64,000 nt of DNA from Flavobacterium crassostreae (GTDB taxonomy: Bacteria > Bacteroidota > Bacteroidia > Flavobacteriales > Flavobacteriaceae). Where the stretch lies: positions 1-64,000 of the forward strand of contig NZ_CP017688.1 in the NCBI RefSeq assembly GCF_001831475.1, given 5' to 3'. Of the stretch, positions 1 through 64,000 are shown in pieces. The stretch's first letter is position 1; each line of letters begins with the position of its first letter. Both the position numbers and the translations under genes were made by a program. The notes under the pieces were generated by a model that was not told the DNA's origin, made no database searches, and was given only the letters and a program-made list of their open reading frames with translations.

Positions 1-1182
1 ATGGAGAATACTTATGGCAACAAACAACCTTTTACCGAGCAGTTACCTAGTGCTAATAGAGCACCCATGAAACCGCAAAACGTAGATGCTCCTTTTAAAA
101 ATTTAGACCCCGAATTAAGAAATCCGTTTGTTATACCCGGAATTAGAAATTTAAAAATTGAGTCCCAATTAAATCCCAATTATAGTTTTGATAATTTCTT
201 GGAAGGAGATTCCAATAGATTAGCACGTTCAGCAGGTATTGCTGTTGCTAACAAACCTGGCGGAACCTCTTTTAATCCCTTACTGATTTTTGGTGGTGTG
301 GGACTTGGCAAAACACATTTAGCCCATGCCATAGGGGTAGAAATTAAAGACAAATATCCCGAAAAAACGGTGCTTTATATTTCGGCTGAAATATTTACCC
401 AACAATATATTGATTCGGTCAAAAAAAACAATCGAAATGATTTTATACATTTTTACCAACTTATTGATGTATTAATTATTGATGATGTACAGTTTTTGTC
501 CGGTAAATCCGGAACCCAAGACGTGTTTTTTCATATCTTTAATTACTTGCACCAAAACGGAAAACAAGTAATCCTGACCTCAGACAAAGCGCCGGTAGAT
601 ATGCAAGATATCGAACAACGTTTGCTTTCTAGGTTCAAATGGGGATTATCCGCAGAATTGCACCAACCAGATTACGAAACCAGAATATCCATCTTAAAGA
701 ATATTTTGTATCGCGATGGGGTAGAAATTCCGGAAGATATTATAGAATATGTTGCAAGCAATATCAAATCCAATGTTAGAGAGCTTGAAGGCGCCATTAT
801 CTCTTTGATTGCTCAATCGTCTTTTAACAAAAAAGAAGTAACCATTGAGCTTGCCAAAGGTGTGGTTGAAAAGTTTGTTAAAAACGTAAAACGAGAAATT
901 TCTATTGATTATATCCAAAAAATAGTTTCGGATTATTTTCAATTAGATTTAGAACTTCTGCAATCCAAAACTCGCAAAAGACACGTAGTACAAGCAAGAC
1001 AATTGGCCATGTTTTTTGCAAAAAAATTCACCAAAGCTTCTTTAGCAAACATTGGTTCTCAAATAGGAGATCGGGATCACGCTACAGTACTGCATGCTTG
1101 CAAAACAGTTGATAATCTGGTTGCTACAGACAAACAATTTAAAAAATTTGCAGACGATATACACAAAAAACTAACCCTTTAG
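1..1182 (+). CDS. dnaA: Chromosomal replication initiator DnaA, 5' end outside window
   Basis: AAA+ initiator that binds oriC and melts it. Visible over 393 residues: Walker A GGVGLGKT (98-105), Walker B LIIDDVQF (158-165), the arginine-finger segment RLLSRF (207-212) and the C-terminal DNA-binding signature GDRDHATVLHACKT (357-370). Family members are about 470 residues, so roughly 80 N-terminal residues (the helicase-loading domain I) are missing. The ATG at position 1 is an internal Met in the linker, not the true start. The gene ends 6 bases before the phosphatase gene, so the two are probably co-transcribed. dnaN is not next to it. The family call is certain; the 5' truncation is due to the window edge. 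Confidence 0.97.
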   Translation: MENTYGNKQPFTEQLPSANRAPMKPQNVDAPFKNLDPELRNPFVIPGIRNLKIESQLNPNYSFDNFLEGDSNRLARSAGIAVANKPGGTSFNPLLIFGGVGLGKTHLAHAIGVEIKDKYPEKTVLYISAEIFTQQYIDSVKKNNRNDFIHFYQLIDVLIIDDVQFLSGKSGTQDVFFHIFNYLHQNGKQVILTSDKAPVDMQDIEQRLLSRFKWGLSAELHQPDYETRISILKNILYRDGVEIPEDIIEYVASNIKSNVRELEGAIISLIAQSSFNKKEVTIELAKGVVEKFVKNVKREISIDYIQKIVSDYFQLDLELLQSKTRKRHVVQARQLAMFFAKKFTKASLANIGSQIGDRDHATVLHACKTVDNLVATDKQFKKFADDIHKKLTL

Positions 1183-1188
1183 AACCCC

Positions 1189-1656
1189 ATGCCAGTAAAA
1201 ATTCTTATGGTTTGTTTAGGTAATATCTGTAGGTCACCATTGGCCGAAGGAATATTAGCATCCAAATTGCCTAAAAGTACATTTTTGGTAGATTCTGCCG
1301 GAACAGGATCTTGGCACGTTGGTAAATCTCCCGACAAACGCTCTATTGCTACAGCAAAAGCGCATCATTTGGATATCACAAAACAAAAAGGAAGGCAGTT
1401 CCAGAAAGCAGATTTGGATCGTTTTGACTACATTTATGTCATGGACAAATCCAATTATGATGCCGTTATAGCATTATCCGAAACCACAGAACAAAAAAAC
1501 AAAGTACACATTATTTTGAATGAATTGTTCCCTAATGAAAATGTGGATGTTCCGGATCCATATTACGGACTCACAAATGGTTTTGAGATTGTGTACAACA
1601 TGCTAGAAGAAGCCTGTACTATTATAGCTGCAAAATTAATCCAGCAACACCATTAA
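1189..1656 (+). CDS. Low-molecular-weight protein-tyrosine phosphatase
   Basis: Cytosolic phosphatase of 155 residues, the usual family length. The P-loop CLGNICRS (residues 9-16) gives nucleophile Cys9 and Arg15, and DPYYG (123-127) supplies the general acid Asp123. Substrates may be phosphotyrosine proteins such as exopolysaccharide kinases, but no kinase or capsule gene is nearby and the target is unknown. It starts 6 bases after dnaA, so it probably depends on the dnaA promoter. Arsenate reductases share this fold, but the conserved DPYYG loop favours a phosphatase. Confidence 0.93.
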   Translation: MPVKILMVCLGNICRSPLAEGILASKLPKSTFLVDSAGTGSWHVGKSPDKRSIATAKAHHLDITKQKGRQFQKADLDRFDYIYVMDKSNYDAVIALSETTEQKNKVHIILNELFPNENVDVPDPYYGLTNGFEIVYNMLEEACTIIAAKLIQQHH

Positions 1657-1749
1657 GCCCATTTTAGGCGTACTTTAGATCTATTTTAAACTACTCCAAA
1701 CCTTACTTTTTGTGTTATTTACAAAGAGTATAAACTTAAAACTACCTGC

Positions 1750-2472
1750 ATGAAAGCAACTACTCCTTTCGGAAAACTCTATTTAATCCCTACCACCATG
1801 GGAGAATGTGACCCTATGGACGTTTTGCCACAAACCGTAAAAAGAGCCCTAACGTTCATTGACCATTATATCGTTGAGAACGAAAAAACAGCTCGAAAAT
1901 CTATTAAAGAAGTTTATCCAGAGAAAAAACAAGCCGAATTAATTTTGTTTACCCTAAACAAGCGCACCGAAATCAAAGAACATCTGGACTTTGTAAAACC
2001 TCTATTAGAAGGAAAAAATGTAGGTTTAATGAGCGAAGCAGGCTGTCCAGGAGTAGCAGATCCCGGAGCTGTAATTGTAAAATTAGCCCATGAAAAAGGC
2101 ATCACCGTAGTCCCATTAGTAGGACCTTCCTCCATATTATTAGCCATGATGGCGTCTGGAATGAACGGACAAAGCTTTACTTTTCATGGTTACTTACCAA
2201 TTGATAAAGACGAAAAAAAAGCGAGTTTAAAAACCCTAGAAAAAATTTCTTTTGAAAAAAACCAATCGCAAATTTTTATTGAAACTCCTTACCGCAACAA
2301 CAAACTTCTAGAAGATCTAATACAGGCTTTGCATCCAGAAACGCATCTTTGCATTGCCACAGACATTACCTTGCCTACGGAGTATATCAAAACCAAAAGA
2401 ATAGCTGCCTGGAAAAAAGAATCTATTGATTTACACAAACGCCCCACTATTTTTATTATACATAAAATGTGA
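1750..2472 (+). CDS. RsmI-like SAM-dependent methyltransferase (tetrapyrrole methylase fold)
   Basis: A 240-residue protein of the RsmI-like branch of the tetrapyrrole methylase fold. Motifs include EAGCPGVADPG (96-106), which binds SAM, VPLVGPSSIL (121-130) and FHGYLP (145-150). RsmI 2'-O-methylates C1402 of 16S rRNA. Bacteroidota carry this shorter form without RsmI's C-terminal extension, so the exact rRNA or other target is an inference. It follows the phosphatase gene after a 93-base AT-rich gap, so it may have its own promoter, but I see no perfect consensus there. Confidence 0.85.
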   Translation: MKATTPFGKLYLIPTTMGECDPMDVLPQTVKRALTFIDHYIVENEKTARKSIKEVYPEKKQAELILFTLNKRTEIKEHLDFVKPLLEGKNVGLMSEAGCPGVADPGAVIVKLAHEKGITVVPLVGPSSILLAMMASGMNGQSFTFHGYLPIDKDEKKASLKTLEKISFEKNQSQIFIETPYRNNKLLEDLIQALHPETHLCIATDITLPTEYIKTKRIAAWKKESIDLHKRPTIFIIHKM

Positions 2473-2570
2473 TTTTTTTTAACTCACATAAATAACGATT
2501 GCCTTAGTTTAAAAAACATTCAAAATACCACTAGCTGCCCTTTGAGGCTTTTTAATAGCACATAAAGTAT

Positions 2571-2578
2571 TACTTTTG
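2571..2578 (+). promoter_or_regulatory. Putative -7 element upstream of udk
   Basis: TACTTTTG matches the Bacteroidota -7 consensus TAnnTTTG exactly and lies 27 bases before the udk start. No clear TTTG -33 element is seen at the usual spacing. Confidence 0.5.
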
Positions 2579-2605
2579 TAGTTTATAAACAAACCCACTC
2601 AATTT

Positions 2606-3214
2606 ATGCTAATTATAGGTATTGCTGGAGGAACAGGAAGCGGAAAAACAACTATAGTAAATCAGGTTCTTCAGGGATTACCGGAGGGTGTTGCTACGGT
2701 TATATCTCAGGATTCTTACTACAAAGAAACCCACCATTTAAGTTTAGATGCACGGATACAAAGCAATTTTGACCATCCTAACGCCATTGATTTTGATCTT
2801 TTAATAACCCATCTTAAAGACCTCAAACAAAACAAAAGCATCCAACAACCCATATATTCGTTTGTAGACCACAACCGAACCGAAAAAACCACAACTACTT
2901 CTCCTACAAAAGTGCTAATTGTAGAAGGAATTTTAATTCTGACCAATCCAGAATTACGAGATTTGTTAGACCTAAAAATTTACGTACAAGCCGATACAGA
3001 CGAACGATTAATTAGACGGTTTAAAAGAGACATTGCAGAACGTGGCAGAGACAGTAACGAAGTCTTGGACCGCTACCAAAACACCTTAAAACCAATGCAC
3101 CAACTATTTATAGAGCCATCTAAAACTTTTGCCGATATTATAATTCCAAATAACAAACACAATACCGTAGCAATTGCAGTTCTTAGAGACGTAATTAACC
3201 AAGAGATACTCTAA
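2606..3214 (+). CDS. udk: Uridine kinase
   Basis: Phosphorylates uridine and cytidine to UMP and CMP in pyrimidine salvage. The protein has 202 residues, the normal size, with Walker A GGTGSGKT at 8-15, the SQDSYY segment around 34-39 typical of uridine kinases, and an RRFKRDIAERGRD lid region near 136-148. The start sits next to the P-loop as in homologues. It is followed after 134 bases by the DivIC/FtsB-like gene, an order I recognise from flavobacteria. Confidence 0.95.
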   Translation: MLIIGIAGGTGSGKTTIVNQVLQGLPEGVATVISQDSYYKETHHLSLDARIQSNFDHPNAIDFDLLITHLKDLKQNKSIQQPIYSFVDHNRTEKTTTTSPTKVLIVEGILILTNPELRDLLDLKIYVQADTDERLIRRFKRDIAERGRDSNEVLDRYQNTLKPMHQLFIEPSKTFADIIIPNNKHNTVAIAVLRDVINQEIL

Positions 3215-3348
3215 TTTTATTGTAAATTTATAGTCCAACTACTCTAAAAACAGTTTAAACAGTAGTTATTGCTTATTGGCTTGCAGCACAACACACCAAT
3301 AAACCCCTTTGTACCACCTATTATCCTATAAAATTAAAATTAATCCAA

Positions 3349-3678
3349 ATGAAAAATCCTTATAAAAACAAACCTTGGTTTAAATTTTTGAGCAACAAAT
3401 ACGTTTGGGCTATATTGTTTTTTGTCAGTTGGATGGTTTTTTTGGATAATTATTCGTATTTTGACCATCGGTTTCTAGACAACCAAATTGAAGAACTAGA
3501 AGACAACAAGGCTTACTATCAAGAAGAAATAAAAAAAGACGAAGAGCAAATAAAACAGCTCAAAAACCCCGAGCAGATTGAAAAATATGCCCGAGAAAAA
3601 TACTTCATGAAAAAAGAAAATGAAGATATTTACATTATAGAATTTGAAAGTGACAGCATCCAAAAAACCAATCCATAA
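3349..3678 (+). CDS. DivIC/FtsB-like septum formation initiator
   Basis: Small bitopic membrane protein (109 residues) with a short basic cytoplasmic N-terminus, one membrane helix at about 18-34 and a charged coiled coil at about 43-75. This is the architecture of FtsB/DivIC, which joins FtsL and FtsQ/DivIB in the divisome. The family sequence is poorly conserved, so the call rests on topology and on the neighbourhood (udk before, mutA 25 bases after). Why a division gene precedes the mutase genes is not evident; they probably share a transcript. Confidence 0.82.
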   Translation: MKNPYKNKPWFKFLSNKYVWAILFFVSWMVFLDNYSYFDHRFLDNQIEELEDNKAYYQEEIKKDEEQIKQLKNPEQIEKYAREKYFMKKENEDIYIIEFESDSIQKTNP

Positions 3679-3703
3679 CTCTTCACCTAAATAAGAAATT
3701 CAA

Positions 3704-5068
3704 ATGACTACCAATCAATTCGAAGATTTTGACCCCGTTTCATCCAAACAATGGAAACAAAAAATTCAATTTGAACTCAAAGGAGAAGACTATACTAATT
3801 CGGTAATTTGGAACTCCCCAGAAGGCATAAAAGTAAAGCCTTTTTACCATAAGGACACCTTTGCAAATAGCCTGAAAGTGGTCACAAAAGCATCCAAATT
3901 TAAAATATGCCAAAATATTTTTGTTTTTGATGTAGATAAATCCATACAGAGAGCTTTAGACTCCTTACATCGTGGTGCCGAGAGTTTGTGTTTTAGCATT
4001 GAAGACCAAGGTATTGCTATCGAAAAATTATTACAAAGTCTACCCTTAGAGAACGTTCCTGTTTATTTTAACCTGCGCTTTATTTGTATGGATTTTATGC
4101 AAAAAATAGCCACTATAGCCCACCAAAAAAAAGGAACCATCTACTACAACTTAGATCCTATTGGACAACTAGCCAGAGATGGAAACTGGTTTGCTACGCC
4201 CCACAAAACCAATTTTGACACCCTTAATTTAATTGCCACCAAACTACCCAATAGTGCTATTTTAAGTATCGATAGTAGCTTGTATCAAAATGCTGGAGCA
4301 AATATGGTACAGCAGATTGCTTATGCCGTTGCGCATGCAAATGAATATTTTAACCGGATTCCTATTATCAACGAGCCATTGGTTATAAAAGTAGCCGTAG
4401 GGAGTAACTATTTTTTTGAAATTGCAAAACTTCGTGCCATCCGGATTTTATTTCAACTTGTAGCTCAAGAATACCAACACAACCTAGATTGCCACTTATT
4501 TGTTACTCCTACCAAACGCAACAAAACAGTTTATGATTACAACACCAATATGTTGCGTACCACCACCGAATGCATGGCCGCAATAATAGGTGGCGCAAAC
4601 ACTGTTGCAAATTTGCCGTATGACGCTTTATACCACAAAGACAATGAATTTGGAGACCGAATGGCTCGAAATCAATTATTAATTCTTAAAAACGAAAGCT
4701 ACTTTGACAAAGTAAACAATCCTGCAGATGGAAGTTATTATATAGAATCTCTAACAGACCAACTAGCAGAAAAAGCGCTAGTATTATTTAAAGATATAGA
4801 GTCTAATGGTGGATTTTTGAAACAATTAAATCAAGGCGTTATAAAACGTAAAATACAAGAAAGCGCAGACAAAGAACAAGCACTTTTTGATGCTGGCAAA
4901 GAGGTTTTGGTAGGCACAAACAAATACCAAAATACCGAGGATAAAATGAAATCCAACTTAGAGCTATTTCCTTTTGTTAAATTAAATCCAAGAAAAACGC
5001 TTCTGACCCCTATAATTGAAAAAAGAATAGCTGAAAAAGTAGAGCAAGAAAGATTAGCCTCAGAATAA
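3704..5068 (+). CDS. mutA: Methylmalonyl-CoA mutase, small (beta) subunit
   Basis: Non-catalytic partner of the mutase that interconverts methylmalonyl-CoA and succinyl-CoA. The 454 residues cover the TIM-barrel-like domain. The protein is shorter than the roughly 620-residue beta subunits of Propionibacterium or Porphyromonas and shows no DxHxxG motif, so the C-terminal cobalamin-like domain is absent. Segments such as NMLRTTTECMAAIIGGANTV (286-305) align with the large-subunit core. It lies 54 bases upstream of mutB, forming an operon. No methylmalonyl-CoA epimerase or MeaB chaperone gene is in the window. Confidence 0.92.
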   Translation: MTTNQFEDFDPVSSKQWKQKIQFELKGEDYTNSVIWNSPEGIKVKPFYHKDTFANSLKVVTKASKFKICQNIFVFDVDKSIQRALDSLHRGAESLCFSIEDQGIAIEKLLQSLPLENVPVYFNLRFICMDFMQKIATIAHQKKGTIYYNLDPIGQLARDGNWFATPHKTNFDTLNLIATKLPNSAILSIDSSLYQNAGANMVQQIAYAVAHANEYFNRIPIINEPLVIKVAVGSNYFFEIAKLRAIRILFQLVAQEYQHNLDCHLFVTPTKRNKTVYDYNTNMLRTTTECMAAIIGGANTVANLPYDALYHKDNEFGDRMARNQLLILKNESYFDKVNNPADGSYYIESLTDQLAEKALVLFKDIESNGGFLKQLNQGVIKRKIQESADKEQALFDAGKEVLVGTNKYQNTEDKMKSNLELFPFVKLNPRKTLLTPIIEKRIAEKVEQERLASE

Positions 5069-5122
5069 GTGGGCCCAGAGTAGCAAACAAGATTACCAAC
5101 AGTGCAAAATCAATAGCTCCAA

Positions 5123-7252
5123 ATGACACGAAACAACCTTTCTCATATTCAATTAAAAAATAAAAAAACTACAATCCCTCGGCCAGAAGAACAAGCAGAA
5201 GGATTTTGGACTGCTGAAAACATTAAACTCCAGCCTACCTATACCCAAGAGGATATTGAAAATCTGGAGCATCTTGATTTTGGAGCAGGATTTGCCCCAT
5301 ATCTCCGAGGACCCTATACTACAATGTATGTGCGTAAACCTTGGACCATACGCCAATATTCTGGTTTTTCGACCGCTCAGCAAAGCAATGCTTTTTATAG
5401 ACGCAACTTAGCCGCAGGACAAAAAGGGCTATCCATTGCGTTTGACTTACCCACACATCGCGGCTATGACTCGGACCACGAACGTGTGGTTGGAGACGTT
5501 GGTAAAGCAGGTGTAGCTATCGATTCTGTAGAAGACATGAAAATTCTTTTTGACCAAATTCCACTAGATCAAATGTCTGTTTCGATGACCATGAATGGTG
5601 CAGTATTGCCCATTATGGCCTTTTATATTGTAGCTGCAGAAGAACAAGGAGTACCGCCAGAATTACTATCGGGAACCATTCAAAATGACATCCTTAAAGA
5701 ATTTATGGTACGCAACACCTACATTTATCCCCCTAGCGCATCTATGAAAATAATTGCTGCCATTTTAGAATACAGCAGCAAACAAATGCCTAAATTCAAC
5801 TCTATTTCTATTTCTGGATACCACATACAAGAAGCAGGAGCTCCCGCAGATATTGAACTAGCCTATACATTGGCTAACGGTCTAGAATATATCAAAACCG
5901 GATTAGCCACAGGCATGCAAATTGACGATTTTGCCCCTAGACTTTCCTTTTTTTGGGGAATAGGCATGAACCATTTTATGGAAATTGCCAAAATGCGAGC
6001 CGCACGAATCATTTGGGCAAAACTAGTACAACAATTTTCTCCGAAAGACCCAAAATCAGTCGCCTTACGCGCCCATTGTCAAACTAGTGGTTGGAGTCTA
6101 ACGGCACAAGATCCTTTTAATAATGTAGCCAGAACGTGCATTGAAGCCACTGCAGCTGTTTTTGGCGGAACCCAATCTTTGCATACAAATGCCCTAGACG
6201 AGGCACTTGCCTTGCCAACCGATTTTTCTGCTAGAATTGCCCGCAATACCCAATTATTTTTGCAAGAAGAAACCAAAATAACCAAAACAGTAGACCCATG
6301 GGCGGGGAGTTTTTATCTCGAAAAAGTAACCCAAGAACTAACCCAAAATACTTGGAAATTAATCGAAGAAGTAGAAGCGCTTGGTGGAATGACCAAAGCC
6401 ATCGAAGCCGGAATCCCTAAATTACGAATTGAGCAAGCTGCCGCAAAAAAACAAGCCCGAATTGACAGCAATCAAGATATTATTGTAGGCGTAAATGCCT
6501 TTGCATTACCAAAAGAAGCACCGCTCCAACTACTTGAGGTAGATAACCAAGCGGTTAGACAACAGCAATTAAAACAATTAGAACAATTAAAAGCAACAAG
6601 AGACGCTCTAAAAGTAGAGCAATCCTTACAAGAATTAATACTTTGTGCGCAAACTGGCAAAGGTAATTTATTAGAAATTGCTATAAAAGCCGCGCGCTAC
6701 AGAGCAACACTAGGCGAAATAAGCAGTGCTTTAGAAAGTGTTTTTGGCAGACACAAGGCCGAAATTAAATCTTTTAGTGGTGTGTATGGTACCGAAATTA
6801 AGGCGGATAAAAATTTTAAAAAAGCCAAAGAATTAGCCAATACATTTGCCATACAAGAAGGGCGTCGACCTAGAATTATGATTGCAAAAATAGGACAAGA
6901 TGGGCACGACAGAGGCGCAAAAGTAGTTGCAACAGCTTATGCGGATCTTGGTTTTGATGTAGATATTGGTTCACTATTTCAAACTGCTGCCGAAGTAGCC
7001 AAACAAGCCATAGAGAATGACGTCCATGTACTAGGGATTTCGTCTCTTGCTGCTGGGCACAAAACACTCGTGCCCCAACTTATGGAAGAATTAAAAAAAT
7101 ACCAAAGACAAGATATCATGGTAGTGGTTGGAGGTGTAATTCCGGTACAAGACTATGCTTATCTATTTGACGCTGGAGTAGTCGCTGTTTTTGGCCCTGG
7201 CACAAAAATAAGCAAAGCAGCCATTACTATCTTAAAAATACTTATAGATTAA
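5123..7252 (+). CDS. mutB: Methylmalonyl-CoA mutase, large (catalytic) subunit
   Basis: Adenosylcobalamin-dependent mutase acting in propionate and branched-chain amino-acid catabolism. The protein has 709 residues: an N-terminal substrate-binding TIM barrel (about 50-560) and a C-terminal Rossmann-like B12 domain carrying the signature Asp593-x-His595-x-x-Gly598, where His595 is the lower cobalt ligand. The length matches catalytic subunits. It is the last gene of a run from udk or the division gene and is followed by a strong terminator at 7342-7380. Confidence 0.97.
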
Positions 7253-7341
7253 ATCCGAGCGTACCGTTAGAATTTAGTAAATTATAAGGTAACGGATCCA
7301 GAATACCGTCTACAAAACCCTAAAATATAAAAATAAAACAT

Positions 7342-7380
7342 AAAAAAAGCGGTTCTACTAATTAGAACCGCTTTTTTTTT
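7342..7380. terminator. Bidirectional terminator between mutB and the lysozyme-like gene
   Basis: The 9-bp stem GCGGTTCTA/TAGAACCGC (7349-7357 with 7363-7371) has a 5-base loop. A-runs on the left and T-runs on the right extend the pairing and serve both convergent genes. Confidence 0.92.
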
Positions 7381-7394
7381 AAGGGATATGCACC

Positions 7395-8036
7395 CTATCG
7401 TAAACGAACCACTGCATTTATATTTGCAGTAATAAAAGACGTGTCGTAACCGCCAAAGGCTTTCATATAACTTCTTATAGACGTTCCATAAGCATCCTTA
7501 ATATACTTTTTGCCGTTGTTCTTAAAATATCTTTTTACAGAACCAGCGCCACCTAAATGGGCTGCAGCCAAAATTCCAGACTCTGTAACTAAAATCCCAT
7601 TTACAACAGTACCTTCGTATTTTTGGATAACATCTTGCAATATTGCTTTGTTTTTTGACAACAACGCTACAAAAGCACGTTCTTGTACTTTAGGACTTCT
7701 TAAAAACAAAAGACTATCGCGTATTCCAACAGACTTGAGTGTTTCCATACCAAATTGGTATTTTCCTAAATAACCAAGAGAATTTATTTTTTTATATTTC
7801 CCTTGAGATTCTTTAAAGCCTAAAGCTTCTTTAAAGCCAATGAATAAATTTCCGGTGAAAGGAATATTCAAATTGGTGTAATCTTCTGCTTCTAAAGATG
7901 GATATAAGTATTGTTTTCCATCTGTGTTTTTTACAAGAAACCATTTATTTGTGTCTAATTTAAGGGGTCTAAAACCCGAACTTAAAAACCCTATAATAAC
8001 CGTTAAACTTGCATAAAAATACCACTTCTTTACCAT
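7395..8036 (-). CDS. Lysozyme-like (SLT-fold) exported protein
   Basis: The protein has 213 residues with an N-terminal hydrophobic segment (about 5-20), likely a signal peptide or anchor. FKESQGKY (73-80) with Glu76 and GYLGKYQFG (88-96) resemble the catalytic Glu and the following G-x-x-G-x-x-Q-F motif of lytic transglycosylases and lysozymes. The later segment AAAHLGGAGSVKRYF fits the C-terminal helix of that fold. I infer a peptidoglycan-cleaving or binding role in the periplasm; activity is unproven. It probably has its own promoter (8084-8091). Confidence 0.7.
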   Translation of the reverse strand: MVKKWYFYASLTVIIGFLSSGFRPLKLDTNKWFLVKNTDGKQYLYPSLEAEDYTNLNIPFTGNLFIGFKEALGFKESQGKYKKINSLGYLGKYQFGMETLKSVGIRDSLLFLRSPKVQERAFVALLSKNKAILQDVIQKYEGTVVNGILVTESGILAAAHLGGAGSVKRYFKNNGKKYIKDAYGTSIRSYMKAFGGYDTSFITANINAVVRLR

Positions 8037-8083
8037 AAATTGTTTTTCTTCAAAACGCTGTCCCGTTATGAAATTTCTGCGGG

Positions 8084-8091
8084 CAAAGATA
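8084..8091 (-). promoter_or_regulatory. Putative -7 element for the lysozyme-like gene
   Basis: On the minus strand TATCTTTG matches TAnnTTTG exactly, 48 bases upstream of the start codon. No good -33 element is visible. Confidence 0.5.
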
Positions 8092-8133
8092 CAACAAAAT
8101 TTAGAATACTGAATACCAAGATGTTAAAGTTGC

Positions 8134-9054
8134 CTAAAAATACAATAGATGCCCTCTAAACCCCTCATTAACCGAGTATTCTAGGGTAGGTGCCGGAATT
8201 TTTAAATGGTTAAAAACTAAGAATACAGTTTTTAAAAAATGTGATTTTGTAGGTATTTTCGTTAAGTCAACATCCAGACTTAGATAAAATTGTCGTGTTT
8301 TTTGTGTTTCTGGATACATCAAATAATGTGCTTTTTTTGCAGTACCAGCCAGCATTCCATCTGCTCCATATCCTATGGCTAGATTCAGCCATTTAGGAAG
8401 CTTGGTTGTTTTATAAAAAGAATGTAAATTAATAGAGAGCCAATAGGTTTGGCCATTGTAATCTTTTAAAATTTGTTCGGAGATAGAACTTCCTAAAACC
8501 GCAGGACGGTATTGTGGGTAGGAAGTTTGGTGAAAAGAAAATTTGGGCTGTATGCGCTGCTCTTTCCAAACCAACTCTTGGCCTATATACCATGCTGTTC
8601 CGGCTGCATTAGCCAAAACATCTCCCACAGAAAAACCCCACTCCGAAGAAAAACCATCCATTACCTCCACGGTTGTCAAGAATACAAATCCTGCTCCAGC
8701 ACCATAAAACAATTGTTTTGGAGCACTAGTACCACTCCATTTTAGGGCTTGAGCACTTATTCTTCCTAAGTGGTAACTAGCGTACAGATGTCCGGCTTTG
8801 TCCATTTGCAACCACTCTTGGTTGTCATTAAACAAATGGAAATTGGATTTTGGATACCCTGCATACCAAAGCTGGTGTAGCCCCACCAATGCGGCTGAAG
8901 CTACTACTGTTTGTGTAACCAGTACTGCTTTTTGTCTTTTAGAATTTAAGGTGTCTGCGGGTTTTAAAAAAAGATCTAATTTGTTTTGCCCCAAAGAAAA
9001 TTGGGTACCAAACCAGAATAAAATGAAATAAAAACAGTAGCTCTTTAGGTTCAA
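8134..9054 (-). CDS. DUF2279 family exported protein
   Basis: The protein has 306 residues with a signal peptide ending near SLGQ (20-23). The DUF2279 hallmark is a DKAGHLYASYHLGR stretch (about 85-98), followed by small-residue-rich helices and VEMMDG/GFSxGDxxAN-like motifs; here I read VEVMDGFSSEWGFSVGDVLAN. The family is predicted to be in the outer membrane or periplasm, and its function is unknown. The start is TTG at 9054, the only start that keeps the whole signal peptide, 2 bases after the mltG stop, so the two are translationally close. It is the last gene of the dapF run. Confidence 0.8.
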   Translation of the reverse strand: MNLKSYCFYFILFWFGTQFSLGQNKLDLFLKPADTLNSKRQKAVLVTQTVVASAALVGLHQLWYAGYPKSNFHLFNDNQEWLQMDKAGHLYASYHLGRISAQALKWSGTSAPKQLFYGAGAGFVFLTTVEVMDGFSSEWGFSVGDVLANAAGTAWYIGQELVWKEQRIQPKFSFHQTSYPQYRPAVLGSSISEQILKDYNGQTYWLSINLHSFYKTTKLPKWLNLAIGYGADGMLAGTAKKAHYLMYPETQKTRQFYLSLDVDLTKIPTKSHFLKTVFLVFNHLKIPAPTLEYSVNEGFRGHLLYF

Positions 9055-9056
9055 AA

Positions 9057-10097
9057 TTATCTTTTTACGCCTTGATTATTGATCCAGTTAGAATAGGCTT
9101 TGGCATTTTTATTATGGTCGGATAGGTTGGCAGCAAATTCATGGTAGCCAAAACGTGTAACGCTGGCGCAAAAATAAATAAAATCATTTTTCTCTGGATT
9201 TAAAACAGCCTCTAAAGCCGTAATATCTGGCATTGCTATAGGCCCAGGAGGAAGCCCTAGGTTTACATACGTATTGTATGGCGATTCCATAATCAAATCC
9301 GTATAGAATACGCGCTTGATGACTTGATCAAAATTGTTGGTGCTCTTTTTGATGGCATAAATAACGGTAGGATCTGCCTGAAGTGGCATTCCTAATCGTA
9401 GGCGGTTTAGATAAACTCCTGCTATTCTGGGTCTTTCGTCTTTTTTGACAGATTCTTTATGAACTATTGAGGCCAAGATGGTTGCTTCAATTGCAGTTAG
9501 ACCCTGTTGTTCTGCTTTTGCAAGGCGTTGGGTGTTCCAAAAATTGCGGTATTCTTTAATCATTTTATCTCTAAATTTTACTGCTGGTGTGTTCCAGTAA
9601 AACTCATAGGTATTGGGTATAAAGAGTACAAAAACATTGTCTTGGTTAAATCCATTTTCTTTTAAAAAAATAGAATCTTTAAAACTTGCCATCAAGGACA
9701 TGCTATCGGCTTCAATTTGAGACCCTACTCTACCGGCTAGATTTTCTAAACGTTCTTGGTTATTAAAGGCCAGTTTTACAGGAATGTTTGTTCGCAAACT
9801 TTTTACCAATTCATAACTATTCATTCCTTTGGTAAATAAAAAACGTCCTGGTTTTACGGATTCTGGATAATTTCTTTTGTTGGCAACCATTTCAAAACGA
9901 TCCATATTTTGTACATACGGAGTCAGGATTTCTTTGGCTTGTGCATAAGTGGCATTGGTAGGAATGGTTACATAAACCTCCGAATCTGTAAATTTGGTAT
10001 TCACAGAAAAAATCTGTTGTACCAATACAAAACCGTAAACTAGCAGTCCCGTAACTAGTACAACCGCTACGATAGAAATAATTTTTTTTGAGTTCAA
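9057..10097 (-). CDS. mltG: Endolytic murein transglycosylase MltG
   Basis: Inner-membrane YceG-family enzyme that cleaves nascent peptidoglycan and limits glycan chain length. The protein has 346 residues: a transmembrane helix at 5-26, a LysM-like region, then the catalytic domain with IVHKES (211-216). Glu215 corresponds to the catalytic Glu of E. coli MltG, and LQADPTVIYA (239-248) follows. The start is TTG at 10097, 10 bases after the GNAT gene. It sits in a run dapF, GNAT, mltG, DUF2279, consistent with cell-wall synthesis (DapF makes meso-diaminopimelate for the same polymer). Confidence 0.94.
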   Translation of the reverse strand: MNSKKIISIVAVVLVTGLLVYGFVLVQQIFSVNTKFTDSEVYVTIPTNATYAQAKEILTPYVQNMDRFEMVANKRNYPESVKPGRFLFTKGMNSYELVKSLRTNIPVKLAFNNQERLENLAGRVGSQIEADSMSLMASFKDSIFLKENGFNQDNVFVLFIPNTYEFYWNTPAVKFRDKMIKEYRNFWNTQRLAKAEQQGLTAIEATILASIVHKESVKKDERPRIAGVYLNRLRLGMPLQADPTVIYAIKKSTNNFDQVIKRVFYTDLIMESPYNTYVNLGLPPGPIAMPDITALEAVLNPEKNDFIYFCASVTRFGYHEFAANLSDHNKNAKAYSNWINNQGVKR

Positions 10098-10107
10098 AAT
10101 TAAATTT

Positions 10108-10641
10108 TTAAAATTGTGGATTAATTAATTGGTACATTCTCTCGTCTTTATACACGCCTTGAACTAAGTTCCAATCTTTTTTTGTGCCTATACATTTGAA
10201 ACCAAATTTAGTAAAAAGTGCGTTACTTGCTTGGTTTTCGCAGGCAATATTTGCATAAAGTTGGTGTAGATTTAAATGGGAAAAAGAATAGGCTATCAAT
10301 AAACCAAGTGCTTCAGTGCCAATGTTTTGATTTCTGTTGTCTTTTTTATGGATAACAATCCCCACGCCTGCTCTATTGTTTTTTGGGTCAAAATCAAACA
10401 AATCAATCAATCCTATGGCCGGAAAATCTTCGTCTTGACAAATAGCTAGCCGCAATTGTTTGGCTTCGTAAATGTCTTGGTGGGCGTTTTCTAAATATTG
10501 TTTGACCAAAAAACGGCTGTATGGGGTTTGTGTATTGCTAACCTCCCAAATATTTTGGTCGTTTTCTATGGCATAGATAAACTCCAAATCATTGGGTTCT
10601 AAGGCACGCAAATAGATGGTCTCTCCTTTGAGGGTACGCAT
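10108..10641 (-). CDS. GNAT-family N-acetyltransferase
   Basis: The protein has 177 residues with the RimJ/RimL-type GNAT pattern: an N-terminal LRALEPNDLEFIYAIEND segment, the acetyl-CoA loop region around NQNIGTEALGLLIAYSF and a C-terminal NxASNALFTKFGFKxIG motif. The substrate is unknown; spermidine, ribosomal-protein or antibiotic acetylation are all possible in this subfamily. It lies between dapF (34-base gap) and mltG (10-base gap), so it is probably co-transcribed with them, but no functional link is visible. Confidence 0.88.
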   Translation of the reverse strand: MRTLKGETIYLRALEPNDLEFIYAIENDQNIWEVSNTQTPYSRFLVKQYLENAHQDIYEAKQLRLAICQDEDFPAIGLIDLFDFDPKNNRAGVGIVIHKKDNRNQNIGTEALGLLIAYSFSHLNLHQLYANIACENQASNALFTKFGFKCIGTKKDWNLVQGVYKDERMYQLINPQF

Positions 10642-10675
10642 TATAAAATTAGGGGTTAGATCGTTTTGGGAAAAT

Positions 10676-11458
10676 TTATACCTCTATGGTTGCTTCAAAA
10701 ACAAATGTTGCGGGACCCACCAAAAACACATTGGTAAATTGGTTGCCTTTTTTATCAAACGAAACGGCTAGTTTGCCTCCTTCTACATTTATATTTATTG
10801 TGGTGGCGGTGGTTTCTGCTGTTGCGTACATGGCCAAAGCTACTGCTGTTGCTCCGGTACCACAGGCTAGTGTTTCGTCCTCGACGCCTCTTTCGTAGGT
10901 GCGTAACGCAAAGGTGTCTGGGTTTATTTTTTCTACAAAATTGATATTGCTTCCTTCTTTTGCGTATAGCGCACCATATCTAATTTCGGATCCTTTTTGT
11001 TTTACATCATACGATTTTAAATCCGTTACTTGCTCTACATGATGTGGAGAACCCGTGTTTAAAAAACAGTATCCTTGGTTGATTTCAATAGTATCTACAT
11101 CAATCATTTGTAAGGAAACCGTTCCGTCTTTGGCCACCCAAGCATGGTGCAAACCATCAATGGCACTAAAAGTAGTCTTGTGATCTATAATTTGTAATTT
11201 TTTGGCAAAAGCAACCAAACACCTGCCGCCATTGCCACACATGCTGCTTTGGTTTCCATCGGCATTATAATACACCATTTTAAAATCTGTATCGGGGTCT
11301 TTTTCTAACAAAATAAGGCCATCTCCTCCTACCCCAAAACGTCTGTTGCATAAATGCGCAATGAGTTTGGTGTTTTCTTTAGGAAAAGTATCTAACCGGT
11401 TGTCAATCATTACAAAATCATTTCCGGTGCCTTGGTATTTATAAAATTTTATTTGCAT
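10676..11458 (-). CDS. dapF: Diaminopimelate epimerase
   Basis: Converts LL- to meso-diaminopimelate for lysine and peptidoglycan synthesis. The 260 residues carry the two active-site cysteines of the family, Cys74 in SSMCGNGGRC and Cys199 in LACGTGATA. I chose the ATG at 11458 because homologues begin M-x-I-x-F-x-K-Y-x-G-x-G-N-D; the upstream in-frame start at 11479 would add seven unconserved residues and would overlap the -7 element at 11479-11486. First gene of the dapF, GNAT, mltG, DUF2279 run. Confidence 0.96.
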   Translation of the reverse strand: MQIKFYKYQGTGNDFVMIDNRLDTFPKENTKLIAHLCNRRFGVGGDGLILLEKDPDTDFKMVYYNADGNQSSMCGNGGRCLVAFAKKLQIIDHKTTFSAIDGLHHAWVAKDGTVSLQMIDVDTIEINQGYCFLNTGSPHHVEQVTDLKSYDVKQKGSEIRYGALYAKEGSNINFVEKINPDTFALRTYERGVEDETLACGTGATAVALAMYATAETTATTININVEGGKLAVSFDKKGNQFTNVFLVGPATFVFEATIEV

Positions 11459-11478
11459 AGTTGGGTTAATTATTGCCA

Positions 11479-11486
11479 CAAAAGTA
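11479..11486 (-). promoter_or_regulatory. Putative -7 element for the dapF operon
   Basis: On the minus strand TACTTTTG is an exact TAnnTTTG match, 20 bases upstream of the dapF ATG chosen here. Its position supports the shorter dapF start. Confidence 0.55.
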
Positions 11487-11593
11487 CGACTATTAATGAA
11501 ATGTTAAGGCGTGTTAAAGAGCGTTAAACCATTTTTTAAGAAGCCTATTTGTGCCTAAATTTACTCTATTAACCTAAAAACACAAACAAATAT

Positions 11594-12994
11594 ATGAACC
11601 AATTTACAAAACTTTTTTTGGCAGCATTACTCAGTGGAGTAGTCACGCTAGGAACCTATAAGTTATTGTTGGACCACACAGGCTATTTTGCTGCAAACAA
11701 TAATTCTATTACCACTACAGCCAACACCTCTTACGGACAAACGGTTGGCTTGGCCTCTGAGGCGGTAGATTTTACTCAAGCAGCCGAAAATACCATCCAT
11801 ACTGTGGTACACGTAAAAAATGTATCCTACAAAACCCTTTCTAATCCCATTTTAGAATACTTTTATGGCTATAAAGGCGGCCAATCTCAAGAGCAAATTG
11901 GTACGGGATCTGGGGTGATTATTTCGGCCGATGGATACATTGTGACTAACAATCATGTTATAAAAGATGCCTCTGAGATTGAAATTACCTTAAACAACAA
12001 AAAATCGTACCAAGCAAAACTCATCGGTACGGATTCCAAAATGGATATTGCCTTATTGAAGATTGATGCCAACGAAAAACTACCCTACACCTCTTTTGCT
12101 AACTCCGATTCTGTAAAAATTGGCGAATGGGTGCTTGCCGTAGGAAATCCATACAATTTGACCTCAACGGTAACTGCAGGAATTGTTTCGGCGAAAGCCA
12201 GAAATTTAGGAACCAATGGCATCCAATCGTTTATCCAGACCGATGCTGCAGTAAATCCAGGAAATAGCGGTGGCGCTTTAGTAAACACTCGAGGAGATTT
12301 AATCGGAATCAATACCATGATCTCCTCTATGACGGGCTCTTATGTAGGCTATTCTTTTGCGGTACCTTCTAACATTGCTCGAAAAATAATTGAAGATATA
12401 ATGGAATACGGCAATGTGCAACGTGGCATTCTGGGAGTAGAAGGCGGCGAATTGAATGCTATGGCTTCTAAAGAATTAGGCTTGACCCAAACCGAGGGTT
12501 TTTATATCCATAAAGTAGCCAAAAACTCTGGTGCAGAAAAGTCTGGTCTTAAAAAAGGCGATATTATTATAAAATTAGACCATCAAAACATAGCCACCTA
12601 TGCCGATTTGTCTGGTTACATAAATACTAAAAGACCCAATGATAAGGTACAAGTAACTATCATAAGAGAGGGAGCAACCAAAGTAATCCCGGTATCTTTG
12701 AGCAAAAACGAATTTTTTAGTACCGAATTTAAGGGTATTGAGCTAGAGAATATAACCCCCGAAGACAAGAAGAAATTTGGCATTACTAATGGGGTTAAAA
12801 TTAAATCCATTACTAACCCTAATTTAATGCAATACCAAGAGGAATTATTGGGTAATATTATTTTGAGTATAGACAACATTAAGGTTAAAGATGTAGAGTC
12901 TGTCTCTAAAATGCTAAATCAAAAAGAAGAAAAACAAAGCATTCGTTTGGAAATGCTAAACAAAAACAAAGAACACCTGCGTGTTATCATATAG
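11594..12994 (+). CDS. HtrA/DegP-type serine protease with PDZ domains
   Basis: Envelope quality-control protease. The 466 residues comprise an N-terminal signal or anchor (7-24), a trypsin-like domain with triad His121 (TNNHVI), Asp151 (KMDIALL) and Ser225 (GNSGGAL), a first PDZ domain at about 275-365 and a divergent second PDZ-like region to the C-terminus. It is probably periplasmic. It is transcribed divergently from dapF and followed by its own terminator, so it is monocistronic. No CpxR- or sigma-E-like site could be identified. Confidence 0.94.
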   Translation: MNQFTKLFLAALLSGVVTLGTYKLLLDHTGYFAANNNSITTTANTSYGQTVGLASEAVDFTQAAENTIHTVVHVKNVSYKTLSNPILEYFYGYKGGQSQEQIGTGSGVIISADGYIVTNNHVIKDASEIEITLNNKKSYQAKLIGTDSKMDIALLKIDANEKLPYTSFANSDSVKIGEWVLAVGNPYNLTSTVTAGIVSAKARNLGTNGIQSFIQTDAAVNPGNSGGALVNTRGDLIGINTMISSMTGSYVGYSFAVPSNIARKIIEDIMEYGNVQRGILGVEGGELNAMASKELGLTQTEGFYIHKVAKNSGAEKSGLKKGDIIIKLDHQNIATYADLSGYINTKRPNDKVQVTIIREGATKVIPVSLSKNEFFSTEFKGIELENITPEDKKKFGITNGVKIKSITNPNLMQYQEELLGNIILSIDNIKVKDVESVSKMLNQKEEKQSIRLEMLNKNKEHLRVII

Positions 12995-13012
12995 ATAGAG
13001 ACATTAGCCCAC

Positions 13013-13047
13013 AAAGCCAGCTGTATTTTTGAGAGCTGGCTTTTTTT
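13013..13047 (+). terminator. Terminator of the HtrA-type protease gene
   Basis: Perfect 10-bp stem AAAGCCAGCT/AGCTGGCTTT (13013-13022 with 13034-13043), an 11-base loop, then a T-run. Confidence 0.92.
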
Positions 13048-13071
13048 ATTTAAAAAAAAACCAAAAAATAG

Positions 13072-13102
13072 TTTACGAAATCGTTTGAAATGGGTATTTT
13101 TG
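13072..13102 (+). promoter_or_regulatory. Promoter of the GAPDH gene
   Basis: TTTA (13072-13075), a 19-base spacer, then TATTTTTG (13095-13102). The -7 is an exact TAnnTTTG and the -33 has one mismatch to TTTG, which is a good Bacteroidota housekeeping promoter. Confidence 0.7.
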
Positions 13103-13148
13103 CGCCAAATTTAAAAAATAACTACTCAATTTTTACAAATTTTCACCT

Positions 13149-14597
13149 ATGAAAAACACCGCTTTGTACCAAAAAGAAGTATCCTTTCAAGTAGACAGAC
13201 GTCGTGCTGGAGTTGAATTAATCAAAATCATTAGTGATTTATGGTATGACAAGTCTATTGAAATGGTCTTGTTCAAAAACCAATTATTAGATAAAAATGT
13301 AAATGAAATCATCAACTTACACCAATACGCAGGAGAATTTGTAGGCAAGCCAATTACTATTTTTGACTCTGTAGAAATTGCTAGAGTGGTTTTAGAGTTA
13401 GATTTACCGCCTTCTAAATTAGATATTGGTAAATTGACGTACGAGTATCTTTTGGAAGATGAAAAATATCCAGATGCAAGGCATTTTGTACTTGATAAAT
13501 TAAAAGACGCAAAATCTTCGGAAGAAATCCAACCTAAAGATGTTGTGCTTTATGGTTTTGGAAGAATTGGACGTTTGTTAGCCCGTGAGCTAATGTCTAA
13601 AACAGGAAAAGGAAACCAATTGCGATTGAGAGCTATTGTAACTAGAGATAAAAATGATGCTGCAAGTCTTGAAAAAAGAGCTTCGTTATTGCGTTACGAT
13701 TCTATTCATGGTGATTTTCAAGGTTCTGTAGTTGCAGATCCTGAAAACAACGCTTTGATTGTAAACGGAACCACTGTACACCTAATAACGGCTAATGCTC
13801 CTGAAGATATTGACTACACAGCCTATGATATTGACCATGCATTAATTATTGATAACACTGGTGCTTTTACTACAGAAGAAGCTTTGAGCAGACATTTAGT
13901 ATCTAAAGGAGCCCATAAAGTGTTATTAACTGCTCCCGGAAAAGGAGTGCCCAATATTGTACATGGAGTTAACCAAAATGAATACAACCCAGACGAAATT
14001 AACATATTCTCGGCAGCATCTTGTACAACAAATGCCATTACACCAATTTTAAAAGCCGTAGAAGATACTTTAGGAGTAGTTAAAGGGCATTTAGAAACCA
14101 TACACTCGTATACCAACGACCAAAACTTGGTAGATAATATGCACAAAAAATACCGTCGTGGTAGAGCTGCAGCCTTGAATATGGTTATCACAGAAACTGG
14201 TGCTGGTACTGCCGTTGCAAAAGCATTGCCTTCTTTGGCTGGAAAATTAACTTCTAACGCCATCCGTGTTCCGGTACCGAATGGTTCTTTAGTGGTTTTA
14301 AACTTAGAGGTAAACAAACAAACCTCAGTAGAAGAGATCAATGCCATCATGAAAAAATATGCACTAGAGGGAGATCTTGTAGAGCAAATAAAATATTCTT
14401 TTAACAATGAGCTAGTTTCTTCGGATATTGTAGGTACTTCTTCGCCATCTATTTACGATAGCAACGCTACTATTGTTTCTAATGACGGAAAAAACATTGT
14501 ACTATACATCTGGTATGACAACGAATATGGGTACAGCCATCAAGTAATCCGTTTGGCAAAATATATTGCTAAAGTAAGACGTTTTACGTACTACTAG
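13149..14597 (+). CDS. gap: Glyceraldehyde-3-phosphate dehydrogenase, long form
   Basis: NAD(P)-dependent enzyme interconverting glyceraldehyde-3-phosphate and 1,3-bisphosphoglycerate. It has 482 residues where the classic enzyme has about 335; the extra is an N-terminal domain of about 130 residues that I do not recognise. The Rossmann motif YGFGRIGR starts at 135 and the catalytic cysteine is Cys292 in SAASCTTNAIT. This long form occurs in flavobacteria and some gamma-proteobacteria, and is suspected to favour gluconeogenesis, which is unproven here. Single-gene unit with a good promoter and terminator. Confidence 0.93.
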   Translation: MKNTALYQKEVSFQVDRRRAGVELIKIISDLWYDKSIEMVLFKNQLLDKNVNEIINLHQYAGEFVGKPITIFDSVEIARVVLELDLPPSKLDIGKLTYEYLLEDEKYPDARHFVLDKLKDAKSSEEIQPKDVVLYGFGRIGRLLARELMSKTGKGNQLRLRAIVTRDKNDAASLEKRASLLRYDSIHGDFQGSVVADPENNALIVNGTTVHLITANAPEDIDYTAYDIDHALIIDNTGAFTTEEALSRHLVSKGAHKVLLTAPGKGVPNIVHGVNQNEYNPDEINIFSAASCTTNAITPILKAVEDTLGVVKGHLETIHSYTNDQNLVDNMHKKYRRGRAAALNMVITETGAGTAVAKALPSLAGKLTSNAIRVPVPNGSLVVLNLEVNKQTSVEEINAIMKKYALEGDLVEQIKYSFNNELVSSDIVGTSSPSIYDSNATIVSNDGKNIVLYIWYDNEYGYSHQVIRLAKYIAKVRRFTYY

Positions 14598-14693
14598 CCT
14601 ACTATTGCAGTCTGGAATTAAAACGCTATGGGTGGATTTTGGGTTCCAGTAATCCATAAAAATTATAGCATTCCGTATTGTTATTAAATACAC

Positions 14694-14727
14694 AAACCGT
14701 CTCGTGCTTACGAGACGGTTTTTTTGT
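14694..14727. terminator. Bidirectional terminator after GAPDH gene
   Basis: Perfect 12-bp stem AAACCGTCTCGT/ACGAGACGGTTT (14694-14705 with 14710-14721), a 4-base loop and a T-run. It lies between the convergent GAPDH and permease genes. Confidence 0.94.
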
Positions 14728-14744
14728 GAAACAAAACCAAAATA

Positions 14745-16160
14745 TTACCTTTTACGTTTGGTTATATAATATACCGGAATCCCTAACAACATAATCAAAA
14801 CACCCCATCCGCTAGTGCTTGTTTTGGTATACAACAAGGCCAGACACAAGGCAGTACCAATAACAATATACAATCCTGGAAAAAAAGGATACAGAAAAGC
14901 CTTATAAGGCCGCTCTGCATTTGGCATTTTTTTACGTAAAATAAAAATACCCAAAATAGTTAACACATAAAAAATCAAAACAATAATAACCACAAAGTCT
15001 AATAGATCGCCATATTTTCCGGTCAAACACAACACGCAAGCCCAAATACATTGCGCCCAAATAGACCATGCTGGTACTCTAGCGGTATTTAATTGTGCTG
15101 CTTTTTTAAAAAACAGACCATCTTGTGCCATGGTATAATATACTCTAGCTCCAGCCATAATCAAACCATTGTTGCACGCAAAGGTAGACACCATAATCAT
15201 CACCGCAATGATCCATGCGCCCATACTACCAAAAATATATTGCGATGCCACCACCGCAACCCGATCCGAAGGTGCTGTAGCAATTTCTTGCAAAGGCACC
15301 ACAGCCAGATACATTATATTGGTCAAAACATAAATGCTACTTACCGTTAGAGTGCCCAAAAACAAACTAAGTCCAACATTGCGCTTTGGGTTTTTAATTT
15401 CGCCTGCAATAAAAGTGACTCCTTCCCAAGCAACGCTAGAAAACATAGAACCCACCAATGCTGCCGAAATGCCTGATAATAATGCTGTACCGCTTATAGT
15501 TGTCCAAGTACCACTTGCAAGATCTAAGGATTGCGATTGCCATGCATTGGCCCAGTTAGCATTCCAAACGGCTGCCTTTGCGGCAAAAAAGCCAAACAAA
15601 ATCAATCCTGCCAAAGAGACTATTTTAACCACAGTGAGTACCGTTTGTAAAATTTTAGAATTTTTAACCCCCAGACTATTGATATAACTCAGTAAAATTA
15701 TGGTTCCAATAGCCACAAATTGTGCCGCATTAAGTTGAAAATCTCCCAACTCAAACACCGTATTTTTTTCACTAAAAGTAGGAAAAATATATGCTGCAAA
15801 TTTTGAAAAAGCCACACCAACAGCTGCAATAGTACCGGTTTGTATTACCGCAAAAAAACTCCATCCGTACAGAAAGCCTATCAATTTTCCGTATGCCTCC
15901 TTAATATACACATATTGTCCTCCTGCCTTAGGAAACATAGCACTCAACTCTCCATAACTCACTGCAGCAATCACCGTAATTACTCCCGTCAGTACCCACA
16001 TAGCAATCAACCAGCCTGCGGAACCTAATTGCCGCACCATATCCGAGCTAACAATAAAAATTCCCGAGCCTATCATAGAACCCACTACCAGCATCATGCC
16101 GTCAAGCAAACCTAATTCTCTCTTAAAATTATCCGGATTATCGGAACTGTTTTTTTGCAT
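14745..16160 (-). CDS. APC-family amino-acid permease
   Basis: Inner-membrane transporter with 471 residues and about 12 hydrophobic helices. The helix-1 motif GSMIGSGIFIV (about 27-37) is the unwound substrate-binding segment of the LeuT-fold APC superfamily, and GGQYVYIKEAYG follows in helix 3. Substrate is not predictable from sequence alone; the similarity is to LAT/SteT-like exchangers. It is transcribed alone and shares a terminator with GAPDH. Confidence 0.9.
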   Translation of the reverse strand: MQKNSSDNPDNFKRELGLLDGMMLVVGSMIGSGIFIVSSDMVRQLGSAGWLIAMWVLTGVITVIAAVSYGELSAMFPKAGGQYVYIKEAYGKLIGFLYGWSFFAVIQTGTIAAVGVAFSKFAAYIFPTFSEKNTVFELGDFQLNAAQFVAIGTIILLSYINSLGVKNSKILQTVLTVVKIVSLAGLILFGFFAAKAAVWNANWANAWQSQSLDLASGTWTTISGTALLSGISAALVGSMFSSVAWEGVTFIAGEIKNPKRNVGLSLFLGTLTVSSIYVLTNIMYLAVVPLQEIATAPSDRVAVVASQYIFGSMGAWIIAVMIMVSTFACNNGLIMAGARVYYTMAQDGLFFKKAAQLNTARVPAWSIWAQCIWACVLCLTGKYGDLLDFVVIIVLIFYVLTILGIFILRKKMPNAERPYKAFLYPFFPGLYIVIGTALCLALLYTKTSTSGWGVLIMLLGIPVYYITKRKR

Positions 16161-16465
16161 ATCCTATTATTTTTAATGTTGCTTTTGTTAAAGATATACA
16201 TTTTTTTGTAGCTTGAATTCATTTAAAACTTACCACCCAAAAAAAACACACCATCACAATACATTTTTCCGTAAGAGAGCCGTAGCAAAATAGGCGCTTT
16301 TGGCAACATATAACAACAGCTATACTTAAAAAACGAGAACACTTCTTTTGGACAAATTTATTTGCACCCACAAAACGAAGTATCCATTATTAACACAAAA
16401 AAAAGCACCACAAATACAATATCCCAAAGCTTCACAAAAGTATTCTAACTCCATTGGTATATAAA
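16161..16465. other. AT-rich intergenic region, no gene seen
   Basis: The stretch between the permease start and the CDGSH terminator holds no supported reading frame or RNA. It must contain the permease promoter; TATCTTTA on the minus strand near 16190 has one mismatch to the -7 consensus. Confidence 0.5.
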
Positions 16466-16496
16466 AAAAACTGCACTTTTAAGGGGTGCAGTTTTT
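16463..16496 (-). terminator. Terminator of the CDGSH gene
   Basis: The 11-bp stem AAAAACTGCAC/GTGCAGTTTTT (16466-16476 with 16486-16496) with a 9-base loop. The A-run on the plus strand gives a T-tract for minus-strand transcription. Confidence 0.88.
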
Positions 16497-16525
16497 ATAT
16501 TGGTTTTATCGAAAAACAAAATAGT

Positions 16526-16753
16526 TTAGCTTGTTTTCATAGGTGGTAAATCAAAAGCTTCTGAAGTATGCTCAAAATTATTACGATGTGCGCCATCACA
16601 AAATGGTTTGTTAGAAGACAGCCCACAACGACAAAGACCTAATGCTTTTCGGCCTTCTAATCCATAACTATTACCGTTGCTATCTACTATTTCAAAATCG
16701 CCATCAATCTTGATGGATCCATTGTTGTTAATTACTAGTTTTGTCTTGCTCAT
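16526..16753 (-). CDS. CDGSH iron-sulfur domain protein
   Basis: Small protein of 75 residues carrying the CDGSH pattern C-x-C-x8-C-x3-H: Cys41, Cys43, Cys52 and His56, the ligands of a redox-active 2Fe-2S cluster as in mitoNEET. There is no membrane segment, so it is probably cytosolic. The role in bacteria is unclear; iron homeostasis or redox sensing is suspected. It is monocistronic with its own terminator. Confidence 0.92.
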   Translation of the reverse strand: MSKTKLVINNNGSIKIDGDFEIVDSNGNSYGLEGRKALGLCRCGLSSNKPFCDGAHRNNFEHTSEAFDLPPMKTS

Positions 16754-16903
16754 ATTTGGTTTAAATTAATTTAATTCAAAGGTTGTAAATTATCTATTGT
16801 GTTTTGCATCAGGAACTATTTTTTTTTGAAATGAAAAACTAATTTACATTAAGTCTAATTAAAAAATTAATCCAAGCTAAATTATTTAATTATGCTACCT
16901 ATC

Positions 16904-16968
16904 AAAAAAGTCCTTAAGCAACTGGTATTCTATATACAGTTGTTTAAGGACTTTGCATAAAAAAAAAA
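16904..16968. terminator. Long-stem terminator after the NlpC/P60 gene
   Basis: An 18-bp stem (16907-16924 with 16937-16954) with a single G/T wobble, flanked by A-runs on the left (a T-tract for the minus-strand gene) and by about ten A on the right. Confidence 0.88.
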
Positions 16969-17040
16969 TTAGTTTTTTTTGAAATTAAAAGAAACCGAAA
17001 GATCTTTTTGAGGCAAGTGTATTGCACTAAAGCAAATACA

Positions 17041-18450
17041 CTAAAGTACTCTATTGATTTGAGTTACTTTTTTGCTATAGTATTTTTCTTTAACGGAAGA
17101 GATAATTACTCCGGAACTTACCGATGCATGAATGAATTTAATATCGCCATCGCTCACATCTACAACCATACCAACATGGTTAATACGGTTTCTTCTACTG
17201 GTTTTAAAAAAGATTAAATCTCCTTTTTGAGCTTCTTCATTATTTACCACCACACCATATTGAGATTGTTCAATGGAGGTTCTAGGCAATTGTATATCAA
17301 AGGTATTAAAGGTATTGCACATTAGTCCGGAACAATCAATACCATTCTCACCGTTACCGCCGTACCGATATCTGGTTCCTAAATTTTCTGAGGCCGCAGA
17401 AACTAATTGATCCAAAAACTCTTCATTACGGGTATCTTTAAGGCTTTTACTTACTTCTTTCTCTGACGCATCTGGACTTTGGGTAGCTACTATTGCTTCT
17501 TTGTTGGTTTCTGTTGCAGCTTGGTGGCTACTTTTTATAACTAAGGCATACCCTATTGGTAGGTTAGAAACTATTTCTGGATTCTGTTTTTCTAATTCTT
17601 TTACTGTAATACCGTATTCTCGAGCAATACCGTATTTGGTCTCTTTGGGCAATACCGTACGGGTTATAGTAGTTTGAGGTGCAGAATTATTGCTGCTGTT
17701 TTTTATAAAATTTGTAGAGGTATCTTTGTGTGCATTTTTAGAATCCTGCTCTTTAGCAACCGCAACCAATACCGGAGCTTCTTTTTGAGATACTTGAGGT
17801 ATGCTTTCTTCTTCGGGATTGCTTTCTTGTTTGGCCGGTATAATTATTTTTTGTCCTATTTTTAGGGCTTCCGTTTCAAGTATTGGATTGGCTTTGTCAA
17901 TTGCCGCTACCGTAATCCCATATTGTTTTGCAATAGCATACTTGGTTTCTGTTGGCATAATTTCTCGAACAAACGTTTCGGGAGTAGTTACTAAAACTGT
18001 TTGTTCTGTAGCCGTGTTATCTGCTATTGCTTCTTGACGCACAATGGGCTCTTTGCTAGGTATTTGTATGGTTTGACCTATTTTCAAACCCGTTTCTTCT
18101 AATTTTGGATTAACAGCATAGAGATCTGCAACGGTTATATTATTGTTTTTTGCAATTCCATAAAGTGTCTCTTTAGGTAAAGCGGTATAGTTTTGGGTCT
18201 GTGTAATTGGCTTAGCTACTCCAGTATTGGTAAGCACTTTGGAGGGAATTAATAAAACCGATTGGAGCTTTATTCCTGTTTTGGCTTCTGGATTTAGGGC
18301 ATAAATTGCTGCTGCTTTTACACTATATTGTTGCGCAATTTTAGTAATAGTTTCTCCTTTGGCAACGGTATGTTCTGTATATTTTTTTTGAGAAAAAACA
18401 CTCCAACTACCTAAAAAAAACACTCCTAAAATCCAACTAGTATATTTCAT
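17041..18450 (-). CDS. LysM-repeat NlpC/P60 cell-wall peptidase
   Basis: Exported peptidoglycan hydrolase of 469 residues. A signal peptide ends near VFSQ, then come four LysM repeats (about 26-72, 89-133, 165-208 and 265-309) separated by Thr/Glu/Ala-rich linkers, and a C-terminal NlpC/P60 domain with nucleophile Cys373 in GIDCSGL and a histidine in INHVGMVVD (about 424). It probably cleaves stem peptides at the gamma-D-Glu-diamino-acid bond. The ATG at 18450 is preferred over a TTG two codons upstream (18456). The unusually many LysM copies imply tight wall binding. Confidence 0.93.
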   Translation of the reverse strand: MKYTSWILGVFFLGSWSVFSQKKYTEHTVAKGETITKIAQQYSVKAAAIYALNPEAKTGIKLQSVLLIPSKVLTNTGVAKPITQTQNYTALPKETLYGIAKNNNITVADLYAVNPKLEETGLKIGQTIQIPSKEPIVRQEAIADNTATEQTVLVTTPETFVREIMPTETKYAIAKQYGITVAAIDKANPILETEALKIGQKIIIPAKQESNPEEESIPQVSQKEAPVLVAVAKEQDSKNAHKDTSTNFIKNSSNNSAPQTTITRTVLPKETKYGIAREYGITVKELEKQNPEIVSNLPIGYALVIKSSHQAATETNKEAIVATQSPDASEKEVSKSLKDTRNEEFLDQLVSAASENLGTRYRYGGNGENGIDCSGLMCNTFNTFDIQLPRTSIEQSQYGVVVNNEEAQKGDLIFFKTSRRNRINHVGMVVDVSDGDIKFIHASVSSGVIISSVKEKYYSKKVTQINRVL

Positions 18451-18631
18451 AAACAATAATTTATATTTTGCTAAAATCTTGGTGTTTTACAACACAATAA
18501 AGTTATAACATTAATCTTACAAAGCATACAAAATTTAAGAATGCTTTTGAAAAGCTAATTTAGTTTATAATTAATTATATCCCAATTTTTAACAATCATT
18601 TATATCCATTTTAACAATTATCGCTAAAACA

Positions 18632-18664
18632 AAAAGAGCTCTGTTTGCACAGAGCTCTTTTAAT
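18632..18664 (-). terminator. Terminator of the aconitase gene
   Basis: A 12-bp perfect stem AAAAGAGCTCTG/CAGAGCTCTTTT (18632-18643 with 18650-18661) extended by one more pair, with a 4-base loop. A-rich on the left, it serves minus-strand transcription. Confidence 0.9.
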
Positions 18665-18686
18665 ATAATTATGGATGCCAAAAATA

Positions 18687-20948
18687 TTATGCTTCGGCTG
18701 CAATCAAGTTTAATGCAGATCCAGCAACATACCATCCAATTTGTCCTTCATTATAGGTGTGGTTAGCCAAGATTAGATCTTTGCTTCCATCAGCATGTAC
18801 AAATTCTATGGTTAACGGTTTTCCTGGAGCAAAATCTACTAAATCTACAAAGTTGATGGTATCGTCTTCTTGAATTTTGTCATAATCAGCCTCATTTGCA
18901 AAAGTTAATCCCAAAAGTCCTTGTTTTTTAAGATTGGTTTCATGGATACGTGCAAATGATTTTACGAGTACCGCTTTCACGCCCAAAAAGCGAGGTTCCA
19001 TTGCGGCATGCTCTCTAGAGGATCCTTCTCCATAATTATGATCTCCAATAATTACCGAAGGTATTCCGGCTGCTTTGTAGGCTCTAGCTACTGCAGGGAC
19101 AGCATCATAAGCACCGGTTAGTTGATTTTTTACCGAATTGGTTTTTTGAGTGTATGCATTTATGGCACCGATCAACATATTGTTCGAAATATTATCCAAA
19201 TGCCCTCTAAAACGCAACCAAGGTCCTGCCATTGAAATATGGTCTGTTGTACATTTTCCATATGCTTTTATTAGCAATTTTGCTCCGGTTATATTCTTAC
19301 CGTCCCAAGCATCAAATGGAGCTAATAACTGTAACCTGTCTGATGTTTCGCTAACAGCGATTTGCACTCCAGATCCATCTAGTGCAGGCGCCTGAAAACC
19401 ATTATCCTCTACATCAAAACCTCTTTTAGGCAATTCATCGCCATAAGGAGCATTTAATTTCACTTCTTCTCCTTTATCATTCAATAATGTGTCGGTAAGT
19501 GGATTAAAGTCTAATCTTCCTGAAATTGCCAGCGCCGCTACCATTTCTGGAGAGGTCACAAAGGCATGTGTATTGGGATTACCATCTGCTCTTTTAGAAA
19601 AATTACGATTAAAAGAGTGTACAATAGTATTTTTTTCTTGCTTATCTGCTCCAGCTCTATCCCATTGCCCAATGCAAGGACCACATGCGTTGGTAAATAC
19701 TTTGGTTCCCATTTTCTCAAAAGTAGCAATGATGCCATCTCTTTCGATGGTATATCTAATTTGTTCGGATCCTGGATTGATTCCAAATTCTGCTTTTGGA
19801 GTAATGCCGTGGGCTACAGCTTGGTTTACAATAGATGCAGCGCGAGCCATATCTTCATAAGAAGAGTTGGTGCAAGACCCTATTAATCCCCATTCTACTT
19901 TTAGAGGCCATCCGTTAGCCGCCGCTTCGGCTTTCATTTCAGAAACTGGCGTACCTCTATCTGGCGTAAAAGGACCATTGATATACGGCTCCAATTCTGA
20001 GAGATTAATCTCAATTACTTGATCAAAATACTGCTCTGGATTAGCATACACTTCGGGATCTCCTGTTAAATAACTAGCCACTTTATCCGCAGCATCTACT
20101 ACATCTTGTCGTCCTGTTGCAGATAGATACCTGCGCATAGAATCGTCATAACCAAAGGTAGAAGTTGTTGCTCCAATTTCGGCTCCCATATTACAAATGG
20201 TACCCTTACCGGTACAAGACATATTTGTGGCACCTTCGCCAAAATATTCTACAATTGCACCTGTCCCACCTTTTACAGTAAGAATATCTGCTACTTTTAA
20301 AATTACATCTTTTGGTGCGGTCCAACCAGATAATTTTCCGGTTAACTTGACCCCTATTAATTTAGGAAACTTTAGTTCCCAAGACATTCCGGACATGACA
20401 TCTACTGCATCTGCTCCTCCAACTCCAATGGCCAACATCCCTAAACCGCCTGCATTCACGGTATGAGAATCGGTACCAATCATCATTCCACCCGGAAAGG
20501 CATAATTTTCTAAAACAATTTGATGTATAATTCCAGAACCTGGTTTCCAGAACCCGATGCCGTATTTATTTGAAACCGAAGAAAGAAAATCAAAAACTTC
20601 GCTGGATTGTTGTTTTGCAAATGCCAAATCTTTTTCGGCACCTACTTTAGCCAAAATAAGGTGATCACAATGTACCGTTGTAGGAACTGCAACCGTTTTC
20701 TTGCCTGCATGCATGAACTGCAATAGAGCCATTTGGGCTGTTGCATCTTGACATGCTACTCTATCTGGAGCAAAATCTACATAATCCACTCCTCTTTTGT
20801 AGGCTTGCTTAGCATTTCCTTCCCAAAGGTGGTTGTACAAAATTTTCTCAGTCAAAGTAAGTGGACGCGCAACTACTTCTCGTGCAGCATCAACACGAGT
20901 AACCATGTTGTCGTACACTTTTTTAATCATATCAATATCAAAAGCCAT
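18687..20948 (-). CDS. acn: Aconitate hydratase (mitochondrial-type)
   Basis: 4Fe-4S enzyme that isomerises citrate to isocitrate in the TCA cycle. The 753 residues match the mitochondrial aconitase subfamily, shorter than the roughly 890-residue AcnA of E. coli. Cluster ligands lie in GSCTNSS and in ACGPCIG (two Cys), and the swivelling C-terminal domain carries [15 protein letters not shown]. Monocistronic: a good -7 element lies 28 bases upstream and a strong hairpin terminator downstream. Confidence 0.97.
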
Positions 20949-20976
20949 AATATATAGGTGTTTCTTATTAGTAAAG

Positions 20977-21007
20977 CAAATTTAAGAATTTATGATGAGA
21001 CTTAAAA
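20977..21007 (-). promoter_or_regulatory. Promoter of the aconitase gene
   Basis: On the minus strand TTTT (21007-21004), a 19-base spacer and TAAATTTG (20984-20977), an exact -7 match. Confidence 0.6.
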
Positions 21008-21267
21008 AAAATTTAATAGAAGTCGTGATTTCAAAAAATATTATTATTAAATACCCGAATTAAGTCCCTTCTATTGAGAATAACGCAAAATTAAAGTGTT
21101 AAATTATCAAATTAATATAATTTTAATAGTTCCCATTGCTGTAAATTTAGCACACAAATACCATTAGCATTGCATAAGGCCTAAAAACAACTCAAAATGC
21201 TATACTGTAACAGCTTAGCCAAAATAAATTTTCCAGACATCTCTTAGAGCATAAATATATCCGGTAT
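21008..21267. other. AT-rich intergenic region, no gene seen
   Basis: Between the aconitase promoter and the PAS protein gene I see no supported gene. A 64-codon minus-strand frame at 21192-21386 overlaps the PAS gene out of frame and looks fortuitous. Confidence 0.5.
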
Positions 21268-21897
21268 TTATCTTCCAAAAAATCTAGCAAAAAAACCTTT
21301 ACTTTCTGTTTCCTCTTCTTGTTCTTGCTCGTTCTTTTTTTGAAAATATTGGGATTGTTCGTAATCCAATATACATTCTTTAACATATTCTATATAGGTT
21401 CGGTTTTTTTCTTCCAAAAAACCAATCATATACCGCTCACTTGCCTCCAAACCGCTTACCGACTCAATTTGCAGCAATCGTTTATACAAAGGCTCAATGT
21501 GTTTTGTAATCACCTCTTCTGGAACCGCTTTTCTTCTACCAAAATAGTGGGTAATCTCGCCATTAGCATCTTTTGAAATTTCAAAATCGGTAACCACCCA
21601 GTAATACCTTCCGGATTTGGCAAGGTTTTTTACTACTGCATAAAAATTTCTTCCTGCTTTTAAATTTTCCCAAAGCACCTTAAAGATCACCCGTGGCATA
21701 TCCGGGTGTCTTACCAAACTGTGTGGCTGAGACATGAGTTCATAATCTTCGTAACCACAAACGTCAATAAAAACTTCATTAGCATATTCAATAATTCCTT
21801 TAGAATCTGTTTTGCTCATAATCACTTGGGTTTTATCCCAAGAAACTTCTTTATCAATTGGTGTTGGTCTTTTAAAAATAGTATTGTTTGGAGTCAT
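21268..21897 (-). CDS. Stand-alone PAS-domain protein
   Basis: The protein has 209 residues. Residues about 20-130 form a PAS domain of the Aer/methyl-accepting type (GIIEYANEVFIDVCGYEDYEL, HSLVRHPDMP, FYAVVKNLAKSGRYYWV), the class that often binds FAD or haem. The C-terminal part is helical and charged and contains no recognisable output domain, so signalling would be through a partner. The ATG at 21897 begins where homologues do; the longer frame to 21927 runs over the promoter region. A palindrome lies upstream. Confidence 0.85.
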   Translation of the reverse strand: MTPNNTIFKRPTPIDKEVSWDKTQVIMSKTDSKGIIEYANEVFIDVCGYEDYELMSQPHSLVRHPDMPRVIFKVLWENLKAGRNFYAVVKNLAKSGRYYWVVTDFEISKDANGEITHYFGRRKAVPEEVITKHIEPLYKRLLQIESVSGLEASERYMIGFLEEKNRTYIEYVKECILDYEQSQYFQKKNEQEQEEETESKGFFARFFGR

Positions 21898-21940
21898 AAT
21901 TTTTTTTATTGTAAAATAATTCACCACAAAACTATCACTC

Positions 21941-21948
21941 CAAAGGTA
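21941..21948 (-). promoter_or_regulatory. Putative -7 element of the PAS gene
   Basis: On the minus strand TACCTTTG matches TAnnTTTG exactly, 43 bases upstream of the ATG. Confidence 0.55.
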
Positions 21949-21955
21949 GATCCTA

Positions 21956-21969
21956 TATGACTTTTGTCA
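21956..21969. promoter_or_regulatory. ATGAC-N4-GTCAT palindrome upstream of the PAS gene
   Basis: A perfect inverted repeat with a 4-base spacer sits just upstream of the -7 element, where the -33 region should be. The half site resembles those of Crp/Fnr-family regulators (TGAC arms). A regulatory role is inferred. Confidence 0.4.
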
Positions 21970-22110
21970 TGTTTACACCACTAAACACGCTCCTAACAAA
22001 AACCTACTCTAGCAAGTAGATACTTTATTAGCATGGTATTAAAATACAAACAGACTCGTTTTATTTTAACATAAAAATTGCTTTTTATAAAAAAACAGAA
22101 ATCTTAAATC

Positions 22111-23064
22111 TTAAAGCAAGGCTTCAATTATTTTCTCTTCTGTAATGCCTTCTGCTTCTGCTTTATAATTTTTAATAATTCGGTGTCTTAAAATACCTAT
22201 TGCGACGGCTTTTACATCTTCAATATCTGGAGAAAATTTCCCTTTAAAAGCAGCTTGTGCTTTGGCTGCCAAGATTAAATTTTGCGAAGCTCTTGGCCCT
22301 GCTCCCCAATCCAAATAATTTTTGACATACTCTGTTGCCAATACGCTATCTGGCCTTGTTTTACCTACAAGGTTTACAGCATATTCAATTACATTGTCTG
22401 CAACAGGAATTCTGCGGATTAATTGCTGAAATTCTATAATCTGTGACGCCGTAAACAAAGGGCTTATGGTGTTTTTTACCTCCGAGGTAGTCCTTTTTAC
22501 TACCTCTACTTCTTCTTCAAAACTTGGATAGGATAGTTTTATAGCAAACATAAAACGATCTAATTGGGCTTCTGGCAAAGGATAAGTCCCTTCTTGCTCT
22601 ATTGGATTTTGGGTGGCTAAAACAAAATAAGGCAAGGCTAATTTATAATTAAGTCCTGCAATGGTTACCGAGCGTTCTTGCATTGCCTCCAACAAGGCTG
22701 CCTGTGTTTTGGGCGGGGTTCTATTGATTTCATCTGCCAGAATAATGTTTGAAAAAACAGGGCCTTTTATAAATTTAAACTGACGGTTTTCGTCCAAAAT
22801 CTCGCTACCCAAAATATCCGATGGCATTAAATCTGGCGTAAATTGTATTCTTTTAAAATCCAAACCTAAGGCTTGCGCCAGCGTATTTACCAATAGGGTT
22901 TTGGCCAATCCTGGAACCCCTACCAATAATGCGTGGCCTCCAGAGAAGATACAGAGCAAGATTTGGTCTACTACAGCATCTTGACCTACAATTATTTTTG
23001 CTATTTCGTTTTTAAGTTCGTTTCGTTTTTGAACTAGATTGTGTATTGCCGCAACATCAGACAT
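22111..23064 (-). CDS. MoxR-family AAA+ ATPase
   Basis: Cytosolic AAA+ chaperone-like ATPase of 317 residues, the normal size. Walker A is GVPGLAKT (49-56), Walker B IILADE (107-112), and ATQNP sensor-1 follows. MoxR ATPases usually act with VWA-domain proteins to insert metals or remodel enzymes, but no VWA gene is adjacent here. It starts 79 bases after the SurA-like gene, which is separated by a terminator. Confidence 0.94.
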   Translation of the reverse strand: MSDVAAIHNLVQKRNELKNEIAKIIVGQDAVVDQILLCIFSGGHALLVGVPGLAKTLLVNTLAQALGLDFKRIQFTPDLMPSDILGSEILDENRQFKFIKGPVFSNIILADEINRTPPKTQAALLEAMQERSVTIAGLNYKLALPYFVLATQNPIEQEGTYPLPEAQLDRFMFAIKLSYPSFEEEVEVVKRTTSEVKNTISPLFTASQIIEFQQLIRRIPVADNVIEYAVNLVGKTRPDSVLATEYVKNYLDWGAGPRASQNLILAAKAQAAFKGKFSPDIEDVKAVAIGILRHRIIKNYKAEAEGITEEKIIEALL

Positions 23065-23085
23065 GGTAAGGAAGTGTTTAAATTA

Positions 23086-23126
23086 AAAAAGAGTTAGCTT
23101 ATGAATTCATAAAACTAACTCTTTTT
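23086..23126 (-). terminator. Hairpin between the SurA-like and MoxR genes
   Basis: The 12-bp stem AAAAAGAGTTAG/CTAACTCTTTTT (23086-23097 with 23115-23126) encloses a second palindrome TTATGAATTCATAA. Read leftward it gives a terminator ahead of the MoxR gene's left neighbour region; since it is upstream of MoxR coding in the other direction, it ends the SurA-like transcript only if the order is read from MoxR's 5' side. Position: 22-59 bases upstream of the MoxR start and 18 bases past the SurA-like stop, so it terminates the SurA-like gene. Confidence 0.8.
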
Positions 23127-23143
23127 ATTTAGTATAAAAAATA

Positions 23144-24550
23144 TTATTTCTTTAGCCAATTATTGGTGAAATCACAGTCTCTGTATTCTCCGAGCACTTT
23201 GATATAGGTTTCTTTAATTTTTTCTTCAAACCATTTTCCAATTGCTTTGATTTGTTTTTCTTTCAAAGCGAGCTCTTTAATTTTGATGTAATCCGTGGCA
23301 TAATCTGCCGTATGCTCATTTATTCTGTTGGTTACCGTGATGAGTTTAAAACTTTTCTTTCCATTTTCGTCTGTATCCAAAATAGGTTGCGATATAGCAT
23401 CGTCTTTTAGGTTCGAAACTTGGCTGTAAAGACTGGGATCCATTTTGGTCAATTCAAAACGGGTGTCTTGGGTTTTAGGATTTATCAAAACGCCTCCATT
23501 GGCTCTGGTTTCTTTTTGATCCGACTCGGTTCTGGCCGCTTCTGCAAAAGTGAGTTTTTTGTCCAGAATTTTGGTTCTAATTAATGTTATTTTTTCTTTC
23601 GCCTCCTGAACGGCTTCTTCAGAAACCGATGGCGTTAATAAAATATGTCGTAAAGCAACCTCTTGTCCATTTATTTTATCTACCATAATAATATGGAATC
23701 CAAAATCGGTTTCAAATGGAGCCGAAATTTCGCCTTCTTGCAAACTAAAGGCAACATCTTTAAATTCTTTTACAAAAGGGGTCTTTCTGGTCATTTTGTA
23801 AAAACCACCATTAGAGGCAGACCCTGGATCTTTGGAATACAATACTGCCTTGGTTGCAAAACTAGACCCTGCTTGAACTTCTTTTTTAAATTCATTTAAG
23901 CGATCAATGACCTTTTGTTTTTCGAGATCCGAAATCTTTGGTGTAACGACTATTTGTGCTACTTCCATTTCTGCACCAAATAAAGGCAATTCTTTTTTGG
24001 GTATGGATTTAAAAAAGTTCCTTACCTCCTCTGGGGTAATCTCTACTTCTTCAATAATTTTTTTGGTCATTTCTGAACTCAGCTTTTGCTCTTTTAGAAT
24101 ATCAAAAAAATAGCTTTTAAAATCTTCTTCAGAATCTTTTTTGTAATACTGTATTACTTTTTCTAAAGAACCTATCTGACCTACCATATAGTTTAACCGC
24201 TCTTCCATCATTCCTTTAATCTCTGCATCGGTAACCTTGATACTGTCTTGCACTGCCTGATGGGCGTACAATTTATCTTCCATTAGTTTTCCTAACATTT
24301 GGCATCTGGTAATGCCTTTGATAGAATTGCCTTGACTTGAAATCTCCAAATACGATTTGTCAATATCTGAATCCAGAATAATATAATCTCCTACAGTTGC
24401 AATAATACCGTCAATTTTTTGTCTGGCATTGGTTGGTAGTTTTTTGACAACAGGAGCCACAACTGTATCCGCAATAATCTCTTGTGCTTGGATGGTATTT
24501 GTAGAAAACAAAAAAAGAGCAAGGGCAATTGCAATTGTAACGGACTTCAT
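23144..24550 (-). CDS. SurA-like periplasmic peptidyl-prolyl isomerase
   Basis: Outer-membrane protein chaperone with 468 residues: signal peptide (cleavage near TIQAQ), N-terminal SurA-like helical domain (about 40-165), then two parvulin domains at about 170-275 and 280-385 (the second begins VALRHILLTP). The C-terminal helix KWFEEKIKETYIKV closes the N-domain in SurA. The ATG at 24550 starts the signal peptide; the longer frame to 24571 adds unconserved residues. It probably escorts beta-barrels to the Bam complex. Confidence 0.92.
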   Translation of the reverse strand: MKSVTIAIALALFLFSTNTIQAQEIIADTVVAPVVKKLPTNARQKIDGIIATVGDYIILDSDIDKSYLEISSQGNSIKGITRCQMLGKLMEDKLYAHQAVQDSIKVTDAEIKGMMEERLNYMVGQIGSLEKVIQYYKKDSEEDFKSYFFDILKEQKLSSEMTKKIIEEVEITPEEVRNFFKSIPKKELPLFGAEMEVAQIVVTPKISDLEKQKVIDRLNEFKKEVQAGSSFATKAVLYSKDPGSASNGGFYKMTRKTPFVKEFKDVAFSLQEGEISAPFETDFGFHIIMVDKINGQEVALRHILLTPSVSEEAVQEAKEKITLIRTKILDKKLTFAEAARTESDQKETRANGGVLINPKTQDTRFELTKMDPSLYSQVSNLKDDAISQPILDTDENGKKSFKLITVTNRINEHTADYATDYIKIKELALKEKQIKAIGKWFEEKIKETYIKVLGEYRDCDFTNNWLKK

Positions 24551-24985
24551 CGGTATTGTTTTTAATAGCATTATTTAAAATTTATATTTTTATAGCAATT
24601 ATATTCTGATTTGCATTGTCATGCACGTTATTGGAGGCCAAATATACACCTTTAGAATCTAGAAATAAAAAAGTTCCTGCAAAAGAATGCGCTAAATTTG
24701 AGGCAAACAAAAATAACCATTCCATTATATAATACAACTTTACGGCTTATTATTAACAAAAATTTATAGGGCGCTTGCAGTTGGTTTTTTTATTTCAAAA
24801 ACACGCTTTGGACTTGCTTAAAACAACGTCTACATGCAATAAAAACACTTCAAAACAGTTTTTGATTTACTTCAAAAAAAAACGAGGCATTACCACTTTT
24901 AAAATGCTTGCAAAAAAAATTGGAGACTTTAAGGTTTGGTTTTTATAAATACGGCTACATTTTTTTAATTAGCGTTTATAAATAG
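24551..24985. other. Intergenic region between SurA-like gene and prfC
   Basis: About 435 bases of AT-rich DNA between divergent genes. No gene or RNA is supported, and no perfect TAnnTTTG element was found for the SurA-like gene. Confidence 0.5.
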
Positions 24986-24993
24986 TACTTTTG
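24986..24993 (+). promoter_or_regulatory. Putative -7 element of prfC
   Basis: TACTTTTG matches TAnnTTTG exactly, 19 bases before the prfC ATG, implying a leader of only about 14 bases. The -33 position is TTTT at 19-base spacing. Confidence 0.6.
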
Positions 24994-25012
24994 CAAACTA
25001 TTTACAATAAAT

Positions 25013-26602
25013 ATGAGCTTTTTAAAAGAAATACAAAGAAGAAGAACTTTCGGAATTATATCGCATCCAGATGCCGGTAAAACTACCCTTACAGAAAAAC
25101 TACTGCTTTTTGGTGGTGCCATTCAAGAGGCTGGTGCGGTCAAAAACAATAAAATTAAAAAAGGAGCCACGAGTGATTTTATGGAAATTGAACGCCAAAG
25201 AGGGATTTCGGTTTCTACCTCGGTTCTGGCATTTAATTATAAAGACAAAAAAATCAATATTCTGGATACGCCTGGGCATAAAGATTTTGCCGAAGACACC
25301 TTTAGAACCCTTACGGCAGTAGATAGTGTTATTGTAGTTATTGATGTAGCAAAAGGAGTTGAGGAGCAAACTGAGAAGTTAGTATCGGTGTGTAGAATGC
25401 GAAAAATACCCATAATTGTTTTCATTAATAAGATGGACCGAGAGGGTAAAGATGCTTTTGACCTTATGGACGAAGTGGAACAAAAACTGGGTCTAACGGT
25501 TACTCCTTTGAGTTTTCCTATCGGAATGGGGTATGATTTTCAAGGAATCTATAACTTATGGGAACAAAACATCAACTTATTTAGCGGAGATAATCGTAAA
25601 AATATAGAAGAAACTATTGCTTTCTCGGAGGTACAAAATCCAGAATTGGAAAAAATAATCGGACAAAAACCTGCTGCTACTCTACGAGAAGAATTGGAGT
25701 TAATTGACGAAGTCTATCCAAAGTTTAACCAACAAGATTACTTAGACGGCAAATTACAGCCTGTATTTTTTGGGTCTGCCTTAAATAATTTTGGAGTTAG
25801 AGAGCTTTTAGACTGTTTTGTGGCCATTGCGCCATCTCCAAGACCTAAAGAATCGGAAACCAGATTAGTGGATCCTACCGAAGAAAAAATGACTGGATTT
25901 GTGTTTAAAATCCACGCCAATATGGACCCAAAACACCGAGACCGGTTGGCTTTTATCAAAATTGTTTCTGGAACTTTTGAAAGAAACAAACCCTACTACC
26001 ACGTTAAATTAAAAAAGAATCTAAAATTTTCTAGTCCGAATGCCTTTTTTGCCGAAAAGAAAGAAATTGTAGATATTTCTTACCCTGGAGATATTGTTGG
26101 ACTTCATGATACCGGAAACTTTAAAATTGGAGATACACTAACCGAGGGCGAAATCATGAGCTTTAAAGGGATTCCAAGTTTTTCTCCAGAACATTTTAGA
26201 TACATCAATAATGCAGATCCTTTAAAAGCCAAGCAACTAGATAAAGGAGTAGACCAATTAATGGACGAAGGGGTAGCACAGTTGTTCACACTTGAGATGA
26301 ATAACCGAAAAATAATTGGTACCGTTGGAGCCCTCCAATACGAAGTTATTCAGTACCGATTGGAACATGAATATGGTGCAAAATGTACTTATGAAAACTT
26401 TCCGGTACATAAGGCTTGTTGGGTAAAACCGAGCGATCCTAAAAATGAAGAATTTAAGGAGTTTAAACGAATTAAACAGAAATTTTTGGCCAAAGATAAA
26501 TACGGGCAATTGGTATTTCTTGCAGATTCTGACTTTACCATTCAAATGACACAAAACAAATACCCAAGTGTACACTTGTTTTTCACCTCGGAGTTTGAAT
26601 AA
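25013..26602 (+). CDS. prfC: Peptide chain release factor 3
   Basis: Translational GTPase that recycles RF1/RF2 after termination. The protein has 529 residues, the normal RF3 length. The GTP-binding motifs are SHPDAGKTT (17-25), DTPGHKDF and NKMDRE, followed by beta-barrel domains II and III. Distinguished from EF-G by its length and by the absence of domains IV and V. Monocistronic, with its own -7 element and a strong terminator. Confidence 0.96.
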   Translation: MSFLKEIQRRRTFGIISHPDAGKTTLTEKLLLFGGAIQEAGAVKNNKIKKGATSDFMEIERQRGISVSTSVLAFNYKDKKINILDTPGHKDFAEDTFRTLTAVDSVIVVIDVAKGVEEQTEKLVSVCRMRKIPIIVFINKMDREGKDAFDLMDEVEQKLGLTVTPLSFPIGMGYDFQGIYNLWEQNINLFSGDNRKNIEETIAFSEVQNPELEKIIGQKPAATLREELELIDEVYPKFNQQDYLDGKLQPVFFGSALNNFGVRELLDCFVAIAPSPRPKESETRLVDPTEEKMTGFVFKIHANMDPKHRDRLAFIKIVSGTFERNKPYYHVKLKKNLKFSSPNAFFAEKKEIVDISYPGDIVGLHDTGNFKIGDTLTEGEIMSFKGIPSFSPEHFRYINNADPLKAKQLDKGVDQLMDEGVAQLFTLEMNNRKIIGTVGALQYEVIQYRLEHEYGAKCTYENFPVHKACWVKPSDPKNEEFKEFKRIKQKFLAKDKYGQLVFLADSDFTIQMTQNKYPSVHLFFTSEFE

Positions 26603-26620
26603 AATACAACTATAAGCATA

Positions 26621-26658
26621 AAAAAAACGCTAATCTAAAGTAAGTTAGCGTTTTTTTT
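26621..26658. terminator. Terminator after prfC
   Basis: A 13-bp perfect stem AAAAAAACGCTAA/TTAGCGTTTTTTT (26621-26633 with 26645-26657) with an 11-base loop, useful in both directions between convergent genes. Confidence 0.92.
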
Positions 26659-26686
26659 ATGTGTATTCTTTTATGGACTGCTGGGA

Positions 26687-27046
26687 TTATGTCAAAGCTA
26701 TTTCATGATTTACTGCCTTTTTTAAAAAAGCCTTAGTTAATAGCCTATTGAGATAAATTCCAGAGCTGATAATTTGTTTTTTAGTACTTAAGGTTCCTGG
26801 TGCTGAATACGGATTGTGCGGTTTTTGTGAAGACCCCATAAACCACAATACAAATTCCATATTTTTGGAGGCTTTGCTTGTTTCTGTCTGGAACTCCTGC
26901 TCTATAACCAACGCACCATTTGTAGTCCAGAGGGTATTTTGTTCTTGAACTTGACCAAATGCAGACCCAGAGAACAATAGAAACCCGAAAATAACCAACC
27001 CAAAAAGTAGTGATTTTTTAATCTTTGTTGGAATAATACCATTCAT
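26687..27046 (-). CDS. Hypothetical exported protein
   Basis: I do not recognise this 119-residue protein. It has a basic N-terminus and a hydrophobic signal segment (about 11-31) ending SGSAFGQ, a plausible signal peptidase I site. The mature part of about 88 residues is polar, has no cysteine, and shows a KKxIISSGIYLNRLLTKAF amphipathic helix near the end. It is preceded by an exact -7 element and converges on prfC, so it is likely a real, separately transcribed gene. Confidence 0.65.
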   Translation of the reverse strand: MNGIIPTKIKKSLLFGLVIFGFLLFSGSAFGQVQEQNTLWTTNGALVIEQEFQTETSKASKNMEFVLWFMGSSQKPHNPYSAPGTLSTKKQIISSGIYLNRLLTKAFLKKAVNHEIALT

Positions 27047-27087
27047 AAAGCCTTAATTATAAGAAAGTTCTTTTCTTTTTATTGGGA

Positions 27088-27095
27088 CAAAGTTA
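27088..27095 (-). promoter_or_regulatory. Putative -7 element of the hypothetical exported protein gene
   Basis: On the minus strand TAACTTTG matches TAnnTTTG exactly, 41 bases upstream of the ATG. Confidence 0.5.
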
Positions 27096-27212
27096 CACTA
27101 TACTTTGGTCATTAGGGCAAGCTATTTAAAAAATATTTTTAGAAAATACATTAAGCTATCCTATCTACTACAGAATAATCTTTGAAAAGCTCTAAAACAC
27201 TAGTGTTCTAAT

Positions 27213-27246
27213 AAAAAAAACCGCCTCAAAAGTATTGAGGCGGTTT
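27213..27246 (-). terminator. Terminator of the rpoBC-DUF3467 transcript
   Basis: A 12-bp stem AAACCGCCTCAA/TTGAGGCGGTTT (27218-27229 with 27235-27246) with a 5-base loop; the plus-strand A-run provides the T-tract. It lies 12 bases past the DUF3467 stop and marks the end of the cluster. Confidence 0.92.
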
Positions 27247-27258
27247 CTTAATGTATAA

Positions 27259-27567
27259 CTATGCTTGTCCGGTGGGACCAAAATTGAGTGGTATGGGAGT
27301 TTGTTCCGTGTCTTTAATCTCGCCATGGGCAATTTCAAAACGATGGATATTCTCTCCTATGGCCTTTAACAATCTTTTGGCATGTTGTGGGGTCAAGACA
27401 ATTCTTGATTTTACTTTAGCCTTAGGAATACCTGGCATGATGCTTACAAAATCCAGAACAAACTCGGAAGAAGAATGGTTGATAATGGCTAGGTTAGAAT
27501 AAATTCCTTCCGCAGTTTTCTCATCTAATTCTATATTAATTTGATCTTGTTGATTTGAGTTACTCAT
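27259..27567 (-). CDS. DUF3467 protein coupled to rpoC
   Basis: The protein has 102 residues, soluble and acidic, of the DUF3467 family. The central part (GIYSNLAIINHSSSEFVLDF, then SRIVLTPQHAKRLLKAIGEN) is the conserved core. The function is unknown. Its start lies 4 bases after the rpoC stop and before the shared terminator, so it is the last gene of the RNA polymerase operon, an arrangement I know from other Bacteroidota. Constant linkage to rpoC suggests a transcription-related role, which is inference. Confidence 0.88.
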   Translation of the reverse strand: MSNSNQQDQINIELDEKTAEGIYSNLAIINHSSSEFVLDFVSIMPGIPKAKVKSRIVLTPQHAKRLLKAIGENIHRFEIAHGEIKDTEQTPIPLNFGPTGQA

Positions 27568-27571
27568 GTTT

Positions 27572-30500
27572 TTAGTAAATATATTCTTCTTTATTAGCCA
27601 TCATATCGTTGTAATCTTCTTTAGAACCAACAATTGCATTATCATATTCTCTCATCCCTGTTCCTGCAGGAATTCTGTGTCCTACAATTACATTTTCTTT
27701 CAAGCCTTCTAAGTAATCAATTTTACCTGCAACTGCAGCTTCATTTAATACCTTGGTCGTTTCTTGGAAAGAAGCCGCTGAGATAAATGATTTTGTTTGT
27801 AGCGAAGCTCTAGTAATACCCTGCAATACAGGAGTTCCTGTTGCTGTGATTACATCACGTGCTACAACAATGTTTTTATCATTACGTTTTAGTAAAGAGT
27901 TTTCATCACGCAATTCGCGTGGAGAAATAATTTGCCCTTCTTTTAGGTTAACAGAATCTCCAGCGTCTTCAATTACTTTCATTCCGTATAATTTATCGTT
28001 TTCAACAATAAAATCTTTGGTGTGTATTAATTGATCTTCTAAGAATAAGGTGTCTCCTGGGTCTTGTACTCTTACTTTACGCATCATTTGACGTATTACT
28101 ACCTCAAAGTGTTTGTCATTAATTTTTACTCCTTGCAAACGGTATACTTCTTGAATCTCATTTACTAAATACTGTTGTACAGCAGCAGGTCCTTTAATTC
28201 TTAAAATATCCTCTGGGGTGATTGCTCCATCGGATAAAGGAACACCAGCACGTACAAAGTCATTCTCTTGTACCAAAATTTGGCTAGAAAGTTTTACTAA
28301 GTATTTTCGGATGTCTCCAAATTTAGATTCGATTACAATCTCACGGTTACCTCTTTTAATTTTACCAAAAGAAACCACACCATCAATCTCAGAAACTACT
28401 GCTGGGTTAGAAGGATTACGCGCCTCTAAAAGCTCTGTAATTCGTGGTAAACCTCCTGTAATATCTCCTGATTTAGAAGAACGACGCGGAATTTTTACCA
28501 ATACTTTACCTGCTTTAATTTTCTCTCCGTTTTCAACCATTAAGTGGGCTCCAACCGGTAAGTTATACGAACGTATTAACTCATCATCTTTACCGTAAAC
28601 TAATAAAGTTGGAATTAATTTTTTAGCTCTTGCCTCCGAAATTACTTTTTCTTGGAAACCGGTTTGCTCATCAATTTCAACCATGAACGATTGTCCTTGT
28701 TCTAAATCTTCGTAAGCAATTTTACCAGTAAACTCCGAAACAATAACTCCATTATACGGATCCCATTTACAGATAACATCTCCTTGTGCAACGGATTGTC
28801 CGTCTTTTACAAAAATACTGGAACCGTAAGGTATGTTGTGTGTGTTTAGTAAAATACCTGTTTTTTCGTCTATTAATTTTAATTCTGTAGAACGAGAAAC
28901 TACAATATCTACTGCGTTACCTTCACCATCTTCTCCTTTAACGGTTTTTAAATCCTCAATTTCTAGTTTACCATTAAATTTAGTAATAATGCTAGACTCC
29001 TCAGAAATTCCACCCGCAACCCCTCCAACGTGGAAGGTACGTAAGGTTAACTGAGTACCTGGCTCTCCAATAGATTGGGCTGCAATTACTCCAACTGCTT
29101 CCCCTCTTTGGGTCATTTTGCCGGTAGCTAAGTTTCTACCATAACATTTTGCACAAATTCCTTTTGGTGCTTCACAAACTAGAGGAGAACGTACCTCTAC
29201 TCTCTCAATTGGAGAGGCTTCAATAACTTTCATTATTGCTTCGGTGATTTGTTCTCCAGATTTTATTAGAACTTCATTGGTCAACGGATTAATTACGTCT
29301 TGCAATGCAACACGTCCTAAAATTCTTTCTCCTAATGATTCTACAATTTCTTCGTTCTTTTTTAATGCCGATACTTCAACACCTCGCAATGTGCCACAGT
29401 CTTCAATATTAACAATAACATCTTGCGAAACATCGTGTAGTCTTCTGGTTAAATATCCTGCATCGGCTGTTTTTAAGGCAGTATCCGCAAGTCCTTTACG
29501 CGCACCGTGAGTAGAAATAAAATACTCAAGGATAGAAAGACCTTCTTTAAAGTTGGAAAGAATCGGGTTTTCAATAATTTCTCCACCACCAGCGGTAGAT
29601 TTTTTTGGCTTGGCCATCAATCCACGCATACCAGTTAACTGACGAATTTGTTCCTTAGAACCCCTCGCCCCAGAGTCAAGCATCATATACACAGAGTTGA
29701 AACCTTGTTGGTCTTCTCTAATGTTTTTCATTGCCAACTCTGTTAATTGTGCATTTGCCGAAGTCCATACATCAATAACTTGGTTGTAACGTTCGTTATT
29801 GGTAATAAGACCCATGTTGTAGTTTGCAGAAATTCCTTCTACTTGCTCTCTGGCATCAGCAATTAATTTTGGTTTTTGATCCGGAATTCTAATATCTCCT
29901 AATGAGAAAGATAACCCTCCTCTAAAGGCAAATTTATACCCCATATCTTTCATATTATCCAAGAAGGCTGCCGTTTCTGGAACGCTTGTTGAATTTAATA
30001 CGTGACCGATAATATCTCTAAGGTTTTTCTTAGTTAATACATCATTGATATATCCAGCTGCTTCTGGTACTACTTCATTAAATAATACCCGTCCTGCAGT
30101 GGTTTGTATAATTTTAAACACTAATTCTCCAGCGTCGTTAAAATCTTTTGCTCTAATTCTCACTCTAGCATTCAATTCTAATCTTCCTTCGTTTAATGCA
30201 ATATTTACTTCTTCAGCAGAATAGAAAGTCAAATCCTGACCTAAAATTTTCTTATCTGGAGTAGTCAATCTTTCTTTGGTCATATAATATAGACCCAAGA
30301 CCATATCCTGAGACGGTACCGTAATTGGAGCACCATTTGCAGGATTCAAAATATTGTGTGAAGCCAACATTAATAATTGTGCTTCAAGGATCGCTTCTGG
30401 TCCTAATGGCAAGTGAACTGCCATTTGATCCCCATCAAAATCCGCATTAAATGCCGTACAAACTAATGGGTGCAATTGGATTGCTTTTCCTTCAATTAAT

Positions 30501-31882
30501 TTTGGCTGGAATGCCTGGATACCAAGTCTGTGCAAAGTAGGAGCACGATTCAGCAATATTGGGTGTCCTTTAATTACATTTTCAAGAATATCCCAAACTA
30601 CTGGCTCTTTTTTGTCTATTATTTTTTTGGCTGATTTTACCGTTTTAACAATACCTCTTTCAATCAATTTACGGATTACAAAAGGTTTGTACAATTCGGC
30701 GGCCATATCCTTAGGGATACCACATTCAAACAATTTCAATTCAGGTCCAACAACAATTACCGAACGAGCAGAATAATCCACACGTTTTCCAAGTAAATTT
30801 TGACGGAAACGTCCTTGCTTCCCTTTAAGGGAATCTGACAATGATTTTAATGGTCTGTTGGATTCTGTTTTAACAGCAGATGCTTTTCTGGTATTATCAA
30901 ATAAGGAATCTACCGATTCTTGCAACATACGTTTCTCGTTTCTTAAGATAACTTCTGGAGCTTTGATCTCCATTAATCTTTTCAAACGGTTGTTACGGAT
31001 GATAACACGACGGTATAAGTCATTTAAATCTGAAGTTGCAAAACGACCTCCATCCAATGGCACAAGCGGACGCAATTCTGGTGGGATAACCGGAACCACT
31101 TTCATAATCATCCATTCTGGACGGTTTTCGCGGTTCAAGTTAGACTCACGGAAAGATTCCACAACTTGCAATCTTTTTAAAGCTTCTGTTTTACGTTGTT
31201 TAGAGGTTTCGTTATTGGCCGAGTGACGCAATTGGTAAGACAATTGGTCTAAATCAATACGCGCTAATAAATCCATAATACACTCTGCTCCCATTTTGGC
31301 AACAAATTTGTTAGGATCAAAATCGTCTAAATATTGGTTATCTGCAGGAAGCGTATCTAAGATATTCAAATATTCCTCTTCTGTTAAGAAATCCAATCTT
31401 TGTACTGATTCGCCATCTGCATTTTTGGCAATACCTGCTTGGATCACTACGTATCTTTCGTAGTAAATGATCATGTCTAATTTCTTAGATGGAAGCCCAA
31501 GGATATAACCAATTTTGTTAGGAAGCGAACGGAAATACCAGATATGAGCAATAGGCACCACTAGATTGATGTGACCAACTCTATCTCTACGTACTTTTTT
31601 CTCCGTAACTTCAACACCACAACGGTCACAAATAATACCTTTGTAACGTATTCTTTTGTATTTTCCACAAGCACATTCAAAATCCTTAACAGGTCCAAAT
31701 ATTCTTTCACAAAAAAGACCGTCACGCTCTGGTTTGTGCGTACGGTAGTTAATTGTTTCTGGTTTTAAAACCTCTCCTCTAGATTCTTTTAAGATAGATT
31801 CTGGGGATGCTAATCCAATGGATATTTTATTAAATCTTTTTACAGGATTTTTATCTTTATTATTATTTCTATTATTCATCAT
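27572..31882 (-). CDS. rpoC: RNA polymerase beta' subunit
   Basis: The largest RNA polymerase subunit, with 1436 residues. Features include the N-terminal zinc ribbon (FECACGKYK and ICDRCGVEV), the catalytic NADFDGDQM with three Mg-binding aspartates at about residue 480, the trigger-loop and bridge-helix region ([16 protein letters not shown]), and a second Cys cluster near CGTLRG and CAKCYGRN. The tandem ATG at 31882/31879 is chosen because homologues begin MMNNRN; the frame is open further to 31936 without conservation. It is preceded by a 227-base gap after rpoB. Confidence 0.98.
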
Positions 31883-31936
31883 AGTTTTTACTATTGATTT
31901 ATTTGCAATTAAAAAATTGATTCTTGATTTGGTCAA

Positions 31937-32163
31937 AAGTTTAAAAACCTAAAGTCAACTTGGACTTAAAACTTTGATTGGCTAGTTGACTCAAACACTA
32001 CCTCGGGTTACTTCTCTAAACTTCAAACTTTTTTTGAAGTGCTAGTTAAAAACGCTCTTTTGTTTTTAAAAAATCGGAACGATTTACGGGTATAAATCTT
32101 AAAAACTCTTAAAAATGAGAATTCAGCCCTGAAAAAATCAAGGCTGAAAACTTATAAATATGC
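31937..32163 (-). other. rpoB-rpoC intergenic region with hairpins
   Basis: Unusually long for this junction. It holds an 11-bp stem at 32121-32131/32137-32147 (one G/T wobble, loop of 5 A) just after the rpoB stop and a 7-bp stem at 32021-32027/32033-32039. These may be processing or attenuation structures. No exact promoter was found. Confidence 0.55.
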
Positions 32164-35100
32164 TTATTCTTCTAATCTGATGTCTAATCCTAAACCTTTC
32201 AATTCATGCATTAATACATTGAATGATTCTGGCAATCCTGGTTCTGGCATAGTTTCTCCTTTAACAATTGCTTCGTATGTTTTGGCTCTACCAATAACAT
32301 CATCCGACTTCACAGTTAGGATTTCTCTAAGAGTACTGGATGCTCCATAAGCCTCCAATGCCCAAACTTCCATCTCTCCAAAACGCTGCCCTCCAAATTG
32401 CGCCTTACCACCAAGTGGTTGTTGCGTAATCAATGAGTATGGTCCGATAGAACGTGCGTGCATCTTATCATCCACCATGTGTCCTAATTTTAACATATAG
32501 ATCACACCAACGGTTGCTGCTTGATGGAAACGTTCTCCTGTACCTCCATCATAAAGATGGGTATGTCCAAAGCGTGGTATTCCAGCCTCGTCAGTCAATT
32601 CATTAATTTGGTCCAAAGAAGCACCATCAAAAATTGGCGTAGCAAATTTTCTACCCAAGTTCATTCCAGCCCATCCTAATACCGTTTCATAAATTTGACC
32701 AATATTCATACGAGAAGGTACTCCAAGTGGATTCAATACAATATCAACAGGAGTTCCGTCTTCAAGGAAAGGCATGTCTTCGTGACGAACAATACGAGCA
32801 ACAATACCTTTGTTACCGTGACGTCCAGCCATTTTATCCCCTACTTTCAACTTACGTTTTTTAGCAATGTATACTTTTGCTAATTTCAAGATTCCTGCTG
32901 GCAATTCATCTCCAACAGTAATGGTGAATTTTTCTCTACGTAAAGAACCTTGCAAGTCGTTCAACTTAATTTTATAGTTATGAATTAATTCATTAACCAT
33001 TTTATTAGTTGCATCATCTGCTACCCATTGTCCCTTGCTTAAGTGGGCAAAATCTTCCACAGCATAAAGCATCTTTTGAGTGTATTTTTTACCTTTTGGT
33101 AATACTTCTTCACCCAAATCATTCATTACACCTTGAGAGGTCTTACCGTTAACGATCAAGAAAAGTTTTTCAACTAATTTGTCTTTTAATTCTACAAATT
33201 TAGTTTCAAATTCCATTTCTAGAGCACCTAAAGCATCTTTGTCTTGGGTACGTTTGCGTTTGTCTTTTACGGCTCTTGCAAATAATTTTTTATCCAGAAC
33301 AACACCATGTAAAGATGGAGACGCTTTCAAAGAAGCATCTTTTACATCTCCGGCTTTATCTCCAAAGATTGCACGAAGCAACTTCTCTTCTGGAGTAGGA
33401 TCTGATTCTCCTTTTGGAGTAATTTTTCCAATTAGAATATCCCCAGGTTTTACCTCGGCACCAATTCTAATCATTCCGTTTTCATCCAAGTCTTTTGTAG
33501 CCTCTTCAGAAACGTTAGGTATATCATTTGTAAGTTCTTCGTTACCTAATTTTGTGTCTCTAACTTCCAGTGAATAGTCATCCACGTGAATAGACGTAAA
33601 AATATCGTCACGAACTACTTTTTCAGAAATTACAATCGCATCCTCAAAGTTATATCCTTTCCATGGCATAAACGCCACTTTAAGGTTACGCCCTAAGGCA
33701 AGCTCTCCATTTTGAGTAGCATATCCTTCGGATAATACTTGTCCAAGAACCACTCTATCCCCTTTTCTTACAATAGGTTTTAGGTTAATGCTTGTACCTT
33801 GATTGGTTTTTCTAAATTTAATTAGATTGTATGTTTTTTCATCCGATTCAAAACTAACCATTCTTTCTTCTTCTGAACGATCGTATTTGATGGTGATGAT
33901 ATTAGCATCTACATATTCTACGGTTCCATCTCCTTCTGCATTAATCAATACTCTAGAATCCGAAGCTACTTGACGCTCTAAACCAGTTCCAACAATTGGA
34001 GCTTCAGGACGAATCAATGGTACAGCCTGACGCATCATGTTAGATCCCATCAAGGCTCTATTGGCATCATCATGTTCCAAGAAAGGAATCAATGAAGCAG
34101 AAATAGAGGCAATTTGATTTGGTGCCACATCGGCATAATCTACTTTTTCTGGATCAATTACCGGGAAATCACCTTCCATACGCGCAATTACGTTTTCGGC
34201 AGTAATTTTACCAGAATTATCCATCTCAATATTTGCTTGCGAGATAAGCATCCCTTCTTCTTCTTCGGCGCTTAAGTAAACAGGGGTAGATTCTAAATCT
34301 ACAACACCATTGGTTACTTTACGATAAGGTGTTTCAATGAAACCCATGCCGTTAACCTTAGCATAAACTCCAAGAGAAGAGATCAAACCAATGTTTGGCC
34401 CCTCTGGTGTTTCGATAGGACACAAACGTCCGTAGTGCGTATAGTGAACGTCACGAACCTCAAATCCAGCTCTTTCTCTTGAAAGTCCTCCTGGTCCAAG
34501 GGCAGATAATCTTCTCTTGTGCGTGATCTCTGCTAATGGATTGGTTTGATCCATAAACTGAGACAATTGGTTAGTACCAAAGAAAGAGTTGATAACCGAT
34601 GATAATGTTTTGGCATTAATCAAATCAATTGGCGTAAAGACTTCGTTATCTCTAACGTTCATACGCTCTCTAATGGTTCTAGCCATACGCGCTAAACCAA
34701 CACCAAATTGTTGTGACAATTGTTCTCCTACCGTTCTAACACGACGATTGGATAGGTGATCAATATCATCAATATCTGCTTTAGCATTGATCAATTCAAT
34801 CAAATATTTAACTATAGTTATGATATCTTCTTTGGTAAGCACTTGCTTTTCCATCGGAATATCTAACTGTAATTTTTTATTCATTCTATATCGACCTACC
34901 TCTCCTAAGTTATAACGTTGGTCTGAGAAGAATAATTTATCAATAATTCCACGTGCAGTTTCCTCATCAGGCGGTTCTGCGTTACGCAATTGTCTATAAA
35001 TATGCTCAACAGCTTCTTTCTCAGAATTGGTTGGATCTTTTTGTAACGTGTTATGAATGATGGCATAATCTGCTTGATTAGCATCTTCTTTATGTAACAA

Positions 35101-35979
35101 AATAGATTTAACGTTAGAATCAATGATTTCTTCTACATTATCTTTGTCAATAATGGTATCTCTATCAAGGATTATTTCGTTACGTTCGATAGAAACTACT
35201 TCACCAGTATCTTCATCCACAAAATCTTCGTGCCATGTATTTAAAACACGAGCAGCTAGTTTTCTACCGATATATTTTTTAAGTCCTGTTTTAGATACTT
35301 TAATTTCTTCTGCAAGGTCAAAAATTTCAAGGATATCCTTGTCTCTTTCAAAACCAATGGCACGAAATAAAGTAGTTACAGGTAATTTTTTCTTTCTATC
35401 AATATAAGCATACATTACGCTATTAATATCTGTAGAAAATTCTATCCAAGAACCCTTAAAAGGAATTACTCTAGCAGAATACAATTTTGTTCCATTTGCA
35501 TGGAAAGACTGTCCAAAGAAAACCCCTGGAGATCTATGTAGTTGTGAAACAACAACACGTTCAGCACCATTGATAACAAAAGTACCACTTGGAGTCATAT
35601 AAGGAATTGTACCAAGATATACGTCTTGAACAATCGTTTCAAAATCTTCGTGTTCTGGATCTGTACAATATAGCTTTAATCTTGCTTTTAAAGGCACACT
35701 ATGGGTTAGACCTCTTTCTATACATTCTTGAATAGTATACCGTGGTGGGTCTACAAAGTAGTCAAGGAACTCCAATACAAAGTTGTTTCTTGTATCTGTA
35801 ATTGGAAAGTTTTCCATGAAGGTATTATAAAGTCCTTCATTGCCTCTTTCATCAGATTTAGTTTCTAGTTGAAAAAAATCTTGAAAAGATTTAACCTGAA
35901 CATCTAGAAAGTCTGGATAATTCGGGATATTTTTAGTAGAGGCAAAATTCAATCTTTCAGTCTGATTTGTTATCATCAA
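32164..35979 (-). CDS. rpoB: RNA polymerase beta subunit
   Basis: The protein has 1271 residues, which is the normal length for Flavobacteriaceae. The rifampicin-pocket region is recognisable in [18 protein letters not shown] near 465-482, followed by [18 protein letters not shown]. The [14 protein letters not shown] motif near 1035 contacts RNA. There are two adjacent ATG codons at 35979 and 35976; the second is the usual annotated start. No resistance-type residue change stands out in the pocket segment as read. Transcribed from rplL across a hairpin. Confidence 0.98.
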
Positions 35980-36189
35980 TGGACAAAATTTTGATTATAA
36001 AAGTAATTTTTTGTGTACAAATAATTGCATTCATACGAAAATTTTACGCCGTTACATCTTTAAAAACCAATTTAGGATAACTACTTTCTTATTATCTGTT
36101 AATTTTTTTTCCTCGTAATGGGTAAAATGTATTAGGTTTAAAGGCTATTTTTGTTGCAAAACTAGATAGACTTTCTTTATACGAAAAAT

Positions 36190-36228
36190 GGTTTAGGTCT
36201 TTGGGTGGTTAAACCCTAGACCTAAACC
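36190..36228 (-). promoter_or_regulatory. rplL-rpoB attenuator-like hairpin
   Basis: An 11-bp perfect stem GGTTTAGGTCT/AGACCTAAACC (36190-36200 with 36218-36228) lies 12 bases after the rplL stop. On the minus strand it is followed by ATTTTTCG, a weak T-tract, so partial termination before rpoB is plausible. Confidence 0.65.
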
Positions 36229-36249
36229 TTATTTCAAACTATGTTAGAA

Positions 36250-36618
36250 TTATTTTAATTCAACAACAGCTCCAGCTTCTTCTAAAGATTTTTTAAGACC
36301 TTCAGCCTCTTCTTTAGAAACACCTTCTTTAACATTAGAAGGAGCGCTATCCACTACATCTTTAGCTTCTTTAAGACCTAAACCTGTAAGTTCTTTAACC
36401 ATTTTCACAACTGCTAATTTAGAAGCTCCAGCTTCTTTCAATACCACTGTAAATTCTGTTTGAGCTTCTTCAGCAGCTTCTCCACCACCTGCAGAAACTA
36501 CTACAGCTGCAGCAGCTGGCTCAATTCCGTACTCGTCTTTTAATATTGTTGCTAATTCATTAACTTCTTTTACAGTTAAGTTAACTAATTGTTCTGCGAA
36601 TTGTTTCAAATCTGCCAT
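36250..36618 (-). CDS. rplL: 50S ribosomal protein L7/L12
   Basis: Stalk protein of 122 residues that recruits translational GTPases. An N-terminal dimerisation domain (1-35), an Ala/Gly/Glu-rich hinge around 36-55 and a C-terminal domain from about 56 containing [21 protein letters not shown] are all present. It is downstream of rplJ with an 89-base gap that contains a hairpin, which may help the higher L12 yield needed for several copies per ribosome. Confidence 0.98.
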
Positions 36619-36683
36619 TTTTTCTATCGTTTAAAATGATTTGTAAAATATATTTTGTTTATTGTGCGCGTTGTAAGTAACAC

Positions 36684-36704
36684 CAACCAAAAATAATTTG
36701 GTTG
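36684..36704 (-). promoter_or_regulatory. rplJ-rplL intergenic hairpin
   Basis: Perfect 8-bp stem CAACCAAA/TTTGGTTG (36684-36691 with 36697-36704), with a 5-base loop, right after the rplJ stop. It may protect the rplJ 3' end or modulate rplL; function is inferred. Confidence 0.45.
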
Positions 36705-36707
36705 CTA

Positions 36708-37217
36708 TTATGCTTCTTCAGTTTCTTCTTGCTCTTGACCAGCAAACTTGTTTTGAAGTGCAGCGATAATTCTTTGAGCTGGTGATTGAAGCAATCCAAT
36801 AAGCTCTCCAAGAAGTTCTTCTTTAGATTTAATGGTAGACAACATATCTAATTGATCGTCTCCAATATAAATTTCAGAATTCACATAAGCTCCTTTTAAA
36901 AGAGGTAAGTGAGATTTTTTACGGAAATCTTTAATTATCTTACCTGGTGCATTAGCAACCTCGGCTATAAAGATGGCACTATTTCCTGTTAAAATTGTAG
37001 GTAAATCACCATACTCATTTTCAGAAACCTCCATTGCTTTTGCAAGCAACGTGTTTTTAACTACTTCTAATTTGATCCCAGCCTTAAAACAAGCTCTTCT
37101 TAATTTTGAAGTTGTATCTGCATTCAGTCCAGAAATATCTGCTATGTAAACAATATTTGTACCAGCTAACTGTGCAGTTAAATTTTCAATCGCGATTGAT
37201 TTTTCTTCTCTAGTCAT
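36708..37217 (-). CDS. rplJ: 50S ribosomal protein L10
   Basis: Stalk base protein of 169 residues that carries L7/L12 dimers on its C-terminal helix. An N-terminal TREEKSIAIENLTAQLAGT region and the conserved RRACFKAGIKLEVVKNTLLAKA are visible; the C-terminus is acidic. It lies 22 bases after rplA, too close to hold the long L10 leader known from E. coli or Bacillus, so autoregulation must use another site. Confidence 0.97.
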   Translation of the reverse strand: MTREEKSIAIENLTAQLAGTNIVYIADISGLNADTTSKLRRACFKAGIKLEVVKNTLLAKAMEVSENEYGDLPTILTGNSAIFIAEVANAPGKIIKDFRKKSHLPLLKGAYVNSEIYIGDDQLDMLSTIKSKEELLGELIGLLQSPAQRIIAALQNKFAGQEQEETEEA

Positions 37218-37239
37218 ACTAAAAATTATTAACTACCAA

Positions 37240-37929
37240 TTATACTGCTTTTGGGTCTAATGCAATAGCAGGACTCATTGTACTTGTAAGGTAAATACTT
37301 TTGATATAAGTACCTTTAGCAGCAGTTGGCTTAAGTTTGATTAATGTTTGAATAATTTCTTGTGCATTCTCAAAAATTTGTTCTGTTCCAAATGAAACCT
37401 TACCAATTCCTGCATGTACAATACCAGTTTTATCAACTTTAAAATCGATTTTACCAGCTTTAACCTCTTGAACAGCTTTTGCAACATCCATAGTCACAGT
37501 ACCTGTTTTAGGGTTAGGCATTAAACCTCTAGGTCCTAAAATACGTCCTAATGGTCCTAATTTACCCATAACACTTGGCATAGTGATGATCACATCAACA
37601 TCTGTCCAACCGTCTTTTATTTTTTGTAAATACTCGTCAAGACCTACATAGTCTGCACCAGCTTCTTTAGCTTCCGCTTCTTTATCTGGAGTAACTAATG
37701 CTAATACTTTAACATCTTTACCTGTTCCGTGAGGCAATGTTACTACACCTCTTACCATTTGATTCGCTTTTCTTGGATCTACACCCAAACGTACTGCGAT
37801 ATCAACAGACTCATCAAATTTTGCAGAAGCAACTACTTTAATTAATGCCGCAGCATCTTTCAAAGAGTATAATTTATTCTTCTCAATTTTTGAGCTAGCC
37901 TCTTTTTGTTTTTTTGTCAATTTTGCCAT
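37240..37929 (-). CDS. rplA: 50S ribosomal protein L1
   Basis: Binds 23S rRNA at the L1 stalk and helps eject E-site tRNA. The protein has 229 residues, the normal length, with the conserved [18 protein letters not shown] segment at about 127-144. In E. coli L1 represses its own operon by binding the L11 leader; the hairpin before rplK here is a candidate site. It lies 13 bases after rplK. Confidence 0.98.
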
Positions 37930-37942
37930 TTCTTTCTCTTAA

Positions 37943-38380
37943 TTAAAAAGGAGCGTCTCCTGATACAGTTATACCCATAGATCTAGCTGTTCCAGCAACC
38001 ATACTCATTGCAGACTCCATAGTGAATGCATTTAAGTCAGGCATTTTGTCTTCAGCAATAGCTCTAATTTGTTCCCAAGTAACACTAGCTACTTTTTTAC
38101 GATTAGGCTCACCAGAACCAGATTTAAGCTTCGCAGCTTCCAATAGCTGAACGGCTGCAGGAGGAGTTTTAATAACAAAATCAAATGATTTGTCTTTATA
38201 CACAGTAATTTGTACTGGGCATATTTTGCCGGGTTTATCTTGAGTTCTAGCATTAAATTGCTTGCAAAACTCCATGATGTTTACCCCAGCAGCTCCTAAA
38301 GCAGGTCCAACCGGTGGCGACGGATTCGCAGCACCTCCCTTAACTTGTAGTTTAACTACTTTACTAATTTCTTTAGCCAT
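37943..38380 (-). CDS. rplK: 50S ribosomal protein L11
   Basis: GTPase-centre protein of 145 residues. The N-terminal proline-rich segment [20 protein letters not shown] (15-34) binds factors and thiopeptides, and the C-terminal domain binds 23S rRNA. It is the first gene of the rplKAJL block, preceded by a stem-loop in the 71-base gap after nusG. Confidence 0.98.
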
Positions 38381-38396
38381 TTTTTTAAAAATTTAA

Positions 38397-38426
38397 CATT
38401 ACAATCATTTGGAAGCGATTGTAATG
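38397..38426 (-). promoter_or_regulatory. nusG-rplK leader hairpin
   Basis: Perfect 10-bp stem CATTACAATC/GATTGTAATG (38397-38406 with 38417-38426) with a 10-base loop, 17 bases upstream of the rplK ATG. Without a T-tract it is not a classical terminator; it could be an L1-binding leader element. Confidence 0.5.
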
Positions 38427-38451
38427 GATATTATAGGTAATGTAACAAAAA

Positions 38452-39003
38452 TTATACTTTTTCAACTTGCATAAAACTTAGCTCCAATGGTGTTTTTCTT
38501 CCAAAAATCTTAACCATTACTTCTAGTTTACGCTTTTCATCGTTTATTTTTTCAACGGTACCGTTAAAACCATTAAAAGGTCCATCAATGACCTTAATTG
38601 TTTCTCCTACGTTGAAAGGAATTGCATGGTTATCTGTATTAACAGCCAACTCATCTACTTTACCTAACATTCTATTTACTTCTGATAATCGAAGCGGAAC
38701 AGGCTCTCCTCCTTTAGTTTCACCCAAAAAACCAATAACACTAGTTATTGATTTTATGATATGAGGCACTTCTCCGACTAAGTTAGCTTCGATCATTACA
38801 TATCCTGGAAAATAAACTTTCTCTTTAACTAATTTCTTTCCGTCTTTTACAGAAACTACTTTTTCTGTAGGAACTAAAACTTGAGAAACGTAATCCTCCA
38901 TTCCTAATCTAGAAATTTCGGTTTCAATATAAGCTTTAACTTTATTCTCTTGTCCGCTTACTGCACGAACTACATACCATTTTTTCACATTATTATCTGT
39001 CAT
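38452..39003 (-). CDS. nusG: Transcription termination/antitermination factor NusG
   Basis: The protein has 183 residues: an N-terminal NGN domain (WYVVRAVSGQENKVKAYIE) that binds the RNA polymerase clamp and a C-terminal KOW domain (VGETIKVIDGPFNGFNGTVE). The start at 39003 (MTDNN) is preferred; an upstream in-frame start at 39027 would overlap secE by 16 bases and adds unconserved residues. It lies 8 bases from the secE stop. Confidence 0.97.
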   Translation of the reverse strand: MTDNNVKKWYVVRAVSGQENKVKAYIETEISRLGMEDYVSQVLVPTEKVVSVKDGKKLVKEKVYFPGYVMIEANLVGEVPHIIKSITSVIGFLGETKGGEPVPLRLSEVNRMLGKVDELAVNTDNHAIPFNVGETIKVIDGPFNGFNGTVEKINDEKRKLEVMVKIFGRKTPLELSFMQVEKV

Positions 39004-39011
39004 CACAAAAA

Positions 39012-39209
39012 TTAAGCTTTTATCCAATTAAAAAATCCAGCTAATGCTTTTGCAAAAAACTCATCTACACCCCAAGTTGCTAAGGCAAATAATACTGAAA
39101 AAACAGCAACAATAATTGTTAGACGTTGCACCTCAGCCCAAACTGGCCAAGTCACATTTGATTTTAATTCTTCAAATGATTCTGTTATGTAATTAACTAT
39201 TTTTGCCAT
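39012..39209 (-). CDS. secE: Preprotein translocase subunit SecE
   Basis: Single-helix SecE of 65 residues, the short form found in most bacteria outside enterics. An amphipathic N-terminal helix (NYITESFEELKSNVTWP) leads into one membrane helix at about 29-58. It clamps SecY in the translocon. It lies between tRNA-Trp and nusG, as is widely conserved. Confidence 0.96.
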   Translation of the reverse strand: MAKIVNYITESFEELKSNVTWPVWAEVQRLTIIVAVFSVLFALATWGVDEFFAKALAGFFNWIKA

Positions 39210-39228
39210 TTTAGATATGTTTTTTTTG

Positions 39229-39299
39229 CACGGGCGGAGGGATTCGAACCCCCATCAACGGTTTTGGAGACCGCTATTCTACCCTTGAACTACGCCCGT
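39229..39299 (-). tRNA. trnW: tRNA-Trp (CCA anticodon)
   Basis: Acceptor stem ACGGGCG/CGCCCGT with 71 bases without an encoded CCA. The anticodon loop reads CTCCAAA, giving anticodon CCA, and the T-arm GGTTCGAATCC is canonical. It lies between tuf and secE. Confidence 0.96.
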
Positions 39300-39303
39300 A
39301 TAC

Positions 39304-39336
39304 AAACCAGCAACCAACCTAAGCGGTTACTGGTTT
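39304..39336 (-). promoter_or_regulatory. tuf-tRNA-Trp junction hairpin
   Basis: An interrupted stem of 7 plus 4 pairs (39304-39310 with 39330-39336 and 39312-39315 with 39325-39328) sits between tuf and tRNA-Trp. There is no strong T-tract on the minus strand, so RNA processing is more likely than termination. Confidence 0.45.
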
Positions 39337-39353
39337 TAAATTATTATATAGAA

Positions 39354-40538
39354 TTATGCAATTTCAGTTACCTGTCCTGCACCTACTGTTCTACCACCTT
39401 CACGGATCGCAAAACGTAAACCTACACTTAATGCAATTGGGCTTAATAATTTAACATCAATTGTTAAGTTATCCCCTGGCATAACCATCTCTACTCCTTC
39501 TGGTAAAGTAATAATACCTGTCACATCTGTTGTACGTACGTAAAACTGTGGACGGTAGTTATTATGGAATGGAGTATGACGTCCACCTTCTTCTTTTTTC
39601 AAGATATAAACCTCTGCTTTGAATGTATCGTGTGGCTTAACAGAACCTGGCTTACAGATAACCATTCCTCTTTTGATGTCTTCTTTTTGAACACCTCTTA
39701 AAAGTATACCTACGTTATCTCCAGCTTCACCTCTATCCAAGATTTTACGGAACATTTCAACTCCAGTAATTGTAGAAGTTAATTTTTCAGCTCCCATACC
39801 AATGATCTCAACTGGATCTCCTGTATTAGCAACTCCAGTTTCGATACGACCTGTAGCAACAGTTCCACGACCTGTAATTGAGAAAACATCTTCAACTGGC
39901 ATTAAGAAAGGTTTTGCAACATCTCTAACCGGCTCTTCAATCCAAGAATCAACCGCTTCCATTAATTCAATAATTTTTGGAACCCATACTGGATCGTTAT
40001 TCAATCCACCTAAAGCAGAACCTTGAACAACAGGACCATTATCACCATCATATTCGTAGAAAGACAATAAATCTCTAATTTCCATTTCAACAAGTTCCAA
40101 CAACTCTTCATCATCAACCATATCCACTTTGTTCATGAATACAACAATTCTAGGAATACCTACTTGACGACCTAACAAGATGTGCTCACGTGTTTGTGGC
40201 ATTGGACCATCTGTTGCAGCAACTACAAGAATAGCACCATCCATTTGAGCCGCTCCAGTAACCATGTTCTTTACGTAATCCGCGTGACCTGGACAGTCAA
40301 CGTGAGCGTAATGACGATTAGCTGTTTCGTACTCTACGTGAGATGTATTAATTGTAATACCTCTTTCTTTTTCTTCTGGAGCATTATCAATTTGATCAAA
40401 TGATTTTGCTTGACAATAACCTGCATCAGACAATACTTTTGTAATTGCAGCCGTTAATGTTGTTTTTCCGTGATCTACGTGTCCAATTGTACCTATGTTT
40501 AAGTGCGGTTTGGAACGGTTAAAATTCTCCTTTGCCAT
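39354..40538 (-). CDS. tuf: Elongation factor Tu
   Basis: GTPase delivering aminoacyl-tRNA to the ribosome. The protein has 394 residues. GTP-binding motifs are GHVDHGKT (19-26), DCPGHADY and NKVDMVDD; domains II and III follow. It is the only tuf gene in the window. It is flanked by tRNA genes on both sides and is probably transcribed with them from the promoter at 41017-41046. Confidence 0.98.
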
Positions 40539-40592
40539 TTTACTTAATTTTTAATCTTAGTTATATATTAATTTCAATTTCCTACTTACTTG

Positions 40593-40664
40593 AGCCAATG
40601 TCGGGAATTGAACCCGAGACCTCTTCCTTACCAAGGAAGCACTCTACCCCTGAGCTACACCGGC
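40593..40664 (-). tRNA. trnT: tRNA-Thr (GGT anticodon)
   Basis: 72 bases without CCA; acceptor stem GCCGGTG/CATTGGC with two G/T wobbles. The anticodon arm CTTCC-TTGGTAA-GGAAG gives anticodon GGT. Lies directly upstream of tuf. Confidence 0.95.
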
Positions 40665-40700
40665 AAAATTATTATTCAATAACCCAAAAGTCATTGTTTG

Positions 40701-40781
40701 TGGGGAGAGCAGGATTCGAACCTGCGAAGTTTACACAGCAGATTTACAGTCTGCCCTCGTTGGCCGCTTGAGTATCTCCCC
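40701..40781 (-). tRNA. trnY: tRNA-Tyr (GTA anticodon)
   Basis: 81 bases without CCA, with the long variable arm of a class II tRNA. Acceptor stem GGGGAGA/TCTCCCC, anticodon loop CTGTAAA giving GTA. Confidence 0.95.
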
Positions 40782-40906
40782 ATTAACTAATAATCTACAC
40801 ATTATTTCAAAAAAGGTTCTATTTCAAAAACAACCTTTTATAACCTAAAAAAAAGCTTAGCCGTTTTATTTAAAAACCAAAGCTGTATTCTTTTCTTTTT
40901 TTTTAG

Positions 40907-40980
40907 AGCCGGTGGAGGGACTCGAACCCACGACCTGCTGATTACAAATCAGCTGCTCTAGCCAACTGAGCTACACTGGC
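40907..40980 (-). tRNA. trnT: tRNA-Thr (TGT anticodon)
   Basis: 74 bases without CCA; acceptor stem GCCAGTG/CACCGGC, anticodon arm GCTGA-TTTGTAA-TCAGC giving TGT. First RNA of the tRNA-tuf transcript. Confidence 0.95.
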
Positions 40981-40986
40981 ATTATC

Positions 40987-41015
40987 AAAAAAAAGTCCGC
41001 TATTTCTAACGGACT
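40987..41015 (-). terminator. Terminator of hpf, overlapping the tRNA-tuf start region
   Basis: A 6-bp GC-containing stem AGTCCG/CGGACT (40994-40999 with 41010-41015), with additional weak pairing inside, followed on the minus strand by eight T. It ends 7 bases before tRNA-Thr. Confidence 0.75.
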
Positions 41016-41016
41016 G

Positions 41017-41046
41017 CAAATGTATGTATTTTATCTTTGAATCAAA
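41017..41046 (-). promoter_or_regulatory. Promoter of the tRNA-tuf-secE-nusG cluster
   Basis: On the minus strand TTTG (41046-41043), an 18-base spacer and TACATTTG (41024-41017): both elements match the Bacteroidota consensus exactly. The predicted start lies near 41011, inside the hpf terminator stem. Confidence 0.75.
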
Positions 41047-41070
41047 ACATTTTTTTAAAAAAATTTCACA

Positions 41071-41373
41071 TTAAATATGCGCTCGCACCTTTTCTTTCCT
41101 TTTTACAAGCATTCTCTCTAAAGATTCAGCCGAAAGCTCCACTGCTTCTTCAAAGCTTTTGCACTGTTTTTTGACCAAAAAGTCGTCTCCAGGCACATTC
41201 ATTTTAATTTCGACTATTTTATTTTCTTTATCACTGGTGTTGTCCAGTTTCAAATAAACATCCGAACAAACTACTTTATCGTAATATTTTTCTAGCTTAT
41301 CCATTCTTTCCTGAACATAACTTACTAATTTTGCATCAACAGTAAAGTTGACTGCATGAATACTTACCTTCAT
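41071..41373 (-). CDS. hpf: Ribosome hibernation-promoting factor, short form
   Basis: Ribosome-associated translation inhibitor of 100 residues, the short HPF/RaiA class. It begins MKVSIHAVNFTVDAKLVSYVQERMDKLE..., with the beta-alpha-beta-beta-beta-alpha fold pattern and a basic C-terminal ERMLVKRKEKVRAHI. It binds the 30S decoding region in stationary phase. It lies 42 bases after the xerC-like gene and ends in its own terminator. Confidence 0.92.
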   Translation of the reverse strand: MKVSIHAVNFTVDAKLVSYVQERMDKLEKYYDKVVCSDVYLKLDNTSDKENKIVEIKMNVPGDDFLVKKQCKSFEEAVELSAESLERMLVKRKEKVRAHI

Positions 41374-41415
41374 AATTCATTTATTTAATTGTTAAACTTA
41401 CCCATCAAACAAATA

Positions 41416-42306
41416 CTATTTATTTCTGGGATGTGCTTCTTTATACACCTTTTGGAGCTCGGACAAGCTACTGTGGGTATAAATTTGTGTAGAAGCCAAA
41501 CTAGAATGACCTAATAACTCTTTGACAGAATTCAAATCTGCACCATGATTTAGCAAATGAGTCGCAAAGGTATGCCGTAAGACATGCGGACTTGTTTTTA
41601 CTTTTTCAGACACTCCACTAAAGTAAGAATTAATTAAACGATACACAAAAGAAATACTCAATTTAGATCCTTTTTTGGACAAAAAGAAACATTCTGTATC
41701 TTCTATACTTTCTAATTGCGATCTATACGTATTATACAGCACCAACTGATCTTGCACTATAGGCAATATAGGTATAATGCGCTCCTTATTTCGTTTACCT
41801 AAAACCTTAATGGTTCGAGCAGACCAATTAACCCCATCCAAACGCAAACCAAGCAACTCTGCCCTACGCATGCCAGTGGTGTAAAACAAATCTACAATCA
41901 ATTTATTACGAACCGTTTCAAAAGTAACCTCCTCTTGATCCGCTTTCAAAACATGAGTCATTTCTTTTTCCGAAAAAGGAATTTGCAACGTTTTTTTGAC
42001 TCGCAACGACCTATGCTTAAGTAATGGAGAATCTGTTATTTGCTTGCTTTTTAGCAAAAACCTATAAAAAGCCCGCAAGGATGCAATTTTTCTATTAACG
42101 GTAAGATTAGACAAGCCCCCATCTACCAAAACCACAATCCAAGACCTAATCTGGCTATACACCACCCCGAGCAAATCCTGCTGATCAAATGCCAATACTA
42201 AAAAGCGCTGGAATTCTTGCACATCTCTACCGTAAGCCTTCACGGTATGCGATGCGTAATTTTTTTCTTTTTCTAAATACTCTTGAAAAGCGTGAAGGAT
42301 TGTCAT
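41416..42306 (-). CDS. xerC: Tyrosine recombinase XerC-like
   Basis: Site-specific recombinase of 296 residues likely acting at dif for chromosome dimer resolution. The N-terminal SAM-like domain (about 1-90) and catalytic domain with Arg in TTGMRRAELL, a Lys in the beta-hairpin (KVLGKRNKERIIPI), HVLRHTFATH, GHSS and the nucleophile Tyr in STQIYTHSS are all present. The ATG at 42306 (MTILHAF) is preferred over 42333, which overlaps the rpsU terminator. No mobile-element context, so a housekeeping role is more likely than an integrase role. XerD is not in the window. Confidence 0.93.
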   Translation of the reverse strand: MTILHAFQEYLEKEKNYASHTVKAYGRDVQEFQRFLVLAFDQQDLLGVVYSQIRSWIVVLVDGGLSNLTVNRKIASLRAFYRFLLKSKQITDSPLLKHRSLRVKKTLQIPFSEKEMTHVLKADQEEVTFETVRNKLIVDLFYTTGMRRAELLGLRLDGVNWSARTIKVLGKRNKERIIPILPIVQDQLVLYNTYRSQLESIEDTECFFLSKKGSKLSISFVYRLINSYFSGVSEKVKTSPHVLRHTFATHLLNHGADLNSVKELLGHSSLASTQIYTHSSLSELQKVYKEAHPRNK

Positions 42307-42313
42307 ATAAAAT

Positions 42314-42361
42314 AAAAAAACCGTTAGCATCAAAGTTATAAAAACTTTAATGACTAACGGT
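42314..42361 (-). terminator. Terminator of rpsU
   Basis: Stem ACCGTTAG/CTAACGGT (42320-42327 with 42354-42361) continued by CAT/ATG and AAAGT/ACTTT with single bulges. The plus-strand A-run gives a T-tract for the minus strand. It separates rpsU from xerC. Confidence 0.88.
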
Positions 42362-42384
42362 ACTTATTGAATAACAAAAACTAC

Positions 42385-42579
42385 TTAGTTCTCTAAGTTG
42401 TCTTTCATGTTTTGAATATAAGCTGCTTTCTGCACTTTAATTCTATTTTTTACAGAAGGTTTAATAAAAGCAGTACGTGCTCTTAACTGACGAACAGTTC
42501 CTGTTTTATCAAATTTTCTTTTATAGCGCTTTAATGCTCTATCGATATTTTCTCCGTCTTTAATTGGTATAATTAACAT
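42385..42579 (-). CDS. rpsU: 30S ribosomal protein bS21
   Basis: Small basic ribosomal protein of 64 residues (MLIIPIKDGENIDRALKRYK...). The start at 42579 is fixed by homology and by a strong Shine-Dalgarno sequence 8 bases upstream. The frame is open to 42672 but those 31 residues are not conserved. In Flavobacterium johnsoniae bS21 helps hide the 16S anti-Shine-Dalgarno end, and this gene is one of few with a strong ribosome site. It has its own promoter and terminator. Confidence 0.96.
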   Translation of the reverse strand: MLIIPIKDGENIDRALKRYKRKFDKTGTVRQLRARTAFIKPSVKNRIKVQKAAYIQNMKDNLEN

Positions 42580-42587
42580 AATTTTGA

Positions 42588-42597
42588 CACCCCCTTT
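42588..42597 (-). promoter_or_regulatory. Strong Shine-Dalgarno sequence of rpsU
   Basis: AAAGGGGGTG on the minus strand can pair over ten bases (one G/U wobble) with the anti-Shine-Dalgarno CACCTCCTTT, with an 8-base spacer to the ATG at 42579. I noticed no comparable site at the other start codons I examined. Confidence 0.88.
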
Positions 42598-42608
42598 CGT
42601 TAAGTGTG

Positions 42609-42637
42609 CAAAAGTAGTCATTATTTTGACTTTACAA
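42609..42637 (-). promoter_or_regulatory. Promoter of rpsU
   Basis: On the minus strand TACTTTTG (42616-42609) is an exact -7 match, with TTG (42637-42635) 18 bases upstream as a -33. The predicted leader is about 25 bases, so the Shine-Dalgarno lies near the mRNA 5' end. Confidence 0.65.
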
Positions 42638-42704
42638 GCATAAATTAGTGCTTTTTTTGGGTGTGCCGGCAAAAAGGAGCTCTTGATTCCAGAATAACCT
42701 CTTG

Positions 42705-42776
42705 GTTTGCCGTCAGGCTATTCGTTACAATCTTTTATTCCGCAAGGCTTCATAAAAGGATTTTCACTGCTATCCT
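42705..42776 (-). ncRNA. Structured intergenic element, copy 1 (possible Flavo-1-like RNA)
   Basis: On the minus strand: GGATAGCAGTG, then ATCC, a stem CTTTTAT/ATAAAAG (42752-42758 with 42732-42738), then AAGATTGTAACGAATAGCC. The same order of conserved blocks occurs at 50401-50472 with a different stem sequence, as expected of a structured RNA or repeat. It lies between the acyl-CoA dehydrogenase stop and rpsU and is locally more GC-rich. Flavo-1 is named from memory of the motif's taxonomic range, not verified. Confidence 0.5.
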
Positions 42777-42834
42777 TCACACAGAAATCCGGCAAATAGC
42801 CATCCAAAATATTTTCATTTTAACCCCGGAACCC

Positions 42835-43977
42835 CTACGCCTTTAATACATTTCTGGCTATTACTACTTTTTGTATCTCAGTAGTTCCCTCGCCTATAGT
42901 ACATAATTTTGCATCTCTGTAAAATTTTTCTACCGGATAGTCTTTAGTATAACCATATCCACCATGTATTTGTACGGCTTCGTTAGCAACGCGCACACAT
43001 ACCTCCGAGGCATACATTTTTGCCATAGCTCCTAGAGTGGTAACGGGGCGGTGTTCTTGTTTTAAAAAAGCTGCTTTATGCAATAGCAACTCTGAGGCCT
43101 CTATCTCTGTAGCCATATCGGCTAATTTAAAAGAGATCCCTTGAAATTCAGAAATTGGCTTACCAAATTGGTGTCTTTCTTTAGAATATTTTAAAGCTGC
43201 TTCATAAGCTCCTTTAGCAATACCCAAAGACAAAGCACCTATAGATATCCTGCCTCCATCTAGTATCTTCATTGCCTGTATAAACCCTTGCCCAACCTCT
43301 CCTAGTCTATTGGCATCTGGTATTCTGCAATTATCAAAAATCAATTCTGCGGTTTCACTAGCGCGCATTCCTAATTTGTTTTCTTTCTTGCCTGAGCTAA
43401 ATCCAGGCATGCCTTTTTCAAACACAAAGGCTGTCATCCCTTTAGAATCTCCTTTTTCGCCCGTACGTACAATTACCACTGCAATATCTCCCGAAATAGC
43501 ATGCGTAATAAAGTTTTTAGCTCCATTTACGATCCAGTGATCCCCATCTCTTTTTGCCGTAGTATGCATTCCACCTGCATCCGAACCCGTATTGTGCTCC
43601 GTTAATCCCCAAGCACCAATATGCTCTGCAGTAGCTAGTTTAGGAACCCAACGTTTCTTTTGTTCTTCGTTTCCAAAAGACAAAATATGGTTAGTACATA
43701 ACGAATTGTGAGCTGCTACAGACAACCCTATAGAAGGATCCACTTTTGAAATTTCTTCCACAATGGTAATATATTCGTGGTATCCCAAACCAGAACCTCC
43801 CAGCTCCTCAGGAACCAAAATGCCCATAAAGCCCATTTCACCTAACTTTTTGAACAAAGGCACCGGAAAAACCTGAGCCTCATCCCATTCCATTATATTG
43901 GGTCTTATGTTTATTTCGGCAAAATCACGTATGGACTGCGCAATCATCAATTGTGTTTCGTTTGGGTCAAAATTCAT
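42835..43977 (-). CDS. Acyl-CoA dehydrogenase
   Basis: FAD-dependent enzyme catalysing the first oxidation of acyl-CoA in beta-oxidation or branched-chain degradation. The protein has 380 residues, the normal size. The family signatures are WGLTEHNTGSDAGG (about 133-146) and QIHGGYGYTKDYPVEKFYRDA; the catalytic base is likely Glu363 in GEGTTEI. The chain-length specificity cannot be set; short-chain or glutaryl/isovaleryl types are possible. It may act upstream of methylmalonyl-CoA mutase in catabolism. Confidence 0.94.
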   Translation of the reverse strand: MNFDPNETQLMIAQSIRDFAEINIRPNIMEWDEAQVFPVPLFKKLGEMGFMGILVPEELGGSGLGYHEYITIVEEISKVDPSIGLSVAAHNSLCTNHILSFGNEEQKKRWVPKLATAEHIGAWGLTEHNTGSDAGGMHTTAKRDGDHWIVNGAKNFITHAISGDIAVVIVRTGEKGDSKGMTAFVFEKGMPGFSSGKKENKLGMRASETAELIFDNCRIPDANRLGEVGQGFIQAMKILDGGRISIGALSLGIAKGAYEAALKYSKERHQFGKPISEFQGISFKLADMATEIEASELLLHKAAFLKQEHRPVTTLGAMAKMYASEVCVRVANEAVQIHGGYGYTKDYPVEKFYRDAKLCTIGEGTTEIQKVVIARNVLKA

Positions 43978-43994
43978 AGTATGGTTTATTGGTT

Positions 43995-44876
43995 TTAAAA
44001 GCTCAAATATAAATCAATTATACCAGTTTTTTCAGTTGGAAAATCCTTAATTTTTGTTAAATCCTGTATGTTTTTAAAATCGCCGTTACTACTGCGATAG
44101 ATAATAATTTTTCTAGCCAAAGCATATTTAAAATATGGGAACTGTGCTATTTCTTTCAAAGAGGCTGTATTTATGTTTAATTTTGCAATAGATGGGAGCT
44201 CCATTACTTTAAAATAGCGGTTAACTCCTTCTATAGCCTGTGGCGAAAGACCCCAAATTTCTTCCATTTGTTCCATAGCCACAAAACAACCCAATTGTTT
44301 TTTGCGTTTTAAAATTCTATCCGCAAAAACCGCCCCTACTCCATAAACCTTAATTAAGTCTTCTGGAGTTGCTTTATTGATATCTGTTTTTACAACATCT
44401 GTTTTTGTAAAAGATTTTTTAGAATATTGCCGATGCTGGTTAGTGTTTTGAGCCCGTGTTACCCAATCCGGAAATTTAAAATATACGGCCATTTCTTGCA
44501 ATAAAGAATCCGACACTTGAGTTACAGCCTGAAATTCTTTGGCGCTATTTACAAAGTTATTTTTCTTTCTAAAAGCATGCAATCTATCGATCTCCGGAAC
44601 AGACATACCCAGTCGATAGCCTTTGTAATCCGTAATAAAATTAGGATTAAAAGGCGCTATTTTTGATTTTACTGGGATTGCTTCTTGTTTTAAAGAGTCT
44701 ATTTCTGTTTGCAAAGAAAGCCATTTTTGCCCCTGAGGATCCTCTGGACTTGTAGCGGTAACGTTTACACAAAAATAAAGCAACTGCAATCCAATAATTA
44801 AACCCAACAATAGCAAAACAGCTCGGGTTTGCTCTTTTGAATAATTAAAATAACTACGGATTTTTGAGAACAACAT
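43995..44876 (-). CDS. Membrane-anchored helix-hairpin-helix (ComEA-like) protein
   Basis: The protein has 293 residues, with an N-terminal cytoplasmic segment, one membrane helix at about 19-38 and a periplasmic part with helix-hairpin-helix repeats. DINKATPEDLIKVYGVGAVFADRILKRK (about 163-190) and LNINTASLKEIAQFPYFKYALARKI (near 233-257) are typical NTA-type HhH motifs. ComEA proteins bind incoming DNA during natural transformation; a competence role is possible but no other com gene is nearby. An additional HhH-like segment near 70-110 is weaker. Confidence 0.82.
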   Translation of the reverse strand: MLFSKIRSYFNYSKEQTRAVLLLLGLIIGLQLLYFCVNVTATSPEDPQGQKWLSLQTEIDSLKQEAIPVKSKIAPFNPNFITDYKGYRLGMSVPEIDRLHAFRKKNNFVNSAKEFQAVTQVSDSLLQEMAVYFKFPDWVTRAQNTNQHRQYSKKSFTKTDVVKTDINKATPEDLIKVYGVGAVFADRILKRKKQLGCFVAMEQMEEIWGLSPQAIEGVNRYFKVMELPSIAKLNINTASLKEIAQFPYFKYALARKIIIYRSSNGDFKNIQDLTKIKDFPTEKTGIIDLYLSF

Positions 44877-44887
44877 ATTTTTAATAC

Positions 44888-44917
44888 CAAATTTATATTT
44901 TGCAACTATCTAGCAAC
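44888..44917 (-). promoter_or_regulatory. Promoter of the helix-hairpin-helix protein gene
   Basis: On the minus strand GTTG (44917-44914), an 18-base spacer and TAAATTTG (44895-44888). The -7 ends only 11 bases before the ATG, predicting a very short leader. Confidence 0.6.
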
Positions 44918-45148
44918 AATGCACTTAATAATGAATTACTGAGACACTTTATAAATGTACCGTTTTGTAGGCAAACCAACAATCCAAAAATTAAAAAATA
45001 ACAACATGGCACCTAATTACTTAATAAACAAACAAATCTTCAATTTGTTTAGGAAGCTAGTTCGTTATTCGGAGAGTTTACTACCTATTTATAACAATTT
45101 TATTTTAAGTTATATTGCATTATTGTTTTTATATTTTATAAAAAATAA
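44918..45148. other. Divergent intergenic region, no gene seen
   Basis: Part of the 309-base stretch between divergent genes. It holds a 69-codon plus-strand frame (44955-45164) with no recognisable motif and AT-driven composition, which I do not call. Promoters lie at each end. Confidence 0.45.
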
Positions 45149-45156
45149 TACATTTG
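45149..45156 (+). promoter_or_regulatory. Putative -7 element of the amino-acid permease gene
   Basis: TACATTTG matches TAnnTTTG exactly, 29 bases before the ATG at 45186. The -33 position is TTTT at 19-base spacing. Confidence 0.6.
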
Positions 45157-45185
45157 AGCACTAATAATAATAAACCTAAAAACAT

Positions 45186-46637
45186 ATGTCAATTTGGAAA
45201 ACAAAACCGCTTTCGGTTTTACTAAATGAAGCTTCTGAAGACGAAAAAGGTCTAAAAAGAACATTGTCCTCTAGATCTCTTGTTGCTCTTGGAGTTGGTG
45301 CCATAATTGGAGCCGGATTATTCTCTTTAACCGGAATAGCAGCTGCAGAACATGCTGGACCAGCAGTAACTTTATCTTTTATTCTTGCAGCCATTGGATG
45401 CGCCTTTGCTGGGCTTTGTTATGCTGAATTTGCTTCTATGATTCCTGTTGCGGGTAGTGCCTACACCTACTCTTATGCCACCATGGGAGAATTTATGGCA
45501 TGGATTATTGGCTGGGATTTGGTGCTTGAATATGCTTTGGGTGCAGCCACGGTTGGCGTTAGTTGGTCCCGGTATTTATTAGAGCTCCTAAACAAGTATG
45601 GGGTGCATCTAAACCCAAAATTAATTTGCTCCCCCTGGGAAACCCTCACTTTGGGTGATGGAACCATTATAGAGGGTGGCTACATCAATCTGCCGGCAAT
45701 ATTAATTGTATCAGCACTTTCTTTATTGTTAATACGAGGAACGCAAGAATCCGCCTCTATAAATAACGCATTAGTAGTACTTAAGGTTATTGTAGTAGTA
45801 CTATTTATTATATTAGGATGGAGCTATATAGACCCTGCTAATTATATTCCGTATGTACCCGAAAATACTGGTATTAAAGGCCAATTTGGTTGGTCCGGAA
45901 TAGCTGCTGGTGCCGGAACGGTCTTTTTTGCATTTATTGGTTTTGATGCGGTATCTACAGCGGCTCAAGAGGCCAAAAACCCGCAAAAAGGAATGCCAAT
46001 CGGTATTTTAGGCTCCTTGGTTATCTGTACTATTTTGTACGTACTCTTTGCTCATGTAATGACTGGACTAGTTCCTTATTATAAATTTGTTGGAGATGCT
46101 AAACCTGCAGCAACAGCTTTTGCAGTTACGGGATATAGTTTTTTACAAACGGGTTTAATTGTAGCTATATTGGCTGGATACACCTCTGTAATGTTGGTTA
46201 TGTTAATGGGACAAAGCCGTGTATTTTATACCATGAGTAAAGATGGACTTTTGCCTCCGTTATTTGGACAAATACACTCTAAATTTCGTACACCTTATAA
46301 AACCAATATTTTCTTTATGGTCTTTGTGAGTCTCTTTGCTGGATTTGTACCTGTTAGTGATCTAGGACATATGGTTAGTATTGGTACTCTACTTGCCTTT
46401 GTGCTGGTATGCGTGGGTGTACTGGTTATGCGCAAAAAAATGCCAGACGCTCCAAGATCTTTCAAAACGCCATTGGTTCCTTTTGTTCCAATTGCAGGAG
46501 TTTTGGTGTGTAGTTATTTGATGTACTCTTTGCCTTATGAGAGTTGGATCCGATTGGTTTTATGGATGGGAATTGGTGTTGCATTGTATTTTGTATATGG
46601 CAAAAAACACAGCAAATTAAACAACCCTGATAAATAA
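45186..46637 (+). CDS. APC-family cationic-type amino-acid permease
   Basis: Inner-membrane transporter of 483 residues with 12 or more hydrophobic segments. GAIIGAGLFSLTGIAA (about 37-52) is the helix-1 substrate motif, and the segments AGSAYTYSYATMGEFMAWIIGWDL and GFDAVSTAAQEAKNPQKGMP are characteristic of the CAT/YfnA branch for basic or branched-chain amino acids. The actual substrate is not predictable. It is monocistronic, with an upstream -7 element and a bidirectional terminator. Confidence 0.92.
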   Translation: MSIWKTKPLSVLLNEASEDEKGLKRTLSSRSLVALGVGAIIGAGLFSLTGIAAAEHAGPAVTLSFILAAIGCAFAGLCYAEFASMIPVAGSAYTYSYATMGEFMAWIIGWDLVLEYALGAATVGVSWSRYLLELLNKYGVHLNPKLICSPWETLTLGDGTIIEGGYINLPAILIVSALSLLLIRGTQESASINNALVVLKVIVVVLFIILGWSYIDPANYIPYVPENTGIKGQFGWSGIAAGAGTVFFAFIGFDAVSTAAQEAKNPQKGMPIGILGSLVICTILYVLFAHVMTGLVPYYKFVGDAKPAATAFAVTGYSFLQTGLIVAILAGYTSVMLVMLMGQSRVFYTMSKDGLLPPLFGQIHSKFRTPYKTNIFFMVFVSLFAGFVPVSDLGHMVSIGTLLAFVLVCVGVLVMRKKMPDAPRSFKTPLVPFVPIAGVLVCSYLMYSLPYESWIRLVLWMGIGVALYFVYGKKHSKLNNPDK

Positions 46638-46656
46638 TCTCAAACCTTAGGTTACC

Positions 46657-46697
46657 AAAGGGATTATAAAGTGACACCACTTTATAATCCCTTTTTT
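46657..46697. terminator. Strong bidirectional terminator after the permease gene
   Basis: A perfect 17-bp stem (46657-46673 with 46678-46694), with a 4-base loop ACAC and a T-run. It is shared by the convergent permease and PspC genes. Confidence 0.94.
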
Positions 46698-46709
46698 ATT
46701 TCTAGCTCG

Positions 46710-46949
46710 TTATAAATCAAAAACCGAAGTGCGTTTTGCGCGTATTAGGTCTTTTAATTTGATCCAAAAAGCCAACGTAAGATAAACCCCAAACCACAAT
46801 CCTGCTGTTACAAAAGAAATGTAAATAAAAAACAGCCGCACATTGGTAACCCGCATTCCTAATTTATCGGCTAGACGAGAAGAAACATGAAAACCGTATT
46901 TTTCAAAAAAATATTTCATTTTTATTACTCTAGGTATTTTTTCTGGCAT
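46710..46949 (-). CDS. PspC-domain membrane protein
   Basis: The protein has 79 residues. The PspC pattern is visible: SRLADKLGMRVTNVRLFFIYISFVTAGLWFGVYLTLAFWI, with one or two membrane helices at about 38-66 and a basic tail. In enterics PspC senses membrane stress with PspB; the flavobacterial stand-alone form has no known partner. An alternative start at the internal Met11 would remove an unconserved tail. The promoter was not identified. Confidence 0.82.
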   Translation of the reverse strand: MPEKIPRVIKMKYFFEKYGFHVSSRLADKLGMRVTNVRLFFIYISFVTAGLWFGVYLTLAFWIKLKDLIRAKRTSVFDL

Positions 46950-47031
46950 GGCATTTAGTATAAAAAAAAGTCCCCCAAAAATACGTTTTTATTTTCACTA
47001 AGGCAGCCTATTCTGAAAAGACCAAACGTAT

Positions 47032-48300
47032 TTATTGCAATACTGCTACTCCAATAGCACAATCCAAACACTTGCTTTTTAGACAGTATTCTTTTTTTAA
47101 CTGCAGTAAAGATTGCGAATCTAACGCATCAGCAGCTGTCATACCAAAGGCTACAAATTTAGTTACTACACTATTTTTTTCTGGACTAATTTTTCGCATT
47201 AAAGAGATGCTCTCTCGCGACGCATCTTGACCCAAGCTGCTACGGTAAGCAAATTGAAACGGAATTATGGTATTGATAACCAATAAATCCACAAACGACT
47301 TAGAAATTTTTTTGGGTTTAAAACTACTCTCTTTGCCAAATCCATAATGGGTCTTCCAATAGGGAGAAACTGCTACATCAAAAAGCGTGTATGCAAACTC
47401 CAAAGTATCCAGTTCTATGATCTTAGAAAATAAATTATGCTGGTTGCTATACAAATTAGCAAGCTGAGACAATCGAATGTTAGGAAAATTATCCGGACGT
47501 AGCTTTGCGTACTGTACAGGCTCCAAGGTTGGGGGCTCTAATTGGTATTTATGCAATAAATAAAAATATCGAAACTTTAAATCCGCAAAATACCCGTCTT
47601 GATTTTCCGAATCAAGCAAACCAGCAAAACCAAACAATAGCGCCTCTAGGTTTTCGGGAGCATTGCTTTCTTTTCTTAAAATAGTAAACGGAATGCTTTG
47701 TGCTATTTGATAAAAAAGAGATCCATTTATATTGAGCCCAAAATTTTTGGCTACTAGACAAAACAAAACAGCTTCCCAATCATTCCGCGTTGTGGCAAGT
47801 AATGCTCTGATGGTGGCTGTTTTTTGTTCTAATCGTTCCAAAAAAAGTTTTTCTAACCAATCCGTACGTGCCCAATTGGAGCTATTTTTTAAATCCTTTT
47901 GGCAATAAATCCAAGATTTTGGAGTCATTAATAGTTGGTAACTAGATACTATTTCTGGATTAACGTAAGTTTGAAGTTCTAGGATAGGGATTTCGGAATT
48001 TTCTTTGGTACAAGAGGCTAAATCATGCAGCCACACTACATATAAAATAGTGCTTTGGAGAGAGGGATCTAAGGCATTTTCAAGAACAGTTATATCGGAA
48101 GACTTTGGATACATCAGCACGTTTCCGGCCCATTTTTGATGATTTATGACCAATTGGGCATTAAAAAAAATCGGGTTTTCGGATTCTAAATAACTCCCTA
48201 GATCTATAATTGAAATTTGTTCTTTGTGAACGGATACCAAATCAAGCGTATCGAATTTTTTAAATTTCCAGAGGTAATGCAAAAAGGCTTTTTTTATCAT
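47032..48300 (-). CDS. DUF2851 family protein
   Basis: The protein has 422 residues. Family landmarks include an N-terminal LHYLWKFKKFDTLDL, WAGNVLMYPKSSD (about 57-69), TILYVVWLHD with a conserved His-Asp pair, and a C-terminal CLKSKCLDCAIG cysteine cluster. The last element suggests a metal or nucleic-acid ligand, but the function is unknown. Several positions are more divergent than I expect, for example the WEHD-type motif reads WLHD. It is cytosolic with no signal peptide. Confidence 0.8.
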   Translation of the reverse strand: MIKKAFLHYLWKFKKFDTLDLVSVHKEQISIIDLGSYLESENPIFFNAQLVINHQKWAGNVLMYPKSSDITVLENALDPSLQSTILYVVWLHDLASCTKENSEIPILELQTYVNPEIVSSYQLLMTPKSWIYCQKDLKNSSNWARTDWLEKLFLERLEQKTATIRALLATTRNDWEAVLFCLVAKNFGLNINGSLFYQIAQSIPFTILRKESNAPENLEALLFGFAGLLDSENQDGYFADLKFRYFYLLHKYQLEPPTLEPVQYAKLRPDNFPNIRLSQLANLYSNQHNLFSKIIELDTLEFAYTLFDVAVSPYWKTHYGFGKESSFKPKKISKSFVDLLVINTIIPFQFAYRSSLGQDASRESISLMRKISPEKNSVVTKFVAFGMTAADALDSQSLLQLKKEYCLKSKCLDCAIGVAVLQ

Positions 48301-48358
48301 AAATACTGTAGCTAAACCACTAAAGTAATGAAAACAAAGTCTTTAAACAATTTTTAAG

Positions 48359-48841
48359 TTATTTTAGTAGGTACAATTTAGCACAAGCTCTTGCGTCCGA
48401 AAGCGCCTCGTGATGGTTAAGGGCAATTTGCATGGCACGGCAACAATCACTAAGTTTGGTAGGTTTTAGGCCTTTTGCTTTATATATCTTGACGGTGCAC
48501 TCCCATTGGTTGGCAATACCCAAATTTTGGTGGTTTAGGTTATAAAACGCCATGGATTTGAACAATACATTGCGATCAAAACTCTCGTTATGGGCTACAA
48601 TTATTCTGTTTTGTAGTCTTTTTTGGATCTCCGGAAATAGCTGTGCAAATGTTTTGGCATTGGCAGTGTCTTGAGGATAAATTCCGTGAACAGAAATGGT
48701 ATATGGAGAATAAAGGTTGTTGGGTGGTTTTATCAAACTCACAAATTCCTCTACAATGATGCCGTTCTCTACGGTAACTATACCTACAGAACAAGGGTGA
48801 AATGCGGTGGCGGTTTCAAAATCTATTGCGGTAAAAGTCAT
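48359..48841 (-). CDS. DEDDh 3'-5' exonuclease (DnaQ/PolC-like)
   Basis: A stand-alone exonuclease domain of 160 residues. The four acidic residues and the His are recognised in FTAIDFETA (Asp7, Glu9), VAHNESFDRNVL (Asp) and HHEALSDARA (His and Asp). The family includes the proofreading epsilon subunit, ExoX and oligoribonuclease-like proteins; the size and motif spacing fit a small DnaQ-like enzyme acting in repair or RNA turnover. There is a 58-base gap to the DUF2851 gene, so they may share a transcript. Confidence 0.9.
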   Translation of the reverse strand: MTFTAIDFETATAFHPCSVGIVTVENGIIVEEFVSLIKPPNNLYSPYTISVHGIYPQDTANAKTFAQLFPEIQKRLQNRIIVAHNESFDRNVLFKSMAFYNLNHQNLGIANQWECTVKIYKAKGLKPTKLSDCCRAMQIALNHHEALSDARACAKLYLLK

Positions 48842-48942
48842 CTGGTAGAGAGTTTATAAAATGTAGCCGTTAAAAAAAAACGGATTTGCTGTTTTGGTAT
48901 GTTTTTAGCAAAACAGCAAATCCGTGGGTATGTATATTACTG

Positions 48943-50304
48943 CTATTGGATAGATCCTATAATATCGTATTTTGTAATAATATGGTGTTTTCCGTTGCCT
49001 AAATCAATCAAAACAGCCGCATTGTCTCTGGTGAATAAAGGGGCTATAGCTTCAATTTTGGTTCCTTTGGCCACTATCGGAAATGGTTTTCCCATGATTT
49101 CTTTGATGGGTTTGTCTGCGGTATTTTTGTCTTGTAGGTAACTTTGGAACAAGTGAGATTCATCAAGCGAACCCACAAACCCAGTGGTATCTACAACTGG
49201 AATTTGAGATATTTTGTATTTGCGCATGCGTTCTATGGCGTGCGATACTAACTCCTCTGTGCGTACTACTATTAATGGTTTGTCTAGGTGTTCTTTGATA
49301 ACGTCTTCGGCTTTGGTTATGGGCTCTTCTAGAAAACCTCTTTCGCGCATCCAATCATCATTGAACATTTTGCCTACATATCGGCTTCCGGAGTCATGGA
49401 AAAGCACTACTACGACGTCTTCGGGCTGAAAATGTTCTTGTAGTTGTAGGAGTCCCTTTACGGCTGCTCCTGCGGAGTTGCCTACAAAAATCCCTTCTTC
49501 GAGGGCTATCTTGCGGGTGTAGACTGCAGCGTCTTTATCGGTTACTTTTGTGAATCCGTCTATTAGAGAAAAATCTACGTTTTTGGGCAAAATGTCTTCT
49601 CCTATCCCTTCGGTTATGTACGAATATATTTCGTTTTCGTCAAAAATTCCGGTTTCGTGGTATTTTTTAAATACAGAACCGTAGGTGTCAATACCCCAGA
49701 TTTTAATATTTGGGTTTTTTTCTTTTAAATATTTTCCGACTCCAGAGATGGTGCCTCCAGTCCCTACTCCTACCACAAAATGGGTTATTTTTCCTTTGGT
49801 TTGTTCCCAAATTTCGGGACCGGTTTGTTGGTAGTGGGCCAATGCATTGGATAGGTTATCGTATTGGTTTACGTACCAAGAGTTAGGCGTTTCGGTGGCT
49901 AATCTCTTGGATACCGAATAATAGGATCTTGGATCTGTGGGCTCTACATCTGTAGGACAAACCACTACCTTTGCGCCTACGGCTCTAAGGATGTCCATTT
50001 TTTCTTTGGATTGTTTGTCTGAGATTACACAGATCAGTTTATAGCCTCTAATGATGGCTACCAACGCTAGTCCCATACCGGTGTTTCCGGAGGTGCCTTC
50101 GATGATGGTGCCGCCTGGTTGTAAACGTCCGTCTGCTTCGGCATCTTCGATCATTTTGACTGCCATACGGTCTTTTACGGAGTTTCCTGGATTGAACGTT
50201 TCTACTTTTGCAAGTACTAAAGCGGCTACTTCTTGGGTTACTTTGTTTAATTTCACCAAAGGGGTGTTTCCTATTGTACCTAATATGTTTTCGGCGTATT
50301 GCAT
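48943..50304 (-). CDS. Cystathionine beta-synthase-like PLP enzyme with CBS domains
   Basis: The protein has 453 residues. The N-terminal fold type II PLP domain starts with MQYAENILGTIGNTPLVKLN; Lys44 in GNSVKDRM is the Schiff-base lysine, and GTSGNTG and GVGTGGTISG bind PLP. The C-terminal part (about 340-453) has two CBS repeats. It could make cystathionine from serine and homocysteine or cysteine from O-acetylserine. The frame is open to 50475, but those 57 residues lie opposite the structured element and are unconserved, so I use the ATG at 50304. Confidence 0.92.
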   Translation of the reverse strand: MQYAENILGTIGNTPLVKLNKVTQEVAALVLAKVETFNPGNSVKDRMAVKMIEDAEADGRLQPGGTIIEGTSGNTGMGLALVAIIRGYKLICVISDKQSKEKMDILRAVGAKVVVCPTDVEPTDPRSYYSVSKRLATETPNSWYVNQYDNLSNALAHYQQTGPEIWEQTKGKITHFVVGVGTGGTISGVGKYLKEKNPNIKIWGIDTYGSVFKKYHETGIFDENEIYSYITEGIGEDILPKNVDFSLIDGFTKVTDKDAAVYTRKIALEEGIFVGNSAGAAVKGLLQLQEHFQPEDVVVVLFHDSGSRYVGKMFNDDWMRERGFLEEPITKAEDVIKEHLDKPLIVVRTEELVSHAIERMRKYKISQIPVVDTTGFVGSLDESHLFQSYLQDKNTADKPIKEIMGKPFPIVAKGTKIEAIAPLFTRDNAAVLIDLGNGKHHIITKYDIIGSIQ

Positions 50305-50347
50305 GCTGTTGTCTGTTTTATTGGTAAGATTGTGATAATTACTCCTG

Positions 50348-50355
50348 CAAAGATA
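50348..50355 (-). promoter_or_regulatory. Putative -7 element of the CBS-like gene
   Basis: On the minus strand TATCTTTG matches TAnnTTTG exactly, 43 bases upstream of the ATG at 50304, supporting that start. Confidence 0.55.
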
Positions 50356-50400
50356 GTATTTTGTTATAAAATACGTTTGTTTTTTAGCAGGCTGCGTTCG

Positions 50401-50472
50401 GGATAGTAGCGGCATCCTTTGCTTGCTTTCTTTAAGCAAGTAAAGATATAGCGGATAGCGCGAGAAAACGCC
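50401..50472 (+). ncRNA. Structured intergenic element, copy 2 (possible Flavo-1-like RNA)
   Basis: On the plus strand: GGATAGTAGCGGC, ATCC (50414-50417), a stem of up to 11 bp (50418-50428 with 50434-50444, one G/U), then AAAGATATAGCGGATAGC. Block order matches copy 1 while the stem sequence differs and stays paired. It lies between the porin gene's stop and the CBS-like gene's start, antisense to that gene's transcription. Identity with a known RNA family is unverified. Confidence 0.5.
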
Positions 50473-50485
50473 CAAATGAAATAGC

Positions 50486-52435
50486 TTAATTTAAGAAGTT
50501 CCAGACTAATCCAAAACGAATCATAAAATCATGGTATGGTTGGTTCGGGCTTGCATAAAAATTATTGCCGGTCAAGGAGGAGTTAAAATGTTCTGCTTTT
50601 AGGTAAATTCTGGTTCTTTGGATTTTTGCGTTGATAAAAAAATCTAAATTGGGGTAGTTGCCTATTTCTTTTTTATTTTGAACAAAAAACTCTCCTAGAA
50701 TGGGGTTGTATGCGTTGGCTTGGTACTTGGTGAAGTAGTTTAGGGTAACTCCGGTTTGAAAAAACAAGGCTTTATCAAAAAGATAATCCGTGTAGTAAAG
50801 GGTGTTTCGGGTGACTAATTGGGGTACATTTAGTATGGCTTGTGGTTGGGTTACTTTTTGATACAAAAGGGTGTTGTCTAATGCTAGTTTTCCAAAAGTA
50901 AAGGCTTTGCTTGCTTTTATGCTAAGGTAGTTGATGGTGTTTTGGTATTGTTGGGGGGTTATTATTTGTTGGCTGGCATTGGTGGCGGTATTTGTAAAAT
51001 ACAAGTGGTCTTTTAGGGTTTTTAACTGTACTGTGGCGCTAACCCAGGCTGTGGTGGCATCTAGGGTTAGGGCGTTTATTTTTTCGGGGCTGAAGTCTTT
51101 GGACCAGTTGTAGCCTAGGTAGCTGCTTTGGTGCAAAATATAGTTGTCATTGGCCAGCTTATGGGTGTTTTGGTAGTGTAGCTTAAAGTGGTTTTGGGTG
51201 TCTAAATCGTATTGCAAAACGGCCTCTAGATTGGACATGGATTGTTTTGTCAGGGATTTTGAATACAAAATTTTGCTGGCCCATTGGTGTTTTTTGTAAT
51301 CGTATTGTGTGCCTAGATTGTAGAGGTTTCTGTTCAAGGAGGCGGGTATGGTTTGTTGGTTTTTTATCAGAATTTGGTAATAGTAGTAGTTGCTCGTAAA
51401 ATGGTCTGCAAAAAGTTGCAGGCTACCCAAAGTGCGGTTTTGGTAGGTCAGTCCGGCTTTGTTGTACATTTTGTTATAATGGGTCTGGTCGTTGATGCCG
51501 CTATTGGTATAGGTGTCTCCAAAACGGTATACGGTGGTGGTTCCTACCTTGGATGCAACATTGGCTTGGTTGAACTCAAAAAATTTGTTTTCATAATTAA
51601 ACTGGTGCCCAAGGTAGAGGTTGTTGGCTCCTTTGTTGGCGTTGAGTTGAAAAAAATGATCTATAAATAGGCGTTTGCCTTTTAGAAAAGATTTGGCATC
51701 GGTAAAGTAAACTTGTAATTTTTCTCGGTTAGCATAGGTGGGATCTTTGCTTTCAAAGTCCAAAAGGGTAGTAATGCCACCGTTTTCTTGATTTAAAATA
51801 TCTTGGTAGGTGTAATGTGCATTGGCATAATAACGTTGGTTTAGGGTATTGTAACTTGCGGTAAATCTAAAATTACCGGTACTTGCAAGTTGGTTTATAT
51901 ACCTTCCTTGGGATCGTAACCCTTTGTATGCTATTGAAAGATTAAGCCTTGGATTTAAATTTAGGGTAAAAAAAGCGTCTAAGGACTGCCCTTTTTGCAT
52001 TACGGTTTTAAAGTATAGCTCCGTTAGGGGTGTCGCTACAGAATTGTAGGTTATGTCTTGCGCTTCTAGAAAATTAAAATGCTTGGCTTTGAAACCAAAT
52101 TCTGGATAAGCAGTGGTTTTCTCTAAACCATAGTGTAGGGTATTGTAGGTTTGTCCTTCGTTAGAAAATGCTAACAGACCAAAATTGTCTTTACGCAGAT
52201 AATTAAAACGGTATTCTTTTTGAATGGTCAAAGAAGTATCTAAATAAGTGGTATCGCGTTCGATGTTTATAAAACGGTATTGGTCTATTGTAGGGGTTTT
52301 TGGAGAGGCATTTGGATCTAAAGAAGGTGCATTTGCTTGGCTTTCGGGTTTAGAACTGGATGGTTTTTCTGACACAACCTGAGATAACACAAGTGTCGGA
52401 ATTAGGAGTATATAGATATAAAGAAGGGTTCTCAT
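50486..52435 (-). CDS. Putative outer-membrane porin
   Basis: The protein has 649 residues, with a signal peptide ending near LVLSQ and then a Pro/Ser-rich linker to about residue 48. The rest consists of alternating aromatic beta-strands, many ending in Tyr/Phe, and closes with FMIRFGLVWNFLN, a typical beta-barrel end. It fits the Bacteroidota 'putative porin' family. The substrate is unknown. It is preceded only by a TATCTTTA near-match promoter and is not in an obvious operon. Confidence 0.8.
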   Translation of the reverse strand: MRTLLYIYILLIPTLVLSQVVSEKPSSSKPESQANAPSLDPNASPKTPTIDQYRFINIERDTTYLDTSLTIQKEYRFNYLRKDNFGLLAFSNEGQTYNTLHYGLEKTTAYPEFGFKAKHFNFLEAQDITYNSVATPLTELYFKTVMQKGQSLDAFFTLNLNPRLNLSIAYKGLRSQGRYINQLASTGNFRFTASYNTLNQRYYANAHYTYQDILNQENGGITTLLDFESKDPTYANREKLQVYFTDAKSFLKGKRLFIDHFFQLNANKGANNLYLGHQFNYENKFFEFNQANVASKVGTTTVYRFGDTYTNSGINDQTHYNKMYNKAGLTYQNRTLGSLQLFADHFTSNYYYYQILIKNQQTIPASLNRNLYNLGTQYDYKKHQWASKILYSKSLTKQSMSNLEAVLQYDLDTQNHFKLHYQNTHKLANDNYILHQSSYLGYNWSKDFSPEKINALTLDATTAWVSATVQLKTLKDHLYFTNTATNASQQIITPQQYQNTINYLSIKASKAFTFGKLALDNTLLYQKVTQPQAILNVPQLVTRNTLYYTDYLFDKALFFQTGVTLNYFTKYQANAYNPILGEFFVQNKKEIGNYPNLDFFINAKIQRTRIYLKAEHFNSSLTGNNFYASPNQPYHDFMIRFGLVWNFLN

Positions 52436-52613
52436 TTAGATAAAGATATAATTACAAGCTGTTTTTTAATTACAAATAACCTCCACAAAGGTAAAGGATA
52501 CAAACGTATAAAAAAACAGAATAAATACCCTCAATAAATAATGGCTATCTGCTCTTAAAAATAGAGTACTATTGTAAAAAAATGACAATCTTTGTGGTCT
52601 TAAAACCTTAGCC

Positions 52614-53282
52614 ATGCTCAAAAAAAAGTATTCTTCTTTTGTCTTAGAGGCCGGAGCTGACGAAGCCGGACGCGGTTGCCTTGCGGGTCCAGTAACTGCA
52701 GCAGCGGTAATAATGCCTGCTGATTTTGAAAATACTTATTTAAAGGACAGTAAAAAACTCTCTGAAAAAATACGTCAAAAATTACGACCCATTATTGAAC
52801 AACAGGCTGTATGCTTTGCGGTATCGCATCTGGAACCTTTAGAAATTGACCAAATCAATATCTTAAATGCTTCTATAAAAGCAATGCAAGAAAGTGTGTT
52901 GCAATTGCATCCAAAACCAGAATACGTGATTGTGGATGGCAATAGTGCTTTTATCCAAAAAAAATGGCAGCAAAATAGTTCTGGCAAAATTTTTACCCTT
53001 ACGGAAAAAGAATGGCTTGCTTCTATCCCTAATCAATGCATCATCCAAGGAGATGCTAAATACCAGAGTATTGCAGCGGCTTCGGTGCTTGCAAAAACGT
53101 ATCGGGATGCATATATGGAACGGATTCATGAGGAATTTCCGATGTATAACTGGAAACAAAACAAAGGCTACCCTACCAAAGAACACCGAGAAGCTATCCG
53201 AAAATATGGCGTGACTAAATACCACCGAATGACTTTCAGACTGCTACCCGAACAACTAAAAATAGCTTTTGAGGTGCTCTAA
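52614..53282 (+). CDS. rnhB: Ribonuclease HII
   Basis: Cleaves the RNA strand of RNA/DNA hybrids and initiates ribonucleotide excision. The protein has 222 residues. The conserved [14 protein letters not shown] starts at 14 with Asp16 and Glu17; the other acidic ligands are in [10 protein letters not shown] and in [15 protein letters not shown]. The [17 protein letters not shown] region is typical. Monocistronic, starting about 25 bases after a near-consensus -7 element (AATCTTTG). Confidence 0.96.
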
Positions 53283-53285
53283 AAG

Positions 53286-53324
53286 CAAAAAATCTCCAAA
53301 AACAAAGCCTGTTTTTGGAGATTT
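53286..53324. terminator. Terminator between rnhB and the copper-type operon
   Basis: A 15-bp perfect stem (53290-53304 with 53310-53324) with a 5-base loop. The flanking plus-strand A-run makes it a good terminator for the minus-strand operon; the plus side lacks a long T-run. Confidence 0.88.
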
Positions 53325-53345
53325 AGAAACTGTAGTCTAATGCTA

Positions 53346-54317
53346 TTATAAACTGTAGTTTAAATGGACACTCCAACGGGAATTTGCTTCCATGTTGCCA
53401 TTGGATAAATTTTGACTTAAAGGCAACATGCCATTGAGTCCTAATGAAAATTTGTCTTTGCCAATCTCTAAACCAAATTTGCTAAAAAGTACGTCTCCTG
53501 CTGTATCGTGGACCTTTTGTCCGTGTTGTTTATTGGTTTCATAAACCTCTCCAGCCACTCCAAATTGGGGCACTACTTGTATGTTTTGGGCAGTAAACAA
53601 ATAAAATAGAGTGCTGCTGTAATTTAATTGGTTACCAAACTGGTATTTTTTTTCGTTCTCTGTCTTTAGGTTGTAGTTAACCATGGTATTGAGTCCTAAT
53701 TTTTTCTTTTTGACCACATACTCTGCTAGCAATAGGTAATCCCAACTACCAGTACCTAATTGAAAACTTTGATTAACAGTGCCCCGATTATTTGCCTCAC
53801 TAAATTTTCCGGTTGGCATTTTTAGACCACCACCTATTTGCAGGTTGTGATCCAATAGGGTGCTGTCTTTTTGGGTTTGGTAAACCAAATAGGTTGCCAT
53901 CAGAGTCATATCTCCTAGACCACTAATCTTTTCGGTACCTGCCGTTAAGGCTCTATTATGAAAATGATAAGGAATCAAGGCTGCTACCTTTATTTTGTTA
54001 GTCACCGGAATTTTGCCCCAAATTTGGGTGGTGTTGAAATCTTCGGCAATCCAAGGAGAGTTTGCAAAAATACCGTCTCTGCTAGAATAGCTTTGATTAA
54101 AATAACGTACACCTACAAAATTTTTATTCAACATGGAGCTAAACCCCATACTTCCACCACTTGCAGAACACCCACAAGCATCACAATCCATCCGAAGGGC
54201 CGATTCTAATTGCATTTTTTGAAAGCTAAATCTAAAAATGCTATCCTTGACAACTGCAGCACTAGATATCTGAAAAGACAAAAGAGCAAACAAACATAGT
54301 ATTATTGGGTTTTTCAT
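53346..54317 (-). CDS. Outer-membrane beta-barrel with CDxCGC motif
   Basis: The protein has 323 residues, with a signal peptide to about 20-21 and an early CDACGC motif (Cys45, Cys48, Cys50) followed by a Gly-rich SASGGSMGF. The rest is beta-barrel-like with strands ending in a C-terminal WSVHLNYSL. I recognise related 'transporter'-type barrels with a CDxCGC motif beside MbnP and cytochrome c peroxidase genes in Bacteroidota. It is last in the operon and starts 4 bases after the peroxidase gene. Transport of copper or a metal complex is inferred. Confidence 0.72.
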   Translation of the reverse strand: MKNPIILCLFALLSFQISSAAVVKDSIFRFSFQKMQLESALRMDCDACGCSASGGSMGFSSMLNKNFVGVRYFNQSYSSRDGIFANSPWIAEDFNTTQIWGKIPVTNKIKVAALIPYHFHNRALTAGTEKISGLGDMTLMATYLVYQTQKDSTLLDHNLQIGGGLKMPTGKFSEANNRGTVNQSFQLGTGSWDYLLLAEYVVKKKKLGLNTMVNYNLKTENEKKYQFGNQLNYSSTLFYLFTAQNIQVVPQFGVAGEVYETNKQHGQKVHDTAGDVLFSKFGLEIGKDKFSLGLNGMLPLSQNLSNGNMEANSRWSVHLNYSL

Positions 54318-54321
54318 GGTA

Positions 54322-55365
54322 TTAAAATTCTGAAAATCGTTTATCGGTAAGATATTGATAATCGGTTAAGGTATTTAAAAAAGCGATCAATTGCTCTTTA
54401 TCGGTTTCTGAAAGCGTAATTCCTAATTTTCCGTTTTGTTTTAAAATAGGATCTAAAGTTGCTCCATCTACTACCGCTGTGCTATAATGATTCAGTACTG
54501 AGGCTAAGCTACCAAAACGGCCATCATGCATATAAGGAGCTGTTACTGCCACATTACGCAAACTGGGCACTTTAAATTTGTAGTAATCAGTTGCTTGCTC
54601 CGTTACTCTATAACGTCCTACATCATTGATTAGAGGGTTAATTGCCAAGCCATTGTTTCTAAAAGAATCATCTGTCATTAAATCCGTTGCATGGCATGAG
54701 GCACATTTATTTTTAAAAATAGTATATCCCGCCATTTCTTCCTTGGTAAGGGTTCCTCCGGCTTCATTGCGTCTGTAATGGTCAAATTTAGAATTAGACG
54801 AGGTAAGCATAACCATAAATTGAGACAGCGCCTTGAGCATGTTCTCTATCGAAACAGCACCATCTTTAAAGGAAACTTTAAACAATTCACGGTAGTTTGG
54901 ATCCGCCTTCATCATGGCAAGAATGCGGTTTAGATCGCCATTCATCTCTACGGTGCTGGTCAAAGGAATTATGGGTTGCAAATCCAGATGGCTTGTTGCT
55001 CCGTCATACATATAAATACGTTGGTACGCCATGTTTTGAATTGCTGGAGCATTCCGGATACCTAAAGCATTGTCCACACCATGACTAACAGTATGTCCGT
55101 GGTGAGTAAACGCATTTTCTTGTAGGTGACAAAACCCACACGATACCAATCCATCGGAAGCCAAACGGCCATCATAAAATAATTTTTTGCCCAACTCAAA
55201 CCCTTTTTCAGTTGGAGGATTTGCAGCAATATCGTAAGCCAAATTTGGAAAATTGGATGGCACCGAAAAATCCAACGGCAGGTTTATATACTTAGCGTCT
55301 TGGTCCGAATCTGAGCAATTAATCAATATAGGGAATACTAGCCAAAGAAAATGTTTTATTTTCAT
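54322..55365 (-). CDS. Dihaem cytochrome c peroxidase / MauG-MbnH-like lipoprotein
   Basis: The protein has 347 residues. An N-terminal lipobox (LINC) gives lipid-modified Cys17. Two c-type haem sites are CGFCH (76-80) and CASCH (221-225), and PYMHDGRFGSL near 290 holds a distal ligand region. In the MbnP/MbnH system such an enzyme oxidises a Trp of its partner to kynurenine; peroxide reduction is the other option. The ATG at 55365 gives a good lipobox; the frame to 55389 adds eight residues. It is downstream of the MbnP gene and 4 bases upstream of the barrel gene. Confidence 0.85.
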   Translation of the reverse strand: MKIKHFLWLVFPILINCSDSDQDAKYINLPLDFSVPSNFPNLAYDIAANPPTEKGFELGKKLFYDGRLASDGLVSCGFCHLQENAFTHHGHTVSHGVDNALGIRNAPAIQNMAYQRIYMYDGATSHLDLQPIIPLTSTVEMNGDLNRILAMMKADPNYRELFKVSFKDGAVSIENMLKALSQFMVMLTSSNSKFDHYRRNEAGGTLTKEEMAGYTIFKNKCASCHATDLMTDDSFRNNGLAINPLINDVGRYRVTEQATDYYKFKVPSLRNVAVTAPYMHDGRFGSLASVLNHYSTAVVDGATLDPILKQNGKLGITLSETDKEQLIAFLNTLTDYQYLTDKRFSEF

Positions 55366-55441
55366 GGTTCTAAATTTAAAAAAGAGCACCAGAGTGTTGC
55401 TCCTATCTGGTTAGCACTACTCGGATGCCCCTTAAATGAAA

Positions 55442-56242
55442 TTAATCGTTATGTACGTGGTCTACACTAAACATAGTAGCTACGTTTTGAGTGATTAGAG
55501 GCAGTTTAGCACCTCCCATAATCATTGCGCCAGTTCCATTAGGATTGTTATCGGATAGTTGGATGGTATTGGTGCTGTTTAACACCTTGGCCAAATCTGC
55601 AATAATGTGGATTTGTGGCGTAATAGCCCCGCGTACTAATGCCTTAGATTTTAAATCCAGAGCAACCGTTGTGTAGTTATAATCCGTTCCGGTTTGTCCG
55701 GTATGAATTTTAAAAGGCAGTGGTTGCGCAACGGTTGCAGAAGTAAAGTTTCCTTCAAATGCCACAAATTTATAGCCCGCAGACCAGCTCCACATCATGC
55801 TCGAGGCTTGGGCTTGCGCCAAAAAATCACCTTGTCCGTCTGCACCCAATTTCCATTGTTCTTTGTCTACTCCTATACCAAAACTAACTTTAATGTAGTT
55901 TGCTGCTGGCACATTTTTTAGCGCAATTACATGACTAGCGGCAGTGGCTTCGTCTACAATAAAATAACTTTGATTTTTGGGATACGTAAAGGTAGTTCCA
56001 TCTTCTTTGGTTAGTACCACATTGCTAATTATGTATTTTGCAGTAGTAATTTTAAGAACTTCGTTACTTGCCGTTACATTTGCCTGCGATCCTAGAATCA
56101 AATTATCGCCCTTAAAACTGTTATCAAATTCTAAGGCCAAAGTACCGGTTCCAGAAACAGTTTCTTCCTCTTTTGGAGAACAGGCGGCAAGTGTGGTGCT
56201 CAATACCAAAACAGCAAGAGCTTTATATACTAAATTTTTCAT
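55442..56242 (-). CDS. MbnP-family copper-binding-type lipoprotein
   Basis: The protein has 266 residues with lipobox LAAC and lipid-modified Cys21. The MbnP hallmark is MMWSWSAGYKFVAFEG (149-164) with Trp151 and Trp153 as candidates for oxidation to kynurenine. Potential Cu ligands are His180 in FKIHTG, His212 in PQIHII and His262/His264 in the terminal DHVHND. After Cys21 comes SPKEEE, which resembles the Bacteroidota lipoprotein export signal for surface display. Forms a pair with the MauG-like gene 76 bases downstream. No methanobactin precursor is visible. Confidence 0.85.
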   Translation of the reverse strand: MKNLVYKALAVLVLSTTLAACSPKEEETVSGTGTLALEFDNSFKGDNLILGSQANVTASNEVLKITTAKYIISNVVLTKEDGTTFTYPKNQSYFIVDEATAASHVIALKNVPAANYIKVSFGIGVDKEQWKLGADGQGDFLAQAQASSMMWSWSAGYKFVAFEGNFTSATVAQPLPFKIHTGQTGTDYNYTTVALDLKSKALVRGAITPQIHIIADLAKVLNSTNTIQLSDNNPNGTGAMIMGGAKLPLITQNVATMFSVDHVHND

Positions 56243-56352
56243 TTTTATAATTGGTGTATTTATTTTTTACTAATTTTTTAAAATAAGTTGCGCACAGATA
56301 CCTACCCTTAGGCTTTTGCCAAAGAGAAGTAGACACAACAATAAAAAGAGAA

Positions 56353-56727
56353 TTAAAAAATAAAAAGGGGCGGACGAAAAATACTAGTACTCCTTAAGTG
56401 CGAGTACCAATTAGTGTATCTAGAATTTAGGGTATAATCCTTTTGGTTCTGAAAAAGCAAAAAAGAAAAAGAATCTACATTGGTAATAAAAAGATCTACC
56501 AAAGAGGGTGTATTTTGTTTTTTATTGGATGAAATAGATTTATCTTCCTGGGTTGTTTTTGCCAGTTCTTGCATTAAGTGGCATTTTCCGTTACATTTAA
56601 GTTCTGGTTTTGCTTTATTAATACACAGAACTTGTGAAATATAATCATAATTAACCACGTAATCTACAACCGGAAATAGTGGTTTTAGAAACAAAACTAA
56701 GAGGATTATGACTGCATATTTTTTCAC
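56353..56727 (-). CDS. Small exported Cys-rich protein of the MbnP operon
   Basis: The protein has 124 residues, with a hydrophobic N-terminus (about 3-26) and then C-INKAKPELK-CNGKC-H (Cys35, Cys45, Cys49, His50), a motif I know from small proteins encoded near copper or iron uptake genes in Bacteroidota. The mature chain is otherwise low in recognisable features. The start is GTG at 56727, right behind the -7 element, with no better upstream codon. It is probably the first gene of the operon with MbnP 110 bases downstream. The role, perhaps metal delivery or a chaperone, is inferred. Confidence 0.68.
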   Translation of the reverse strand: MKKYAVIILLVLFLKPLFPVVDYVVNYDYISQVLCINKAKPELKCNGKCHLMQELAKTTQEDKSISSNKKQNTPSLVDLFITNVDSFSFLLFQNQKDYTLNSRYTNWYSHLRSTSIFRPPLFIF

Positions 56728-56731
56728 ACCG

Positions 56732-56739
56732 CAAAGATA
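56732..56739 (-). promoter_or_regulatory. Putative -7 element of the copper-type operon
   Basis: On the minus strand TATCTTTG matches TAnnTTTG exactly and ends 4 bases before the GTG start. No -33 TTTG is visible, and the mRNA may be leaderless. Confidence 0.55.
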
Positions 56740-56852
56740 TAACTCCTTTTTGAATTTTAGCTGATAAATATCATTTTGGTTGTTTTTTTGTTAAGTATTA
56801 AACCTTTGACTAAATTTATAGTCTTACTGTAATAACCTATAAAAAAAGTACC

Positions 56853-57266
56853 ATGAAAAAATTAATTCTTCTTGCATTAATAACGGTTAGTTTAACCGCT
56901 TTTGCGCAAAACAAAAGAGCCATGCATCCAAAAGGGGACGTAGAGCGTTTTACTCCTGAGCAAAAAAACGAAGTACTCCTAAAAAAACTTACCCTCGAAC
57001 TCGATCTGGACTCCAAACAACAACAAGAAATCAAAACCATTCTTGCCGAAAGAAGCACGCAAAGAAATGCCCGAATGCAAAACAAACCAAAGCCTACAGA
57101 CAGACCTACTGCCGAAGAACGATTGGCATCAAAAAACAAAATGTTGGACGAAAAAATTGCTTTGAAAACAAAAATGAAACGCATTTTGTCTCCAGACCAA
57201 TACAATAAATGGGAAGAAAAAAACGAAAGAAACAAAAGAAGAAAACACGATAAAATGTCCCAATAA
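56853..57266 (+). CDS. Spy/CpxP-like exported helical protein
   Basis: The protein has 137 residues. A signal peptide ends near TAFAQ (19). The mature part is very basic and highly charged, with predicted helices FTPEQKNEVLLKKLTLELDLDSKQQQEIKTIL and LSPDQYNKWEEKNERNKRR, reminiscent of the Spy/CpxP periplasmic chaperone and DUF4890-like families. It is divergent from the copper-type operon and shares the intergenic region with it; a functional link to envelope or metal stress is possible but unproven. Confidence 0.72.
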   Translation: MKKLILLALITVSLTAFAQNKRAMHPKGDVERFTPEQKNEVLLKKLTLELDLDSKQQQEIKTILAERSTQRNARMQNKPKPTDRPTAEERLASKNKMLDEKIALKTKMKRILSPDQYNKWEEKNERNKRRKHDKMSQ

Positions 57267-57267
57267 T

Positions 57268-57302
57268 AAAAAACTTCCGGTTTAAAAGCCGGAAGTTTTT
57301 TG
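57268..57302. terminator. Bidirectional terminator between the Spy-like gene and hemL
   Basis: A 12-bp stem AAAAACTTCCGG/CCGGAAGTTTTT (57269-57280 with 57289-57300) with an 8-base loop and a T-run. It ends both convergent transcripts. Confidence 0.92.
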
Positions 57303-57308
57303 TTTATA

Positions 57309-58595
57309 TTAAAAAGTTTTGCTCACTTTGTCTACAGCAGCAATAGTAAAATCTAAATCCTCATACGTAAGCGCATCCGTGATAAACCAAGTCTCGTAAG
57401 CAGACGGCGCTATATAAACTCCTTCTTGCAACAAACCATGAAAGAATTTTTTGAAAGTAGCATTATCACCCTTAGCTGCAGATTGAAAATCTACCACAGG
57501 GTTCGCATCAAAATGTACCGAAATCATAGATCCAATACTATTGGTGGTAAAAACGACCTGGTTGGCGGTAAGCACTTTTTCTATACCTGCGCGTAAATAG
57601 GCTGTTTTTTGAGCTAATCTATCAAAAATAGCCGCATCGTTATTTAAGGTCTGTAACATCGCTAGTCCTGCTGCCATTGCCAATGGATTTCCGGACAAGG
57701 TTCCGGCTTGATACACCGGCCCTAGAGGTGCTAGATAATCCATTATTTCATTACGTGCTGCAAAGGCGCCCACTGGCAAGCCGCCTCCGATTACTTTTCC
57801 AAAACAAACCAAATCTGCTTGGATACCAAATAGTTCTTGCACACCTCCTTTGGCTAACCTAAAACCAGTCATTACCTCATCAAAGATTAGTAAAATTCCG
57901 TGTGCGGTACATAATGTTCTCAAACCTTCTAAAAAATCTTTTTGAGGAGGAATACATCCCATATTTCCGGCTACTGGTTCCAAAATAATAGCCGCAATTT
58001 CGTTTGGATTGGCCTTAATTAATGTTTCAACATTAGTCAAATCATTATACGTAGCAAGTAAAGTATCTTTGGCGGTTCCGGCGGTTACACCAGGACTATT
58101 AGGAGATCCAAAGGTCACGGCGCCACTACCGGCTTGGATCAAAAAAGAATCCGAATGCCCATGGTAGCACCCTGCAAATTTTATTATTTTGTCTCTCTTA
58201 GTATAGCCACGAGCCAAACGTACGGCACTCATACAAGCCTCTGTACCTGAGTTTACAAAACGTATTTTATCTACATTAGGAACCATCTGTACTGCCAAGG
58301 CAGCAATTTGAGTTTCTAACTCCGTAGGCATTCCAAACGACGTTCCTAATTTAGCTTTCTCAATAACAGCTTGTACTACTGGCTCAAAAGCATGACCCAA
58401 AATCATAGGCCCCCATGAATTGATGTAATCTATCAAACGGTTTCCGTCTGCATCATACAAGTAAGCTCCTTTTGCTCGTTCTACAAAAATAGGAGTTCCT
58501 CCTACGGCTTTAAAAGCTCTTACGGGAGAGTTTACTCCTCCTGGTATTACTTTTTCCGCTTCAGCAAAAAGCTGACTACTTCTTTGGTATCGCAT
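57309..58595 (-). CDS. hemL: Glutamate-1-semialdehyde 2,1-aminomutase
   Basis: PLP enzyme that makes 5-aminolevulinate, the first committed haem precursor of the C5 pathway. It has 428 residues, the normal size. Lys267 in CFGKVIGGG is the PLP lysine, and [11 protein letters not shown] contains the PLP-binding Asp. It is last in a run with the GH73 and D-cysteine desulfhydrase-like genes (24-base gap to GH73), although no haem link to them is apparent. Supply of haem is needed for the nearby c-type cytochrome. Confidence 0.96.
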
Positions 58596-58619
58596 TCTAT
58601 TTGGTGTTTTTGGATATAA

Positions 58620-59516
58620 TTAATTTACAATGAGTTTTTGCCCTATAGAAATCGTATTTTCTAAAAGATTGTTTTTTTGCTTTAGAGCCGTAATTGGCAC
58701 TTGGTATTTTTTAGAAATAGAATACAGCGTATCGCCTTTTTGCACCTCATGATACACTGCATTTGGATCATACACCATAGCACTGTTGTTAATTCTGATT
58801 GCTGTGTTGTTCTCCGTAGGAATGTAATTATTCCCGAGCACAAAAGCATCATACTGTCCTAAATCATACCGTTCTATATACGATATTAATTTTTCTGGAT
58901 AACGCGGATCTGTAGCATATCCGGCTTGCCTGAGCCCTTTGGCCCAAGAACGAAAATCATCTTTATCTAAAGAAAACAAATTAGAATAACGGCTTCTTCC
59001 GGTCAAAAACAACGAATGGTCTTTGAAGGATTCTGCGGCTTCGGTATATTTTCTAAAACATTCTTGACTTGCATCGTCATCATGCCTTACACTATCTCCA
59101 GTCCAACCAGTATGGCATTTTATCCCAAAATGATTGTTAGCCGTTTGTGCTAAATCACCCCTTCCGGCTCCCGATTCTAAAATACCTTGCGCCAAAATTA
59201 TACTTGCCGGAATTCCGTACGTTTTCATATTATTCATGGCAATGTTTTTGTACTGCAAGATATAATCTCCTATAACATCATTAGATACAACAGTTCTAGA
59301 AGTCGATTGAATGACTTCTGTATGGGTGTTTTTTTGAGCTGTCCTCTGTGGGCTTCTGGATGGCGTTTGTCTGGTGCTAGTATGGGTTCTAACATTCCTT
59401 GTTACTGGTTTTTTTGCGGATGCAGCTGCTGTTTTTGTAGTCTTTATTGGTGACTTTGTTGCAGTACAACTCATTAAAGTCACTAGGGTTAAAACAAGAA
59501 TAATTTTTTTAAACAT
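58620..59516 (-). CDS. Lipoprotein glucosaminidase (GH73) with LysM domain
   Basis: Peptidoglycan hydrolase of 298 residues. Lipobox LMSC gives lipid-modified Cys17, followed by a Thr/Ser/Arg-rich linker. The GH73 domain (about 80-225) contains AQGILESGAG with catalytic Glu114 and the NNHFGIKCH segment; a single LysM lies at about 253-297 (VQKGDTLYSISKKYQV). After Cys17 there is no acidic export signal (CTATKS), so it probably stays on the periplasmic face. It overlaps the upstream gene by 8 bases. Confidence 0.93.
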   Translation of the reverse strand: MFKKIILVLTLVTLMSCTATKSPIKTTKTAAASAKKPVTRNVRTHTSTRQTPSRSPQRTAQKNTHTEVIQSTSRTVVSNDVIGDYILQYKNIAMNNMKTYGIPASIILAQGILESGAGRGDLAQTANNHFGIKCHTGWTGDSVRHDDDASQECFRKYTEAAESFKDHSLFLTGRSRYSNLFSLDKDDFRSWAKGLRQAGYATDPRYPEKLISYIERYDLGQYDAFVLGNNYIPTENNTAIRINNSAMVYDPNAVYHEVQKGDTLYSISKKYQVPITALKQKNNLLENTISIGQKLIVN

Positions 59517-60405
59517 GGCTCTCTATTAGGGGTAATTGTTTGTTTTTTAATGTATTGTTCATTCCTTGTATTCCTTGTAATCCTCCGGTATGAATTAATA
59601 AAATTTTGGATTCTGGCGGAAAATAGTTGTTTTGAATCCTTTCTATAACGCCAAAAAACAACTTTCCGGTATAAATGGGATCTAACGGAATGTTATTTTC
59701 TTTAAAAAATTGGTTTATAAAATGTATTAATGCTTCGTTTACCTTTGCATACCCTCCAAAATGGTATTCTTCAATTAATTCCCAATTGTTTTTTTTTGCA
59801 AAAATACAAATTTCATCCTGTAAAAACGCGCCTTTGAGAGCCGGAAATCCTAAAACTTTTTGATGCGGCAAACTACTATTGATAATTCCAGAGATGGTAC
59901 CTCCGGTGCCTACAGCGCAACAGATATAATCAAAAGCGGCATCCTCTTGTGTCAAAATTTCTTGGCACCCCTCTACTGCCAACGCATTGGTGCCTCCTTC
60001 AGGAATAAGATAAAAATCGCCCCATTTGGCTTGTAATTGGGCTATAAACTCTGCAGAATTTTTATTTCGATATGCTTCTCTTGAAACAAATTCTAGCTGC
60101 ATACCGCAAGCTTGAGCAAACACTAAGGTAGGGTTTTGTGCTATCTTGTCTCGCAACTCATCTCCTCTAATAATACCAATACTTTGCAGGCCGCTCTCTT
60201 GAGCTGCATAGGCAACAGCAGCAATGTGGTTAGAAAAAGCGCCGCCAAAGGTAAGCAAACACCCTTTGTTTTCTTTTTCGGCTTGCAGCAAATTATACTT
60301 GAGTTTTCGGAATTTATTGCCCGAAACATACGGATGAATTAAATCTTCGCGTTTGACCGTTACGGTAATACCCAAGGGAAAGGAGGTGGTTATTTGTTGA
60401 TTCAA
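59509..60405 (-). CDS. D-cysteine desulfhydrase / ACC deaminase-like PLP enzyme
   Basis: Fold type II PLP protein of 298 residues. The Schiff-base lysine is Lys31 in SGNKFRKLKYN, and the phosphate loop is VGTGGTISG. Family members degrade D-cysteine or 1-aminocyclopropane-1-carboxylate; the substrate here is not determined, and D-cysteine is the usual bacterial case. The start is TTG at 60405, since no ATG lies close and homologues start at this point. It overlaps the glucosaminidase gene by 8 bases, indicating an operon with it and hemL. Confidence 0.88.
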   Translation of the reverse strand: MNQQITTSFPLGITVTVKREDLIHPYVSGNKFRKLKYNLLQAEKENKGCLLTFGGAFSNHIAAVAYAAQESGLQSIGIIRGDELRDKIAQNPTLVFAQACGMQLEFVSREAYRNKNSAEFIAQLQAKWGDFYLIPEGGTNALAVEGCQEILTQEDAAFDYICCAVGTGGTISGIINSSLPHQKVLGFPALKGAFLQDEICIFAKKNNWELIEEYHFGGYAKVNEALIHFINQFFKENNIPLDPIYTGKLFFGVIERIQNNYFPPESKILLIHTGGLQGIQGMNNTLKNKQLPLIESHV

Positions 60406-60414
60406 CTTTTTTTA

Positions 60415-60422
60415 CAAAGATA
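60415..60422 (-). promoter_or_regulatory. Putative -7 element of the PLP enzyme-GH73-hemL operon
   Basis: On the minus strand TATCTTTG matches TAnnTTTG exactly, 9 bases before the TTG start, implying a very short leader. A TTG trinucleotide 21 bases upstream may be the -33. Confidence 0.55.
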
Positions 60423-60433
60423 AAACTTATAAA

Positions 60434-60468
60434 CAAAAAAATGCAATCCATTTAAAGATTACATTTTT
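60434..60468 (-). terminator. Terminator of the T9SS protein gene
   Basis: A 12-position stem with one mismatch, AAAAATGCAATC/GATTACATTTTT (60437-60448 with 60457-60468). The plus-strand A-run gives a T-tract on the minus strand. Confidence 0.7.
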
Positions 60469-60488
60469 TGGAGATTGTTTTAAATAGC

Positions 60489-62285
60489 TTAATTATGGAT
60501 ACTAATTTTTTGAGTGCTACGGATTTTATCTTTGGTTTCCAACTGAACAATATAAATCCCATCACTCCATCCTGAGCTAGAAAAAGTATAGTTTAAATCC
60601 GCTCCCAATTTGGTTTTACTAAAAACAAGTTTTCCTACAATATCATATACCGCGCAAGAAACAAGTTCTTTTTGAAGCGGATTATTAATCGTAATGTTTT
60701 TAGTTTCGTTGTTTTGATACATTACAAAATCTTGTTTTGCAAGCTCATTCACCGCTAAAACCCGATCCGTCTTGAAGGTAATTTCAAACTGGGTTTTATT
60801 TACACCTGCGGGCAATACCACCTCAAAAAAATTCTCTTTAATATCCAAATACGTATCGGCTATTTTATCATGCAAATAAACCGCATCTAGTTGGTCTAGG
60901 TTAAGAATTTGATTTACGCTAATTTTAAAATTGGCCTGCATATTGTTAGAAAACTCCAGCGGAATTTTTTTGTCTAAATCAAACGGTAGTGCATTAACTA
61001 CTAGCTCATTATCGGCTACTACAAAACAAACATCTGCCACCACATTTAAACCTGCTGGCGCTGCATCCATGGCATGGTCCATACCGTCGGTAGCATTTGG
61101 CGCAAATGCGAGTACTATTTGACGCACTCCTTGGTTGTTTAGCAAAGCATTAAACCGGATTTGTGGTGTTATCGCATCGGCGATGGCGGTATCTGTAGCA
61201 TTCTTTTTTGGGGTTTTGTTTGCGTTGGCATTTCTTTCAAATTCAGACAGATTGGCTTTGGCCTCCTTTACATACTTTCGGTAACTATTTTTCATTTCTA
61301 CCACACCATCAGCACTACCTCGGATCATAAAGCCTTGTCCAATTGGGGCAAATTTTCTTTCATAAACAGCTCCCATACCAGTTGCAGCAACAGGATTTCC
61401 ATACCCATCATAAGAATAAAAAGTAGCAGGTGTGTAGACACCGTTACCCGAACCTCCCATGGGAGAATAAGTACCGTAGCCCCCCAAATAATTAGCAATA
61501 TAATGAGATGCATTGGTTTTATCTTGCTCCCAGTAGTAGGCAATACCTGTTGAATTAGTAGCATCCGTTAAAAATGCTGCCAAATCAATTGCTGAGGGAT
61601 ATGGGTTTCCGGTAAGGACCAGTTGATCCAACAAAACAGGAATAGCTATGGTTCCATCATTGGGTTTTCCTCTAAAGTCATACCGTTGTTTGGCACCAGG
61701 ATTGTTTTGTACCCCATTAACGGTGTTGGTATTGGTACCTGAGGTTCCTTTCATGGTAAATCCTTCGCCCGCTTGTAGCGTATTGCTAGAACCTACAAAT
61801 ACCCAATTGGAACTTGTTGAAGGGAGTTTCCAAATCCAGTAAGGTGCTATTGCTAACGGCGAAGCAGTTCCGTCATAGTTATTAGAAGCCAAAATAGTCA
61901 CCGGAGTACTGTTTGTTACAGAAGCCACATCCATTAATTGGGTAATTGTAAAGCCAGAATTTCCTGCCGTAGCCACATTGCCTCCTACAGGAGAGCACCA
62001 GTAATTATATTGGTAATTATCACTACTACCCTCTTGGTAAACCGATAGACTTCCGAGTCCTTGGTTGGCACTCAAGGCAGGAGTGGCTTGTACTAATTGC
62101 CCATCTTTTCTTAAATAAAAATGGCTAGTAGCCGCATTTAATTCTAAAGCTTGCTGGATATAAACTACTTGATTGCTAACATAAACGCTACTATTTGGGC
62201 TAACAAACATTTGAGAACTTGCCGCCGAAACTACAAACAGAAATGGTAAAAGCAGGTACATTGAAGGAGGTAAATTTGTTTTCAT
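60489..62285 (-). CDS. Secreted protein with T9SS type A sorting domain
   Basis: The protein has 598 residues. A signal peptide ends near SAASSQ (25). The C-terminal about 80 residues, including SCAVYDIVGKLVFSK and YIVQLETKDKIRSTQKISIHN, form the type A C-terminal signal used by the type IX secretion system. The middle contains two short G-E/Q-GF-type repeats (AGEGFTMKGT, IGQGFMIRGS) and many Asn/Gly/Tyr-rich strands. This predicts an exported surface or secreted protein; no catalytic site was recognised. Monocistronic. Confidence 0.85.
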   Translation of the reverse strand: MKTNLPPSMYLLLPFLFVVSAASSQMFVSPNSSVYVSNQVVYIQQALELNAATSHFYLRKDGQLVQATPALSANQGLGSLSVYQEGSSDNYQYNYWCSPVGGNVATAGNSGFTITQLMDVASVTNSTPVTILASNNYDGTASPLAIAPYWIWKLPSTSSNWVFVGSSNTLQAGEGFTMKGTSGTNTNTVNGVQNNPGAKQRYDFRGKPNDGTIAIPVLLDQLVLTGNPYPSAIDLAAFLTDATNSTGIAYYWEQDKTNASHYIANYLGGYGTYSPMGGSGNGVYTPATFYSYDGYGNPVAATGMGAVYERKFAPIGQGFMIRGSADGVVEMKNSYRKYVKEAKANLSEFERNANANKTPKKNATDTAIADAITPQIRFNALLNNQGVRQIVLAFAPNATDGMDHAMDAAPAGLNVVADVCFVVADNELVVNALPFDLDKKIPLEFSNNMQANFKISVNQILNLDQLDAVYLHDKIADTYLDIKENFFEVVLPAGVNKTQFEITFKTDRVLAVNELAKQDFVMYQNNETKNITINNPLQKELVSCAVYDIVGKLVFSKTKLGADLNYTFSSSGWSDGIYIVQLETKDKIRSTQKISIHN

Positions 62286-62535
62286 AAGCGTAAAATATTT
62301 AGTTTACTTAAATTATTTTAATGTTAGAAACCATTCCAAAAAAACTACCCTAAAAAAACAAAAATGCTTCTTTATTGGGTTCTACTAATTTACAAATAAT
62401 AAACCCAAAAAAATAAAAACACCCAGATAAAGAACGTATTTAAGAGACAAAAAGCATGTTTTTAAAATAAAAATACTATTTATCTTACTTTTTTAATACA
62501 AAAAAAATATAATTTCTCTTTTATTTATTCTTTTA

Positions 62536-62862
62536 TTACAAATACTTTAAAAATTCTAAAAATTTTCTGTTTTTTAAGTAATTAAGATCCGTTTCATTAC
62601 GATATGCCTCTCGTTCAAAACTAAGGTTCAAATAAGCCAATTCCGCATTTTTGTATTGCAGCAATCGAAACAAAAACTCAAACAAATACCAAACAAAAAA
62701 AGGAATGATCAGCAAATCCGTCTGTTGGCGTAAATGTATTTTTTCGTGGTTGACAAAAACAGCATCTCCCTTATCTAATTTGCATTTTACAAATACAAAA
62801 GGATACATAGTCCATCCTCTAAACCCTTTGGGCACCATCCATTTTACAAACACTAAAAACAT
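62536..62862 (-). CDS. Small membrane protein with HExxH motif
   Basis: I do not recognise a named family. It has 108 residues: an N-terminal hydrophobic segment, His39-Glu40-x-x-His43 (NHEKIHLRQQ), a membrane helix at about 50-67 and a following Glu-rich SFEREAYRNET. The arrangement resembles a minimal metallopeptidase core of the M48/M56 type, where a later Glu (near 83-85) would be the third zinc ligand. With only about 100 residues activity is doubtful; it may be a pseudo-enzyme or a fragment of one. AT-rich flank. Confidence 0.6.
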   Translation of the reverse strand: MFLVFVKWMVPKGFRGWTMYPFVFVKCKLDKGDAVFVNHEKIHLRQQTDLLIIPFFVWYLFEFLFRLLQYKNAELAYLNLSFEREAYRNETDLNYLKNRKFLEFLKYL

Positions 62863-62959
62863 ACTATTACTTTAAATTTCAGGACTAAATGTACTAAAAA
62901 ATCCAACATTCTTTCCATTAAATAAATCCGGATACTACGGTACATTGCGTATAAAAGTA

Positions 62960-62967
62960 TAAATTTG
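62960..62967 (+). promoter_or_regulatory. Putative -7 element of the DUF5522 gene
   Basis: TAAATTTG matches TAnnTTTG exactly, 49 bases before the ATG at 63017. No matching -33 was found. Confidence 0.5.
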
Positions 62968-63016
62968 TAGGTAGAAACTTCTTTAAAAAAAATAACCAGC
63001 CGTTTTATATACCATC

Positions 63017-63193
63017 ATGCCAGAACCAGAGAATCAAAACAAAGTAACCCAAGGAGAGGATTTTTACTACACGCCCGAAGGCTACAAATGTTTTACAGAA
63101 AAATACCATTTAAAAAGAGGGTATTGTTGCAAGAATGGTTGCCGTCATTGTCCGTATGGATATGATAAAAAAACCGGGGATTTTAAAAAATAA
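63017..63193 (+). CDS. Small DUF5522-type Cys-rich protein
   Basis: The protein has 58 residues, MPEPENQNKVTQGEDFYYTP and then GYKCFTEKYHLKRGYCCKN and GCRHCPYGY, a DUF5522-type pattern. The cluster of cysteines (C25, C37, C38, C42, C45) with His44 suggests a small zinc-binding module. No membrane helix or signal peptide is seen. Its function is unknown. The ATG at 63017 follows an exact -7 element, and TAA is at 63191-63193. It could share a transcript with hutU, 143 bases downstream. Confidence 0.8.
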   Translation: MPEPENQNKVTQGEDFYYTPEGYKCFTEKYHLKRGYCCKNGCRHCPYGYDKKTGDFKK

Positions 63194-63336
63194 AAATGGA
63201 TAGTTTTTCGCAAAAATTTAGGATTGCTATTTACAAATCCTATCATCGGTCGGATATTCGTTATCCTTAACCCTCTTAAAAACAATACCTAAAAAGGCAA
63301 GAGGCTTACTAATTATGCACCCAAAACACCCACTAC

Positions 63337-64000
63337 ATGAATCCGAAATCTAATTCCATCCCAAACACTACTTTTTCAGACACCGACAAAGCCCTTTTTA
63401 AAGAACAAATCCAGCAGGGCATTCCGGCAATATTGCCACAACCAAAACCCTTTGAGTCCAACATAAATCATGCACCCAAACGAAAAGAAATTTTGAGTGC
63501 GGACGAAAAAAAACTAGCCCTACGCAATGCCCTACGCTATTTTGACCCCAAAGACCATGCGGAGTTGTTGCCCGAATTTAGAGCGGAGCTAAACAACTAT
63601 GGCCGTATTTATATGTACCGCCTTCGTCCGGATTACCAAATGCGAGCCCGCCCCATAGACGAATATCCAGGCCAATGCCAGCAAGCCAAAGCCATTATGC
63701 TAATGATACAAAACAATTTGGACTATGCCGTAGCCCAGCATCCGCATGAGTTAATTACTTATGGAGGTAATGGTGCCGTGTTTCAAAACTGGGCACAATA
63801 CCTTCTGACCATGCAGTACCTCAGCCAAATGACCGAAGACCAAACCCTGACCATGTATTCGGGACATCCAATGGGATTATTCCCTTCGCATAAAGAAGCA
63901 CCAAGAGTAGTGGTTACCAACGGAATGGTTATTCCGAATTATTCCCAACCAGATGATTTAGAAAAAATGAATGCCTTGGGCGTATCCCAATACGGACAAA
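63337..64000 (+). CDS. hutU: Urocanate hydratase, 3' end outside window
   Basis: Second enzyme of histidine degradation, converting urocanate to imidazolonepropionate with tightly bound NAD. The 221 visible residues contain LRNALRYFDPKDHAELLPEF, a YGRIYMYRLRP segment, HPHELITYGGNGAVFQNWAQ and SGHPMGLFPSHKEAPRVV, all typical of HutU. The frame is open to the window end, so about two thirds of the roughly 660-residue flavobacterial protein is missing. The ATG at 63337 was chosen as the first start with a plausible N-terminus. Confidence 0.94.
   Translation, partial: MNPKSNSIPNTTFSDTDKALFKEQIQQGIPAILPQPKPFESNINHAPKRKEILSADEKKLALRNALRYFDPKDHAELLPEFRAELNNYGRIYMYRLRPDYQMRARPIDEYPGQCQQAKAIMLMIQNNLDYAVAQHPHELITYGGNGAVFQNWAQYLLTMQYLSQMTEDQTLTMYSGHPMGLFPSHKEAPRVVVTNGMVIPNYSQPDDLEKMNALGVSQYGQ

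Follow-up and report, generated by a model that had tools for sequence, protein, structure and literature searches.

A probable copper-sensing leader peptide at the head of an MbnP/MbnH/barrel operon in Flavobacterium crassostreae

Why should a small cysteine-containing protein stand at the head of genes for an MbnP-like lipoprotein of the copper-binding type, a di-haem MbnH-like enzyme and an outer-membrane barrel? The four genes lie in this order, all on the minus strand, in the window, i.e., the whole stretch of 64,000 nucleotides of Flavobacterium crassostreae DNA that was analysed. The first-pass annotation described four open reading frames with their motifs, and these are confirmed. It further suggested that the small protein and the barrel are dedicated partners of MbnP and MbnH in a metal relay across the envelope. 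The features are as follows.

56732..56739, minus strand: promoter-like TATCTTTG, which matches TAnnTTTG, 4 nt before the GTG start
56353..56727, minus strand: small Cys protein, 124 amino acids, GTG start, probable copper-sensing leader peptide (uORF)
56578..56625, minus strand: codons of the candidate metal-sensing motif C35-x9-C45-N-G-K-C49-H50 (C35, C45, G47 and C49 invariant)
56368..56379, minus strand: codons of the candidate arrest motif F117-R-P-P120, 4 residues from the C-terminus (P119 and P120 invariant)
56243..56352, minus strand: 110-nt intergenic region between leader and mbnP, predicted stem-loop at about 56287-56339 (folding versus shuffles)
55442..56242, minus strand: MbnP-family lipoprotein, 266 amino acids (PF20243)
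55784..55792, minus strand: W151-S-W153 codons (W151 at least 90% conserved, aligned with a tryptophan of 7l6g)
54322..55389, minus strand: di-haem MbnH/MauG-like enzyme, 355 amino acids from GTG 55389 (PF03150, TIGR04039, 6e1c)
53346..54317, minus strand: outer-membrane β-barrel, FapF/COG4313 type (predicted model and Foldseek)
54168..54185, minus strand: CDACGC codons, barrel residues 45-50 (C45 and C48 invariant in 33 aligned barrels)

The identities given earlier to MbnP and MbnH are borne out by family and fold. The lipoprotein has the motifs MMW151-S-W153 and, at its C-terminus, HVHND; it matches PF20243 with 154.5 bits (cut-off 27) and has the fold of the solved MbnP (7l6g), which was found by an MbnP profile with an E value of 3.2e-5 but not convincingly by the single protein (E value of 1; Foldseek and VIA matches ranked below 7l6g were taken as background). 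With TIGR04052, the MbnP-like WxW equivalog, it scores 38.7 bits, below the cut-off of 140. The enzyme has the haem motifs CGFCH and CASCH (both CxxCH are invariant in all 88 sequences longer than 280 amino acids) and matches PF03150 with 163.3 bits; its best named model is TIGR04039, “MbnH family” (213.3 bits, below the cut-off of 362.85), and its closest solved relative is 6e1c, “Di-heme enzyme” (146.7 bits). The likelier start of the enzyme is ATG 55365 (347 amino acids), which is followed by a possible lipobox. The inter-haem tryptophan of the MauG/MbnH type, the position and role of which we take from MauG and CcP, is absent from the window enzyme: Tyr128 occupies that column, whereas most MbnH relatives have tryptophan there (W in 65 of 88, R 10, Y 7, A 4, F 2). 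In combining a copper-binding partner with a di-haem MauG-like enzyme, the pair resembles MbnP/MbnH of Methylosinus trichosporium, MopE/SACCP and CorA/CorB, and it shares the MbnP fold (7l6g) and the WxW motif with MbnP of the M. trichosporium type; the four-gene unit differs in containing no methanobactin gene and in falling below both NCBIfam cut-offs. The earlier suggestion that such a pair occurs outside methanobactin loci is supported, yet this was already known: as far as the available text goes, Kenney and Rosenzweig 2013 (PMC3621798) found the MbnP/MbnH pair conserved far beyond methanobactin producers.

The window barrel has no Pfam or NCBIfam family and no match to Phenol_MetA_deg (PF13557) at E <= 1; barrels that follow the leader at other loci (e.g. 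L131 and L159) are matched by PF13557. Its predicted model (pLDDT 79.0) resembles the FapF/COG4313 channels in fold (Foldseek: 5o67, E 1.3e-11, TMq 0.61; 4rl8, TMq 0.60). It differs from FapF, titled an amyloid secretion protein, in its N-terminal CDxC motif and in adjoining MbnPH or the leader; the CDACGC stretch of the model has a pLDDT below 50. In 26 of 80 MbnP loci, our own barrel model found a barrel near MbnH, and a partnership of the barrel with MbnP/MbnH is plausible.

The expected conservation of the gene order in related genomes was found. Searching genome contigs with the single MbnP protein gave 71 named loci, mostly from Flavobacterium, and 65 of these have the order small-Cys, MbnP, MbnH, barrel, which exceeds chance. 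Three of the six exceptions (L264, L276, L277) reach contig ends, two (L275, L280) combine MbnP with the barrel but show, in these searches, no MbnH between them, and one (L282), from a distant Bacteroidota bin, has MbnP and MbnH only. The genes that flank the unit in the window recur to varying extents in the 71 loci (flanks of up to 4 kb): rnhB occurs in 3 and the divergent LTXXQ gene in 41, whereas no locus has the porin.

The proposal that the small Cys protein is a dedicated relay partner is, however, not supported. Its family is present in 103 of 247 Bacteroidota genomes, compared with 67 of the same 247 for MbnP, and 59 of 60 further stretches away from MbnP carry the gene, mostly ahead of TonB receptors. 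In non-MbnP loci, the first downstream gene is a TonB plug in 35 of 57, a MetA-type barrel in seven and YtkA in six, and some of these neighbours are not plainly related to copper (one AraC regulator, one methyltransferase); the second is PepSY_TM in 8 of 43 and SCO1 in 5 of 43, and PCuAC adjoins SCO1 in both loci scanned. Since, across Bacteroidota, it also heads TonB-receptor, PepSY_TM, SCO1/PCuAC and YtkA operons, the family is not dedicated to MbnPH. The leader is in turn dispensable for MbnPH as such, because for 49 of the 86 PF20243 matches above the cut-off the 2 kb upstream contain no such leader in the same orientation.

What, then, is conserved in the small Cys protein? Searches of Pfam and NCBIfam gave it no family; weak Pfam matches among 30 diverse members (TGF_beta in five, best E 0.0036; DAN in two, best E 0.0017; others single) were dropped as chance-level. 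These 30 members have only six invariant columns (C35, C45, G47, C49, P119 and P120), so that the family pattern is C-x(6-9)-C-x-G-x-C plus a C-terminal Pro-Pro. The first Cys gap is 9 residues in 27 members and 6 or 7 in three, the Cys motif lies 61-74 residues (about 66) from Pro-Pro, and between the two there is no invariant column. Pro-Pro occurs in the last 20 residues of 100 out of 100 members (the same open reading frames are picked by an N-terminal-only model too), against a background at the same loci of 21 of 311 other small and 28 of 1,210 larger open reading frames. In a second set, retrieved by a model limited to the first 58 residues, Pro-Pro is present in 80 of 80 members, the spacing is 62-74 residues, and 79 members have a same-strand gene within 450 nt downstream. 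Two to five residues follow Pro-Pro in 95 of 100 members and in 71 of 80 of the second set. The residues ahead of it vary (FHPP in 39 of 100, FRPP 16, DHPP 10, SPPP 8, and others); among close relatives, 118 of 120 have F[HR]PP, and the remaining two, without Pro-Pro, have a different and longer tail. The Pro-Pro codons show synonymous variation. Judged from sequence, this pattern of conservation fits a nascent-chain regulator.

The promoter-like element just before the GTG matches what we take to be the Bacteroidota -7 promoter element, TAnnTTTG. Sites of this type within 12 nt before the start are found in 33 of 101 family genes, compared with 27 of 974 other genes, and at the start of 43 of 80 members of the second set; we infer a near-leaderless mRNA for the small Cys gene. 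Could the protein instead act in the periplasm as a metallochaperone or metal donor that is expressed together with MbnP, with Pro-Pro serving for docking or stability? Its hydrophobic, exported-looking N-terminus, its Cys/His motif and the frequent company of copper genes would suit that role, which we nevertheless regard as unlikely: the distances of Pro-Pro to the stop codon and to the Cys motif are kept without any invariant column between the motifs, the family is not dedicated to MbnP, and promoter-like elements lie right at the gene start.

By its sequence, the architecture of the leader is that of the CruR/CutF nascent-chain copper sensors, a kind already known. According to the available text of PMC9426467, CruR (Bordetella pertussis bp2923, DUF2946/PF11162) is likewise a small exported-type first open reading frame in copper operons, with a Cys motif and Pro-Pro near the stop codon, and its operons in Proteobacteria contain TBDT, PepSY_TM, ScoC, PCuAC and MbnPH-like genes, the same downstream partners; its arrest has been demonstrated in vitro (PMC12992588, accessible text). 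CruR has CXXC, RAPP and a spacing of 45 residues, whereas the small Cys family has C-x(6-9)-C-x-G-x-C, mostly F[HRK]PP and 61-74 residues, is often near-leaderless and occurs in Bacteroidota; the window protein, with F-R-P-P, thus lacks both RAPP and the 45-residue CXXC spacing. DUF2946 (PF11162) was matched by none of the 30 members at E <= 10, nor was a match present in the window's own genome, so that no homology to it was detected. Among the properties by which PMC9973294, in its accessible part, defines the CutF-like class (after Rhodobacter capsulatus CutF), the protein does have fewer than 150 amino acids, Pro-Pro within the last 15 residues and a same-strand gene within 1,000 nt: it has 124 amino acids, Pro-Pro 4 residues from the end and mbnP 110 nt downstream. 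As to the Sec signal peptide of that class, the sequence by eye shows a hydrophobic N-terminus. That 2023 work lists 5,334 such proteins (list D), 19% from Bacteroidota, in bulk; its available text singles out none of these and does not name MbnPH. The survey of RAPP/RGPP arrest peptides (PMC12992588), as far as it is accessible, likewise describes metal-linked uORFs with C-terminal Pro-Pro arrest motifs, calls a TonB-related class universal in Gram-negative bacteria, and reports Cu-related RAPP/RGPP uORFs to be absent from some groups such as Bacteroidota. A search for RAPP or RGPP would miss the small Cys family, as none of the 100 motifs counted is of either type.

We consider it probable that the unit is a copper-acquisition operon under nascent-chain control, in which a copper-sensing leader governs a copper-binding system of the kynurenine type; ribosome arrest, copper binding and the direction of control are inferred. 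Translation of the leader would take place on a near-leaderless mRNA, and the growing chain would enter the Sec channel. Under copper scarcity, the ribosome would stall at F[HRK]PP, close to the stop codon, and the stall would prevent termination or sequestration in the gap between leader and mbnP (by Rho or the predicted stem-loop), so that mbnP, mbnH and the barrel gene are expressed. As the Cys motif is 61-74 residues upstream of F[HRK]PP, it would lie roughly where the translocon opens into the periplasm; copper on it would release the stall and shut the operon. MbnH would convert one tryptophan of the WxW motif in MbnP into kynurenine so that copper can be bound, and the barrel would admit or pass on the metal or its complex. 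Given mostly F[HRK]PP rather than RAPP, about 66 residues rather than 45 and no DUF2946 match, the mechanism of release could differ from that of CruR.

The gap in the window folds with a z of -2.33 (6 of 200 shuffles fold equally well), and leader-mbnP gaps have a mean z of -3.1 (66 gaps, window included). Compared with other same-strand gaps (mean z -1.8, n 192), gaps behind the leader are only modestly more structured (-2.4, n 53; p 0.006), and the test is weak outside MbnP loci (p 0.055, n 35). In 13 intergenic gaps, RNAalifold gave only a 3-pair apex stem, with two of three consensus pairs changing on both sides; an outer stem that single folds had shown did not reappear with this alignment, so no conserved outer stem is claimed. 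Rfam, at gathering scores, matched nothing in 52400-57400. A rho gene is present (626 bits). The stem-loop would also suit the opposite direction of control, in which copper strengthens the stall, opens the stem-loop over the next start and induces the operon, for detoxification or for storage in MbnP, and CutF itself acts in that direction (PMC9973294, available text); this is doubtful to much the same degree as a metallochaperone, as the downstream genes are mostly of the acquisition type (TonB receptors) and CorA and MopE are copper-repressed (PMC3912023, in its accessible part). That the four are conserved neighbours without regulatory coupling, only MbnP/MbnH mattering and leader and barrel being bystanders, would accord with the 44 of 80 MbnP loci that have MbnH and neither leader nor barrel (own set of open reading frames), but is very improbable, given the order kept in 65 of 71 loci (mostly Flavobacterium) and the fact that this leader also precedes other copper genes.

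Beyond the operon under nascent-chain control, we incline, by a narrow balance, to the view that Bacteroidota have a phylum-wide class of nascent-chain metal sensors of their own, not detectably related to DUF2946, with an arrest of the F[HRK]PP type and, about 66 residues away, C-x(6-9)-C-x-G-x-C, a motif that would sample the copper of the periplasm on emerging from the translocon. Often made from near-leaderless mRNAs, these sensors would govern copper uptake at the outer membrane (TonB receptors, and MbnPH with its channel) and copper delivery by Sco/PCuAC. Little is described of copper control in Bacteroidota in the accessible literature that was searched. The proposal offers a function for an unnamed family present in 103 of the 247 sampled genomes. 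If this family is the missing Bacteroidota counterpart, it would be a second, testable solution to co-translational metal sensing, with another arrest motif and another sensor distance, and MbnP/MbnH chemistry outside methanotrophs would be placed under a defined switch.

The window's genome is a single contig of 3.03 Mb, and its closest relatives belong to Flavobacterium. The operon consists of four successive genes on the minus strand, from 56727 to 53346; the gaps are 110 nt, then 76 nt (with MbnH taken to start at the ATG of 55365), then 4 nt:

56353-56727 (-): small Cys protein of 124 residues, GTG start (C35-x9-C45-N-G-K-C49-H50; F117-R-P-P120)
55442-56242 (-): MbnP, PF20243 lipoprotein
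54322-55389 (-): MbnH, di-haem MauG/MbnH-like enzyme
53346-54317 (-): beta-barrel protein

Every motif that the first-pass annotation had named in these proteins was found where it had been placed, and the four-gene operon it had proposed is conserved: small gene, MbnP, MbnH and barrel follow in exactly that order in 65 of 71 named loci collected by a search with the MbnP protein. The six exceptions are three contig ends, a distant bin and two loci that lack an MbnH between the MbnP and barrel genes. The flanks are variable (rnhB in 3 of the 71 loci, the LTXXQ gene in 41, the porin in none). In the window this LTXXQ gene is the divergent small gene at 56853-57266 (+), whose match to LTXXQ is weak (E 0.025). 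Two Flavobacteriaceae bins (loci L275 and L280) have leader, MbnP and barrel, with MbnP-barrel gaps of about 300 and 12 nt and no MbnH there.

Of the 247 Bacteroidota genomes sampled, 67 have PF20243. Among 80 stretches surrounding its matches, 78 have an MbnH-like gene, with the small gene upstream of it in 31 and a barrel near it in 26 (both in 23, the small gene alone in 8, the barrel alone in 3), as counted with an ORF set that leaves out overlapping frames. Judged by match coordinates, 37 of 86 above-cut-off PF20243 matches are preceded on their strand, at a distance of no more than 2 kb, by the small gene.

The small gene looks like a regulatory leader. The family to which it belongs, which has no convincing match in Pfam, occurs in 103 of the 247 genomes, exceeding MbnP. 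Six columns are invariant among 30 aligned members with identities down to about 20% (C35, C45, G47, C49, P119 and P120), and the first Cys gap is of nine residues in 27 of these, six in two and seven in one. The ending F[HR]PP is present in 118 of 120 close relatives, and in 115 of them exactly four residues follow it; the remaining two carry a longer, different tail. All 100 members from fetched loci have PP near the C-terminus, at a distance of 61-73 residues from the last Cys; 99 have no more than eight residues beyond PP and one has 17. The commonest variant is FHPP (39), followed by FRPP (16), DHPP (10) and SPPP (8). When the ORFs were repicked with a model ending after the Cys motif, PP lay within the last 20 residues in 100 of 100; among the other ORFs it did so in 21 of 311 small and 28 of 1,210 larger ones. 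As these loci had been retrieved with the full-length model, which could have selected for the C-terminus, a search was made with the first 58 residues alone, and 163 of 295 Bacteroidia genomes were positive. In the second set of 79 loci (one a weak place from the earlier 247-genome search, the other 78 from genomes that this search brought in), PP falls in the last 20 residues of 80 of 80 members, at a spacing of 62-74, and for 79 there is a gene on the same strand no more than 450 nt away. All four Pro codons occur at each PP position, which implies that selection acts on the peptide.

Of 101 family genes, 33, that of the window included, have the sequence TAnnTTTG within 12 nt ahead of the start; other genes have it there in 27 of 974 cases (Fisher p 8e-21). 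In 18 of the 33, as in the window, the distance is exactly 4 nt. Of the second-set members, 43 of 80 have the element. This closeness suggests a near-leaderless mRNA for many family genes. The leader-mbnP gap folds better than its shuffles (window z -2.33; mean z -3.1 over 66 gaps). Since same-strand gaps elsewhere in these loci have a mean of -1.8, versus -2.4 after the leader (p 0.006; 0.055 when restricted to non-MbnP loci), gap structure serves as supporting evidence only. The genome encodes rho (626 bits).

Of the 57 genes that come first downstream of the leader in non-MbnP loci, 35 encode a TonB plug, 7 a MetA-type barrel, 6 a YtkA protein, one an AraC regulator and one a methyltransferase, so some leader contexts are not plainly copper. 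Second genes (n=43) include PepSY_TM (8) and SCO1 (5). Five loci (L156, L164, L169, L170 and L178) have the leader, a His-bearing MetA-type barrel (RPDGHA..VM.DH.H), an SCO1-like and then a PCuAC-like protein, in what looks like an operon for copper delivery; Pfam runs on two of them, L156 and L169, confirmed an SCO1 gene with PCuAC behind it. In locus L066, SCO1 is near a second copy of the leader. Tandem or flanking copies also occur at L126:4992-5915, in L321 and in L063 (7407-7784 and 11300-11677), where one lies ahead of MbnP and another behind the barrel, immediately before a TonB receptor.

The window barrel reached no Pfam cut-off, the sole row at E <= 1 being DUF6645 (E 0.25). Its structure model (pLDDT 79.0) is a beta-barrel; in the PDB it best matches 5o67, which is FapF (E 1.3e-11, TMq 0.61), and 4rl8, the COG4313 channel (TMq 0.60). 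C45 and C48 of its CDxC are invariant in 33 aligned barrels, and the model shows poor order there. Elsewhere (e.g. L146, L167 and L182), related barrels lie directly 3' of the small gene with no MbnP match. Residue 128 of MbnH (54322-55389), presumably the inter-haem Trp position of MauG/CcP, is Tyr in the window and six own-genus relatives (Phe in L057); the column is Trp in 65 of 88 relatives, including four own-genus sequences (L055, L078, L079 and L080). Some Bacteroidota MbnP loci (L056, L083, L086, L092, L097, L102 and L103) have two successive MbnH-like di-haem proteins instead of one. By sequence, MbnP (55442-56242) and MbnH (54322-55365) both appear to be lipoproteins, with acidic residues shortly after the lipid Cys (CSPKEEE and CSDSDQD, respectively) that are reminiscent of the Bacteroidota surface-export signal.

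Anatomy, conservation and gene contexts are our observations; the mechanism proposed from them is as follows. The ribosome would stall at F[HRK]PP, and the Cys motif would sense copper at about the translocon exit, a nascent chain having 30-40 residues inside the ribosomal tunnel, plus the Sec channel. Copper would relieve the stall, and downstream expression would be lost. Kynurenine would be formed in MbnP, and the barrel may act as a channel. Repression by copper is the favoured direction, because the controlled genes are mostly of uptake type and CorA and MopE are, in the available part of the source, repressed by copper (PMC3912023).

The known counterpart is CruR of Bordetella, described in the available text as a DUF2946 leader with CXXC and a C-terminal RAPP, heading operons that contain TBDT, PepSY_TM, ScoC, PCuAC and MbnPH-like genes (PMC9426467); its arrest is stated to have been demonstrated in vitro (PMC12992588, available part). 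As far as those operons are listed there, the gene repertoire downstream of the Bacteroidota leader is much the same. The Bacteroidota leader differs in having no PF11162 match, in ending mostly in F[HRK]PP, and in its spacing of 61-74 residues, as against 45 in CruR. MbnPH outside methanobactin loci was already known (PMC3621798, in part), and a bulk collection of CutF-like proteins dates from 2023 (5,334, 19% Bacteroidota; PMC9973294, in part), among which the present family may be included. A survey of RAPP/RGPP leaders, in its available portion, has Cu-linked leaders lacking in Bacteroidota and TonB-linked leaders throughout Gram-negative bacteria (PMC12992588). In view of this prior knowledge, the small-gene family is filed as a variant of the nascent-chain metal sensors, in combination with an MbnPH system that is itself a Bacteroidota variant.
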